Of a stretch of 49,526 nucleotides of DNA, positions 1 to 49,526 are shown piece after piece. The stretch spans positions 1 to 49,526 of the forward strand of contig CANQLR010000019.1 in NCBI GenBank assembly GCA_947624745.1. Direction: 5' to 3'. This stretch comes from an uncultured Clostridia bacterium. Lineage in GTDB: Bacteria > Bacillota > Clostridia > Oscillospirales > Ruminococcaceae. The translations under genes and the position numbers were made by a program. The notes below the pieces were generated by a model. The model was not told the origin of the DNA and did not search any database. It worked only from the letters and a program-made list of their open reading frames with translations. Each line of letters opens with the position of its first letter. Position 1 is the stretch's first letter.

Positions 1-579
1 AGGCACCAAATAATTGATGCGGAGGAACTGGGATTGACCGAGAATGCTGCGACTAATATCATCTCTCGCACCGTGCCGATCGACATTCTGAATGAACTGC
101 TCGTTGACCCGCATTTTATTAAGGCGATGCTCTTAATTGACTTCTATTCAAGCGACTACTTCGCACAAATTGTTGAGGGGCAGAACGACTTCACAAAATC
201 TATGAGGGATTTTGCAGGCAAAGTCAATCCGAAAGCTAAAGAGGTCAGGAAAGCCGTTGTATTGTCCAAGCCTAACTTTAAGGCAGAGCAGCTTATTAAC
301 ATACAATATGAGTTCATGGCTGCGGTCAAGGACATAAAGAAAAACTCTGCCGCCAATGTAGACAACAGAGCGAACAAAGAATTTTTGGAAAAGATACTGG
401 CAGCCTTTAAGCCTCAGGACGTGACGAAACTCACGCCGGAGCAGATAAGCGTAACTATTGCTAACGTCGTAAAATGCGCAGGCAATATTGATGAGAATGT
501 TCAGAAGATTTTCAGAACATTCGGGACGGAGCTGCTGAAAGGTCTGCCGAGCGAAGATAAGAAAAACGCCGAGAGTTGA
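1..579 (+). CDS. Hypothetical protein, 5' end outside the window
   Basis: The reading frame is open from base 1 and ends at a TGA at 577-579, so the gene probably begins upstream of the window. A TTG at 34 follows a GGAGG at 21-25 and could be an internal or true start, but the residues before it (ending DAEELGLTENAA) read smoothly into the rest, which favours a truncated longer protein. What is visible is about 190 residues, mostly charged and helical, with no membrane segment and no motif I recognise. It has many Lys/Asn and ends in a hydrophilic tail. I cannot assign a function. It lies some 250 bases before the promoter of the LytTR regulator and is probably not cotranscribed with it. Confidence 0.6.
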   Translation, partial: RHQIIDAEELGLTENAATNIISRTVPIDILNELLVDPHFIKAMLLIDFYSSDYFAQIVEGQNDFTKSMRDFAGKVNPKAKEVRKAVVLSKPNFKAEQLINIQYEFMAAVKDIKKNSAANVDNRANKEFLEKILAAFKPQDVTKLTPEQISVTIANVVKCAGNIDENVQKIFRTFGTELLKGLPSEDKKNAES

Positions 580-671
580 TATGCCTTTTGCATTTTACCT
601 GCCCTTTGATTATAATGGTATGCATATACACAAAAAACCTTTTCTCGGGGCAGTCAAACGCAAAAGGTATA

Positions 672-720
672 ACACACTAGACTTTCTCGGAAAGTCGTGT
701 GCCACGAAACCGTAGGTTTC
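672..720. repeat. Two adjacent short perfect palindromes in a 310-base gap
   Basis: The gap 580-891 has no credible gene. It holds GACTTTC-tcg-GAAAGTC at 680-696, extended outward by CAC/GTG after a 2-base interruption, and then GAAACC-gta-GGTTTC at 706-720. Neither is followed by a T run, so they do not look like intrinsic terminators. They could be a regulator site or part of a structured RNA. Function unknown. Confidence 0.45.
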
Positions 721-835
721 TTTGGATTCTTCCCTTAATAATGAGTACCCAAACCTCAAAAACGGTTGGGAAATTTAATGTGATCCGCGAAGCTTCAAAG
801 GGGACTTCCCTCCAAAATCCCGCGCCCTCTTCCCC

Positions 836-864
836 TTGCTTTCTCTTGAAAAGTATGCTATAAT
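836..864 (+). promoter_or_regulatory. Sigma-A type promoter of the LytTR regulator
   Basis: TTGCTT at 836-841 and TATAAT at 859-864 are 17 bases apart. AGGAG at 881-885 then sits 6 bases before the ATG at 892. The same leader (TGCTATA, ATCACCCCAAAGGAGCTCC, ATG) recurs upstream of the paralogous regulator near 42050 on the minus strand. Confidence 0.75.
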
Positions 865-891
865 CGTTTCATCACCCCAAAGGAGCTCCTT

Positions 892-1596
892 ATGAACATC
901 TCCCTCTGCGACGACAACGCTCACGAACGCTCATACATCAAAAACCTCGTCCTTGACTGGGCTGCGCAGTCGGGGGCTTCGGTTTCCGTGCGCGAATACC
1001 CATCGGCAGAGGCGCTTTTGTTTTCCTACCCCGACAGCCCGCCCGACATACTGCTTTTGGATATAGAGATGCCGGGCATGAATGGGATCGAGCTTGCGAA
1101 AAAGCTCCGTGCACAGGCTGAAACGGCTCAAATTGTTTTCATCACCGGCTACCCCGATTTTATCTCCGAGGGGTACGATGTTTCGGCGCTGCACTATCTT
1201 TTAAAACCTGTCTCCTCGGACAAGCTCTTTGAGGTGCTTGACAGGGCATATAAGGCCGTTTGCGAGGGGAAGCCGCCCGAAACTGTTGTCTTTAGGGCAG
1301 GGACGGAAACGCTGCGTTTTAAGCTTTCGGATATAGAATATATCGCGGCTTTAGGGCATTCGACCGTTTTATTGTCAGGCGGCAGGACGTATGACCTGAG
1401 CGTTCCTATCTCTGAGGTAGAGACAGCTTTGTGCGAGGGCTTTATCCGCTGCCACCGCTCGTATATCGTAAATTTAAAGTATGTGAGCGCGGTTTCCGGC
1501 GACAATCTGACCATGGACAGCGGCACAAAAATACCTGTCGCAAGGGCGGCAAGAAAGAATGTCACTGAGGCATTCATATATTATTACAGAAGATAG
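892..1596 (+). CDS. LytTR-family response regulator
   Basis: Two-component response regulator of 234 residues. Residues 1-120 form a receiver domain, with the acidic pair D7/D8, the phosphoacceptor D57 in LLLDIEMPGMNG, T85 and K105 (LLKP). Residues 130-234 form a LytTR DNA-binding domain, with PISEVE and the FIRCHRSYIVNLKYV motif typical of AgrA/VirR-like regulators. Members of this family usually act with a GHKL-type kinase to control peptide signalling, bacteriocin or exporter genes; here a GHKL ATPase gene and two ABC exporters follow on the same strand, so they are the likely partner and targets. A close paralogue, broken by a frameshift, lies at 41366-42050. The start is fixed by the Shine-Dalgarno and the conserved leader. 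Confidence 0.9.
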   Translation: MNISLCDDNAHERSYIKNLVLDWAAQSGASVSVREYPSAEALLFSYPDSPPDILLLDIEMPGMNGIELAKKLRAQAETAQIVFITGYPDFISEGYDVSALHYLLKPVSSDKLFEVLDRAYKAVCEGKPPETVVFRAGTETLRFKLSDIEYIAALGHSTVLLSGGRTYDLSVPISEVETALCEGFIRCHRSYIVNLKYVSAVSGDNLTMDSGTKIPVARAARKNVTEAFIYYYRR

Positions 1597-1658
1597 AAAT
1601 TTGATAAATATAGACAATATGTCTTTTGTAGGCGCACAAATTTCCAATTTTGTCTTTT

Positions 1659-1732
1659 GATTGTGCTGAAAATGCTGATTGTGTATGACCGAATACAGAT
1701 ATACAACGTGCGCAAAATGTGCAAAATCCACA
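1659..1732. repeat. Interspersed repeat pieces between regulator and kinase
   Basis: Three repeat units sit together. A 19-mer at 1659-1677 recurs inverted at 2677-2695. The motif at 1668-1688 (GAAAATG, pyrimidine pair, GATTGTG, ATGA) recurs at 2502-2522 and 2710-2730. A 23-mer at 1710-1732 recurs at 40406-40428 and inverted at 41284-41306. They lie immediately before the kinase reading frame and may mark the end of a deletion. Confidence 0.65.
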
Positions 1733-1751
1733 ACGCATGGAGATGATGAAT

Positions 1752-2405
1752 ATGTTTTTTTCTAAGGTCGCCGACAGGCTTTTGGAAAAGCGGGTGGCGG
1801 CGTATCAGTCGGAGATGATAAAGCGGCACGTCGAGGAGGTCAGGAGAATTTATACGACAATGCGAGGCTGGCGGCACGACTATAAAAATCACATTCAGAC
1901 CCTTTTGGCGCTTGTCGGAGACGATGAAAAGACACGCGAATATTTATGGAGCTTAAATAAAGACCTGACCGAGGTCGACGCGGTTTTAAAGACCGGGAAC
2001 ATCGCCCTTGACGCTATTTTAAATTCAAAATTAACGCTTATAAAATCCAAGGATATTCCCATAGAAGCAAAGGCGAGCGTTTCCGATGATTTGAAAATTT
2101 CCGACGTAGATTTGTGCGCGATAATAGGGAATCTTTTGGACAACGCGATAGAAGCGGTTCAGACGCTCCCAAAGGAGGAGCAGTTTATAAGGATATATAT
2201 CGGTATGCTTAAATCGCAGCTTTATATCTCGGTGATAAATTCATCTTTGGGAAGCCCCAAGCGCCGGGGAGAAAAATATATCTCGACAAAGGGAGAGGGA
2301 CGCGGTCTCGGGCTTATCAGAATAGACGGGATAGTCAAAAACGCCGGAGGAATTGTCAACCGCAAGACCGAGCAGGGAGTATTTGCAACTGAAATACTGG
2401 TTTAG
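1752..2405 (+). CDS. GHKL-domain histidine kinase core without a membrane sensor
   Basis: About 217 residues. The H box reads RHDYKNH (about residue 40), followed by a dimerisation helix and a GHKL ATPase domain with N box GNLLDNAIEA (about 128) and a G box with GRGLGL. This is the kinase/ATPase half of the AgrC/CitA-like kinases that partner LytTR regulators. Those normally carry six or so membrane helices in front; none is present here, and the upstream bases are repeat sequence with stops in frame. I chose ATG 1752 because GGAG at 1739-1742 is 9 bases before it; a GTG at 1719 and ATGs at 1737-1746 are alternatives with no good ribosome site. It could be a cytoplasmic kinase or a truncated remnant still carrying all catalytic boxes. 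Confidence 0.78.
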   Translation: MFFSKVADRLLEKRVAAYQSEMIKRHVEEVRRIYTTMRGWRHDYKNHIQTLLALVGDDEKTREYLWSLNKDLTEVDAVLKTGNIALDAILNSKLTLIKSKDIPIEAKASVSDDLKISDVDLCAIIGNLLDNAIEAVQTLPKEEQFIRIYIGMLKSQLYISVINSSLGSPKRRGEKYISTKGEGRGLGLIRIDGIVKNAGGIVNRKTEQGVFATEILV

Positions 2406-2423
2406 AGGATAGATGAGATGATC

Positions 2424-2458
2424 AGAGGATAGAAGATAGAGATTCTATCCTCTTATTT
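2424..2458 (+). terminator. Hairpin built from the AGAGGATAGA repeat, after the kinase gene
   Basis: AGAGGATAGA at 2424-2433 pairs with TCTATCCTCT at 2444-2453 across a 10-base loop and is followed by TATTTTA. The stem is itself a copy of a purine-rich repeat found at several gene ends in this window (6638, 40325, 40450, 40965, 41230, 41350). Confidence 0.55.
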
Positions 2459-2460
2459 TA

Positions 2461-2731
2461 TGGATTTTCCGGATTTTCCGCACTATCGGGTCGATAATGT
2501 CGAAAATGCCGATTGTGCATGATAGTTAAAACCGAAATTTCACTTTAATGATTTAAAATAATAGTAATTTATATATATATATATATATTATATATAATTT
2601 GATCATACAGCAAGCACTGTTTCGGGATATTGCATAGTTTTCGGTCAAAATTTAAAATCATACTTTCATGAACTTTCAGCATTTTCAGCACAATCGGGCC
2701 GATAATGTCGAAAATGTCGATTGTGCATGAT
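2461..2731. repeat. MITE-like AT-rich element with inverted ends
   Basis: A 270-base non-coding segment. Its arms contain CGATTGTGC-type words in both orientations (about 2511 forward, 2689 inverted), a central (AT)n tract at 2573-2599, and mirrored AAAACCGAAA / TTTTCGGT words. CACTTTAATnATTTAAA at 2541-2557 is shared with 41123-41139. No transposase is encoded. It resembles a small non-autonomous element, but I cannot define exact ends or a target duplication. Confidence 0.5.
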
Positions 2732-2881
2732 AATCCGCAAAACTCCGGCGCGGCATTTCTATCCTCTGTCCGTCTGACTTTCTATCCTCTGAAATGCCGT
2801 TCGTGCGAAAAAGCTGCATTTCGTGCGGGAAATATTCGCTCGGGGAAATTTTATGCTATACTTAAAAAGCGGTTAGAGAAT

Positions 2882-2964
2882 AGTTGTTAGTAGTTAGTTT
2901 CAAGGTGTCGCCTGACGGCGACGATTTCGATAGTGCGATAATAAATTACTAACTGCTAACAACT
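2882..2964. repeat. 17-bp inverted repeat in the leader of the ABC exporter
   Basis: A 17-base arm at 2882-2898 pairs with 2948-2964 with a single G-T pair. The loop contains a smaller hairpin GTCGCC-tgac-GGCGAC (about 2907-2922). The exporter ribosome site (run of six G, 2983-2988) and ATG 2995 follow directly. The GGTGTCGCC core recurs at 36543 and, inverted, at 30550. It may control translation or be a mobile palindrome. Confidence 0.6.
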
Positions 2965-2994
2965 AACAACTGTTAACAATCAGGGGGGTTAAAA

Positions 2995-4833
2995 ATGTCA
3001 AAAAAAGAAAAACCAACCTACTCGGGCATATCAAATATTCTCTACGCTCTGCGTTTCAACTGGCGTTACGCGAGGGAGGTCGTGATTTGCAGCCTGCTTT
3101 TATATCCCATCGGGCTCGTTTTAAAGCTTGCGGATATGTATTTTCCGAAGCTTCTGATCGACGGCATAACCGCCCGCAGATCGGTTTTGTATATCGTTCT
3201 GACCGTAGTCGTATTCCACGCGGGAACCGCACTTATAGGCGTTTTGCAAAGCTTTTTCAATTCGCGCACAAGCGCCGGCCACTACCACGTCTCAAACGTC
3301 GTACAGAACCGCCTTTCCCAGAAAAGAATGCGAGGCGATTTCCAAAAGACCGACGACCCCGATGTGAATTTAAAATACGGCAGGGCGGTGAACGACGCGT
3401 CGAGCGGCCAGTGCGCGGTGGAGTTTTTACAGTCGGATTTAAGACGCGTCGTGAGCGCGTTTTTAGAGATGTTTTCCTGCGCCGCAATAATTTCAATAGC
3501 GTCGCCGTGGATAATCCTGACCGTGATGATCGAGGCTGTTATCTCTTATATTTTAAGCCGCGCTAACATGAAATATTCCCGCAGCCTTTCCGACGAAAAC
3601 GCCGATATAAACCGCAGAAAAAACTATATCGCCGGCTTTTCTTCCGACTTCGGCTACGCAAAGGACATACGCATATACGGAATGCGCAGGTGGATAGACA
3701 GTCTTTTCAGAAAGTATCAGCATGACAGCCTGATTCTCTATAAGAGTGAGCAGAAGCGGTGGTGCGCGCAGTCGCTGACCGACGTATTTTTGGGTGTGGC
3801 AAGAAACGGAGTTTCATATTTCTTCCTTGTAAAGACGCTCTTTGACGGCGGGATAACGGCGGGAGATTTTGTATTTATGTTCTCGGCGGTGGGAGCGCTG
3901 GCGGCGGCTTTGAGACAAATATTCGGGCAGATAAACTCGCTGCACGACAAGACGGTGAAAATCGGCTGGTACAGAGAATATTTCGACATTCCCGACAGGT
4001 TCAACCATTCGGCGGGGCAGCCCTTGCCCGAAAAATCGCAAATGCCGCTCGATATAGAATTTAAAAACGTCAGCTTTAAATACCCCACCGCTGACGGAGA
4101 ACACTATGCCCTTAAAAATATAAATCTTAAGATAAAAGCGGGCGAACGGCTTGCAATAGTCGGGCGGAACGGCGCGGGAAAGACCACGCTTGTAAAGCTG
4201 CTCTGCGGGCTGTATTACCCATCCGAGGGGGAAATTCTGCTCGGCGGGATAAATATAAAGAAGTTTAATATAGATGAATATTACGGTCTTATTTCGGCGG
4301 TTTTTCAGGACATCTATATCCTGCCGCTTACTGTCGCTCAGTTTGTCGCGGGAACGGATCTTGACGAAAACGTGAACAGACCGAGGGTAATTCGGTGTCT
4401 TGAAAAAGCGGGGCTCGGAGATAAAATAAAATCGCTCTCAAAGGGGATAGATTCTCGGCTGATGAAGGGGATCTATGACGATTCAATCGAGCTTTCGGGC
4501 GGTGAAAAGCAAAAGCTCATGCTTGCCCGGGCGATATATAAAGACGCGGGAATAGTGATTTTGGACGAGCCTACCGCCGCGCTTGACCCCATCGCCGAGA
4601 ACGAGGTGTATCGGAAATACAGCGATCTGACCGAGGGCGCGACTTCGCTTTATATCTCCCACCGTCTTGCTTCGACACGCTTCTGCGACAGGATAATATA
4701 CCTTGAGGACGGCGAGATAAAAGAAGTCGGAAGCCATAATGAGCTGATGGGCAGGGGTGGGAAGTACGCCTATATGTTTGAGCTTCAGGCAAAATATTAC
4801 AGGGAGGGCGAAAACGATGAAAAAGAGCGATAA
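2995..4833 (+). CDS. ABC exporter, fused membrane and ATPase domains (subunit 1)
   Basis: 612 residues. The N-terminal half (about 25-330) carries five or six hydrophobic helices of an ABC type-I exporter; the C-terminal half is the ATPase, with Walker A GRNGAGKTT (about 389), Q-loop VFQD, signature LSGGEKQ (about 500), Walker B IVILDEPTAALDP (about 521) and switch SHRLAS. It would sit in the cytoplasmic membrane and pump a substrate outward. The next gene encodes a second half-transporter of equal length and overlaps by 17 bases, so the two probably form a heterodimer. Context with a LytTR regulator and GHKL kinase suggests a peptide substrate or antimicrobial-peptide resistance, but no peptidase domain or precursor peptide gene is visible. 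Ribosome site GGGGGG lies 6 bases before the ATG. Confidence 0.9.
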   Translation: MSKKEKPTYSGISNILYALRFNWRYAREVVICSLLLYPIGLVLKLADMYFPKLLIDGITARRSVLYIVLTVVVFHAGTALIGVLQSFFNSRTSAGHYHVSNVVQNRLSQKRMRGDFQKTDDPDVNLKYGRAVNDASSGQCAVEFLQSDLRRVVSAFLEMFSCAAIISIASPWIILTVMIEAVISYILSRANMKYSRSLSDENADINRRKNYIAGFSSDFGYAKDIRIYGMRRWIDSLFRKYQHDSLILYKSEQKRWCAQSLTDVFLGVARNGVSYFFLVKTLFDGGITAGDFVFMFSAVGALAAALRQIFGQINSLHDKTVKIGWYREYFDIPDRFNHSAGQPLPEKSQMPLDIEFKNVSFKYPTADGEHYALKNINLKIKAGERLAIVGRNGAGKTTLVKLLCGLYYPSEGEILLGGINIKKFNIDEYYGLISAVFQDIYILPLTVAQFVAGTDLDENVNRPRVIRCLEKAGLGDKIKSLSKGIDSRLMKGIYDDSIELSGGEKQKLMLARAIYKDAGIVILDEPTAALDPIAENEVYRKYSDLTEGATSLYISHRLASTRFCDRIIYLEDGEIKEVGSHNELMGRGGKYAYMFELQAKYYREGENDEKER

Positions 4834-6652
4834 TATAAACGTTCGGGCGCTGAAATTTCTCTACAGCCTTTGCCCGGGATATTTCAAAATGACGGTATTT
4901 AACACCCTTGTCGGCACTTTCCTGCCATATTTCGACATATTCATGTCTGTGGAGATAATAACCGAGCTATCGGGAAGGCGCGATCCGAAAAGAACCCTGA
5001 TTCTGATTATAATTGCCCTTGCGGGAAACCTTCTGATAGGCGTTTTCGGAGAGCTGGCGAGCCGCCTTGCAAATATTTACAGCCGAAAATTTGACGACGC
5101 CGAAAGCGCGGCGTTTAACGATAAAACGCTGTCGCTCGATTATTCCGATTTAGAGGAGCCGAGCGTGCGGCAGCTTCGCCGGAAGATAACGGAATCGGCC
5201 TGGATAAACAACCACGGCAAGGGACTTCTGATGAACGACTTCTTCAGACTTGTCGGATATTTTTCCGACGTAATAATGGCGTTTATATTCTGCCTCGGAA
5301 TGGTCATAAGCGTAATAATAAACGGCTTTAAACCGATAACCGCCATTTTTTTAGTTCTGTTCATCGCGGCGACCGCAGCGGGCGTTATGTATCAAAAAAC
5401 AGCGACGGATAAAATGTCGGACTTCTGGAACCAAGGCAGTCGGCTTATGCTCGAGGAAAACAGAATCTCGGGCGAGATGAACGACTACAATCTCGGGAAA
5501 GATATACGGCTTTACAATTTGGCGGATTTTTATGACAGGATCGATAAAAAGCTCATCACGGATCACCGCACGCTTTTTAAAATGCTCAATAGCAAAAGAT
5601 TTTTAATAAATATCCCGAACGACGCGATTACTTTTGTAAAAAACAGTTCTCTTTATCTTTTGGTATCGCTCTGCGCTCTTGGGGGAGCGTTCGGCGCAGG
5701 AAGCGTGATAAAATATGTATCGGCGGTCAGAAGGCTCTCCGGCGCGGTGACAATGATAATATACCTTCTTAACGATATCCGCTCAAACACGCCTTTTGTT
5801 GAGGATTATATGCGGTATTTCGATCTGCCGAGAAAGATGTATCAGGGCAGCCTGCCGATAGAAAAACGTGCATTCTGCGACGGCGGGGACTATGACTATA
5901 AAATCGAGTTTCGAGACGTGAGTTTTAAGTATCCCGGCTGCGAGGAGTACGCGTTAAGGCATTTGAATCTTACGTTCAAAGTCGGCGAGAGGCTTGCGGT
6001 CGTCGGGCGAAACGGCTCGGGAAAGACGACGTTTATAAAGCTTCTCTGTCGGCTGTACGACCCGACCGAGGGCAGGATATTGCTTAACGGAATTGACATT
6101 TCAAAATACGACTACGACGAGTATATGCGGGTGTTTACGGTCGTTTTTCAGGACTATCGGCTGTTCTCGTTCAAGCTTTCAGAGAACGTCGCGGCGGGGC
6201 TGGAAATTGACGAAAACTACTGTAAAAAATGCCTTGAGGAGGTCGGCTTCGGGGATAAACTGAAAGAGCTTCCGGAGGGAATAAATACCTATTTATACAA
6301 AAATTTTGATAAGAACGGCATTGAGATCTCGGGCGGCGAGGCGCAGAAAATCGCGCTTGCGAGGGCTTTATACAAAAACGCGCCGTTTATGATCCTTGAC
6401 GAGCCGACGGCGGCATTAGACCCGATATCCGAGGCGGCGATATATGAGCAGTTTAACGGAATAGTCGGGGACAAAACGGCGGTCTATATCTCCCACCGGC
6501 TTGCAAGCTGCCGCTTCTGCGACGAAATAGCGGTGTTCGACGAAGGAAAAATTGTCGAGCGCGGCACGCATGACGGACTGCTTGAGCGGTGCGGCAAGTA
6601 TAAAGAACTCTGGGACGCCCAGGCGGGGTACTATGCAGAGGATAGAAGATAG
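4817..6652 (+). CDS. ABC exporter, fused membrane and ATPase domains (subunit 2)
   Basis: About 611 residues, same architecture as the preceding gene: membrane helices in the first 330 residues, then Walker A GRNGSGKTT (about 397), VFQDYRLF Q-loop, signature ISGGEAQ, Walker B FMILDEPTAALDP and SHRLAS. I start it at ATG 4817, which has GGGAGGG at 4802-4808 just upstream; a longer frame from 4757 would overlap the previous gene by 77 bases without a ribosome site. Overlap with subunit 1 implies coupled translation and a heterodimeric exporter. The last codons (EDRR, stop) are encoded by a copy of the GAGGATAGAAGATAG repeat, so the natural C-terminus may have been replaced by the repeat insertion. 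A truncated relative lies at 39815-40322. Confidence 0.9.
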   Translation: MKKSDNINVRALKFLYSLCPGYFKMTVFNTLVGTFLPYFDIFMSVEIITELSGRRDPKRTLILIIIALAGNLLIGVFGELASRLANIYSRKFDDAESAAFNDKTLSLDYSDLEEPSVRQLRRKITESAWINNHGKGLLMNDFFRLVGYFSDVIMAFIFCLGMVISVIINGFKPITAIFLVLFIAATAAGVMYQKTATDKMSDFWNQGSRLMLEENRISGEMNDYNLGKDIRLYNLADFYDRIDKKLITDHRTLFKMLNSKRFLINIPNDAITFVKNSSLYLLVSLCALGGAFGAGSVIKYVSAVRRLSGAVTMIIYLLNDIRSNTPFVEDYMRYFDLPRKMYQGSLPIEKRAFCDGGDYDYKIEFRDVSFKYPGCEEYALRHLNLTFKVGERLAVVGRNGSGKTTFIKLLCRLYDPTEGRILLNGIDISKYDYDEYMRVFTVVFQDYRLFSFKLSENVAAGLEIDENYCKKCLEEVGFGDKLKELPEGINTYLYKNFDKNGIEISGGEAQKIALARALYKNAPFMILDEPTAALDPISEAAIYEQFNGIVGDKTAVYISHRLASCRFCDEIAVFDEGKIVERGTHDGLLERCGKYKELWDAQAGYYAEDRR

Positions 6653-6709
6653 ATAAGAGAAGCAGCAGGAGAATTGAGAGACGACTGCTGCGGGAGTTTG
6701 GAGATAAAG

Positions 6710-6745
6710 CCCCCGCTTATTCCAAAATTGAGGAATATGCGGGGG
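6710..6745. terminator. Hairpin between convergent genes
   Basis: CCCCCGCTTATTCC at 6710-6723 pairs with GGAATATGCGGGGG at 6732-6745 with one mismatch and an 8-base loop. T content on either side is modest, so it is a likely but not certain bidirectional terminator for the exporter operon (plus) and the GTPase gene (minus). A second weaker hairpin (GCAGCA / TGCTGC) lies just before it. Confidence 0.55.
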
Positions 6746-6782
6746 TGGATTTCTGATTGATAGCGCTGAATGTTGTCATGCT

Positions 6783-8060
6783 TTATGAGTATTTGTCATT
6801 TATATAATCTTCAATATAGCCTATTCCGCACAGATGCTCAAAGTCGTCCGCGCAGTTTTTGCACTCTCCGTTTACCTTCTTGAGCTTTATTACCCTGCTG
6901 AACTTTTTTGTCAGGTATTCAAGATCTGAAATGTCGTTCTCATCGATTAGAGCTTTGCGAGTGCGGTAGAGATATGCTGCCTGCGACGATAAAAAGAACA
7001 CCGTAGGGTCCTTAAAGCCGCAGCCTTCAAGATATTGCCTAATATCTGTCAGCTTTTCATTCAGCGGTTGGTCGCCGCTCTTGAACGAATCGACCTTGTT
7101 GACCGCAAAGATGATTGGAACATTTTCATTTATGCTTTCCCAGACGAATTGCAGATGAGCACTTTCATCGTCCGTTCCGGAATTTTCGTAATTGACAAGG
7201 AAAATTACGGCGTCGTATGCGCAGGATGTCAGAGCACTTCGAGTGCAGCTGCCGTGTGCCTGATATTCGGACGAATTTACTCCCGGAGTATCAAGTATCA
7301 TACAGCGCTTGCCGCTAAGACCGTTGCTGAAATATGCGCTTTCATATGAAATACGAGTCTTTGTTTCCTCTCGGTTGTCAAGAATTTTCCCGCCGGCGTC
7401 AAGCTTAACCGTTCTGTCCCATTTGCTGATTAGTCCGTCATCAAAGGGCTTACTGTAGATAAAGTGCGGCCGCCCGGTACATGCGAGATTTCTTGTTTTC
7501 GCAATGGTGCTTCCCACCAAGGCGTTTACAAAGGTGGATTTCCCCGCACTCATAGTTGATGTGATGAGAATTGTATATGGATGCCGCAGGGAAAACCCCA
7601 GGTTTTCCCGAAACATATTTATCCAGTCTGATTCCGATTTAATAAAGTCAAGCTTTAAAAGCTCGTTCCATGCGGGATTATTGGGAGTGAGTCTCAAGGT
7701 CAGACGCACAAGAACCTCTTTCAGACCGTCAGGAAAATTAAAGTATTTAACAAGCTTCGGCGATACCGATTTTAACCTATATCCAGAAATGTGTATCACG
7801 TCAAAAAGCATCACAACTCGCAGCTTCACGTTCAATTTATCCCGAGAAATGCCAGCTGTACCGGATTTCATGACGGCGCTGTAATAGTTCAGTACAGCCT
7901 TGCCATACTGAGACAGGCGGATAAGAACGTTGCATCCCAAATAGAGTGCATTATAATACTGCGCTCTGACCCTGTCGTTTTCTCGGAGCACGGGGTGATA
8001 CATTGTCATCTGAGCATAAGCTATTTTCCCTTGTATCGGGTTATTCACAAACTTTACCAT
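6783..8060 (-). CDS. Dynamin-family GTPase
   Basis: 425 residues. The middle holds a P-loop STMSAGKST (about 168-176), a G3 motif ILDTPGVNSS (about 254) and a G4 motif NKVDS (about 321), in the order of dynamin-like/EngA-type GTPases. The serine-rich P-loop and the long helical N-terminal region of about 150 residues before it fit bacterial dynamin-family proteins. There is no transmembrane helix. Bacterial relatives act in membrane remodelling or stress and phage responses; the role here is unknown. I choose ATG 8060 (GGGAG 5 bases upstream) over an in-frame TTG at 8072. It is a single-gene unit with its own promoter, converging on the ABC exporter operon, and is visibly richer in A+T than the carbohydrate genes to its right. 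Confidence 0.75.
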   Translation of the reverse strand: MVKFVNNPIQGKIAYAQMTMYHPVLRENDRVRAQYYNALYLGCNVLIRLSQYGKAVLNYYSAVMKSGTAGISRDKLNVKLRVVMLFDVIHISGYRLKSVSPKLVKYFNFPDGLKEVLVRLTLRLTPNNPAWNELLKLDFIKSESDWINMFRENLGFSLRHPYTILITSTMSAGKSTFVNALVGSTIAKTRNLACTGRPHFIYSKPFDDGLISKWDRTVKLDAGGKILDNREETKTRISYESAYFSNGLSGKRCMILDTPGVNSSEYQAHGSCTRSALTSCAYDAVIFLVNYENSGTDDESAHLQFVWESINENVPIIFAVNKVDSFKSGDQPLNEKLTDIRQYLEGCGFKDPTVFFLSSQAAYLYRTRKALIDENDISDLEYLTKKFSRVIKLKKVNGECKNCADDFEHLCGIGYIEDYINDKYS

Positions 8061-8127
8061 ATATTCTCCCAAAAACTAATACACGGCTGTGATTAATCAG
8101 GTATCAGCACGCGTTGATATCAAAATA

Positions 8128-8156
8128 ATTATATCATCACGCGAAAGGCATTTCAA
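8128..8156 (-). promoter_or_regulatory. Promoter of the dynamin-like GTPase
   Basis: Read on the minus strand: TTGAAA (8156-8151), 17 bases, TATAAT (8133-8128), some 70 bases upstream of the ATG. Between 8160 and 8320 I see only AT-rich DNA and no gene. Confidence 0.65.
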
Positions 8157-8323
8157 GTAAAATTCGACAAAATTCGTTAACTGTAGCAACGAAATTACGA
8201 TATATTTTTTGTGTATGTTCAACAAACATCGACGGCTTGTTTAAAAAAATACAGTGATATATGTCTTACCTCCCTTATAGTTTATCCTTTCATTTTTTAT
8301 GCCAAAAAATTTTTGTTACCCCC

Positions 8324-8359
8324 TTGACAAATAAAGTCCTATATAGTATAATCCTATAT
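8324..8359 (+). promoter_or_regulatory. Consensus promoter with overlapping MarR-type operator
   Basis: TTGACA at 8324-8329 and TATAAT at 8347-8352, spacing 17, is a perfect sigma-A promoter. TCCTATAT occurs twice 15 bases apart (8337-8344 and 8352-8359), and ATATAG/CTATAT form a dyad across the -10. That placement is what autorepression by the MarR protein encoded just downstream would need. Confidence 0.75.
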
Positions 8360-8391
8360 GGAACTACCAAGAACTGCTCGGAGGCGATCAT

Positions 8392-8832
8392 ATGGCTTCA
8401 CAGGCCGGGTTTACGATCTCGAAGATCAAGCGGATCGGCGACCGAATCTTTCAAAAAATGCTCGAAAAGGCCGATATTTCGGAGTTTAACGGCGCGCAGG
8501 GGAAGCTCCTTTACATTCTTTGGCAGCGCGACGGCATCTCCGCGGCCGAGCTTGCGGGGCAGGCCGGCCTCGCCGTCACCACACTGACGAGCATGCTCGA
8601 CCGCATGGAGCGCTCGGGGCTGATCACGCGCGAGCCCGACCCTATGGATCGGCGCAAGACAAGGCTCGTTCTGACCGAGCGGACGAAGGCGCTGAAAGGC
8701 CGATACGACCGGCTTTCCGAGGACATGACCGAGGTCTATCTGCGCGGATTTTCGCCCGAGGAAACGGCGCTTTTCGAGGAGTATCTTGGGCGCGTTCTGA
8801 AAAATCTGGAGGAGGAAAATTCCAATGAATGA
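8392..8832 (+). CDS. MarR-family transcriptional regulator
   Basis: 146 residues with the MarR winged-helix layout: helical N-terminus, recognition region ISAAELAGQAGLAVTTLTSM, wing DPMDRRKTRLVLTE, and a long C-terminal helix for dimerisation. Members bind palindromic operators and are usually released by small phenolic or oxidising ligands. GGAGG at 8380-8384 is 7 bases before the ATG. The stop overlaps the start of the flavin-reductase-like gene by 8 bases, so the two form an operon and the regulator most likely controls its own promoter and this enzyme. The ligand cannot be inferred. Confidence 0.9.
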   Translation: MASQAGFTISKIKRIGDRIFQKMLEKADISEFNGAQGKLLYILWQRDGISAAELAGQAGLAVTTLTSMLDRMERSGLITREPDPMDRRKTRLVLTERTKALKGRYDRLSEDMTEVYLRGFSPEETALFEEYLGRVLKNLEEENSNE

Positions 8833-9406
8833 CAAAATTTCCATGCCGATCTCGAACGATTTCTGCCCGCAGACCCTGTTCTGCTACGGCACCTACTGCG
8901 CCGACGGCCGCCCCGATTTCGGCCTTTTCTGCTGGTTCAGCTACATCTGGGACGGCGAGCTCGGGGTCATGATGTGCATCGGCGACGAAAAGCAGACCAA
9001 GGACAACATCAAGCGAAACAGATACTTTTCTGCAAATCTTGTTACCGAGAAAATGCTGCCGATGGCTGACTATTTAGGAAACGCCGACGGCCGCGACCCC
9101 GCGAAGATCTCCCCCGATATATCCGTTGATAAAGGGCAAAATCTCGACGTCCCGATACTCTCGGAGAGCCCGGTGGTGTTCGAGCTTGAGGCGGTCAGGT
9201 CCTTCCCCTTGGAGGAAGGAGAGGTATTTTTCTGCAAAATAATAAATGTTTTAGTAGATAAACATTTAGCTGACCCCGCGGTGCCGGTCGGGGAGAAAAT
9301 GCGGGCGATTGCCCCGATCTCGACGACCTGCGAGACCTACTTCTCGTGGGGCGGAAAAGCCCTCGGCGGGTGGGGAGAGCCCTCGAAAAATTATCACAAA
9401 AATTAG
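8825..9406 (+). CDS. Flavin reductase-like (FMN-binding split barrel) protein
   Basis: 193 residues. The sequence has the shape of flavin-reductase-like domain proteins: an N-terminal stretch with PQTLFCYGT, a central AD-YLGNADGRD loop, and a C-terminal STTCETYFSWG. Such proteins bind FMN and either transfer hydride from NAD(P)H to flavin or act as flavin-dependent reductases. It is cytoplasmic, with no signal or membrane segment. Cotranscribed with the MarR regulator (8-base overlap), which suggests a response to redox-active or xenobiotic compounds; substrate unknown. An intrinsic terminator begins inside its stop codon. Confidence 0.75.
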   Translation: MNDKISMPISNDFCPQTLFCYGTYCADGRPDFGLFCWFSYIWDGELGVMMCIGDEKQTKDNIKRNRYFSANLVTEKMLPMADYLGNADGRDPAKISPDISVDKGQNLDVPILSESPVVFELEAVRSFPLEEGEVFFCKIINVLVDKHLADPAVPVGEKMRAIAPISTTCETYFSWGGKALGGWGEPSKNYHKN

Positions 9407-9428
9407 GAGCGCGGCCCGCTCCTTTTTC
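9405..9428 (+). terminator. Intrinsic terminator
   Basis: AGGAGCG (9405-9411), loop CGGCC, CGCTCCT (9417-9423), then TTTTTCTT. Ends the marR/flavin reductase operon. Confidence 0.8.
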
Positions 9429-9441
9429 TTGCCGAATTCTA

Positions 9442-9470
9442 TTGACAGCGGCCGATTTTGGGAGTATACT
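9442..9470 (+). promoter_or_regulatory. Promoter of the esterase/mannanase operon
   Basis: TTGACA at 9442-9447, 17 bases, TATACT at 9465-9470. GGAGGT at 9509-9514 then precedes ATG 9520. Confidence 0.7.
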
Positions 9471-9519
9471 GTAAACGGATAATTATATTTATTTGATTTT
9501 TTATCATGGAGGTGCTGAC

Positions 9520-10698
9520 ATGAACAAAACCGCGACCGCTGCCGATCAGGGCGGCTGGCGCTGCATTTTCGCGGCGGCGACCCAACCGTCTCAGGCCGAA
9601 ATGCTGCCGAAAAAGGCGGGCCTGTCCGGCTCGACCTGCCGCCACCAGCTTCAGGCGGCGATAGGCGGCAAAAAGATCCGCCTGAGCTTTTCAAACGAGC
9701 ATTCCGAAACGCTCGTCCCGCCGACCGAGCCGCTGATCATCGAGTCGGTGCATATCGCGAGGCTTATTAAGGCCGGGGAGCCCGATATCGACCTTTCGAG
9801 CGATACCCCGCTCACATTTTCCGGCAGCCCCGGGGTAAGTATTCCCGCGGGCGAGGTCGCAACCTCCGACGGGGTCGACTTTGAGTTTTCCCCGCTCGAA
9901 ACGCTGGCCGTGACGGTAAAATTCGGCAAAGTTCCCGCGTTTCCCGCCGTTCATCAGGAGGGCGACTGCGCGAGCTGGGTGATCTCGGGCGACCACGTCT
10001 CGGAGAATTTCACCCCCGAGGACTGGATGTGGAGCTACTTTTCCTTCTGCCGAGCAGACGTGGCGGCGGTGGACTGCGACACGCTCGTCTGCTTCGGCGA
10101 CTCGATAACCGACGGCGCTGTGTCGACCTTCAACGGCTTCGACGCATGGCCGGATATCCTTAAAAAACGGCTTCAGGCAGACCCCGCGACGGCGCACATC
10201 TCGGTCGTGAACACCGGAATCGGCGGAAACGCCATTTGGGGCGGCTGGGGAATGCCCGCGAAGCAGAGGTTCAGGCGGGACGCCCTCGACGTTCCCGGGG
10301 TGAAATACGTGATAATTCTCATTGGCACGAACGACATTCCCGGCGCGCGGGAGGACACCTCGCAGCGTATGATCGACGAGTATAAGGCGATGCTCTCGGC
10401 CTGCCGCGAGCGCGGTATAAAGGTCTTTGCGGGCACCGTCACGCCGTTCGGCGGAAACACAGTGTGGGAGTCGGATCTGCACGAGAGGATCCGCGACAAA
10501 ATAAACGCGTGGATGATGAGCGAGGGCGCGGGCTTCGACGGATATGTCGACTTTGCCTCGGCGGTCTGCGACCCCGCCGATCGCGAAAAGCTTAAGAAGG
10601 AAAACGATTCGGGCGACGGCCTCCACCCGAGTGCAAACGGTCACCGCCTTATGGGCGAGGAGGCCGCAAAGGTCGTCAAAAAGACGCTTTTAGGCTGA
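9520..10698 (+). CDS. SGNH/GDSL-family hydrolase with N-terminal beta domain
   Basis: 392 residues. The C-terminal two thirds is an SGNH hydrolase: block I VCFGDSITDGA with nucleophile S195, block II glycine in NTGIGGNA, block III IGTNDIPGA, and block V DGLHPSANGH giving D366/H369. The first 180 residues are probably a beta-sandwich domain of the kind found in two-domain carbohydrate acetylesterases. No signal peptide is seen, so it should be cytoplasmic. The GH26 mannanase gene starts 12 bases after its stop with its own ribosome site, so a role in removing acetyl groups from mannan oligosaccharides is a reasonable inference, not proven. Start ATG 9520 is preferred over an in-frame TTG at 9493 because of the GGAGGT. 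Confidence 0.82.
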   Translation: MNKTATAADQGGWRCIFAAATQPSQAEMLPKKAGLSGSTCRHQLQAAIGGKKIRLSFSNEHSETLVPPTEPLIIESVHIARLIKAGEPDIDLSSDTPLTFSGSPGVSIPAGEVATSDGVDFEFSPLETLAVTVKFGKVPAFPAVHQEGDCASWVISGDHVSENFTPEDWMWSYFSFCRADVAAVDCDTLVCFGDSITDGAVSTFNGFDAWPDILKKRLQADPATAHISVVNTGIGGNAIWGGWGMPAKQRFRRDALDVPGVKYVIILIGTNDIPGAREDTSQRMIDEYKAMLSACRERGIKVFAGTVTPFGGNTVWESDLHERIRDKINAWMMSEGAGFDGYVDFASAVCDPADREKLKKENDSGDGLHPSANGHRLMGEEAAKVVKKTLLG

Positions 10699-10710
10699 AA
10701 GGAGCAGATC

Positions 10711-12270
10711 ATGAAGTTAAATTACTTAAAGATAATTGCGCTCGCTTTATGCGTGAGCGTTCTGCTCTCGGGCTGCGGGTTCAGCTCGAAAAGGGCGATG
10801 GTCGACCCCTCGAAGGTCACCCCCGCCGAGAGCTACAGCTTTGAAAAGCTGACATTTTCGGGCATTGAGGAGCAGGATTTCTCCGCCCATCTTGAGGCCG
10901 AGGACGGCGAGCTTTCGAGCGGCGCGGCGATAAAAAAGGACAAGTCGGGCTTCTCGGGGGACGGGTACGTCGATATTTCGGACAACGCGGGGTTTAAACT
11001 CACGGTGGAGATACCCTCGAATCAGTTTTACAAGATAACCGTTCGCCATTGTGCAGGCGATCACAAGGAAAACGAGCTGATGTTCAACGGCAAAAAGGTC
11101 CTCGACATCTATTCCGAGGCGGGGGATTGGCAGGAAAGCTTGGCCGACGGCGTATTTTTGGAGGCGGGTGAGAATACCATCACCCTCGGCTCGGGGTGGA
11201 GTTGGTTCTCGATAGATTCGATCGACATCGAGAACGGCGTATCCATCGACGACAGCGTTTATTCCGGCATGTCCGAGACCCTCTCGAACGAATACGCCAA
11301 CCTCAAAACTCAGAATATTTACCAGTACCTGCGGGCGGTCTACGGCAAGCGAACCCTCGCCGGGCAGTGCACCGACTACGGCAACAACACCGAGACCGAC
11401 GCGCTTTATCTCGGCCTCGGGAAATACCCCGCTATAAGGGCGTTCGACTTCATCTTCGACAGCCCGAGCTATCCTTACCAAAACGACCGCCCCGCGAAGG
11501 ACTACGACCTCGCTATCGAGTGGAGCAAGGACGGCGGGCTCGTCGTCTATGACTGGCATTGGCACGCGCCCTGCGGCGGCCCCGATTTTTACACCGAAAA
11601 TACGACGTTTCGGCTCTCGAACGCCGTGACCGACAAGGACATCGCGCACATGGATCTTGACGACATCAAGGCGCTCTACGACGGCGGCGAGATTTCGGAG
11701 GAGGCTTACAAGCTCGTCAGCGACATCGACGTGATTTCCGGATATCTCCAGAAGCTTGAGGACAACAACGTCACCGTGCTCTGGAGGCCTCTCCACGAGG
11801 CCGCCGGCGGCTGGTTCTGGTGGGGAGCGTCGGGCTCCGAGCCGTACAAGTGGCTCTGGAGGCTGATGTATGAGCGCATGACCGACTATTTTGAACTTGA
11901 CAACCTCATCTGGGTCTGGAACGCGCAGGACGAGGAGTGGTACCCCGGCGACGACTACTGCGACATCGCGGCGATAGACATCTACGGCGCGGCTCACGAC
12001 TACGGCACCTCCCCCGCTACTCTTGCGGACATGCGCAACTGGTCCGACGGCGACAAGATGGTCACGATGAGCGAATGCGCGACCATGCCCGACCCCGACC
12101 TCATCGTCCGGGATAACGCCTACTGGCTCTGGTTCGCGGTCTGGAACTGGGACTACATCGTCAAGGACGGCACCACCGAGCTTTCGGGGGCTTACACCGA
12201 CCTCGAAATGATGAAAAAGGTCTATGACAGCGAGGTTATTATTACAAGAGACGAGTTGCCGAAATTCTGA
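10711..12270 (+). CDS. GH26 endo-mannanase lipoprotein with CBM35-like domain
   Basis: 519 residues. A lipoprotein signal peptide ends in LLSGC with the lipidated Cys22. Residues about 45-165 look like a carbohydrate-binding module of the CBM35/CBM6 fold (EAEDGELSSGA at the start, WFSIDSIDIE at the end). Residues about 195-519 are a glycoside hydrolase family 26 domain: GQCTDYG, DWHWHAP, acid/base E363 in RPLHEAAGGWFWWG, a WVWNAQ stretch, and nucleophile E455 in TMSECA. Family 26 is mainly beta-1,4-mannanase; mannobiose-releasing activity at the cell surface is likely. It is paired with the SGNH esterase. A hairpin terminator follows. Confidence 0.92.
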   Translation: MKLNYLKIIALALCVSVLLSGCGFSSKRAMVDPSKVTPAESYSFEKLTFSGIEEQDFSAHLEAEDGELSSGAAIKKDKSGFSGDGYVDISDNAGFKLTVEIPSNQFYKITVRHCAGDHKENELMFNGKKVLDIYSEAGDWQESLADGVFLEAGENTITLGSGWSWFSIDSIDIENGVSIDDSVYSGMSETLSNEYANLKTQNIYQYLRAVYGKRTLAGQCTDYGNNTETDALYLGLGKYPAIRAFDFIFDSPSYPYQNDRPAKDYDLAIEWSKDGGLVVYDWHWHAPCGGPDFYTENTTFRLSNAVTDKDIAHMDLDDIKALYDGGEISEEAYKLVSDIDVISGYLQKLEDNNVTVLWRPLHEAAGGWFWWGASGSEPYKWLWRLMYERMTDYFELDNLIWVWNAQDEEWYPGDDYCDIAAIDIYGAAHDYGTSPATLADMRNWSDGDKMVTMSECATMPDPDLIVRDNAYWLWFAVWNWDYIVKDGTTELSGAYTDLEMMKKVYDSEVIITRDELPKF

Positions 12271-12293
12271 AAAAGCCCTATATAAAAGCTTCG

Positions 12294-12323
12294 CGCCTTC
12301 CGAAACGGGAGGCGTGAATTTTT
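12294..12323 (+). terminator. Intrinsic terminator after the mannanase gene
   Basis: CGCCTTCC (12294-12301) pairs with GGGAGGCG (12307-12314) with one wobble, followed by AATTTTT. Confidence 0.7.
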
Positions 12324-12333
12324 GCTGTAACCG

Positions 12334-12436
12334 TTGACTGCACAGCGAAAACGGTGTATAATAACATAAAAGAAAGGCGGCGGAAAACGCTTTATCTCAA
12401 AACCCGCCGTCGAACGAAGGATACTTTTCGAGATAA
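12334..12436 (+). promoter_or_regulatory. Promoter and candidate Rrf2 operator
   Basis: TTGACT at 12334-12339, 17 bases, TATAAT at 12357-12362. The leader carries TTATCTC (12392-12398) and its reverse complement GAGATAA (12430-12436), and a GGCGG/CCGCC pair around the first. The split dyad could be a downstream operator for the Rrf2 protein or an RNA structure. Confidence 0.6.
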
Positions 12437-12451
12437 GAAACGGGGGTCAAA

Positions 12452-12871
12452 ATGAAAATATCGTCAAGATTTACTGTCGCGGTGCACGCGCTTTTGGCAA
12501 TTTATGCCTTTGAGGGCAAGCGAAAGCTCACGAGCGAGTTTATCGCCGGGAGCATCGGGGTGAACCCGGTGGTGGTCCGCCGAACGCTTATGAGCCTTAA
12601 GGCGGCGGGGCTATGCGAGGTCAGGGCCGGAACGGGAGGCGCTATTGCCCTCAAGCCCGCCTCGGAGGTCACGCTTTTCGACGTCTACAGGGCGGTCGAC
12701 TGCACGCAGGGGAGCATTTTCAACTTCCACCCCGCGCCGAACCCGAATTGCCCGGTGGGGAAAAATATCCATTTTTTCCTCGACCCATGCCTCGAAAGAG
12801 CCCAGAAAGCGATGGAGGGGGAGCTGAAAAAGACGAGGCTTTCGGATCTTATGAAGGAATTTCCCGCGTGA
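12452..12871 (+). CDS. Rrf2-family transcriptional regulator
   Basis: 139 residues starting MKISSRFTVAVHALLAI, the standard Rrf2 opening helix, followed by a winged helix (LTSEFIAGSIGVNPVVVRRTLMS) and an RAGTGGAIAL wing. Rrf2 proteins sense Fe-S clusters, redox state or, in the CymR/YwnA branches, protein partners or aldehydes. Cysteines at DC and NPNC are present but not in the three-cysteine IscR spacing, so an Fe-S cluster is not supported. It belongs to the YwnA-like subgroup by overall appearance (inference). The D-2-hydroxyacid dehydrogenase starts 33 bases downstream and is the likely regulated partner. Confidence 0.88.
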   Translation: MKISSRFTVAVHALLAIYAFEGKRKLTSEFIAGSIGVNPVVVRRTLMSLKAAGLCEVRAGTGGAIALKPASEVTLFDVYRAVDCTQGSIFNFHPAPNPNCPVGKNIHFFLDPCLERAQKAMEGELKKTRLSDLMKEFPA

Positions 12872-12904
12872 GCGGGGCATACTAAGGCTAAAGGAGGGCT
12901 TTTT

Positions 12905-13936
12905 ATGAACATCGCTTTTTTCGACTCCCGTCCCTACGACCTGCCCGCATTTAAGGCGCTTGCGGGGCAGGCGGGGCTTGATTTTCGCTTTTACGAGACC
13001 CGCCTCGGGCCGGACACCGCGTCCCTGGCGGCGGGGTGCGAGGCGGTCTGCATCTTCGTGAACGACGACGCCTCGGGCGAGGTGATCGACTCGCTCTACG
13101 GCCTCGGGGTGAGGCTTATCGCGCTTCGCTGCGCGGGTTACAACAACGTCGACATCTCGCGGGCGTTCGGGAAAATCCACGTCCTGCACGTCCCGGCGTA
13201 TTCGCCCTATTCCGTCGCCGAGCACGCAATGGCGCTGCTTTTAACGTCGATCCGCCGCATTCACAAGGCATATATCCGCTCGCGGGACTTCAACTTTTCG
13301 CTCGACGGGCTGACCGGGTTCCAGCTTTTCGGAAAGACGGTCGGCGTCATCGGCACGGGCAGGATTGGCCGCGTTTTTGCGGACATCTGCCGCGGGTTCG
13401 GGATGAAGGTAATCGCCTACGACAAGTTTCCCGACGAAAGCTCGGGGATAGAATACGTTTCCCTCGACGAGCTTTTCGGGCGCTCCGACGTTATCTCGCT
13501 GCACTGCCCGCTGACCGAGGAGACCCACCACATCATCGGGCGGGAAACGTTAAGCAAGCTAAAGACCGGCGTGGTTATCGTGAACACCTCGCGGGGCGCT
13601 CTCATCGACGCGGAGGCGCTTTTGGAGGGCATTAAGCAGCGAAAGATCGGCGCCGCCTGCCTCGACGTCTACGAGGAGGAGTCGGACGTTTTCTTCCACG
13701 ATTTTTCGGGGCATATCATGTCGGACGACACCTTGGCGCGGCTCATATCCATGCCGAACGTCATCGTCACCGGGCACCAGGCGTTTCTCACGGAGGAGGC
13801 GCTTAAGAGCATTGCCGAGACGACCGTCTCGAACATCGTCGGGTTCATGCGGGACGGCCGCTCGGAAAACGAGCTCTGCTACCGCTGCGGCAGGATCGAG
13901 AGCTGCAAAAAGGGCTCCCGAGGGAAGTGCTTCTGA
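12905..13936 (+). CDS. D-2-hydroxyacid dehydrogenase with Cys-rich tail
   Basis: 343 residues of the D-lactate dehydrogenase/LdhA type. The NAD-binding domain has VIGTGRIGRVF, catalytic Arg in NTSRGALID, Glu in DVYEEE and His in VTGHQAFLT. It should reduce pyruvate or a related 2-oxoacid with NADH in the cytosol. After the usual end of the family the protein continues with a tail of spacing C-x2-C-x5-C-x7-C and several Lys/Arg, which I do not recognise from classical LdhA and which might bind a metal. GGAGG lies 9 bases before the ATG. Probably cotranscribed with rrf2, hinting at redox control of fermentation. Its stop abuts the stop of the convergent XRE gene. Confidence 0.88.
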   Translation: MNIAFFDSRPYDLPAFKALAGQAGLDFRFYETRLGPDTASLAAGCEAVCIFVNDDASGEVIDSLYGLGVRLIALRCAGYNNVDISRAFGKIHVLHVPAYSPYSVAEHAMALLLTSIRRIHKAYIRSRDFNFSLDGLTGFQLFGKTVGVIGTGRIGRVFADICRGFGMKVIAYDKFPDESSGIEYVSLDELFGRSDVISLHCPLTEETHHIIGRETLSKLKTGVVIVNTSRGALIDAEALLEGIKQRKIGAACLDVYEEESDVFFHDFSGHIMSDDTLARLISMPNVIVTGHQAFLTEEALKSIAETTVSNIVGFMRDGRSENELCYRCGRIESCKKGSRGKCF

Positions 13937-14824
13937 CTAATCCTTTATCTCGGCCGGGGGAGACGCCTTGCGCTCCCGCTCGATCTCTACCGTCGCCCAA
14001 AGGGTCGCCGACGCGCAGACGAGGACGTAGACTATCACGAAGGCGGCGCCGGCGGTGAGCTTCAGCCAGTCGGGGAGGGTGGAGTAAAAGCTCTCGTGAT
14101 AGACCGTTTTGTACTTTATCGGGGTATAGCCCATGTCGACATCGAGTTCCGGGAGCTCCGGGTCGCTTGCGACGGTCACGGGGGGCGCTTCCGCGCCGTT
14201 ATGCTCCGAGATCGGCTCGTCGGGCTGCTCCGGGCGGACGGCGACCGTCTCGCTGTAGCCGAAGATCACGCGCTCGTTGGTCAGCGTGAGCGGGAACGCC
14301 GAGACTGCATGGGCGACCGCGGCGTTATATAAAAGGCTGCACGCCAAAAACGCCACCGCCCAGACGTTTGCACGGGTAAATTCAAGAGCGTTTCGCTTCT
14401 GCTCCCTCTTTGTGAGCCTCACCTGCCCGAGGCCGAATACCGTCAGCCCAATGACTATCATGACGAAGGCGACGAGCGCGCTGAAAAGGTGCCCGGTCGG
14501 GCCTCCCGTGCGGTCTACTGCCGAGATGAACCCGCCGATTATCACCCCGAGGAAAATAAGCGCCGTCCCGACGATGTCATAGGGCTTCGCGGGGCGCTTT
14601 TTTCTCACCGGAAGCTCGCTCAAAGGCTCAATCCCCTTTAAAATGTAGTCGGTCGAAACGCCGAAAACGTCGCTTAACGCCATTATCTTTTCGATCTCGG
14701 GGAGGGACTGCTCCGACTCCCACTTGCTGACCGCCTGCCGCGACACGCCGCACATCTCGGCGAGCTCCTCCTGCGAAAGATCCCGCGACCTTCTGAGCAT
14801 TGAAATTCTGTCTCCGATTGTCAT
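13937..14824 (-). CDS. XRE-family regulator with membrane domain
   Basis: 295 residues. Residues 5-60 are a Cro/C1-type helix-turn-helix (LSQEELAEMCGVSRQAVSKWE), then a linker rich in Lys/Pro and four hydrophobic helices (about 80-102, 112-134, 155-175 and 255-277), with a hydrophilic stretch of about 75 residues before the last one. HTH proteins with a C-terminal membrane part are common in Clostridia and are thought to respond at the membrane; the signal is unknown. AAAGGA precedes the ATG. Its 3' end directly abuts the dehydrogenase gene on the other strand with no room for a separate terminator. Confidence 0.8.
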   Translation of the reverse strand: MTIGDRISMLRRSRDLSQEELAEMCGVSRQAVSKWESEQSLPEIEKIMALSDVFGVSTDYILKGIEPLSELPVRKKRPAKPYDIVGTALIFLGVIIGGFISAVDRTGGPTGHLFSALVAFVMIVIGLTVFGLGQVRLTKREQKRNALEFTRANVWAVAFLACSLLYNAAVAHAVSAFPLTLTNERVIFGYSETVAVRPEQPDEPISEHNGAEAPPVTVASDPELPELDVDMGYTPIKYKTVYHESFYSTLPDWLKLTAGAAFVIVYVLVCASATLWATVEIERERKASPPAEIKD

Positions 14825-14870
14825 TTTTTACATCCTTTCCCGGGCACCTGCCCGCATCTTAAAATTGTAT

Positions 14871-14899
14871 AAGCCGCCAGAGCTTTCCTCTGACGGCTT
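14871..14899. promoter_or_regulatory. 12-bp dyad in the XRE gene leader
   Basis: AAGCCGCCAGAG (14871-14882), loop CTTTC, CTCTGACGGCTT (14888-14899): twelve pairs with one wobble. It lies about 50 bases upstream of the XRE start, next to TATGAT-like sequence, and could be the regulator's operator or the terminator of the MBL operon (little T run). Confidence 0.5.
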
Positions 14900-14996
14900 T
14901 ATCATAGCATATTTTTCGGTTGATTTCTACCAACCGCGCGAAAAAACCTGTCAACCCGGGGTTGCTTTTTCGGTAGAATCGGGCTTTTCGGGGTTT

Positions 14997-15574
14997 TCAT
15001 TCGGCGGGGATAAAATTTTCTCCCTTAATTCGGCGCGAGAATATCTTTTCGAGGCGGGATATCTCCTCGCCCCTATTTCGCAGCCTCGGGGCCTCGTGGC
15101 TCAAAACAAGCCGCTCGGCGCTAAGGCTTTTGAGGCAGTTTATCGTGCTTTTTAAGATCCCGATGTCGTAGCCGCGATGGCCGGGGTAAAGGCTGTCTCC
15201 CAAAAACGCGAGGCCGCCGTACTCCAGCCCGAGGGACCCCTTCGCGTGCACCGAAGGCACCGAAAATAGCCTCACGCCGTCGATATACATCTCTCCCGAA
15301 ACCGCAATTCCCCGCCCCGCGCGCTTTATAAAGTACCCACCGCCGTAGAGCTCTGCGGGGTGAACGCGGGAGAGGTTCCCTGCGTGGTCCCGATGAAAAT
15401 GGGAGACGGCGGCGCGAAATTCGCTTAATGAGTTTAAATACTCCGCAGCTTCAAAGCTCGCCCCGAGATCGTACGCCCAGAGGCCGCAGGGGGTATCGAG
15501 CAAAAATACCTCGGCCGAAAGGGGATCCGAACTGGCGGGAATGTATGTGATCTTTTCGCAAAGCTTTTGCGCAG

Positions 15575-15578
<4 letters not shown>
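14997..15578 (-). CDS. MBL-fold metallohydrolase
   Basis: 193 residues. The metal-binding signature SHFHRDHAGN (HxHxDH) is at about residues 59-68, and further ligands are likely in GDSLYPG and LSHEAP. It is short for the fold, with no added domains, so it belongs with glyoxalase-II-like or uncharacterised MBL hydrolases; the substrate cannot be told. No signal peptide. Its ATG overlaps the stop of msrC by 4 bases (ATGA), so it is the third gene of the beta-galactosidase operon. Confidence 0.82.
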
Positions 15579-19172
<3,594 letters not shown>

Positions 19173-19192
19173 ACAGCCTCCGCGATAATTCA

Positions 19193-19221
19193 ACTATAGC
19201 ACACTTTCGGGAGGTTTGCAA
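19193..19221 (-). promoter_or_regulatory. lacZ operon promoter
   Basis: Minus strand TTGCAA (19221-19216), 17 bases, TATAGT (19198-19193). The transcript would have a leader of about 130 bases. Confidence 0.65.
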
Positions 19222-19339
19222 TGAGAAAGTCTGCAAATTTTGGGGGAAGAAGTTGCAAAGGGGGTATTTGTTGAGCGCGGGAAAGGGAAGCTCGCTCAAA
19301 ACTGTGATTCGGCAGAGGATGCGGATGTTGTGATGGTGG

Positions 19340-19429
19340 GGCGAAGCCCCGGCCGCCCGCGAAGCGGGCGGCGGTTCAGCCACGCTTGCGTGGTCGAACG
19401 TGAGCCGAAGGCTCACTCGGGGCTTCGCC
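19340..19429. repeat. Branched palindromic element A
   Basis: Outer stem GGCGAAGCCCC (19340-19350) pairs perfectly with GGGGCTTCGCC (19419-19429). Inside are three separate hairpins: 19352-19372 (9 pairs, loop GAA), 19380-19393 (CCACGC-tt-GCGTGG) and 19400-19416 (GTGAGCC-gaa-GGCTCAC). This is a cloverleaf-like four-way fold with no tRNA features. A GCACTTT/AAAGTGC hairpin follows at about 19440-19468. Confidence 0.8.
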
Positions 19430-19588
19430 GCGCTGGGTCTGCACTTTGCTTCAGTGAGGCGGAAAAGTGCAGGCATGCTGCAAGTAGAGGCACGAAGGCG
19501 GGGCAATGCTGCAAAAACCGGGGAGGAGCGGCCCAACGGTGCGGTTTCTGCACTTTACTGCAGCAAGGCAGAAAAGTGCGGGCATGGG

Positions 19589-19680
19589 GGCGAAGCCCCC
19601 GCCGACCACGGAGTGGCCGGCGGGCCGGGAGGCTCCGCCTCCCGGTTGCGCGGAGCAAAGCTCCGCACAGGGGCTTCGCC
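19589..19680. repeat. Branched palindromic element B
   Basis: Same outer stem (19589-19599 with 19670-19680). Its three arms have unrelated sequences but the same design: 19601-19621 (GCCGACCAC-gga-GTGGCCGGC), 19625-19645 (CCGGGAGGC-tcc-GCCTCCCGG) and 19650-19666 (GCGGAGC-aaa-GCTCCGC). Confidence 0.8.
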
Positions 19681-19687
19681 GCACGCA

Positions 19688-19779
19688 GGCGAACCCTCGC
19701 GGCGGCAGCGGAGCTGCCGCCGCGCCGCACACGCAAGCGTGTACGGCTCAGGCGCGCGGAGCGCGCCTGAGGGTTCGCC
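19688..19779. repeat. Branched palindromic element C
   Basis: Outer stem is a compensated variant, GGCGAACCCTC (19688-19698) with GAGGGTTCGCC (19769-19779). Arms: 19699-19723 (11 pairs, loop GGA), 19729-19742 (ACACGC-aa-GCGTGT) and 19748-19770 (TCAGGCGCGC-gga-GCGCGCCTGA). The matched change on both sides of the outer stem argues that pairing is what is kept. Confidence 0.8.
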
Positions 19780-19838
19780 CCCCTGTCGCCGCACTTTACT
19801 TACCTGCCGCAGTAAAGCACAATCAGCGCCCCCTCCCC

Positions 19839-19867
19839 TTGACAACCCTCCCGCGTTATGCTACAAT
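19839..19867 (+). promoter_or_regulatory. Promoter of the barnase/barstar pair
   Basis: TTGACA at 19839-19844, 17 bases, TACAAT at 19862-19867, about 32 bases before the ATG at 19899. Confidence 0.75.
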
Positions 19868-19898
19868 ATTCCTACAATTTTCCGAAAGAGGGCTTGAT

Positions 19899-20729
19899 AT
19901 GAGGCTGAGGATTTTTGCGGCGGTGGTGGCGCTGGCGCTGGTGCTTTCGGGGTGTGGGGCTGGCGATTTTACCGAAAAATTTCCTGAAACAAATGCAGAA
20001 ATTACCATAGGGGCTCCCGCGGAGACTTCACCCGAGACGACTGCCGCCGACGCGGCTTCGGGGGCGATCGCTTCGGCGGAGGCTACCGCTTCGGAGGCTG
20101 AAACCGAGCCTCCCGTGGAGACTTCGCCCGAGACCACGGCTGCCGATGCGGCTTCGGAGGCGGTCGCTTCGGGGGAGAATAACGCTTCGGAGGCGGAGAC
20201 CGAGCCTCCCGCGGAGACTTCGCCCGAGACGACGGCTGCCGACGCGGCTTCGGGGGCAATCGCTTCGGCGGAGACTACCGCTTCGGAGGCGGAGACCGAG
20301 CCTCCCGAGGAAACGCCGCCGGACGCTTCCTTTGAGGAGGAAAAGTACGTTCCCGAGTACGGGGAGTACTACTACGACGTCGACAACGTGGTCTTATACC
20401 TTTACAACTACGGCGAGCTGCCGCCTAACTACATCACCAAAAACGAGGCGCGCGACCTCGGCTGGGAGGGCGGTTCGGTGGAGGACTACCTCGACGGGGC
20501 GGCGATAGGCGGCGACCGATTCGGCAACTATGAGGGGCTTCTGCCCGAGAAAAACGGCCGCAGCTATACCGAGTGCGACATCGACACCGACGGCTACTAT
20601 TCGCGGGGGTCGCGGAGGCTGATATTCTCGAACGACGGGCTGTATTTCTACACCTCGGACCACTACGAGAGCTTCACCGAGATAAAGGTCGTCGACGGCG
20701 AGACGGTTTGGGAGGATAACGATGGCTAA
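19899..20729 (+). CDS. Lipoprotein barnase-family ribonuclease
   Basis: 276 residues. A lipoprotein signal (MRLRIFAAVVALALVLSGC) is followed by three 32-residue tandem repeats rich in Ala/Glu/Thr/Ser/Pro (ETSPETTAADAAS...), then a full barnase domain in the last 110 residues. It keeps LPPNYITKNEARDLGW, IGGDRFGN, the catalytic Glu in TECDID, the Arg pair in RGSRRLIFSND and the His in TSDHYESF, equivalent to barnase E73, R83/R87 and H102. It should cut RNA after guanosine outside the cytoplasm, held on the membrane by lipid. The repeat region looks like a flexible stalk. The barstar gene overlaps its stop by 8 bases. Possible roles are extracellular RNA scavenging or contact-dependent toxicity; the sequence does not decide. 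Confidence 0.9.
   Translation: MRLRIFAAVVALALVLSGCGAGDFTEKFPETNAEITIGAPAETSPETTAADAASGAIASAEATASEAETEPPVETSPETTAADAASEAVASGENNASEAETEPPAETSPETTAADAASGAIASAETTASEAETEPPEETPPDASFEEEKYVPEYGEYYYDVDNVVLYLYNYGELPPNYITKNEARDLGWEGGSVEDYLDGAAIGGDRFGNYEGLLPEKNGRSYTECDIDTDGYYSRGSRRLIFSNDGLYFYTSDHYESFTEIKVVDGETVWEDNDG
20022..20309 (+). repeat. Three 96-bp in-frame tandem repeats
   Basis: Units at 20022-20117, 20118-20213 and 20214-20309 each encode a 32-residue stalk repeat in the barnase lipoprotein. They differ at a few positions only, so copy number could vary between strains by slippage without breaking the frame. Confidence 0.85.
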
Positions 20730-20991
20730 AAAAATAACCGTGGACGCGAGGCAGCTACTGACCCGCGAACAGGCTCACAGATATTTAAAGGAGCAGTTCG
20801 GCTTTCCCGAGTATTACGGCGGGAACCTTGACGCGCTCAACGACTGCCTCGGCGAGATCGGCGAGGCCGAGATAGTCTTCAAAAACGCCTCGCTTCTTAA
20901 GGACGGCTACGCGTACGCGGCGCGGGTGTTGAAGGTCATTTCGGACAACGCGAAGGGCTCGGACGCCGTAACGCTCACCGTTGAGGATTAG
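20722..20991 (+). CDS. Barstar-family ribonuclease inhibitor
   Basis: 89 residues, the size of barstar (90). The diagnostic segment FPEYYGGNLDALNDCL matches barstar's barnase-binding helix and keeps the residues equivalent to Y29, N33, D35 and D39, while the position of W38 is Asn. It would sit in the cytoplasm and block the ribonuclease by covering its active site before export. The 8-base overlap with the barnase gene gives translational coupling and so guards against unneutralised enzyme. Confidence 0.92.
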   Translation: MAKKITVDARQLLTREQAHRYLKEQFGFPEYYGGNLDALNDCLGEIGEAEIVFKNASLLKDGYAYAARVLKVISDNAKGSDAVTLTVED

Positions 20992-21050
20992 CGCGGGCGA
21001 TCACGAAAAAGGCAAATTTTAGTATTGTTTTCCGTCAAGGCGGTGAGACC

Positions 21051-21245
21051 ATGAGCGAGAAATGCGAAAAATGCGGAGGAGGGCTGGCGGAGGGCTCGAT
21101 CACGTCTATGTACGGGGTGTTTTTCTACCTCAACGAAACGATGGGCAAGCTTAAGTCGAAAAGAAGCGCCATTGTCTGCTCCTGCTGCAAAAAATGCGGT
21201 CACTTGCAGGATTTCAAGGTCAAAGAGCTTGAAAAGCTGCAATAA
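21051..21245 (+). CDS. Small zinc-ribbon protein
   Basis: 64 residues with two cysteine pairs, CEKCGGG near the N-terminus and CSCCKKCGH near residue 45, fitting a treble-clef or zinc-ribbon fold. No signal or membrane segment. It begins 59 bases after barstar with a weak ribosome site (AAGGCGGTG) and ends in a strong terminator. Function unknown; it may be part of the barnase/barstar transcript only by position. Confidence 0.6.
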   Translation: MSEKCEKCGGGLAEGSITSMYGVFFYLNETMGKLKSKRSAIVCSCCKKCGHLQDFKVKELEKLQ

Positions 21246-21289
21246 GTCCCGAAACCGTCCGCTTGCAGAGAAACGGCGCAAAAAATTTG

Positions 21290-21322
21290 GGGGAGGCCCG
21301 TTTTGCCTCCCCTTTATTTTTA
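21290..21322. terminator. Bidirectional intrinsic terminator
   Basis: GGGGAGGC (21290-21297), loop CCGTTTT, GCCTCCCC (21305-21312), with T run after it on the plus strand and an A run before it (21280-21286). It serves both the zinc-ribbon gene and the convergent XRE gene. Confidence 0.85.
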
Positions 21323-21328
21323 ACTTTT

Positions 21329-22390
21329 TTATCTTTTTGAGAGCTCGCGCATGACCGAGCGGAACCAGCCTTCATCGCGGAATTTATCGAGCATAGGGCT
21401 CTCGGAGCTGCTCAAAAGCCTTGAATATAACTCGCGGGCGGTCTCCTCGCCGTTTTTGATGACGACCCCGTCGGCGACGTCGTAGTCCTTAAAGAGCTCG
21501 CCGCCGTATTTTTTGCCGCAGTCCTGCTCCTTGACGCATTCGCAGAGCTTTTCGAGATGGTACCTGACCTTTTCTTCGGCGTTCTCGTGGCCGGCGTAGA
21601 TCCGCGCGCAGTAGTAGTGGGCGTTCGCGGCGTTTCCGGCCATGCCCGCCATTTTTCCGCCGCCGAATAAAACCTCGGAAAGCGCGATCACCGTCTCGTG
21701 GCGGGCGAGCCAGTCGGCGGAACCGACATGATACACCGCGTTCTCCATAAGCGCCAAAAGCTGAATTATAAGGGTCTGACTGCTGCGGGTCTGCTCCTCG
21801 CCGGAAAGGATATTCGCGGTAAGGACCTCCTTTGCGGAGTTAATGCTGCCCGACATTTCGGCATATTCCTTCGCCTTTTCGGCCTCGCCGAGCATCGCAT
21901 ACGAGTAGCAGAGCCGCTCTATCGCCGCATCGCGAAGGTGCTGGACGGTGGACTCCTCCAAAATTCGCGTTTCAAGAAGTATGACCTCGCGGAGAGAGTC
22001 CTTATTTTCGCGGTTTCCCGTGAAATCGTAGTAGATCGCGAAAGCAAGCCCCGCGATGACCTCGTGATCGTTCGGAAATTCGGCGTAAAGCTCGCGCCAG
22101 ACCCTTACCGCGTCGGCGGTCATGCCTGCCTTTAAAAAGTCGGCCGCGGCGCGAGACTGCCGAGTGATCTTTTCGCGCTTTCTGGTCTCCCCCACGCCCA
22201 GAAGATCGTCGACCGTAACGTCGTAAAACGCCGCTATCGAGGGGAGAAGCGTGATGTCGGGGTAGCCCTCGGCGCGCTCCCACTTCGAGACCGCCGGTAT
22301 GCTTATCGAGAGGAAGTCGGCGAGCTCCTCCTGCGTGTTGCCCTTTTTGCGGCGAAGCTCCTTCAGCCGCTGTGAAATGATGATGTCCAT
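21329..22390 (-). CDS. XRE-family regulator with helical repeat C-terminus
   Basis: 353 residues. Residues 5-62 are a Cro/C1 helix-turn-helix ([21 protein letters not shown]), followed by about 280 residues that are almost all helical with Ala/Leu/Tyr-rich spacing ([21 protein letters not shown]), which resembles TPR repeats. Such HTH-TPR proteins in Firmicutes often sense peptides or count partners (Rgg/PlcR-like layout), but no peptide gene is seen near it. AAGGAG lies 8 bases before the ATG. A promoter and a 12-base-spaced direct repeat sit directly upstream, suggesting autoregulation. Confidence 0.78.
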
Positions 22391-22405
22391 GATTTTTCTC
22401 CTTAG

Positions 22406-22477
22406 TTAAAGTAACAATTAAAGTAACGCAGCGCTTCGTTCTGGTCTAATTATATACCGCGGGAGGGGAAAGGTCAA
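22406..22477 (-). promoter_or_regulatory. Promoter and direct-repeat operator of the XRE gene
   Basis: Minus strand TTGACC (22477-22472), 17 bases, TATAAT (22454-22449). Downstream, TTAAAGTAAC (plus-strand reading) occurs at 22406-22415 and 22418-22427, 12 bases apart, between the promoter and the ATG at 22390. Confidence 0.7.
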
Positions 22478-22534
22478 TGACCGCAGAGTAAAAGAAATGG
22501 GGAGGAGGTAAACGGGGGGTTAAATTGGGGAGGG

Positions 22535-22624
22535 GGCGAAGCCCCGAGGCGCCCGAAGGGCGCCTCGCCGCCGCACACGAAGTGCGGCGGGTGAGACTGC
22601 GAAGCAGGCTCACCGGGCTTCGCC
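22535..22624. repeat. Branched palindromic element D
   Basis: Outer stem GGCGAAGCCC (22535-22544) with GGGCTTCGCC (22615-22624). Arms: 22546-22566 (GAGGCGCCC-gaa-GGGCGCCTC), 22568-22590 (CCGCCGCAC-acgaa-GTGCGGCGG) and 22591-22613 (10 positions, loop GAA). Arm 2 is identical to that of element G at 39324-39346, while arm 1 is different. Confidence 0.8.
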
Positions 22625-22665
22625 ATGCGGGGAATGCAGGTTGGCTGTGGGGACGCTGGGGGTGG

Positions 22666-22758
22666 GGCGAAGCCCGGGGTGCGCGCGGAGCGCGCGCCCG
22701 CCGGACGTTCTTGCACGTCCGGCATGGCGGCAATTTCATTGCCGCCACGGGCTTCGCC
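22666..22758. repeat. Branched palindromic element E
   Basis: Outer stem GGCGAAGCCCG (22666-22676) with CGGGCTTCGCC (22748-22758). Arms 22677-22699, 22700-22723 (GCCGGACGT-tcttgc-ACGTCCGGC) and 22725-22747 (TGGCGGCAAT-ttc-ATTGCCGCCA). It is separated from element D by only 41 bases. Confidence 0.8.
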
Positions 22759-22908
22759 CGGTGCGGGTCTTGCTCTTTGCTGCGGTGAGGCAGGGTGGAG
22801 GCGAAGTCGCCGCTCCAACGGGTTCGCTGCGCAACGGGCACTAAGGTGCGAGTCAGAAGTCGATTGGCCGTTGTGCCCCCTCCCCACCGGGGAGGGGGCA
22901 GGGGATGG

Positions 22909-23124
22909 GGCTTAAAATAGCATGAGCGAAGCGAATACCTTATGGCAGCTTGTGCGGGGCTATATCGAAATTGAGTAAAGCGCAGTGAGCAGGAGGCGAA
23001 GCCCTAATCGCGCCCTCGGCGCGATTCCCGCCTCGTGACGAATTTTGAAGGCTTGCAAAATGCCGAATTTGCCGCAATTTATAATGATAGTACAAACCCC
23101 TACGTGCGGCGGGGCTTCACCCTA
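22909..23124. repeat. Structured repeat, second subfamily, left of the RM island (element I)
   Basis: Begins with a conserved lead-in (ATAGCATGAGCGAA, GCGAATACCTT, GGAGGCGAAGCCCTA), then arm 23006-23026 (AATCGCGCC-ctc-GGCGCGATT), a linker of roughly 80 bases, and the closing GGGGCTTCACCCTA (23111-23124). The same layout, in the same orientation, occurs at 28977-29232 and, without the full lead-in, at 39649-39800. Confidence 0.75.
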
Positions 23125-23191
23125 CCGCTATCACGTAAAGAGTTTCCTCCCACGGGCGTTGCATCATAAGGAAGTCAAAACTAATTTTCCT

Positions 23192-23221
23192 GAAACGGCA
23201 TAATTTCCGTTATGCCGTTTC
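23192..23221. terminator. 12-bp perfect hairpin
   Basis: GAAACGGCATAA (23192-23203), loop TTTCCG, TTATGCCGTTTC (23210-23221). On the minus strand it overlaps the stop codon of the gene fragment below and is probably its terminator. Confidence 0.55.
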
Positions 23222-23398
23222 TATTTGTCTTTCCTTTCGTAAAAGTTTGTTTTCTGCACTCTTTAGCGACATTTTCTCTGCCTTAATCTGCCAAAAGCTC
23301 TCGTGAGCTGTAACGTATGAAATCACTAACTGCATATTATTCAGCGCAAGCTGGTCAAAGAAGACACTAACAAGACTCAGTGCAGACAAATTTGAGCT
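23210..23398 (-). pseudogene. Fragment of an unknown gene
   Basis: A minus-strand frame without stops runs from 23398 to a TAA at 23212-23210. It gives about 62 residues that look protein-like (VFFDQLALNNMQLVI, ESFWQIKAEKMS, ENKLLRKERQIETA) but has no start with a ribosome site. Just upstream another frame reads CKSKILPREQIWLEA, which suggests the gene was frameshifted and truncated. It lies between the left structured repeat and the RM genes. I do not recognise the family. Confidence 0.35.
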
Positions 23399-23519
23399 TC
23401 AAGCCAAATTTGCTCCCGCGGTAGAATCTTGCTCTTACAAAATTATCTATCCATTCTTATTCATAATCATTATATCCTCAACTTTTACAGTCTAATTTGT
23501 AAAAACGATTATTAAGCTG

Positions 23520-23548
23520 TTGAAATCTTTGCTGCAATGTGTTATAAT
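23520..23548 (+). promoter_or_regulatory. Promoter of the type III RM operon
   Basis: TTGAAA at 23520-23525, 17 bases, TATAAT at 23543-23548; AGGTG at 23589-23593 lies 11 bases before ATG 23605. The stretch 23225-23515 is otherwise AT-rich and without a gene apart from the fragment above. Confidence 0.7.
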
Positions 23549-23604
23549 ATATTTGATTTTAGAATTCCATGCAATAATACAGCATATGAGGTGAAACAGA
23601 CGCC

Positions 23605-26160
23605 ATGAGCAACAACGGTTACTTTTTTGAAGACTATGCCATACCTGAAGATTTGCAAAAGTTGCAAGAGCAAATCACTAACAACAAAGTTTATATGGAA
23701 CTGGAAAAGATCCAACGCCGCATCGACGATTTATATCCCCCTTCACTGAGGGAATACTCGGCAAAGATGCAGTCGTATCTGAACGAATATGCCGAGATGG
23801 TTGCGAAGCTTCAGGAGGAAATTGCTTTATTTTCTCCGATTTTTGATGAATTGAAAAGATATGATGATTTTTATGACAATGCGTTTGCCTCTATTGCTCA
23901 AAATCAAGCCGCCATGGAGTTAATGGCAGATATAGACTCTTATGCTATTTGGGACATATTCTCCTCATTTAAAGAAAGCGAAAAAATATCGCAAGAAATA
24001 AACATTGACACCGCCTCCGCTCTATATGCCGAAGGTAAAATCACCGATGAAGATATTGTTGAAGAAGTCGGCGAAATGGTATCTAAAAAAGATTTTTCTT
24101 TTTCCGATACATGGGATAATTTCAAAAAGTCAAAATGGTTTTTGGCGATTCGAGTTGTGTTTGTGATCCTGACATTTTTGGCAAGCCCAGCCATTGACAG
24201 AGCAAAAGATGATATTCTTGAAAAGATGAGGGCGAACGAATTCTGGAAAGAATCAGGTGTTTTAGAGCAAATTGACAAATTCTTCGGCATTAAAAGCGGA
24301 GCCGTTTCCGAACAGGAGGCAAAAGACACTGTTTCGGAAGAAAACGTCGGCAACATTTCAAAGAAAAAGCGCGAGAGCCTGCTGCAAAAGATCCAGGCGA
24401 TACGCGACTACATTTCCGCCGCTCCGCAGGACGAGAACACGGGCAATCTGCTTGCCTATCTTTCCGAGCTGGAAAAGGACGTGAACGGCAAAAAGTACGG
24501 GCTGGTGTTCGAGGAGCATCGGGAGGAGATAGACGAGGTGCTTGACACCCACACGCCTGTTCTTACCGAGGAAAAGGAGCTGTTTATCGACAACGGCGGG
24601 CATATGAATTTTCTAATTGAGGGAGATAACCTTGCCGCGCTCAAGCTGCTTGAAAAGACGCATAGGGGAAAAATCGATCTTATTTATATCGATCCGCCGT
24701 ATAATACAGGGAATATGGACTTTACTTATAATGACAAAAATATTGTCGAGTCAGATGAATATCGTCACAGCAAATGGATTTCCTTTATATCGGAACGATT
24801 GCGTATCGCAAAAAAACTTATTTCCACAGATGGAGTTATAGTTATTAGCATTGGCCATCAAGAGGTTAATAATCTCATGCTAATATGTCAAGAAATGTTT
24901 TCTGATAAAAATATAACTTGCATTACAGTGCAAACTTCAGGCGGAAAGCCAAACAGCGGCTTTAATTATACACATGAATACGTTGTTTTTATTGCTCCTT
25001 TTGATTTTGAACCAGCCGCAAGTGAAACAGCAAGGAATGAATACAGCTCTCCCTACCATGGAATGAATTTGGCTACTTTTGACCAAGTCCAAAGACCAGG
25101 TCAAGCATACCCGATTTATGTGAGCAATGACGGAGTACTTGTCGGGTGCGGAAAAACGCTTACAGAGCGGGTAAAATGCGGTGAGTATGTTGGCGAATTG
25201 CGTGATTTTATTTATGATTATTCCGAAGCTCCGGAGGGTACTGTTGCAATATGGCCGGTCACTAAAAAAGGAACTCCTTGCGTCTGGAGGCTGATCCCTT
25301 CTCGCCTTGTAAACGATTGGCAAAAGGGATATATTAAAATTGTTCCTCAAAATCAAGGTAAAACAAACAATGTCTTTGCAATCCAATATTTGTCAGACGG
25401 AATAATACAAAAGATTAAAAATGGTGAACTAACAACGTTCCGATTTTCCGAGGATAGCAGAATACCAACATTAGAAGTTGAAAACTATCGTACAGCAGGA
25501 GCGACAATACAAACTATCTGGACAGATAAAGCTTATTATACTTCAAATGGCGGAAAAGAAATCGAACAAATTCTTGGCAGTAAAAAAGCCTTTTCATACC
25601 CAAAACCACTTGAATTAATTAAAGAAATTGTTCAGAGAACTACACAGGAATGCTCAATTGTCCTCGACTTCTTCGCCGGCTCCGGCACAACGGGTCACGC
25701 TGTCATGAAGCTGAACGCCGAAGACGGCGGCAGCCGCCGGTTTATCCTTTGCACCAACAACGAAAACAATATCTGCCGCGGCGTTACATACGAGCGTATC
25801 AAGCGGGTCATCGACAAGGAGAGCTATGCTGCTTCGCTAAAATATTACAGGGTGGACTATGTGCCTATCGACGAGCGAATGTATTATGAATATGCGGACG
25901 AGCTTTTAAAGCATATCCGCGAGCTGGTGGAGCTTGAAAACGGCGTGAACTTTATCGGAAACGCCGAGATTGGAATCGTTTTGACCGAGGAGGAGCTTGA
26001 AGCCTTTGTGTCAAATGCGGACGCGTTCTCAAAGTGCAAAAAGCTGTATATAGGTCATGACCTTTTGCCGACTCAGGATCAGGAAAAAGCCTTGGCGGAG
26101 CACGGGATAGAAATAAGCATTATCCCCGACTATTATTATAGGGATCTACAGGAGAGATGA
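23605..26160 (+). CDS. mod: Type III DNA methyltransferase (Mod) with N-terminal membrane-type extension
   Basis: 851 residues, some 200 longer than usual Mod subunits. Residues about 250-851 are a beta-class adenine methyltransferase: IEGDNLAALKLL, catalytic D363-PPY in IDPPYNTGN, then the SAM-binding FFAGSGTTGHAV (about 690). The AT-rich stretch between them (about 24660-25640) should hold the target recognition domain. Residues 1-245 are extra: a coiled-coil-like helix region, an acidic stretch, and one hydrophobic segment WFLAIRVVFVILTFLASP (about 177-196). Mod recognises the site and adds a methyl group to adenine and forms a complex with Res. The 4-base overlap with res shows one operon. 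The extension could tether the enzyme to the membrane or be a fused partner protein; this is inference. Confidence 0.9.
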   Translation: MSNNGYFFEDYAIPEDLQKLQEQITNNKVYMELEKIQRRIDDLYPPSLREYSAKMQSYLNEYAEMVAKLQEEIALFSPIFDELKRYDDFYDNAFASIAQNQAAMELMADIDSYAIWDIFSSFKESEKISQEINIDTASALYAEGKITDEDIVEEVGEMVSKKDFSFSDTWDNFKKSKWFLAIRVVFVILTFLASPAIDRAKDDILEKMRANEFWKESGVLEQIDKFFGIKSGAVSEQEAKDTVSEENVGNISKKKRESLLQKIQAIRDYISAAPQDENTGNLLAYLSELEKDVNGKKYGLVFEEHREEIDEVLDTHTPVLTEEKELFIDNGGHMNFLIEGDNLAALKLLEKTHRGKIDLIYIDPPYNTGNMDFTYNDKNIVESDEYRHSKWISFISERLRIAKKLISTDGVIVISIGHQEVNNLMLICQEMFSDKNITCITVQTSGGKPNSGFNYTHEYVVFIAPFDFEPAASETARNEYSSPYHGMNLATFDQVQRPGQAYPIYVSNDGVLVGCGKTLTERVKCGEYVGELRDFIYDYSEAPEGTVAIWPVTKKGTPCVWRLIPSRLVNDWQKGYIKIVPQNQGKTNNVFAIQYLSDGIIQKIKNGELTTFRFSEDSRIPTLEVENYRTAGATIQTIWTDKAYYTSNGGKEIEQILGSKKAFSYPKPLELIKEIVQRTTQECSIVLDFFAGSGTTGHAVMKLNAEDGGSRRFILCTNNENNICRGVTYERIKRVIDKESYAASLKYYRVDYVPIDERMYYEYADELLKHIRELVELENGVNFIGNAEIGIVLTEEELEAFVSNADAFSKCKKLYIGHDLLPTQDQEKALAEHGIEISIIPDYYYRDLQER

Positions 26161-28346
26161 GCATGGAACTTAAAGAATTTCAATTGACCGCCGTGAGATC
26201 GCTGTTTGAAGCTATGGACAAGCCTGCGAGGGACATAATCCTCAAAAGCCCGACGGGCAGCGGCAAAACAATAATTTTAACCTATTTCATGCACCAGTAC
26301 ATACAGTCCTATCCCAAAACCGTCTTTGTATGGCTCACTCCCGGCAAGGGAAATCTTGAGGAGCAAAGCAAGGCAAAAATGGATAAATATATCCACGCCT
26401 CACAGACAAAGCTCCTTGCCGACGTCATGACCTCGGGTTTTGAAGAAAACGACAGCTGCTTTATCAACTGGGAAAAGCTCACCAAAAAAGGCAATAACGC
26501 TCTTAAAGACAGCGAGCGCACTAATTTTTTGGAGCATATTCGGAACGCTCTTAACGACGGTTTGCATTTTGTCATCATCGTGGACGAAAGTCATCAGAAC
26601 AACACGATCAAAGCCGACGAAATAATTCAGTATTTTCACACGGATAAAATAATTCGCTGCTCTGCTACTCCGAAAGGGGTCGCAAATGCGGAGATCATCG
26701 AGATCCCCGAAGAAGAGGTCATAGCGGCGGGGCTTATTAAGAAAATGCTTGTCATAAATCAGGACTTTCCCCAGACGGTGGAAACGGACGATCAGACGGC
26801 GTATCTGCTTGATAAGGCGCTAAATAAGCAAAGAGAACTGCGCTCGGCTTTTGCTCAGATAGGCAGAAGTATTAACCCGCTTATAGTAATACAGATCCCG
26901 AACAAGTCGGATATCCTGCAGGACGAGGTGGAGAGTTATCTTGAAACCCAGGGCTTGAATTATGAAAACAAACAGCTTGCCTGCTGGCTATCGGACAGAC
27001 ATGAAAATCTTGATGGCATTGAAGCTAACAACGCCGACCCCTGCGCTGTCATCATCAAGCAGGCAGTCGCGACGGGCTGGGATTGCCCGAGGGCGCATAT
27101 ACTTGTCAAGCTCCGCGACAACATGGACGAAACCTTTGAAATACAGACTATAGGTCGCATTCGCCGTATGCCAGAAGCAAAACACTATCAAAACGACCTT
27201 TTGGACAGCTGTTATCTCTATACATTTGATGAGAAATTCACCGCTGGCGTAAAGACTGCTTTGGATAAGGGTGCTTTAAATGCCTGTACCATTTTCCTTA
27301 AAAGCGAGTATAAAAATATCACCCTTATAGGCGAGCAGAGGACGATGATAACTACGACTCGCAGCCCTCAAAAGGCGCTTCAGGCAATTGCCGATTTTGC
27401 ACAGAAAGAGTACGGCGTCGGCGCTGATAAAACCGAAAACTGCACACGTTTGCAAACGGCGGGCTTTGAAATGAACGAAAATATTGTCAGGCATACTTTT
27501 TCGGGAGAGGCTGCCACGCTTAACTTTTCTTCCGAAGATATGAATGACATCGCGGTAGTCGAAAAGCTTAGCACGCATACTCACGGACGCGAATATCACC
27601 GAACCATAGGTAAAATCGGTCTGGAGATCGGCATGGAGTATTCATATATGAATACAATTATCCGCAAACTGCTTGACAGGAATTTTACCTATAACCGCAA
27701 AATTCTCGCTTTAGAGCCGAGAAGCGTATATTCGTTTGTTATCAACAACGCCGACAAGCTCAGGCATCTTGTCCGTGAGGCTATGGCATTTGAAATGGCG
27801 CAGCAGCAAATGGATATGCCGTCTAAATCATACTTTGAATTTCATATACCGAGCTCCTGCCTTTTCACCTATAACGGTGACGCCAAAACTCAGCTTGTAA
27901 TGGAAAAGAATGTATATCAGAATTATCTTTCATCGGCGGCTCCTCGCTCTATGCCTGAAATTAAATTTGAAAAATTCTGTGAGCAAAGTGGCAGCGTGGA
28001 GTGGTGGTATAAAAACGGCGATAAAGGCAACGAATATTTTTCAATCGTTTATCAGGACAATTCCGGCAAGCAAAAGCTGTTTTATCCCGACTATCTGATC
28101 GGCGTAAACGGGGAGATATGGATTATTGAGACAAAGGGCGGCTTTGACCGCAGCGGAAACAGTCAGGACATCGATATTTATACTCCGAAGAAATTTGCGG
28201 TCCTGAAATCATATCTTGACGAGCATGGAATGAAAGGCGGGATAGTCCGCAATGATGACTTGACAGATGAACTTTGTATATGCATGGACCACTACTCGGA
28301 AGATATTGGAAGCGATGATTGGGCTGTTTTGAAAAGTATATTATAA
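26157..28346 (+). CDS. res: Type III restriction enzyme Res subunit (helicase-nuclease)
   Basis: 729 residues. An SF2 helicase core with Walker A SPTGSGKT (about 29-37), DExH-type motif VDESH (about 142), the RCSATP motif III, and motif VI QTIGRIRRMP. Near the C-terminus a PD-(D/E)xK nuclease motif is visible: YPDYLIG then WIIETKGG (about 643-660). It translocates on DNA from unmethylated sites and cuts, in complex with Mod. Shorter than EcoP15I Res (about 970) but all key motifs are present. Start ATG 26157 overlaps the Mod stop (ATGA); ATG 26163 is an alternative. The gene appears intact, so the system is probably active. Confidence 0.9.
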   Translation: MSMELKEFQLTAVRSLFEAMDKPARDIILKSPTGSGKTIILTYFMHQYIQSYPKTVFVWLTPGKGNLEEQSKAKMDKYIHASQTKLLADVMTSGFEENDSCFINWEKLTKKGNNALKDSERTNFLEHIRNALNDGLHFVIIVDESHQNNTIKADEIIQYFHTDKIIRCSATPKGVANAEIIEIPEEEVIAAGLIKKMLVINQDFPQTVETDDQTAYLLDKALNKQRELRSAFAQIGRSINPLIVIQIPNKSDILQDEVESYLETQGLNYENKQLACWLSDRHENLDGIEANNADPCAVIIKQAVATGWDCPRAHILVKLRDNMDETFEIQTIGRIRRMPEAKHYQNDLLDSCYLYTFDEKFTAGVKTALDKGALNACTIFLKSEYKNITLIGEQRTMITTTRSPQKALQAIADFAQKEYGVGADKTENCTRLQTAGFEMNENIVRHTFSGEAATLNFSSEDMNDIAVVEKLSTHTHGREYHRTIGKIGLEIGMEYSYMNTIIRKLLDRNFTYNRKILALEPRSVYSFVINNADKLRHLVREAMAFEMAQQQMDMPSKSYFEFHIPSSCLFTYNGDAKTQLVMEKNVYQNYLSSAAPRSMPEIKFEKFCEQSGSVEWWYKNGDKGNEYFSIVYQDNSGKQKLFYPDYLIGVNGEIWIIETKGGFDRSGNSQDIDIYTPKKFAVLKSYLDEHGMKGGIVRNDDLTDELCICMDHYSEDIGSDDWAVLKSIL

Positions 28347-28437
28347 CGGTTTTGGATTCAGTCAACATGAGCAAAAATTAAATGCTTATTGTACGAAAAA
28401 ACCTTTCGCTGTATGAAAGGTTGAAACGAGGTAAAAT

Positions 28438-28632
28438 ATGTACCCGATCAGACCGGCAATAGATTTTGAACCTACCGATCCATACCAAAGGGCAAAGAAA
28501 GATGTAATGACAGCGCTTATCTCGGTTAAATCACTTTCCGAAGATCAGCAGAGAAGGCTCGCAGAAGAACTGTTCGGTGCAGCTAACGTTGCAGCGGTGA
28601 TAAATCTGACATGGTATGGTTCCAAGTGGTAG
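28438..28632 (+). CDS. Small hypothetical protein of the RM island
   Basis: 64 residues with GAGGT 6 to 7 bases before the ATG. It is mostly charged with a central helix (KSLSEDQQRRLAEELFGAANVAA) split here as SEDQQRRLAEELFGA and ends in WYGSKW. No cysteine pairs, no membrane segment. It follows res by 90 bases and could be an accessory or regulatory protein of the RM system; I do not recognise it. Between it and the terminator a 59-codon frame (28682) reads through the hairpin and is probably not a gene. Confidence 0.45.
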   Translation: MYPIRPAIDFEPTDPYQRAKKDVMTALISVKSLSEDQQRRLAEELFGAANVAAVINLTWYGSKW

Positions 28633-28784
28633 ATTAAAATAGCTTAAGTTAGATAACTGAATTTATTGTTTGGCTTGAATTATGACAAAATTTCCCTACT
28701 ACTCAAGGATTTCACTGGTAAGAAGAATCGCAAAGCATTTGAAAAACGAAAAAGCAAAGTTAAATAACACAAAAATAAAAGAAG

Positions 28785-28826
28785 AAGCACGAAGCAGGGA
28801 GAATCCCTATACTTCGTGCTTTTTGG
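28785..28826 (+). terminator. Intrinsic terminator of the RM island
   Basis: AAGCACGAAG (28785-28794) pairs perfectly with CTTCGTGCTT (28812-28821); the loop contains AGGGA/TCCCT, and a T run follows. Confidence 0.85.
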
Positions 28827-28976
28827 TTGCCAAATTTCATGGACGGGTGATGTAAATTAAATTTTTTGATTTAAAACTTCTTTATGGGCGTTCCTCATTG
28901 GTGAGGCGTTTTATGGAAACAAAGCCCCTCCTTCGGGGCTTCACATAGCTATTAATGTCTGCGCAAAGCTTGAAGG

Positions 28977-29232
28977 TGGTGGGGCTTGAGATAGCATGAG
29001 CGAACTTGAAAGCGAATACCTTGTAGCAGCTCATGCAGGACTATACCGAAAATCCGAGTAATGCGCAAGAAACACGGAAGGCGAAGCCCTAATCGCGCGT
29101 ACGCGCGATTCTCGCCGTTGTACTATTTTGAGGGATTAGCTTAATTATGAATTATTCTGCAAATTATAAGGATAGCGCAAACCTCACTAACGGCGGACAA
29201 CATTCGCTCTGCGAATGTTGGGGCTTCGCCCT
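28977..29232. repeat. Structured repeat, second subfamily, right of the RM island (element J)
   Basis: Same orientation and layout as 22909-23124: lead-in GATAGCATGAGCGAA, GCGAATACCTT, then GGCGAAGCCCTA (29080-29091), a perfect 20-base palindrome at 29091-29110, a roughly 85-base linker, an arm at 29198-29220 (CAACATTCGC-tct-GCGAATGTTG) and the closing GGGGCTTCGCCCTA. The last bases contain the stop codon of the Spo0A_C gene on the other strand. Confidence 0.78.
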
Positions 29233-29935
29233 ACCCATCCATCCCAATCACCACATATTTCGCCAACCCGGCAATAAACTCCGAATTCGTCACCTTGCCT
29301 GTCTTCGGATTGACAGCGTTTCCAAAAATCTCCGCAGTTACATACGAATCGCACTGCGAAAAACATCTCTCCACGGCGGTTCGCATGCTCCTCTCCACCC
29401 GCGAAGGAGTAGTATTTAGCTTCTGCGCGACAGCGGGATAAAGCACCGAAGTTATGTGATCAATATAAGTGAAATCTTCAGCTACAAGACAAATTGCATA
29501 GCAAAGAAACCTATAACCATTCAATTTTTTGGAGATACATAACTTGTTAAGCATTTTTCCAATTACGGTTGGTGTTGTCGCTTCGGCAGGCGCGCAGTAT
29601 TCAAAATTTTCATCACTTATTTCGATTTTTCTCGCAATTTTTGCAATAAAATTGGTAGGATTCAGGAGGATCTCACCAAAATATTCATGATAATTTACCT
29701 CTCCTGCCCGTTCAAGCCCAACACCGATTGCCGTTCTAATTGCTTCTTCTACTGCTTTTGGGCTCGTATAATACTTTTCTGCAACATTTTGATAAATGGC
29801 TGACATAGTCGTATTCGGCTCGCTTGCCAATAGCGTAATGCCCATCGCGAGATACCTATATCCGAGTCTGCTTGAAGAAATCCCCAGCCGGTCGAGCTCA
29901 TGAATGATCTGTCTTTTCGTTTCGGAATGCACCAA
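29231..29935 (-). CDS. Protein with two tandem Spo0A_C-type DNA-binding domains
   Basis: 234 residues and no receiver domain. The second half (about 125-230) is clearly the Spo0A effector domain: LNGYRFLCYAICLV, ITSVLYPAVAQKLNTTPSRVERSMRTAVE, and KPTNSEF-like KVTNSEFIAGLAKYV. The first half (about 8-110) repeats the layout: LGYRYLAMGITLL, IYQNVAEKYYTSPKAVEEAIRTAI and NPTNFIAKIARKI. Spo0A binds 0A boxes (TGTCGAA-like) to start sporulation. A double effector domain without a phosphorylation switch could bind tandem sites constitutively or interfere with Spo0A. The start is TTG 29935 or GTG 29932, with GGTGGAG upstream. It lies next to, but not inside, the RM island; its stop is in repeat J. Confidence 0.8.
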   Translation of the reverse strand: MVHSETKRQIIHELDRLGISSSRLGYRYLAMGITLLASEPNTTMSAIYQNVAEKYYTSPKAVEEAIRTAIGVGLERAGEVNYHEYFGEILLNPTNFIAKIARKIEISDENFEYCAPAEATTPTVIGKMLNKLCISKKLNGYRFLCYAICLVAEDFTYIDHITSVLYPAVAQKLNTTPSRVERSMRTAVERCFSQCDSYVTAEIFGNAVNPKTGKVTNSEFIAGLAKYVVIGMDG

Positions 29936-30137
29936 AACCCCGTCTCCACCCTGCCTTTTCGATTTTTTCTACATTATAGCATTCCTCTACAAATTTGTCA
30001 TCTTGATTATAGAATTTCTTGGGATTTGTTAAAGATTCAATTGTTTCAGTAAAATAAATTGTGCAAGCTGCACATGTAGATATACTAAATGTTACTAAAT
30101 GTTCAAAACAGTGATCTATCTCTTTGCGAGAATGCAT
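29898..30137 (-). CDS. Hypothetical protein upstream of the double Spo0A_C gene
   Basis: 79 residues from ATG 30137, overlapping the start of the Spo0A_C gene by about 38 bases in another frame. The N-terminus has CFEHLVTFSISTCAACTIYF, with three cysteines and hydrophobic character, and the rest is polar. No clear ribosome site. It may be a real small gene, or the 5' part of a longer original Spo0A_C-like protein now out of frame. I do not recognise it. Confidence 0.35.
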   Translation of the reverse strand: MHSRKEIDHCFEHLVTFSISTCAACTIYFTETIESLTNPKKFYNQDDKFVEECYNVEKIEKAGWRRGFGAFRNEKTDHS

Positions 30138-30533
30138 GAGGCCGATTTTGCGTCCGCGATTTATAGAAAATCCAGGTAAAGGGGTAAGAAGGACATTAAA
30201 CGCTCATGTGTAGGAGTTTTTTCATCGGCAGACATGACTACCAAATGGCATGTGCTGACATAAGGGCGTCGGTGCGACTGAGACGCAGCTTCGCTTGGAC
30301 TTCGCCTTGTGTTTTTCAGACCAGCACAATGACTCTAACTTGGCATATTGGTTTCTTGAGAAATGCTATTACATGATGTGCTAATGCAGCAAAAAAGTCT
30401 GAGCTAACGGAACGCCCATCAGGTTGCAGTGCCTTGCGTTCAGATGGCAAAATTGTTATGCGCAACCTTGGCGTAACATAAAAGCCTCTAACCTTCCTCC
30501 TCTCCGCCGCCCCATAATCCCACTTATTCCCCA
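30138..30533. other. Non-coding or decayed stretch
   Basis: About 400 bases without a convincing gene. A minus-strand frame at 30316-30576 gives 86 residues (ending AHHVIAFLKKPICQVRVIVLV in part) but has no ribosome site and runs into the terminator of the tadA operon. A short TTCGCTTGGACTTCGCC word resembles the structured repeat stems but has no complete element. Confidence 0.4.
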
Positions 30534-30557
30534 CAAAAAATGCCGCCCTTAGGCGAC
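30534..30557 (-). terminator. Terminator of the dnaX-tadA operon
   Basis: Minus strand GTCGCC (30557-30552), loop TAAG, GGCGGC (30547-30542), then ATTTTTT. Confidence 0.7.
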
Positions 30558-30572
30558 ACCTTACCCCTCTCC

Positions 30573-31034
30573 TCACTTCCTCCCCCTCAGCTCCTTAAAA
30601 AATCCCCTGAGCTCCTCCGCGCACTCGTTTTCGAGCACGCCGGACGTCACCTTCGGCTTATGGTTATACGGCAGCTCGAACATTTTCTGCACCGTTTCGA
30701 CCGAGCCCGCCTTGCCGTCGAACGCGCCGAACACCACCCGCTCGAGCCGCGCGGCGATTATCGCACCGGCGCACATCGGGCAGGGCTCCAGAGTCACGAA
30801 AATTTCGCAGCCGATGAGCCGCCATCCGCCGAGGACCCTTGACGCCTCCGCAATGGCCGCTATCTCTGCGTGGGCGAGCGCGTTTTTGTCCGTCTCGCGG
30901 CGGTTATACCCCCGCCCGACGATCTCGCCGTCGGATTTTCTCACGACGACCGCCCCGACAGGCGTTTCCCCCAGCCTGCGGGCAGTTTGGGCGAGCGCTA
31001 TCGCCTCGCGCATGTATTCCTCGTCAGATCTCAT
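30573..31034 (-). CDS. tadA: tRNA adenosine(34) deaminase TadA
   Basis: 153 residues. Zinc-dependent deaminase with HAEIAAI (His ligand and catalytic Glu) and PCPMCAGA (two Cys ligands), the standard TadA motifs, and GYNRRE substrate loop. It converts A34 to inosine in tRNA-Arg(ACG), an essential wobble modification. Full length. It overlaps the end of recR by 11 bases and is the last gene of the operon. Confidence 0.95.
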   Translation of the reverse strand: MRSDEEYMREAIALAQTARRLGETPVGAVVVRKSDGEIVGRGYNRRETDKNALAHAEIAAIAEASRVLGGWRLIGCEIFVTLEPCPMCAGAIIAARLERVVFGAFDGKAGSVETVQKMFELPYNHKPKVTSGVLENECAEELRGFFKELRGRK

Positions 31035-31638
31035 TTCTGTTCTCCAGCGCCTTATAAAGCGTCACCTCGTCGGCATATTCGAGTATCGCGCCGACCGGCA
31101 GCCCGAACGCCAGCCTCGTGACCTTTATCCCGAGGGGCTTAAGGAGCTTCGAGCAGTACATCGCGGTCGCCTCGCCCTCCGGGGTAGGGTTTGTGGCCAT
31201 GATGATCTCGCTTATTCCGCCGTCCGCGACCCGCTTCAGAAGCTCGGTGATCCTGAGTTTGTCCGGGGTGATCCCGTCGATGGGCGAAATAAGCCCGTGT
31301 AGGACGTGATATACCCCCCTGTACTCCCGCGTTCTCTCGAAAGCCGAGACGTCCTTCGGGCTTTCGACCACGCATACGGTCGAGCGGTCCCTCTCGGGGT
31401 CCTCGCAGATGGGACAGAGCTCCTTGTCGGTGAGGTTTTGGCATATTTTACAGGCGTGCACCGTCTTGTGCGCGTGAATTATCGCGTTGGCAAAGGCCTC
31501 GGCCTCCTCGTCGGTATAGCCCATGACGAAGTAAGCGAGCCTTTGCGCGGTCTTCATTCCTATCCCCGGGAGCTTCGCGAACTGCTCGGCCAAAAGGGTC
31601 AAAGGCAGCGCTCCCGAGCCGTTTCTCTCCGCCGGCAT
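31024..31638 (-). CDS. recR: Recombination mediator RecR
   Basis: 204 residues: helix-hairpin-helix LPGIGMKTAQRLAYF, zinc finger C-x2-C (CKICQN) and C-x2-C (CPICED), Toprim domain VVESPKDVSAFE to ATNPTPEGEATAMY, and the C-terminal LAFGLPVGAILEYAD. It works with RecF/RecO to load RecA at gaps. The start codon shares one base with the ybaB stop (TGATG). Confidence 0.96.
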   Translation of the reverse strand: MPAERNGSGALPLTLLAEQFAKLPGIGMKTAQRLAYFVMGYTDEEAEAFANAIIHAHKTVHACKICQNLTDKELCPICEDPERDRSTVCVVESPKDVSAFERTREYRGVYHVLHGLISPIDGITPDKLRITELLKRVADGGISEIIMATNPTPEGEATAMYCSKLLKPLGIKVTRLAFGLPVGAILEYADEVTLYKALENRNEI

Positions 31639-31985
31639 CAGAACAGCCCGGGCATGTTCATTCCGCCCGTGATCTTCCCCATTCCCTCGTTCGAGGCCTC
31701 CTCGATGTTTTTGAGCGCCTCGTTCACGCCGCTCGCGATGAGGTCCTCGAGCATTTCGGGATCCTCGGGGTCGATGACCTCCGGCTTTATGGACACTCCG
31801 GTGACGACCCTGTCCCCGGTCATCTTTATCTCGACGGCGCCGCCGCCGACCGAAGCGGTAAACTCCTTAGCCGCGAATTCCTCCTGAAAAGCCGCCATTT
31901 CCTCCTGCATCTTCTGCGCCTGGCGGATCATCTGGTTCATGTTTCCCCCGCCGCCCTGCATGTTCTGTGGTATTCTTGCCTTCAT
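31638..31985 (-). CDS. ybaB: YbaB/EbfC nucleoid-associated protein
   Basis: 115 residues: a long N-terminal helix (MNQMIRQAQKMQEEMAAFQEE), a beta sheet with VEIKMTGDRVVTGVSIKPEV, and a C-terminal helix ending in Gly/Met-rich PGLF. Dimeric DNA-binding protein almost always found between dnaX and recR, as here. AAAGGAGC precedes the ATG. Confidence 0.95.
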   Translation of the reverse strand: MKARIPQNMQGGGGNMNQMIRQAQKMQEEMAAFQEEFAAKEFTASVGGGAVEIKMTGDRVVTGVSIKPEVIDPEDPEMLEDLIASGVNEALKNIEEASNEGMGKITGGMNMPGLF

Positions 31986-32045
31986 GTCAATGCTCCTTTT
32001 CCAAGTTTTGCTGCCCGAAGCGCAGCGTTTTATGTGATTTTTAAC

Positions 32046-32483
32046 CTACTTATTCATTTCCGCCCGCCGCAGATATTCCTTTATCAAAAGCGGCTGTATC
32101 AGCGGATATGTCCAATCTCTCGGCAGCTCGTCCGAAATAACAATTCTTTCGATCTCGTGGCCGAGCCCCATGCCGAGCTCCTTTATATCGGCGCAGTAGA
32201 GCATTCCGAACGACTCCTCGCCGCTTTCATTGACTCTCGTCCTGCCGGTGACGGAATAAACGCACACCTTTTCGATGTCAAAGTCGGTCGCCCCGGTCTC
32301 CTCGCGAAGCTCACGCTCGGCAGCGTCGGATATGGCCTCGTTTTCCTCTCGGTGTCCGCCGGGGATCTCAAAGGTATCCCTTTCCCGGTGCTTGCAAAAC
32401 ACCCATTTCCCCCGGTATTTCGATATTATTACCGCAAACTTCAAAAGCCGGTCGTCAATTTCCTCATAAAATTTAACTTCCAT
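32046..32483 (-). CDS. NUDIX hydrolase
   Basis: 145 residues with a complete Nudix box GGHREENEAISDAAERELREETGA (given here as GGHREENE ... REETG, about residues 42-65) coordinating Mg2+. It would hydrolyse a nucleoside diphosphate linked to another group; the MutT/8-oxo-dGTP branch is possible but not provable. It lies between nimA-like and ybaB genes on the same strand, an insertion into the usual dnaX-ybaB-recR order. Confidence 0.88.
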   Translation of the reverse strand: MEVKFYEEIDDRLLKFAVIISKYRGKWVFCKHRERDTFEIPGGHREENEAISDAAERELREETGATDFDIEKVCVYSVTGRTRVNESGEESFGMLYCADIKELGMGLGHEIERIVISDELPRDWTYPLIQPLLIKEYLRRAEMNK

Positions 32484-32495
32484 AGCGTTCTCTGC

Positions 32496-32981
32496 CTAAA
32501 CCTTGTCCTCGGCCTTATTCGCCTTCGCGGTGATCTCCTTGACGGTCAGCTCAATAACGGCGGTTCTCTCCACCGCCGAGCGGTCATAGTCAAACTCCCG
32601 CGTCTCGGGGTATCTCGCCATGATATACTCATCTATCGCACGGCTTTTTTCCTCGCCCTCCAAAAAGCGCGCCTCCGCCGTCCCCATAACGCTTTCATAC
32701 CGCGCCGTGGCGTTTCGCTTGATCTTTCGGCAGACGACCGCGATAAGGTTGTCCGCCTCGAACGAGCAGACCCCGTACCTTTTTAAAAGCTCATACTTCC
32801 GCCCGGCCTTCGCCCCGTGAATGTAAAATTTTATCACCCCGTCGGCAGCCGTAAATCCGAAGTTCACCGGCACGATATACGGCAGTCCGCCGTCGCAAAG
32901 CCCCAGCCTCAGAACATCGCACCGCCCGATTATTTCGACTATCTTGCCGAAGTCTGTGATCTCTCTGTCGCTTCTTCTCAT
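32496..32981 (-). CDS. NimA-like pyridoxamine 5'-phosphate oxidase-family protein
   Basis: 161 residues with an FMN-binding split-barrel pattern: MRRSDREI, VLRLGL-DGGLPYIVPVNFGF, IHGAKAGRKYELL, YESVMGTAEARFLEG. This is the 5-nitroimidazole reductase/antibiotic-resistance NimA-like group, widespread in anaerobes and mostly of unknown physiological function. It starts 4 bases after the dnaX stop and ends 12 bases before the NUDIX gene, in the dnaX operon. Confidence 0.82.
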   Translation of the reverse strand: MRRSDREITDFGKIVEIIGRCDVLRLGLCDGGLPYIVPVNFGFTAADGVIKFYIHGAKAGRKYELLKRYGVCSFEADNLIAVVCRKIKRNATARYESVMGTAEARFLEGEEKSRAIDEYIMARYPETREFDYDRSAVERTAVIELTVKEITAKANKAEDKV

Positions 32982-32985
32982 GCCG

Positions 32986-34587
32986 CTACTCCTCCGTGAC
33001 GGGAACCCCCGCCGCCTTCGCCTTCTCGATCAGCTCGTCTATCGCCGATTTCCCGCCGCCGTCCTGCTGCTCCTCGCGGCACTTCGCCCCGATTCGGTAC
33101 TTCACTCCGGTGACGTGCAGCGCTGCCTCCTGGAGCGCGGTGGAATTTTCCGGCGAGCGCAGAAGCTGCATGAAAAACTTGCTCGTGACGATTATCATCA
33201 TTCGATCCCCCGACACGAACGCCTCCGCGCCCTTCAGCGCCCCCGCGCAGCCCGGCGAGCGCTCGCTCAGCCGGTCGAGAATGTCCTCCCACACCGGGCA
33301 CTTGACAAACGGCTCCTGCGGCTTTTGCGGCTGCTTTTCTGCGGGCTTTTCGGGCTCCCTTTTCGGCTCATATCCGCCGCCTGCGGGCGCGCTCTCCTGC
33401 TTTTTCGCGGGAATAGCGACCCCGCTTTTGAGCCTTGCGACCTCCGCCTCAAGGGAGGCTATTCTGCGCTCAAGCTCCGAAACGTCCGCGCCGTCCGATA
33501 CCGCCCTCGGCGGCCTGCAGAGCCGAACGAGAGACATCTCGAGCTCGGTCCGCTTCGACACGGCCTTCGGAAGCGCTTCGGCGCACTGCTCAAGCACCTC
33601 GAGCCGCGAGAGTATATTCCCGACCGAAAGCTTTTCCGCTATTCGTTTTAACCTGTCCGCCTCGTCGCTTAAGCAGCTCAAAAGCTCGGGGCGGTCCGGC
33701 ACGGTCTTTAGAAGCATTAAATTTCTCGTCTGGGTGATGAGCTCGTCGCAAAGCCTGCTCATGTCCTTAGAGCGCGAATAGAGTTCGTCCACCTTTATAA
33801 ACGCGGCTGACGCGTCGCCGTCGGCGGCGGCCTCTAAAATGTCGAAAAGATAGTCCCTCCCCGCGATGCCCGCCGCGTCCGAGACCGCGTTTCGGTCGAT
33901 ATGCTCCGAAAACGCCATGCACTGCTCCAAAAGCGAGAGCGCGTCCCTCATCGCCCCGTCGGCAAGCCTCGCGATAAGCTCCGCCCCGTCGGGAGCAAGA
34001 TCTATCTTCTCCTCCCCGGCGATATACATGAGCCGCGCGATGATGTCCTCGTCCCGGATCCGCCGAAAATCAAACCTCTGGCAGCGCGAAACGATGGTCG
34101 CGGGGACCTTGTGCGCCTCGGTGGTTGCCAGGATAAACTTGATGTGCTCCGGCGGCTCCTCCATAATTTTCAGGAGCGCGTTGAACGCCCCGACCGAGAT
34201 CATATGCACCTCGTCGATGATGTAGACCTTATATCTGCACCTCTCGGGCGTATAAAGCGCCGATTCGCGAAGGTCCCTGATGTCGTTGATACCGTTGTTC
34301 GAGGCTGCGTCAATCTCGATGATGTCGGTGAGGGTCCCGGCGTCGGCGGCCTTGCAGATCTCGCACTCAAGACAGGGCTTTCCGTCGACAGGGTGAAGAC
34401 AGTTTACCGCCTTAGCCAATATCCGCGAGCAGGTAGTCTTTCCCGTGCCCCTCGGTCCTGTAAAAAGATAGGCGTGGGCGGTCTTGCCCTCGGCGACCTG
34501 CCGGGAGAGCGCGGCGGTTATATGCGGCTGCGAGACCACGTCGTCGAAGGTCATCGGCCTCCATTTGCGGTATAAAGCGGTATACAT
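32986..34587 (-). CDS. dnaX: DNA polymerase III subunits gamma and tau
   Basis: 533 residues from ATG 34587 (MYTALYRKWRP), with AGGGG 7 bases upstream; the longer frame to 34614 lacks a ribosome site. AAA+ clamp-loader ATPase: Walker A GPRGTGKTT, four-cysteine zinc site (C-x8-C-x2-C-x2-C around CLHPVDGKPCLECEIC), Walker B region DEVH, arginine finger SRC, and the C-terminal tau-like segment. Loads the sliding clamp in replication. The SRP RNA gene lies directly upstream and shares its promoter. Confidence 0.95.
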   Translation of the reverse strand: MYTALYRKWRPMTFDDVVSQPHITAALSRQVAEGKTAHAYLFTGPRGTGKTTCSRILAKAVNCLHPVDGKPCLECEICKAADAGTLTDIIEIDAASNNGINDIRDLRESALYTPERCRYKVYIIDEVHMISVGAFNALLKIMEEPPEHIKFILATTEAHKVPATIVSRCQRFDFRRIRDEDIIARLMYIAGEEKIDLAPDGAELIARLADGAMRDALSLLEQCMAFSEHIDRNAVSDAAGIAGRDYLFDILEAAADGDASAAFIKVDELYSRSKDMSRLCDELITQTRNLMLLKTVPDRPELLSCLSDEADRLKRIAEKLSVGNILSRLEVLEQCAEALPKAVSKRTELEMSLVRLCRPPRAVSDGADVSELERRIASLEAEVARLKSGVAIPAKKQESAPAGGGYEPKREPEKPAEKQPQKPQEPFVKCPVWEDILDRLSERSPGCAGALKGAEAFVSGDRMMIIVTSKFFMQLLRSPENSTALQEAALHVTGVKYRIGAKCREEQQDGGGKSAIDELIEKAKAAGVPVTEE

Positions 34588-34625
34588 TTTAACGCCCCTT
34601 TCGCACGGTATCAAAAGTCGATTTC

Positions 34626-34741
34626 ATATGCAGGCTCACGGGCGGGCTGTGTCACACAAAGCATTCCGCTTAATGCTGCTCGGTTCCCCGCCTGACATGG
34701 TTCACGGCGCCCTGTTGCACAGAACCCGTGCGCCTGCATAT
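34626..34741 (-). ncRNA. ffs: Small signal recognition particle RNA (4.5S type)
   Basis: The minus strand folds into a long hairpin closed by ATATGCAGGC / GCCTGCATAT (34741-34732 with 34635-34626) and ACGGG / CCCGT. At the tip is the SRP helix 8 core: GTGAACCATGTCAGGC, tetraloop GGAA between CGG and CCG, then GAGCAGCATTAAG. This binds Ffh for membrane targeting. About 116 bases, without an Alu domain. The position just upstream of dnaX is typical for Firmicutes. Confidence 0.93.
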
Positions 34742-34757
34742 CAAATCGACCTTACCT

Positions 34758-34786
34758 ATTGTATCACACTTTCTTTCCTTTTGCAA
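34758..34786 (-). promoter_or_regulatory. ffs promoter
   Basis: Minus strand TTGCAA (34786-34781), 17 bases, TACAAT (34763-34758), ending about 16 bases before the SRP RNA. Confidence 0.75.
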
Positions 34787-34817
34787 GAGTTTTTCCGCAA
34801 AATTTTCCCCGGCGCTA

Positions 34818-34845
34818 TTGCAATTATTTTTTTCGGTGATATAAT
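34818..34845 (+). promoter_or_regulatory. Promoter of the isomerase/dehydrogenase operon
   Basis: TTGCAA at 34818-34823, 16 bases, TATAAT at 34840-34845. It diverges from the ffs promoter with only about 30 bases between the two -35 boxes. Confidence 0.65.
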
Positions 34846-34889
34846 TGTATTATCATTTGTTTTCAGCTTATTTTTTGGGAGATGATCGC

Positions 34890-35741
34890 ATGAAAAATAT
34901 CAGGCTTTACGCGTTTTCGGACGAGGCGGGAGCTTCGATGCAAAAGCAGCTTTCGGCCATGAAGCGAAACGGGATCTCGGGGCCCGAGCTTCGGGGGACA
35001 GAGTTCGGAAACGTTTCGGACCTCACGCCCGAGCGCGCGAAGGAGATCAAAAATATGCTCGACGGCGAGGGGCTTTCGGTGTTCTCGCTCGGCTCGCCGC
35101 TCGGAAAAATAGGGATAAACGATCCGTTCGAGCCGGAGATCGAAAAGCTTAAGCGCACCCTCGACACGGCGGAGATTTTAGGCGCGCAGAATATACGCAT
35201 TTTCTCGTTCTACATTCCGAAAAATTCCCCGCCCGAGGAGTTCCGCGCTAAGGTCCTTGACCGCCTCGGCGAGATGGCGAGGACCGCGGACACGCTCCAT
35301 AGCGGGATACGCCTCTGCCACGAGAACGAAAAGGGGATCTACGGCGAGAACGATGCCCGCTGCCTCGACATCTTGGAGAACGCGCCCGAGATCTACGGCA
35401 TTTTCGACCCGGCAAACTTCGTGCAGTCGGGGGTCGATACCCTTAAGGCGTGGGAGCTTTTGAAGGGCAGGATCCGCTATCTTCACATCAAGGACGCGCT
35501 CTCGGACGGCCGGGTAGTGCCCGCCGGCAAGGGCGTCGGTCACCTGCCGGAGATAGTCAATGAGTTTATCGGCCTCGGCGGCCGCGCGATGACTGTCGAG
35601 CCGCACCTGACGGTATTTTCGGGGCTCTCGGGGTTAGAGCGCGAGGGCGAGCGTTCGCAGGTCGGCGAGGTCTATACCTATCCCGACTCGGACGCCGCGT
35701 TCGACGCAGCCTGTGCCGCGATAAAGGAGCTGATAAAATGA
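34890..35741 (+). CDS. Sugar phosphate isomerase/epimerase-like TIM barrel protein (1)
   Basis: 283 residues from ATG 34890 (MKNIRLYAF), GGGAG 9 bases upstream. Xylose-isomerase-like TIM barrel: LGAQNIRIFSFY, IRLCHENEKGIYG, IFDPANFVQSG and YLHIKDAL, the strand ends that carry metal ligands (Glu, Asp, His, Glu in MTVEPHL) in this superfamily. Likely acts on a ketose or inositol-type intermediate in the cytosol. Its stop overlaps the next gene by 4 bases. Exact substrate unknown. Confidence 0.8.
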   Translation: MKNIRLYAFSDEAGASMQKQLSAMKRNGISGPELRGTEFGNVSDLTPERAKEIKNMLDGEGLSVFSLGSPLGKIGINDPFEPEIEKLKRTLDTAEILGAQNIRIFSFYIPKNSPPEEFRAKVLDRLGEMARTADTLHSGIRLCHENEKGIYGENDARCLDILENAPEIYGIFDPANFVQSGVDTLKAWELLKGRIRYLHIKDALSDGRVVPAGKGVGHLPEIVNEFIGLGGRAMTVEPHLTVFSGLSGLEREGERSQVGEVYTYPDSDAAFDAACAAIKELIK

Positions 35742-36487
35742 AAATAGGTGCGCAGCTTTACACTGTAAGAGGTTCGACCCAAACCTTAGAGGGCTTCTCG
35801 GAGACCCTGAAACGGGTCGCGGACATCGGATATAAGGTCGTTCAGGTGTCGGGAAGCTGCCCGTTTGAGGCGGAGTGGCTCAAGGGGGAGCTCGAAAAAA
35901 ACGGCCTTACCTGCGCCGTCACCCATACCCCCGCCGATCGGCTTTTGGGCGAGCCGGAAAAGGTCGCCAAGGAGCATAAGATCTTCGGGTGCCGATACGT
36001 CGGCCTCGGCTGGAACGCCTTTACGCTCGAGGGCGGCGACACCCCCGACGGCTTCATCGAGAAATACCTCCCCGCCGCGAAAAAGCTCCATGACGGCGGC
36101 GTGAGGTTTATGTATCACAACCACGACCAGGAGTTCAAAAAGGTCGGCGGGAGGCTCATTTTCGACATCTTGGCGGAGGCCTTCCCCGAGGAGCTGATGG
36201 GCTTTATAGTCGACGCCTTCTGGGTTCAGGCGGGCGGAGGCGACCCCGCGCTGTGGATAAAAAAGCTCTCGGGGCGCTGCCCCTGCATACACCTTAAGGA
36301 CTACGCCTACGGCAGAAAATTCGCGCCGGTCGGCGAGGGAAACATGAACTTCCCGGCGATATTTTACGCCGCCGAGCAGGCCGGGGTCGAGTATATGCTG
36401 GTCGAGCAGGACGACTGCTACGGCGAGGACCCGCTGGACTGCTTAAAGAGAAGCTATGAGTATCTGAAGGCGAACGGTTTTGAATAA
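35738..36487 (+). CDS. Sugar phosphate isomerase/epimerase-like TIM barrel protein (2)
   Basis: 249 residues, another xylose-isomerase-like TIM barrel with MKIGAQLYTVRG at the start, RFMYHNHDQEF, GFIVDAFWVQAGG, CIHLKDYAYG and YMLVEQDDCYGEDP. The MYHNHDxEF and VEQD motifs are those of sugar-phosphate isomerases found beside Gfo/Idh/MocA dehydrogenases, e.g. in 3-keto-sugar or inositol pathways. Translationally coupled (ATGA) to the first isomerase. Only distantly like its neighbour. Confidence 0.85.
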   Translation: MKIGAQLYTVRGSTQTLEGFSETLKRVADIGYKVVQVSGSCPFEAEWLKGELEKNGLTCAVTHTPADRLLGEPEKVAKEHKIFGCRYVGLGWNAFTLEGGDTPDGFIEKYLPAAKKLHDGGVRFMYHNHDQEFKKVGGRLIFDILAEAFPEELMGFIVDAFWVQAGGGDPALWIKKLSGRCPCIHLKDYAYGRKFAPVGEGNMNFPAIFYAAEQAGVEYMLVEQDDCYGEDPLDCLKRSYEYLKANGFE

Positions 36488-36503
36488 GGGCGTCCTGACC
36501 GCC

Positions 36504-36568
36504 AAGAAAACAGAAGTCAGAGGTCAGAGATCAGAGTTTAGAGGTGTCGCCTGCGGCGAGATCAAAAT
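36504..36568. repeat. Purine-rich repeat with GGTGTCGCC word inside the operon
   Basis: Between isomerase 2 and the first dehydrogenase lies AGAAGTCAGAGGTCAGAG and GTCGCCTGCGGCGA, related to the repeat in the ABC leader at 2882-2964. It is the only repeat seen inside this operon and may be a later insertion. Confidence 0.45.
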
Positions 36569-36585
36569 ATTTAAAGGAGTAAACT

Positions 36586-37761
36586 ATGGAAAAGATAAGA
36601 CTGGGTATCATCGGTATAGGGAACATGGGCTCGGGGCACGCGGCGAGGATAAAGGCGGGAAACTGCCCCGACTTCGTTCTTTCTGCGGTCGCGGACATAA
36701 ACCCCGCGAGGCTTGACTGGGCGAAAAAAGAGCTCGGCGAGGAGGTAAAACGCTTCGGCACGGCGGAGGAGATGCTTTCCTCGGGCGAGATAGACGCCTG
36801 CATCGTCGCGGTGCCGCACTACGATCACCCGAAATACGTCATAGAGTGCCTTAAAAAGGGCATTCACGTCATGTGCGAGAAGCCCGCAGGGGTCTATACC
36901 AAGCAGGTCATCGAGATGAACGAGGAGGCAAAAAAGCACCCCGAGGTCGTCTTCGGCATGATGTTCAACCAGCGCACCAACTGCGTTTATAAAAAGATGC
37001 GGGAGCTGGTGCAGTCGGGCAAATACGGCCAGATCCGCCGCACCAACTGGATCATCACCGACTGGTACCGCCCGCAGGCCTACTTCGACTCCGGCTCGTG
37101 GCGGGCGACATGGTCGGGCGAGGGCGGCGGAGTGCTTTTAAACCAAGCACCGCACAATTTGGACCTCTGGCAGTGGATATGCGGAATGCCGGTGAAGATC
37201 TCGGCGCACATGAAATTCGGAAAATGGCACGACATCGAGGTCGAGGACGACGTCACGGCCTACTGCGAGTATGAAAACGGCGCGACGGGAGTATTCATCA
37301 CCACCACCGGCGACGCCAAGGGCACCAACCGCTTTGAGATACAGCTCGACAAGGCAAAGATAGTCGCCGACTATTCGGGGCTTTCGGTTCTGGAGTTCGA
37401 CATGCCCGAGCCGGAGTTTTCGCGCACCAACACCGTGCCCTTCGGGAACATGGGGGCGCACAAGCTTGATCTCGATCTTGACGGCTCGAACCCGCAGCAC
37501 GACGGCGTTTTAAGGGCGTGGGGAGGAGCTATCCTCCGCGGCGAGCCGCTTGTGGCGCACGGCAGCGAGGGCATTTACGGCCTCACCATCTCGAACGCGA
37601 TGCACCTTTCGGCGTGGCTCGGGAAGGAGACAGACCTGCGCGAGTTCGACCCCGAGCTCTTCTACAGCGAGCTTCAAAAGCGTGTCGCTACATCACGAAG
37701 AAAAACAAACGTCCGTGAGCAGGTCGCGGACACGTCGAGCACATATGCGGGAAACAAATAA
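36586..37761 (+). CDS. Gfo/Idh/MocA-family oxidoreductase (1)
   Basis: 391 residues. N-terminal Rossmann fold GIIGIGNMGSGHAAR, then the conserved catalytic Lys in CEKPAG (about 95), FGMMFNQRT, TWSGEGGGVLLNQAPHNLDLWQW with the usual His, and a beta-sheet C-terminal domain. These enzymes oxidise or reduce a sugar or cyclitol at one carbon with NAD(P). AAAGGAG precedes the ATG at 36586. It is followed at once by a close paralogue, and preceded by two isomerases, so the four likely act on one carbohydrate through a keto intermediate. Confidence 0.9.
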   Translation: MEKIRLGIIGIGNMGSGHAARIKAGNCPDFVLSAVADINPARLDWAKKELGEEVKRFGTAEEMLSSGEIDACIVAVPHYDHPKYVIECLKKGIHVMCEKPAGVYTKQVIEMNEEAKKHPEVVFGMMFNQRTNCVYKKMRELVQSGKYGQIRRTNWIITDWYRPQAYFDSGSWRATWSGEGGGVLLNQAPHNLDLWQWICGMPVKISAHMKFGKWHDIEVEDDVTAYCEYENGATGVFITTTGDAKGTNRFEIQLDKAKIVADYSGLSVLEFDMPEPEFSRTNTVPFGNMGAHKLDLDLDGSNPQHDGVLRAWGGAILRGEPLVAHGSEGIYGLTISNAMHLSAWLGKETDLREFDPELFYSELQKRVATSRRKTNVREQVADTSSTYAGNK

Positions 37762-38933
37762 TGGTAAATATCGGCATAATCGGCGTCGGGGGGATAGGCT
37801 CGGCGCACTTTAACACAATAAATTCCGGGAAAATAAACGGCATGAGCCTCGGCGCGGTGTGCGACGTCGATCCCGCGAGGCTTCGCTACTGCCGCTCGGT
37901 AAACCCCGATATACCGGTGTTTGAGGACTATCGCGAGATGCTTAAAAGCGGGCTTGTGAACGCCGTGCTGGTCTCGGTGCCTCACCCTCTGCACGCAAAA
38001 ATCGGCATTGAGGCGCTACAGAGCGGGCTGCACCTTCTCTGCGAAAAGCCGGAGGACATCAAGGTCTCGGCGGCGAGGCGGCTCAACGAGGCGGCAAAGC
38101 GCTCCGGCAGGGTCTTCGGGATAATGTTCAACCAACGGACCGACCCGCTTTTTCAGCGCGCAAGGGAGATCGTCAAATCCGGCGGCCTTGGCGAGATCAA
38201 GCGCTCGGTGTGGATAGTCACCAACTGGTACCGAACCGAGAGCTACTACCGCTCGGGCGGCTGGCGGGCGACGTGGTCGGGCGAGGGCGGCGGGGTGCTG
38301 ATGAATCAGGCGCCGCACAACATCGACCTTTGGCAGTGGATATGCGGAATGCCGGCCGAGATAACCGCGTTTTTGGGGGTCGGAAAGTGGCACGACATCG
38401 AGGTCGAGGACGAGGCCACGCTGTACGCGAGATATGAAAACGGGGCGACGGGGGTGTTCATCACCTCGACAGGCGACCTGCCCGGCACCAACAGGCTGGA
38501 AATTTGCGGCACCCGGGGGAGCCTAACGGTGGAGCAGGGTCGGCTCACCCACAAAAAACTGAAAACCGACGAGCGGGAGCTTTGCAGGACCTGCCCCGAA
38601 AGCAGGCCGACCGGCGACGTCGAGGTCGAGGTCTTCGAGCCAAAGACAAAGGGCAAGGCGCACGCGGGTATCCTTGAAAATTTTGCAAATGCAGTTAATT
38701 TTGGGGAGAAGCTTCTCGCCCCCGGCGAGGAGGGGCTGAACGAGCTGATGATCTCGAACGCGGCGTATCTGTCCGCGTGGACGGGGAGCCCGGCGGCTCT
38801 GCCGTTCGACGAAGCGCGAGAAGCGCGATATGATGAGCTTTTGGCGCAGAAGCAGGCCGCAAGCCGCACCCGCCCCGGCGGCACGCAGCAAACGCATGAG
38901 GAGTATAGCGAGGGGTGGGAAGTGAGGTTTTAG
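37761..38933 (+). CDS. Gfo/Idh/MocA-family oxidoreductase (2)
   Basis: 390 residues, clearly homologous to the preceding gene: GIIGVGGIGSAHF, CEKPED with the catalytic Lys, FGIMFNQRTDPLF, TWSGEGGGVLMNQAPHNIDLWQW. The start shares one base with the previous stop. The two probably arose by tandem duplication and may act on related steps or epimers. The C-terminal end (ASRTRPGGTQQTHEEY) is longer than the core fold needs. It is the last gene before the large repeat array; no transporter or regulator for the operon is in the window. Confidence 0.88.
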   Translation: MVNIGIIGVGGIGSAHFNTINSGKINGMSLGAVCDVDPARLRYCRSVNPDIPVFEDYREMLKSGLVNAVLVSVPHPLHAKIGIEALQSGLHLLCEKPEDIKVSAARRLNEAAKRSGRVFGIMFNQRTDPLFQRAREIVKSGGLGEIKRSVWIVTNWYRTESYYRSGGWRATWSGEGGGVLMNQAPHNIDLWQWICGMPAEITAFLGVGKWHDIEVEDEATLYARYENGATGVFITSTGDLPGTNRLEICGTRGSLTVEQGRLTHKKLKTDERELCRTCPESRPTGDVEVEVFEPKTKGKAHAGILENFANAVNFGEKLLAPGEEGLNELMISNAAYLSAWTGSPAALPFDEAREARYDELLAQKQAASRTRPGGTQQTHEEYSEGWEVRF

Positions 38934-38983
38934 GGGTTAGCGGGAAAGACGGGTCTCGGGGGGCTCGTTTTTTGGAGGAAGGG

Positions 38984-39178
38984 GGCGAAGCCCGGGCGGC
39001 ACACATAGGGGCCCCGCAAAGTCGTAAGACTTTGCGGGGAGAGGAGGAGCAGCGGAATGAGTGAGTCCCGACGAACAGGAGGGGCGAGGGATATGGAGCT
39101 TGCGACGACGAGCTGCCGCCATGCCCGCCGAGCTTGCTCGGTGGGCGGTGCGCGTAGGACGCGCACACGGGGTTCGCC
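38984..39178. repeat. Branched palindromic element F (expanded)
   Basis: GGCGAAGCCC at 38984-38993 and GGGGTTCGCC at 39169-39178 enclose arms CCCCGCAAAGTC-gtaa-GACTTTGCGGGG (about 39012-39039), GCCCGCCGAGC-ttg-CTCGGTGGGC (about 39123-39146) and GTGCGCGT-agg-ACGCGCAC (about 39148-39166). An 80-base purine-rich insert separates arms 1 and 2. Confidence 0.65.
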
Positions 39179-39289
39179 CGCGCAGGGGCTGCACTTTGTG
39201 CCTCTAACGCAGTAAAGTGCGGGTCTGCACGTGCAAGTAGGGGCAGGGAAGCGGGTGATTTTGCAAAACTTTGGGAGGGGCACTGAATG

Positions 39290-39381
39290 GGGCGAAGCCC
39301 CATGGCGCTCGAAGAGCGCCATGCCGCCGCACACGAAGTGCGGCGGGTGAGCCTGCGGAGCAGGCTCACAGGGCTTCGCCC
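39290..39381. repeat. Branched palindromic element G
   Basis: Outer stem GGGCGAAGCCC (39290-39300) with GGGCTTCGCCC (39371-39381). Arms 39301-39323 (CATGGCGCTC-gaa-GAGCGCCATG), 39324-39346 (same as element D arm 2) and 39347-39369 (GTGAGCCTGC-gga-GCAGGCTCAC). The flanking linkers 39179-39289 and 39382-39488 are near-copies of each other. Confidence 0.82.
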
Positions 39382-39488
39382 TAGTTGGGTCTGTGCTTTG
39401 TGTCTCTAACGCAGTGAAGTGCGGGTCTGCACGTGAAAGTAGGGGCAGGAAAGCGGGCGATTTTGCATGGGTGGCAGAGAGGTACAGG

Positions 39489-39561
39489 GGGCGAAGCCCG
39501 GGGTGCGCGCAGAGCGCGCAACAGGCCCGGGCGGCAATGAAATTGCCGCCCGGGCTTCGCC
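39489..39561. repeat. Branched palindromic element H (two arms)
   Basis: GGGCGAAGCCCG at 39489-39500 and CGGGCTTCGCC at 39551-39561 enclose GTGCGCGC-aga-GCGCGCA and a long arm GGGCGGCAAT-gaa-ATTGCCGCCC whose base merges into the outer stem. Confidence 0.72.
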
Positions 39562-39648
39562 TCCTTAACGCAGTAAAGTACAGACCCGCACAAACAAGCA
39601 TAGGCACAAAGTCGGAAAATTCCTGCAAAGAACGAAAGAGCCGCCATA

Positions 39649-39800
39649 GGCGAAGCCCTAAGCACGCCTCCGGCGTGCTTCCCGCCGCGCAATATCTATA
39701 AGGTTTATCAAAATGGCGAAAATTCTTCTTTTCATAAGGCCGCATATCTCCATCGCCGCGGCGGACAACGCCCACTCTGTGGGCGTTGGGACTTCGCCCT
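39649..39800. repeat. Structured repeat, second subfamily (element K)
   Basis: GGCGAAGCCCTA (39649-39660), arm 39660-39680 (AAGCACGCC-tcc-GGCGTGCTT), linker with ATAAGG words, arm 39766-39788 (CAACGCCCAC-tct-GTGGGCGTTG), closing GGGACTTCGCC. It is the third copy of the layout that brackets the RM island. Confidence 0.75.
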
Positions 39801-39814
39801 GCACGCCGTCCCCC

Positions 39815-40322
39815 TCACAACCCCATCAAATATTCACACGATCTCTCCCCCACATACCACCCCGCCTGGGCCTGCCACATTTTTCTATACTTCCCCTCCT
39901 GCTTCACGGGCTCCTCATGCCCGCCGTCCTGCGTGATTTTTCCTTTATCTAACACGAGCATCCTCCCGCAAAATCTGCAGCTCGACAGGCGGTGGCTGAT
40001 GAAAACCGAGGTGCGGCCCCTGGCGATCCGGTTGAATTTTTCATAGACCTGCGCCTCGGCAATGGGGTCGAGGCTCGCGGTCGGCTCGTCTAAGATCATG
40101 CAGAGCGGGTCTTTATAAATTAAGCGAGCTAACAAAAGCCGCTGCTTTTCGCCGCCCGAAAGATCGACCGCGCCGTCGTTCACCGTTCTGTCAAGCGGCG
40201 TTTTTAAGCCGAGGGGGAGGCTTTTTGTCTTCTCCCCGAAGCCGGAGAGCTCCACCGCGATCCCGACAAACACCAAAAACCGCGCGTTTTCCCACAGAAG
40301 CCGGTAAACGCAGCCCACGAGA
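39815..40322 (-). pseudogene. Truncated ABC exporter, ATPase C-terminal half
   Basis: About 165 residues homologous to the C-terminal part of the exporters at 2995-6652: VDLSGGEKQRLLLARLIYKD, Walker B MILDEPTASLDPIAEAQ, SHRLSSCRFC, and the terminal EGKYRKMWQAQAGWY. Walker A, the Q-loop and the whole membrane domain are missing. The homology stops at about 40322, where AGAGGATAGAAGATAG repeat sequence begins, so the break looks repeat-associated. The open frame extends to 40453 only by running through the repeat. Non-functional as a transporter. Confidence 0.82.
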
Positions 40323-41365
40323 GGGTCAGAGGATAGAAGATAGAATTTTGAAAGTGCAGAAAGTTCATGAACTTTGCGCATTTTGCACACGCTGACCGAC
40401 AAAATGCGCAAAATGTGCAAAATCCACAAAACTCGGGCAGAGAGTTCTATCATCTATCTTCTAACGTTCTATCCTCTAAATTACCATATTCCGGAATATG
40501 TAGAATTTTCAGAATTTTCACGGTATTCGCGATGAAGAAAAAATATCAGAAAACATCAATATTATTTTAGCATAAAATGATATAAACAGGCTGTAATAAA
40601 GAGGTTTATACTGATTTTAACATATTACTATATATCAATCTTTGCTTTTTCGGGATTTTTTATTACCTATGTAATTTCTGAAAATTCTGCAAATTCCGAA
40701 AATTGGAAAAGCAAGCAGCATATAGAAATAGATGAAATAGCAGAAATAACATGGGGCATAGTTCGGAGATAAAATATTACAAAAAGTCAGTATTACTTTT
40801 TTGCAAAATTCGGGCATATCCTTATAATAAGCCTTTTAAAGATGATTTTTGAATATGAAAATATATCAATCATATTTCAAAGGGCTTTTCTTATCGGATA
40901 TGTTATTTCATCTATTTCTACTATTTCCAGAAATCGGAAAAGAGGACAGAACCCGACATTCTATCCTCTATTTTCTAACGTTCTATCCTCTGAAAGCGGA
41001 ATCAGAAGTTCCGCCGTGAACCTCCCGCCCCGATGTCCGCGTGAATTTTCCGCATTTTAAGCATTATTGCACCAATTATGCGTATTATGTTTATTATTCA
41101 TGAATAGGTTAATACCAAAAATCACTTTAATAATTTAAATCGTGAATAGATAATTATACTTTCGGTGATATCTCCGCCCGCGCGGGGCTCTGTACTTTAT
41201 GAATAATACGCATTTTAAGCATTATTGCCCGTTTGGAAATCAGATGATAGAAGATAGAGGTTAGAAATTCTCTGCCCGAGTTCTGTGGATTTTGCACATT
41301 TTGCGCACTTTGCGATCTGTTTTCTGCCCATCTGTCCTCTGCCTGCACTTTCTAACTTCTATCCT
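40323..41365. repeat. Kilobase of interspersed AT-rich and purine repeats
   Basis: No credible gene. It contains AGAGGATAGAAGATAGA-type words at 40325, 40450, 40965, 41230 and 41350 in both orientations; the 23-mer shared with 1710-1732 at 40406-40428 and inverted at 41284-41306; a MITE-like unit at 41051-41228 flanked by CGCATTTTAAGCATTATTGC (41051-41070 and 41209-41228); and CACTTTAATAATTTAAA at 41123-41139. It occupies the place where the kinase and the first ABC gene would be in the intact left-hand module. Confidence 0.7.
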
Positions 41366-42050
41366 CTACCCTCTATCCTCTATAATGCGTTTCCCGACCG
41401 TCTCGGCCATGCCTCGGCTTATGGGGACGGCTTCCCCGCTCCTCAAAATTACCTCGGCGCGGTTGATGCGCAGAACCCCCCGAAGATTGACGATGAACGA
41501 GCGCCGGACCCGCAGAAAATACTCGTCGAGCCGCGTTTCAAACTCGGAAATAGGGGCTTTGAGCCGATAGTCGCATCAGCGAGTATTGCCGCTGCGCCTC
41601 GATATAGCGAATCTCCCGAAGCGGCAGGGCGACCTTCCCGCCGTCAAAAGGCACAAGAATTTTGCGCTCAGATTGTGCAATCTTCACAGCCGCGCGGTCG
41701 AGCACCTCCCAAAGCTTTTCGCGCGTTACCGGTTTAATGAGGTAGTGCAGCGCCTCGACCTCGTATCCCTCGGCGATGAAATCGGGGTAGCCGGTGATGA
41801 AGATTATCTGCGCCGCCTCAGCCCTCGCGCGAATCGATTTTGCGAGCTCGACGCCGTTCATCCCCGGCATTTCGATGTCGAGGAGCAGTATGTCCGGCGG
41901 GCTGTCGGGATAGGAAAACAAAAGCGCCTCGGCCGGCGGATACTCGCGCACACGAACAAAATCCGCCCCCGGTCGCAAAGCCCAGTCAAGGACGAGTTGT
42001 CTGATGTATCCGCGCTCCCGCGCGTTGTCGTCGCAGAGGGAGATGGTCAT
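41366..42050 (-). pseudogene. LytTR response regulator with one frameshift
   Basis: Residues 1-155 from ATG 42050 match the regulator at 892-1596 closely (PAEALLFSYPDSPPDILLLD, MPGMNGVELAKS, ITGYPDFIAEGY). The frame then runs into a stop near 41538. Shifting by one base restores the rest of the LytTR domain: DYRLKAPISEFETRLDEYF, LRVRRSFIVNLRGVLRIN, VPISRGMAETVGKRI, stop at 41366-41368. Aligning the two paralogues suggests a small deletion of a few codons plus a frameshift at about 41563-41580. Promoter and ribosome site are intact. It could be a pseudogene or an assembly error. Confidence 0.85.
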
Positions 42051-42077
42051 GGGGAGCTCCTTTGGGGTGATGGGATA

Positions 42078-42105
42078 AGTATAGCATAAATGAAGGGGGA
42101 TGCAA
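42078..42105 (-). promoter_or_regulatory. Promoter of the broken LytTR regulator
   Basis: Minus strand TTGCAT (42105-42100), 16 bases, TATACT (42083-42078), followed by the same ATCACCCCAAAGGAGCTCC leader as at 871-889. Confidence 0.6.
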
Positions 42106-42223
42106 GGGGGACGTAGGGCTTGCGGAACGCGAATTATTATGCTGCGATTTGTAAACTCTCCCACCAATCATCCTCCATCATTTGCCTTCGTGCTATTATC
42201 TCCTTCCCATTTGCAGCATGTTT

Positions 42224-44593
42224 TCAATCTCCCGCCCTATTCTTCAAAGCCCCTGTTTTTCCCCAACCAACCCCCGCCGCTATGAGCGCGGTCATTCCGA
42301 TTGCCGACCAAACCACCCACGGTATCACCGACGAAAGGCTGCCCGATCCGATCGCCCAAAGCTGGCCGGCAGAAGAGACCGGGACCATCGGGGAGATATA
42401 TTTCAGCGCGTCTACGCCGAGGACCGAGAGGAGCGCGGGCGCGGCAAGCAAAGTGACGCAAACGATATATGCCGACTGCAGGGTCGCACAGTGGCGGCTT
42501 ATCAAAAGAACGGCAAACGAGGCGAAAATAAGCATCAGCAGCCGGAGCGAATACAAAATTATCAGATATTCTCCGAAGCTGATTTTAAGCGGAAAGCCGA
42601 CGAGGGCGTCAATATTCTGCACAGGGGCGCCGAACGTGTCCGGGGTCTGGAACTTCAAAAAATCAAGGAACTCCTTTATATATACCGCCGCCCAGACAAA
42701 AACTGCCATGGCCGCCGCGCAGACTGCTTTTGCGGCAAAAAGCCGGCGCCGGCCTCTTTTGAGAGAACGAACAAGAAGCGTAACGCCCGACTGCTGCTCA
42801 TAAGCCGAGATACCGGCGGCGCAAAATGCCACAAACAAAAGCGCAAGGGCCGCGCTGCGATATTGGGCGTTTTTCGCCGTTGGGCCATAGCAGGATTCGT
42901 ATACCTTCTCATCGACCAGCCACGGCTCGAAACCGCCTTTTTCGGCAGCCCTGACCCTTTTTTCGACCTCTGCTTCAAGCCGGTCGAGAGAGCTTTCAAG
43001 CTGAAATTCGTTCATGCTGCCCCTGATGTTTTCCCTCGCGCGGGCGAGATAGTCATAGGTGCTTTCGTCGATAGGCCCCTCCAACTCCTCAAGGTATTCC
43101 TGATACCAATAGTCCTGCTCGGTGAGGTTGTAGAGGCAATATATCGAGCGGCTCAGAACAAGTATTACCGCCATTATCACGACCCCGAATTCGAGAATAA
43201 GGGTTTTATAAGCCTCCCAGCCGCCGATGGTAAGCCGGCTGCGAAAAATATCGAAAAATCGGTTGATGACCGCCGACAGCTTTGAAAGAATGTCCTTGTT
43301 TCCCTCGGGGTATCGCTTTGTCTGGATCATCAGCGCCCGGACCAAAAGTATTGCTCCCGCAATCGGCAGAGTTATCAGCATCAGCCGCCTTATTCCGACG
43401 GGAAAGCCGAACAGGTTTACGTTCAGGTAGTCGGTATAAAGCCCGGAGGTGTGGACATAAGAGAACAGGTTGAAATACTTAAGCACATTGAATACGCTTT
43501 GCACCGGCAGAAATTCATAGAGAATATATTCCCCCGCGAGTATCCCTAAAAGAACCGACAGCGAAAACTGAATATTCGCGACCGACCCCAAAAGGCACCA
43601 TAAAAGAAGCCCTATAAGCATTCCCGAGGCAGCCTTGAGCGCAAAATAGCGGATAAGCCAGCCCAAGATGGTCGTTCTGACGGCGCAGGTCCTGAAGCTT
43701 TCAAGCGATTGGAGCGGGCGGTTTAATCCGCCCCAGCCGCCGTTAAGGCCGAGCGCGGCGACAAATGTCGAGCCGTAGATCAAAAGCGCAAAGCCTACCG
43801 CCGCCGCTGCGAGTATCCCGAGGCGGCTTAGGCCGAGCGGCAGCCTTCCGCCGCGGCAGCTTCTTATCGCGCTCCAAAGCCCTTTTTTGCGCTCCTCCAA
43901 AAAAGCCAGAACGGTAACTATTATCGCGATAAGATAGGCGTAGTCGTTGAAGTCGAAGCTGAGCCAGCTTTCCACCCCGGCGTTTGAACCGAAAGCGACC
44001 TCAACATCTGCAAGCCCCTCGAAATCCTTCGCGGTCTTGGTAAGATTTTTCTGCGAAAAGCCGCTGCCCGAGCTGAATATTCCTACCTGTGACTGCTGCT
44101 TTGCCTGGGCTTGTATGCCCTCGAGGTAATCGCGGTAGCCCATAAGATATTCCGTCTGATCCTTAAGCCCGCCGACCGCCCTGCTGAACGCTATGTACCC
44201 TTGGAGGAACATATCCCGGTTATCCTTGGCGGCGTAAAGATAGGGAATATCCCGGATCAACGCCTCGGCGTCCTCGGCCGTGACTATCTCGCTGTTTCCG
44301 ACGGCAGCATATGTCGCGGGGTCGTCGGAATAAATGTACCAAAGCTCATAATCCCGAATTCTGCCAAGGTATTCGTCTATCCTTTCGGAGATCTCCTCTA
44401 TCGGCAGTCCCTCCAATTTCTCTGCAAGCTCCGCGGCCGCCCTTGACGAGGCGATGGTGCTTTTCAGGCTGTAAGGGCTGGGGTTTCGGGTATCGGTCAG
44501 CGAATATACATACAGCCCGACGCAGAATACCAAAAGCAGAAGCGCTATGCCGAGCCGCTTTTTGCTTAAAAATACACGTCTCCATTCGCTCAT
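42224..44593 (-). CDS. Large ABC-type permease
   Basis: 789 residues. One hydrophobic helix at about 15-32, then an extracytoplasmic region of about 190 residues, then a block of about six helices (220-420), a second large soluble region (about 490-590) and another helix block (595-780). This is two ABC-2-like membrane halves with large outside loops. Starts 3 bases after the ATPase gene stop on the same strand and would be its membrane partner. No family-specific motif to name a substrate; antimicrobial-peptide resistance or lipid/peptide export is possible. Confidence 0.75.
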   Translation of the reverse strand: MSEWRRVFLSKKRLGIALLLLVFCVGLYVYSLTDTRNPSPYSLKSTIASSRAAAELAEKLEGLPIEEISERIDEYLGRIRDYELWYIYSDDPATYAAVGNSEIVTAEDAEALIRDIPYLYAAKDNRDMFLQGYIAFSRAVGGLKDQTEYLMGYRDYLEGIQAQAKQQSQVGIFSSGSGFSQKNLTKTAKDFEGLADVEVAFGSNAGVESWLSFDFNDYAYLIAIIVTVLAFLEERKKGLWSAIRSCRGGRLPLGLSRLGILAAAAVGFALLIYGSTFVAALGLNGGWGGLNRPLQSLESFRTCAVRTTILGWLIRYFALKAASGMLIGLLLWCLLGSVANIQFSLSVLLGILAGEYILYEFLPVQSVFNVLKYFNLFSYVHTSGLYTDYLNVNLFGFPVGIRRLMLITLPIAGAILLVRALMIQTKRYPEGNKDILSKLSAVINRFFDIFRSRLTIGGWEAYKTLILEFGVVIMAVILVLSRSIYCLYNLTEQDYWYQEYLEELEGPIDESTYDYLARARENIRGSMNEFQLESSLDRLEAEVEKRVRAAEKGGFEPWLVDEKVYESCYGPTAKNAQYRSAALALLFVAFCAAGISAYEQQSGVTLLVRSLKRGRRRLFAAKAVCAAAMAVFVWAAVYIKEFLDFLKFQTPDTFGAPVQNIDALVGFPLKISFGEYLIILYSLRLLMLIFASFAVLLISRHCATLQSAYIVCVTLLAAPALLSVLGVDALKYISPMVPVSSAGQLWAIGSGSLSSVIPWVVWSAIGMTALIAAGVGWGKTGALKNRAGD

Positions 44594-44596
44594 GCC

Positions 44597-45334
44597 TCAG
44601 TCCCCCAGGAAGAACATATACACGTCCTCAAGGCTCGGATAGTGCGCGACCGGCTGCCAATCCTCCGGGAGCGACGCTATCAGGTTTTCGGGCGTGTCTG
44701 ATTTTATAAGCTTTCCCTTTTTCATCAGAATGACCTTGTCTGCGACAGATTCGATGTCGGTGACGATATGCGTCGCCAAAAGCACTATTCTGTCCTTTGC
44801 GAGCTCGCTGATAAATTCTCTTATTCTTATCCGCTCGCGGGGGTCAAGCCCTGCGGTAGGCTCGTCTAAAATAAGCACCTTCGGGTCTCCCAAAAGCGCT
44901 TGTGCCAGAAGCGCGCGCTGCTTCATTCCGCCCGAAAACTGCCCGACGGCCTTGTGCCTGACGTTGTCAAGATTTGTCAGCTTCAGAACATCGTCAACCT
45001 GCCTGCGAAGCTCCTTGCCCTTCAGGCCCTTTAATCTTCCGATATAGCTGACAAAGCTCTCGGCAGTCATGCGCTCATAAATGCCCTGCTGCTGGGGCAT
45101 ATAGCCCAAAACCGCGCGAAATTCGTCGCCCATTTCGAGTATATCCCTGCCGTCGAACAGGATCTCTCCGCCGTCGCGTTTTAAATTGTCGGTTATAAGG
45201 TTCATCATCGTCGATTTTCCCGCGCCGTTCGCTCCCAAAATGCCGTATATTCCCGGCTCGAATGTAAGCGTAAAGCTGTCAAGCGCGGTAAGGTCGCCGT
45301 AGCGCTTTGTAAGATCCTTAAGTTCCAGCTTCAT
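44597..45334 (-). CDS. ABC transporter ATP-binding protein
   Basis: 245 residues from ATG 45334 (MKLELKDLTKRYG), with AAAGGAG 8 bases upstream; the frame to 45412 would overlap the lipoprotein gene. Walker A GANGAGKST, Q-loop GYMPQQQG, signature FSGGMKQRALLAQ, Walker B VLILDEPTAGLDP and switch ATHIV. Belongs to the drug/bacitracin/natrium-export type (CcmA-like) of ATPases. Second gene of the lipoprotein-ATPase-permease operon. Confidence 0.92.
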   Translation of the reverse strand: MKLELKDLTKRYGDLTALDSFTLTFEPGIYGILGANGAGKSTMMNLITDNLKRDGGEILFDGRDILEMGDEFRAVLGYMPQQQGIYERMTAESFVSYIGRLKGLKGKELRRQVDDVLKLTNLDNVRHKAVGQFSGGMKQRALLAQALLGDPKVLILDEPTAGLDPRERIRIREFISELAKDRIVLLATHIVTDIESVADKVILMKKGKLIKSDTPENLIASLPEDWQPVAHYPSLEDVYMFFLGD

Positions 45335-45357
45335 TTTTGCTTCTCCTTTCCCGGCCG

Positions 45358-46677
45358 TTATCCGTTGCCCTTTGCCGTCGGGGCGGTCTCGTAGACCGTT
45401 TCGGTCCGCCAAAGCTCAAACGGCTCGCTGCCGTCGAGCGGGAAGGCGTAGTAAATGAGGCTTTTTTCGGTCGTGTTGCCGAATTTGTCGTTGGAGGATT
45501 TTTCATACTTTATAAACACATATTCATCGTTAAAGCCCTGAAGCCACGGCTCGATGTATCCGTCTTCGCGCGTTCCGTAAATTTTCTCGCCGTCGATCTC
45601 GGTTATCATTGCGGTTTCGGCAAGCTTTTCACCGTCAAGGGAATATATGACCGCTCCGCTGCGTTCGCCGTCGGGAGAATAGCAGATCAGCCTGCCGCCG
45701 ATGACATTGCTTTTTCCGATCATGGTCTCCGTGTCCCGATAGCTGAACTCGCCGGTCTTAAAATCGTATTTTCCGATGCAGCATCTGTTTTCGGCGTTAT
45801 TGTTGCTGTTGAGATATATCCCGTCGCCCTCGACAGGCCAAAGACCCATTGAGTCATATTCCGACGGCCCGTCGTAATAGGTCTCGATCTCGCGGGTCCC
45901 GGTGTCGAGCCTGTAAAGCCCGAGGATCAGCTTGCCCTCCGGGAAGGTATCGGTCACAAAATAAATGTCGTTTCCGACCGGCACTGCCCTTATCTGACAC
46001 ATATACTTGCCGCCCGACTTCTCAAAAAGAACTTCCGACTCGCCGGTTTTAAGATTCCAACAGGTCAACGTCACTTTTCTGATCTCCTGACCGGCCTCAA
46101 CGGAAGAAGTGTCCATGGTCTCGTAAATATAGCCGCGGTGGATAAAGCAAATTCGGTTTGTACTGCCGTACGGTTCATAGGGAGCGGCCATTTCCGTTTT
46201 CCTCTCCGTTCCGTCTAATTTTACTGAAATGCAATCATACTCGGAAATGGTAGACGTAAAGTTGTCATAAAAGCAGTACAGTCTCCCCTCGTAAACCGAA
46301 AGGCAGCCGACCTGAAAGTTAAGATACGCGTTGCAGGTGCTGTCGTTGTGCAGACATTCCGGCCTGCTGCAAAGCTTTCCGCTCAACCCGCTCTTTTTGT
46401 CGTAGTACCAGATATATTTTGTCAAACCCGGGTCGTTTAAATCGGCTTCGGCAAAGTAATAAGCGTCGTCGGTCTCGCACATATATGAGTTAAGATACAA
46501 AAACCCGGCGTCGGCGTCAACATCGGGCAAATATTCGTCCGTATCAAAAGCCGGGTCGGCCAAAAAAGGCTTGTCCTCGGCAGCTCGAGAGCCGCAGGAG
46601 GAAAGGAGAAGTGTTAAAGCGAGGAATAATACGAGAAAGCGCGTCATTGGCAAAGGTCGTTTGATTGTCGGTTTCAT
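45358..46677 (-). CDS. Lipoprotein, probable beta-propeller
   Basis: 439 residues. Signal peptide ending LLLSSC (lipobox, Cys about 28), then about 400 residues of short beta-rich segments with repeated patterns (YCFYDN, IYETMD, DIYFVTD, IYLNSN, VIYSLDGEKLAE) like DUF5050-type propellers. C-terminus is extracytoplasmic. AAGGAGG lies 7 bases before ATG 46677. It is the first gene of an operon with an ABC ATPase and a permease, so it could be the external sensor or binding component. No enzyme motif. Confidence 0.78.
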   Translation of the reverse strand: MKPTIKRPLPMTRFLVLFLALTLLLSSCGSRAAEDKPFLADPAFDTDEYLPDVDADAGFLYLNSYMCETDDAYYFAEADLNDPGLTKYIWYYDKKSGLSGKLCSRPECLHNDSTCNAYLNFQVGCLSVYEGRLYCFYDNFTSTISEYDCISVKLDGTERKTEMAAPYEPYGSTNRICFIHRGYIYETMDTSSVEAGQEIRKVTLTCWNLKTGESEVLFEKSGGKYMCQIRAVPVGNDIYFVTDTFPEGKLILGLYRLDTGTREIETYYDGPSEYDSMGLWPVEGDGIYLNSNNNAENRCCIGKYDFKTGEFSYRDTETMIGKSNVIGGRLICYSPDGERSGAVIYSLDGEKLAETAMITEIDGEKIYGTREDGYIEPWLQGFNDEYVFIKYEKSSNDKFGNTTEKSLIYYAFPLDGSEPFELWRTETVYETAPTAKGNG

Positions 46678-46719
46678 AGAGAAGCCTCCTTGTTTTGGCC
46701 GGGTTTTGGGGGTAAATAT

Positions 46720-46748
46720 ATTATGGCATATTGTTGTGGGAAAGTCAA
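46720..46748 (-). promoter_or_regulatory. Promoter of the lipoprotein/ABC operon
   Basis: Minus strand TTGACT (46748-46743), 17 bases, CATAAT (46725-46720). The stretch 46750-46886 shows no gene. Confidence 0.65.
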
Positions 46749-46886
46749 GGGGGCTGCCGATTAGCTTTGCTCATCGAGATGACAAGGGATGAGGCGTCAG
46801 TTGCAGCATGATAAACCCGTTCAAACTTTTCCTTATCGCGCTCGGTTCGCCGATCAAAGCAAGATGAATCGCTGTCTTTCTTCCTC

Positions 46887-47474
46887 TCACCCCTCCCACC
46901 CCACCTTCACTCTATTCCCCCCAACCCTATTCATCCCCCTAATCCCCTTCCCCATTACATCATACGTCAGCCCTATTTCCGTCATCTCGAAATCGCCGAT
47001 GACAAACACGTCGATCCCGAGATTTTGGCCGGAGGTCTCGCAGGAGACCGTGATTTCACCGTCCCCGTAGCTCAAGCGCGGGGAGGCGGGCGCCGGGCCG
47101 TCCGAGCCGATACCCCCGGAGCACGCGGCGTACTCGATGACCGGCTCCCCAGAAATATGCAGGTCGGCGCGGATATTTCCGACGCCGTAATGGCTGCTTT
47201 GGAGATCTTTTCCGCCGGCGTCCGTGAAATTCCGCTCGCCCATACTGATCCGGACATGATAAACGCCCTCGGCAAGCGGCTTTACCGAGCAATAAACGAA
47301 CATCTCCGCCGTCTCGCCGCTTTTCATTCGGCTGATCACGGTGTACCCGCCGTACTCGTTCTTTTCGACGTCGACCGCCTCTACGGCGTCGAGGCTCAGC
47401 GCAAAAACGACCGCTATCGAGAATATCGCTGCTGCCGCTATTGCCGCGGCGGTTTTCTTCATGGCTGCGCTCAA
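46887..47474 (-). CDS. Secreted or anchored hypothetical protein
   Basis: About 195 residues. N-terminal MKKTAAAIAAAAIFSIAVVF is a signal peptide or anchor, followed by about 165 residues of beta-rich, glycine-containing sequence (VKPLAEGVYHVRISMGE, HISGEPVIEYAAC, ITVSCETSGQNLGIDVFVIGDF), perhaps an immunoglobulin-like fold. I place the start at TTG 47474, because AAGGAGG is 9 bases before it; ATG 47462 is the more usual start residue but is 21 bases from that site. It is a single gene between the ABC operon and the kinase gene. Function unknown. Confidence 0.55.
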   Translation of the reverse strand: MSAAMKKTAAAIAAAAIFSIAVVFALSLDAVEAVDVEKNEYGGYTVISRMKSGETAEMFVYCSVKPLAEGVYHVRISMGERNFTDAGGKDLQSSHYGVGNIRADLHISGEPVIEYAACSGGIGSDGPAPASPRLSYGDGEITVSCETSGQNLGIDVFVIGDFEMTEIGLTYDVMGKGIRGMNRVGGNRVKVGWEG

Positions 47475-47626
47475 AAAAATCAACCTCCTTAATTGTTTTT
47501 ACATTGAGAGTAAGCCACCCGAAAAATCTTCATGATTAAAAGTGCCTCCGGCGCTCCTTTTTAGGGATTTCGCCGGGGGCTCCTGTCAATAATAACGATG
47601 CGGCGGGGCGTTTTATTACAGCCCTC

Positions 47627-47661
47627 AAAAAAATTCGGCAAGCCGGAAAATCGGGCGAATT
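47627..47661 (-). terminator. Terminator of the kinase gene
   Basis: Minus strand AATTCG (47661-47656), inner GCCCGA/TCCGGC-containing loop, CGAATT (47637-47632), then TTTTT. The stem overlaps the stop codon. A second hairpin (GCCTCCGGCG / CGCCGGGGGC) lies at about 47545-47581. Confidence 0.6.
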
Positions 47662-48304
47662 ATTTCATGCCGAAGTGCTCGGCGACGAGCCTGACCGTTT
47701 CCGCGACGCTTCTGCTTTCGTCCCGCTCCAGCCAAAAGTAACCGCTCGCCCTGACCTCCATATAATGTTTATCATTTAAACTTTTGAGAGCCTCGCCGCA
47801 GGTTGCCTTCGCGGCTTCAACGTCGGACGCGCTGTTTATGAAATCGCTGAAATCCCGATGATCCGGCCTTTGGCAATAGTCGTTGACCGGGTCTGTCGGC
47901 TCTTTGATCATGAACACGATCCTGTCCGCAGAGGTGAGCGCTTCCGCCTCCGAAAGGGTGAGATGGCAGTCGCAGATCACCGGGCCGTTCTGCGATAATT
48001 TAATTAAGTCCATTATCATAAATTCGAGGTCTTCCCTCGTGCTGCTCATCAGCCAGTCCCGGTATTCCTCCGCAGTCCTCCCGAAAAATTCGTCGGCGTC
48101 CTTAAACGTTTTGTTCATAGACGGCTGATTTATCGGGTCGGACATCTGCTGATGCAAGGAAAACATCCCGTCGGCGTTGTAAACGGGGATACGGTATTTC
48201 TCCCCCAAGGCCCTTGAGACCGTCGTCTTTCCCCCGCAGGCCGTCCCCGCAACAAAATATACGTTTTTTAAATATTCTCTGATAACATTGTCCCGAAAAT
48301 TCAT
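47660..48304 (-). CDS. P-loop kinase-like protein
   Basis: 214 residues from ATG 48304 (MNFRDNVIREYL), AAGGAG 8 bases upstream. Walker A GTACGGKTTVS at about residue 20 and, further on, VICDCHLTLSEAEAL and VFMIKEPTDP suggest a small nucleoside- or shikimate-kinase-like fold with a lid. The family that phosphorylates sugars, nucleosides or antibiotics (e.g. chloramphenicol phosphotransferase-like) is possible; I cannot name a substrate. Single gene with a promoter and an unusual leader. Confidence 0.65.
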   Translation of the reverse strand: MNFRDNVIREYLKNVYFVAGTACGGKTTVSRALGEKYRIPVYNADGMFSLHQQMSDPINQPSMNKTFKDADEFFGRTAEEYRDWLMSSTREDLEFMIMDLIKLSQNGPVICDCHLTLSEAEALTSADRIVFMIKEPTDPVNDYCQRPDHRDFSDFINSASDVEAAKATCGEALKSLNDKHYMEVRASGYFWLERDESRSVAETVRLVAEHFGMK

Positions 48305-48387
48305 AGCTTTTCTCCTTGATAAATAGTTTTTTTGCAATTTATTAAGCATGAAGTCGCATGAAACTATTGATCAAAAGCTTCATGCGG

Positions 48388-48420
48388 TCAAATGCTTCGG
48401 GTCCTTAATGCAATTGCCAT
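48388..48420 (-). promoter_or_regulatory. Leader ORF and alternative hairpins upstream of the kinase gene
   Basis: A 10-codon reading frame (MAIALRTRSI) starts at ATG 48420 with AAAGGAGG about 7 bases upstream, 84 bases before the kinase start. It is followed by CGCATGAA ... TTCATGCG (about 48384-48351) and then a second TTCATGC that could compete for the same GCATGAA. This is the layout of a translation-dependent control region. Confidence 0.45.
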
Positions 48421-48461
48421 TCCGGCGCCTCCTTTGCCTGAATTGCGGCTTTCGCCGAGGG

Positions 48462-48491
48462 TATTATAACATTTTTCGGGGAAGAAGTCAA
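48462..48491 (-). promoter_or_regulatory. Promoter of the kinase gene
   Basis: Minus strand TTGACT (48491-48486), 18 bases, TATAAT (48467-48462). Confidence 0.7.
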
Positions 48492-48502
48492 GGGAAATCC
48501 GC

Positions 48503-48523
48503 AAAAAGCCCCCTTTCGGGAGC
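48503..48523 (-). terminator. Terminator of the XRE gene
   Basis: Minus strand GCTCCC, loop GAAA, GGGGGC, then TTTTT (48507-48503). Confidence 0.7.
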
Positions 48524-48566
48524 CCTTTGCAGGTCAAAACCTTATGAAAAGAATTTGAGATGATGT

Positions 48567-49445
48567 CTACTCTTTTCTGCCCTCCAAAAACCTCGTCTCG
48601 CGGGTCTGGCAATAGGCATAATAGCGCTGCTGCGAATTGATGAGCAGCCACGCCGTCATCAGAAGCGGGCGGAATTCGTTGTTTTGCAGGATAAAATAGG
48701 TTCTGAACTCGCTTTCGTCGACAATGATCTGCTCCTCGCGCAAAAATTGGAATTTGAGGAGCAGCGGCAGCAGCTCGCTGAATTTTTCGGGCTGAATTTC
48801 CATTTCCTCGGCGAGCCTTTCGGCGGTATATTTCGCCCCGCCTTTTGCATATTCGGACTGCGTAAAGATCGCGGCTTTGAGCCCGTCGGGGTCGGAAAGA
48901 AGCCCGAACAGCTCGCAATAGCCCTTTTCGCCCAAAAGCCTGCCGATAAGCCCCGGCGCGTCCTTCGTTACGCAGATATAGGGCATGTCCTTGACGAGCG
49001 AAACATAGGTCATGCCTTCGTCGCGGATAAGCTGCGAGGTCAGAAAAACACCGTCGTGCTCGTCGATGATATCCCAAACGCTCCTGCAATTTTCGCACTT
49101 AAAAGCGCTGTAATTCAGCCTGAAAATCATTTCAAAAATCAGTTTGAATACCGCCTCGCCGTCGTTTGCGCTCAAGCGGTCGAAGCCGTAGCTGCCGATA
49201 AGCTCCAAAAGCTCGTCCGAGGTGGGGATATGCTTTTTGTGCTCGATTTCAAACAGCCTGTCGACGCTCACGCCGAGCGCGGCGGCTATTTCTGGCAGAA
49301 GATACGCGTCCGGCATTCCGCCGTTCTCCCACTTCGAGACCGCCTGCCCGGTAACGCCGACGGCCTCGCCGAGCTGCTCCTGGGTAAGCGCCTTGTCCTT
49401 GCGGAATTCCGCAATATTTTTGCCGATTATTTGTGAGCGATCCAT
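48567..49445 (-). CDS. XRE-family transcriptional regulator
   Basis: 292 residues from ATG 49445, GAGGAG 8 bases upstream. Residues 5-65 are a Cro/C1-type helix-turn-helix (LTQEQLGEAVGVTGQAVSKWENG). The remaining 220 residues are predicted mostly helical and include a long stretch with YVSLVKDMPYICVTKDAPGLIGRLLG and a second winged-helix-like part near the C-terminus (TAERLAEEMEIQPEKFSELLPLL), similar to regulators that couple an HTH to an effector-sensing domain. Signal unknown. The ORF extends to 49505 but without a ribosome site there. Confidence 0.8.
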   Translation of the reverse strand: MDRSQIIGKNIAEFRKDKALTQEQLGEAVGVTGQAVSKWENGGMPDAYLLPEIAAALGVSVDRLFEIEHKKHIPTSDELLELIGSYGFDRLSANDGEAVFKLIFEMIFRLNYSAFKCENCRSVWDIIDEHDGVFLTSQLIRDEGMTYVSLVKDMPYICVTKDAPGLIGRLLGEKGYCELFGLLSDPDGLKAAIFTQSEYAKGGAKYTAERLAEEMEIQPEKFSELLPLLLKFQFLREEQIIVDESEFRTYFILQNNEFRPLLMTAWLLINSQQRYYAYCQTRETRFLEGRKE

Positions 49446-49526
49446 AGTGAATCTCCTCGTATAATAAGATTTGCAGAAAGTTTTAAGTGCATCTGCATAG
49501 CACACTTGGATTTAGGTCAACAGGTT

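Follow-up and report, generated by a model that had tools for sequence, protein, structure and literature searches.

MITEs are short non-coding units that are bounded by a fixed inverted repeat and dispersed as units, and REPs that carry a GTAG tag are thought to be moved in trans. The available portion of PMC3733652 gives the size of REPs as 20–40 bp and assigns GTAG or CGTC tags to most of them. Ultrastable DNA mini-hairpins, according to an excerpt of PMC4686876, consist of GNA loops closed by G-C pairs; and arm homogenisation together with spacer inversion are described as products of template switching in the accessible parts of PMC8604942 and PMC8794818. A yeast table in section 6 of PMC8604942 contains ten template-switch spacer inversions; every one of the four triloops among them is GNA/TNC, and the dinucleotide cases include AA/TT. 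The repeats analysed here, referred to as cloverleafs, constitute a clade-restricted, high-copy family situated outside predicted genes.

Cloverleaf elements in the window

The window, by which is meant the whole stretch of 49,526 nucleotides under analysis, contains six short cloverleafs, one two-armed derivative, two full long forms and one damaged long form, plus fragments. These elements and the associated spacer repeats are as follows:

19340..19429, no strand assigned: short cloverleaf A, 90 nt, loops GAA / TT / GAA
19438..19477, plus strand: flanking spacer repeat, a GCACTTT...AAAGTGC imperfect hairpin
19547..19586, plus strand: second copy of the flanking spacer repeat, 85% identical
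19589..19680, no strand assigned: short cloverleaf B, 92 nt, loops GGA / TCC / AAA
19688..19779, no strand assigned: short cloverleaf C, 92 nt, outer stem compensated to GGCGAACCCTC/GAGGGTTCGCC
22535..22624, no strand assigned: short cloverleaf, 90 nt
22666..22758, no strand assigned: short cloverleaf, 93 nt
22995..23121, minus strand: damaged long-form cloverleaf, 89 bits with model R1
29080..29230, minus strand: long-form cloverleaf, 151 nt, with an insert of about 74 nt in the middle arm
39110-39179: cloverleaf fragment, given as one example among several
39291..39380, no strand assigned: short cloverleaf, 90 nt
39490..39561, no strand assigned: two-armed derivative, 72 nt
39649..39798, minus strand: full-length long-form cloverleaf, 129.8 bits with model R1

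The architecture originally predicted for elements A, B and C, an outer stem closing three hairpins with 2–4 nt loops and compensated in C, was confirmed for all three at the expected positions. The stem, of about 11 bp in each, is GGCGAAGCCCC/GGGGCTTCGCC in A and B. Folding of A, B and C as DNA is predicted to give a four-way junction (z = -8.2, -6.1 and -7.7, respectively), as is folding of both strands as RNA (z from -6.2 to -9.8), and for each element none of 200 shuffles matched the stability of the native fold. The genes on either side of the trio, which encode a beta-galactosidase and a barnase-type ribonuclease (PF00545), form a divergent pair. The elements had been taken to stand in tandem; they are indeed three clustered copies, but do not form an even array, since A and B are separated by 159 nt that hold the two copies of the spacer repeat. 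The estimate of eleven related copies in 49 kb was roughly right, if short, two-armed and long forms and fragments are counted together.

The spacer repeat abuts one side of many cloverleafs in the window's genome, and inspection by eye revealed none in the cloverleaf flanks listed for other species. A third short intergenic repeat, at 22895-22929 of the window (query GCTCGCGAGCTCGCTCATGCTATTTT...CCCCTGCCCC), often adjoins long-form cloverleafs and was found at 31 further places in a 439-kb sample of the genome, a count that includes the query itself. The window also houses, at 23605-28346, genes for a DNA methylase and, after it, a ResIII-type helicase, which resemble a type III restriction-modification pair; and, on the minus strand at 34633-34731, the Bacterial small SRP RNA (Rfam RF00169, 67.2 bits).

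The three-arm frame

The window's genome (2.57 Mb in 100 contigs) contains 153 exact matches to the outer stem at the correct gap, and 155 when a wider gap is allowed. The same pattern read backwards, used as a control, has no match in this genome, and elsewhere was matched in 2 of 297 genomes of the family and 2 of 394 of the order. A sequence-blind detector, whose sole requirements are a perfect outer stem and hairpins one after another, was run on the 439-kb sample and returned 34 three-armed, two two-armed and one four-armed junctions, against none, one and none, respectively, in one shuffle by 2-base blocks. GCGAA is present in the outer stem of 33 of the 34 three-armed junctions. When the outer stem was instead made the sole criterion in the same 439 kb, exactly three hairpins were found in 28 of 29 matches; because the interior was left unconstrained in that search, the three-arm rule is genuine and no artefact of the detector. 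Three hairpins were likewise present in 61 of 62 candidate elements, with lengths of 86–95 nt (n = 61), the candidate left out being a single hairpin of 111 nt; the outer stem is 9–12 bp in all 61, although outer pairing had been part of their selection. The outer stem GGCGAAGCC is conserved between species, while the arms are hypervariable yet Watson-Crick paired. A second multi-hairpin intergenic repeat family, whose outer sequence differs from that of the cloverleafs, was noticed at C2:81385-81501 of the window's genome (L169) and at nine more places in the 439-kb sample, with matches of about 93–117 nt at 72–98% identity.

Covariation in the arms was assessed through pair counts, with shuffled and slid controls. 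At 39 of the 42 arm positions examined there are three or four Watson-Crick pair types, and pairing in the arms is 91–100%, compared with 9–65% when slid by one, the pairing percentages being inflated by the detector's own demand for pairing. The triloops obey a simple rule: of 179 in the window's genome, 155 are GNA or its reverse complement TNC and 165 are closed by C-G, and of 213 from other species the counts are 186 and 205, the GNA/TNC share being 87%. Each outer strand, GGC-GAA-GCC, also follows the GNA rule, and AA and TT are the two commonest dinucleotide loops in the window's genome. The loops of arms 1 and 3 agree in polarity in 45 of 57 elements of the window's genome and in 25 of 41 from other species.

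The long form

Searching for cloverleaf ends set further apart revealed a long form of 149–156 nt (n = 28). Its arms 1 and 3 are like those of the short form, and its middle arm is a CCGCCG/CGGCGG stem around some 74 nt that are AT-rich and semi-conserved. Covariance model R1 was built from 27 copies: the 28 less three divergent ones, with the addition of the window copy and one other. It has 97 matches in the window's genome, of which at least 93 are long (at least 74 bits, the model's own copies included); this is a lower bound, as 99 candidates were scored per genome. Matches in 14 other genomes span 73–106 nt and reach at most 72.3 bits, and are thus short forms, so that among the 31 genomes of the genus long-form matches come from the window's species only. 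In the long-form alignment 99.2% of pair cells hold standard pairs and two-sided changes occur at 15 pairs; the covariation score is 0.296, compared with 0.130 when shuffled and at most 0.068 when slid, while further pair types number 22, fewer than the 25.6 of the shuffles. None of the 23 long copies tested falls within a predicted gene. A coding role for the insert was set aside by eye, insert lengths of 84–89 nt breaking the frame. Other insertions into the middle arm measure 206 nt (L020:985) and 283 nt (C1:157051).

Distribution

The outer-stem pattern is present in 16 of the 31 genomes of the genus, and in all 14 genomes of one clade (those at least 65% identical to a marker protein of the window), with 3–153 matches each. 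One locus was taken from each of 11 clade genomes (G311-G321, loci L203-L213) and all 11 fold with three hairpins; the strict detector passes nine of them, the loci of G312 and G313 failing. Beyond the clade, one of the five matches in G300 was checked and proved to be a cloverleaf, and one of the two in G301 was checked and did not. At wider range, 6 of 297 genomes of the family match, one of these matches (in G029) being no cloverleaf, and 11 of 394 of the order; the detector failed there for three single matches outside the family, one of which (L231) folds into three weak hairpins, and for G656. A second genus (g16) contains true cloverleafs with different arms, with 15 matches in G583, three in G204 and two in G015. 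Low-complexity repeats of the AGAGGTCAGAAGTCAGA type adjoin cloverleafs in several species (flanks of L073, L096, L100 and L133; G319 loci).

A scan of 84,980 named species returned at least 96 loci, and among the matches listed 62 are clostridial and 34 are not; a cloverleaf is present in 58 of these 62 and in none of these 34. Spread into other phyla was accordingly rejected, the non-clostridial loci probably being chance matches. Most of the clostridial loci come from MAGs that are named 'uncultured Clostridia' and labelled Lapin (the French word for rabbit, which is presumably the host), and there are indications that many belong to the window's own genus. Viral carriage was also discounted: three viral contigs contain the outer-stem pattern, none of them as a three-armed cloverleaf.

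How the arms change

On a tree of close copies with 50 edges, 45 two-sided changes from one Watson-Crick pair to another were counted; one-sided changes by which a pair was lost or gained numbered 49. Over the same tree, 8 of 16 changes in three-base loops are exact inversions, as are 2 of 46 changes in loops of one or two bases. In one array the whole 76-nt element of one copy is the same as in two others except that the middle loop GAA has become TTC. The yeast GNA/TNC inversions may provide a parallel, though the comparison is our own and rests on four events. The original prediction had read matched stem changes as the mark of selection on folding. That inference is not established: since template switching also yields both two-sided changes and loop inversions, the same signature, covariation here is by itself no proof of selection. 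For the covariation of the cloverleafs, the best reading is template switching within a frame that stays fixed.

Dispersal and candidate movers

Movement was assessed with 43 elements of one high-copy relative (201 matches), among which 20 pairs are at least 95% identical. Mean flank identity over all 20 falls from 100% at the first base outside to about 50% by the fourth, and in 13 of the pairs both flanks are less than 55% identical at 20–60 nt out. Near-identical copies thus stand in unrelated flanks, the similarity ending a few bases beyond the outer stem, and the unit therefore disperses; in seven of the 20 pairs one flank or both are shared, so that local duplication is at work as well. 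In G148 two elements are missing from an orthologous gene pair, where the divergence of the flanks prevents the site from being defined. Among the hits of 82 and 44 joined flanks, inspection by eye showed no clean empty site, and no target duplication was found in the same comparisons. A search of part of the genome and the loci for an autonomous parent, bounded by cloverleaf ends as much as 4 kb from each other, gave 46 candidates, and none of the 40 shortest (at most 363 nt) was seen by eye to bear a gene.

A link to a RAYT had been put forward and the corresponding search was run. Y1 transposase (PF01797) matches occur in 8 of the 31 genomes of the genus, including ten in G314 and two in G319; the only one in the window's genome (C14:2928-3259; L039, L040) is spread over two frames with internal stops, and is a broken gene. 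No match was obtained in the carriers G148 (25 copies), G318 (20), G317 (15) and G320 (73; 76% complete), and no GTAG/CGTC tag shared by element ends was seen by eye in the flank lists. The link was therefore not borne out, and a RAYT/Y1 transposase was rejected as the mover. Loss of the hairpin nuclease SbcCD was also considered as a cause and showed no pattern, SbcD being found in the high-copy G319 and in G148, and weakly in the window's genome (41.9 bits, below the cut-off).

Gene context

Genes were predicted with a simple home-made codon-usage caller, which is crude and misplaces some starts; it called about 82% of the sample coding. All 33 short elements lie outside the predicted genes, and the one three-armed detector hit inside a gene is the one with the unrelated outer stem. 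The genes neighbouring the short elements are in tandem in 14 cases, divergent in eight and convergent in seven, with four at sample edges, and TTTT is absent within 12 nt of either end in all 33; these two observations together argue against terminators. Some of the wider flanks contain separate terminator-like hairpins. A cloverleaf between phoU-like and phoB-like genes (named by eye from their translations) is common to several species (L158:4778, which is C1:24778 of the window's genome; L143; L045; and G148 by its listed sequence), and the unusually high DNA similarity of this stretch possibly reflects recent transfer or constraint. Rfam 15 gave no hit over the elements at gathering score, only two at chance level (E 0.44 and 0.94), so that a known RNA family was rejected.

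Interpretation

The explanation favoured here, to which roughly even confidence is attached, is that cloverleafs are non-autonomous, palindrome-only mobile DNA repeats that are defined by their shape, their arms being rewritten by template switching and their movement depending on a putative structure-recognising mover. The frame would be the fixed outer stem GGGCGAAGCC/GGCTTCGCCC with its three hairpin arms. While the DNA is single-stranded in replication, the arms would form compact hairpins whose loops are of the C-GNA-G type, and template switching by the polymerase within them would homogenise the arms and flip the loops, so that arm sequence may drift fast while the palindromes persist. 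Those copies still able to fold into the three-armed form would then be copied or inserted by the putative enzyme, whose selection of foldable copies would keep the outer stem, the number of arms and the size. The middle arm appears to tolerate cargo, the insert of about 74 nt there defining the long form in the window's species. Weighing against this explanation are the lack of any mobilising enzyme, clean empty site or target duplication in the searches, the seven pairs with a shared flank, and the copy next to the phoU-like gene that several species retain. A stronger proposal is that cloverleafs represent a new class of mobile DNA recognised by its three-dimensional shape, in which the single-stranded cloverleaf with its GNA loops is the substrate of the putative enzyme, template switching rewrites the arms and the middle arm is a cargo site; this is put forward only tentatively, and is rather doubtful.

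If template switching alone created and perfected intergenic palindromes, without mobility or function, the cloverleafs would be a mutational by-product. The two-sided changes and loop inversions speak for this, as do 93 more perfect triloop hairpins in intergenic DNA outside the short cloverleafs (part of them probably arms of the unmasked long form), but it leaves unexplained why the outer stem is constant between species, why there are exactly three arms within a narrow length, and why near-identical copies stand in unrelated flanks, and is considered unlikely. A structured RNA or transcript element, such as a terminator, a stabiliser of mRNA 3' ends or a regulator, whose RNA fold is under selection, has in its favour the very stable predicted RNA fold on both strands, the copy kept between the phoU-like and phoB-like genes, and the view, in the available portion of PMC3733652, that many REPs are transcribed and act as RNA. 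It is nonetheless improbable, given the mixed orientation of neighbouring genes (14 tandem, 8 divergent, 7 convergent, with the window trio between divergent genes), the absence of TTTT near the ends of 33 of 33 elements, and the lack of any Rfam family at gathering score. Nor is selection at the RNA level, one of two options in the original prediction, supported by the equal numbers of G-T and A-C mismatches (40:41). The strand bearing the GNA loop is random with respect to the local coding strand (15:14), so that a bias with coding direction was dismissed; orientation here is set by the GNA loops only, and an unrelated RNA strand would still be compatible with this.

The cloverleafs could also benefit the host, and be kept for that reason, by providing sites for a protein that organises the chromosome or binds structures (nucleoid, topoisomerase or recombination), as the pattern in 14 of 14 sampled genomes of one clade, the location outside predicted genes and the AT-rich, semi-conserved insert in at least 93 long copies might suggest; yet copy number ranges from 3 to 153 within that clade, the arms are hypervariable and the long form comes from 1 of 31 genus genomes, and there seems to be only a small chance that this is correct. 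Least credible, and already disfavoured, is that these are REP/BIME elements moved by a RAYT (a Y1 HUH transposase): they are multi-copy intergenic palindromes, and there is one broken Y1 gene in the window's genome besides the ten matches in G314 and two in G319, but four carriers (G148, G318, G317 and G320) are without a match, and no common GTAG/CGTC end tag was seen by eye.

Cloverleafs are a natural test case of how much compensatory change can be made by mutation without selection, one genome offering hundreds of paralogous hairpins that show arm homogenisation and loop inversion. They are also an unusual genomic setting for a GNA mini-hairpin rule known from in vitro work. If the mobility by shape that is favoured above holds true, the range of mechanisms known to move small DNA repeats in bacteria would be widened.

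Comparison with known repeats

Among the papers listed by the literature searches, none describes such cloverleaf repeats to judge by title or the start of the abstract, and a search with the letters of the outer stem gave, among the matches listed and by title, no paper on a bacterial repeat. With the d(GCGAAGC)-type mini-hairpins treated in the excerpt of PMC4686876 the cloverleaf arms share their C-GNA-G triloops, which are an in vitro DNA folding motif there and the arm tips of a genomic repeat family here. Arm homogenisation and exact spacer inversion are likewise common to the cloverleafs and to the template-switched inverted repeats of PMC8604942 and PMC8794818, which in the accessible parts of those papers are single scattered events, whereas here a whole dispersed family is held in a fixed three-arm frame.

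REP, BIME and REPIN elements with their RAYTs are, like the cloverleafs, short, high-copy, intergenic palindromes of bacteria and are often clustered. The original prediction had set the closed three-arm junction, multi-copy and with strongly covarying arms, apart from REPs of one or two hairpins, and this distinction is supported. Against the 20–40 bp given for REPs in the available portion of PMC3733652, cloverleafs measure about 90 or about 151 nt, and are closed and three-armed with hypervariable arms; in contrast to tagged REPs and their Y1 enzyme, they have no GTAG/CGTC tag by eye and several carriers have no Y1 match. High copy number and extragenic location are thus shared with REPs, while size, tag and a RAYT in carriers are not, and in the strict sense cloverleafs are not REPs. 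They are candidate members of the MITEs, which they resemble in having terminal inverted repeats, in the form of the outer stem, and in dispersing as units; they differ in that the interior of the short form consists of hairpins only. Neither a target duplication nor a parent transposon was seen among the sequences searched. The best reading is that cloverleafs work like dispersed, non-autonomous palindromic repeats, akin to REPs and MITEs and yet a distinct variant.
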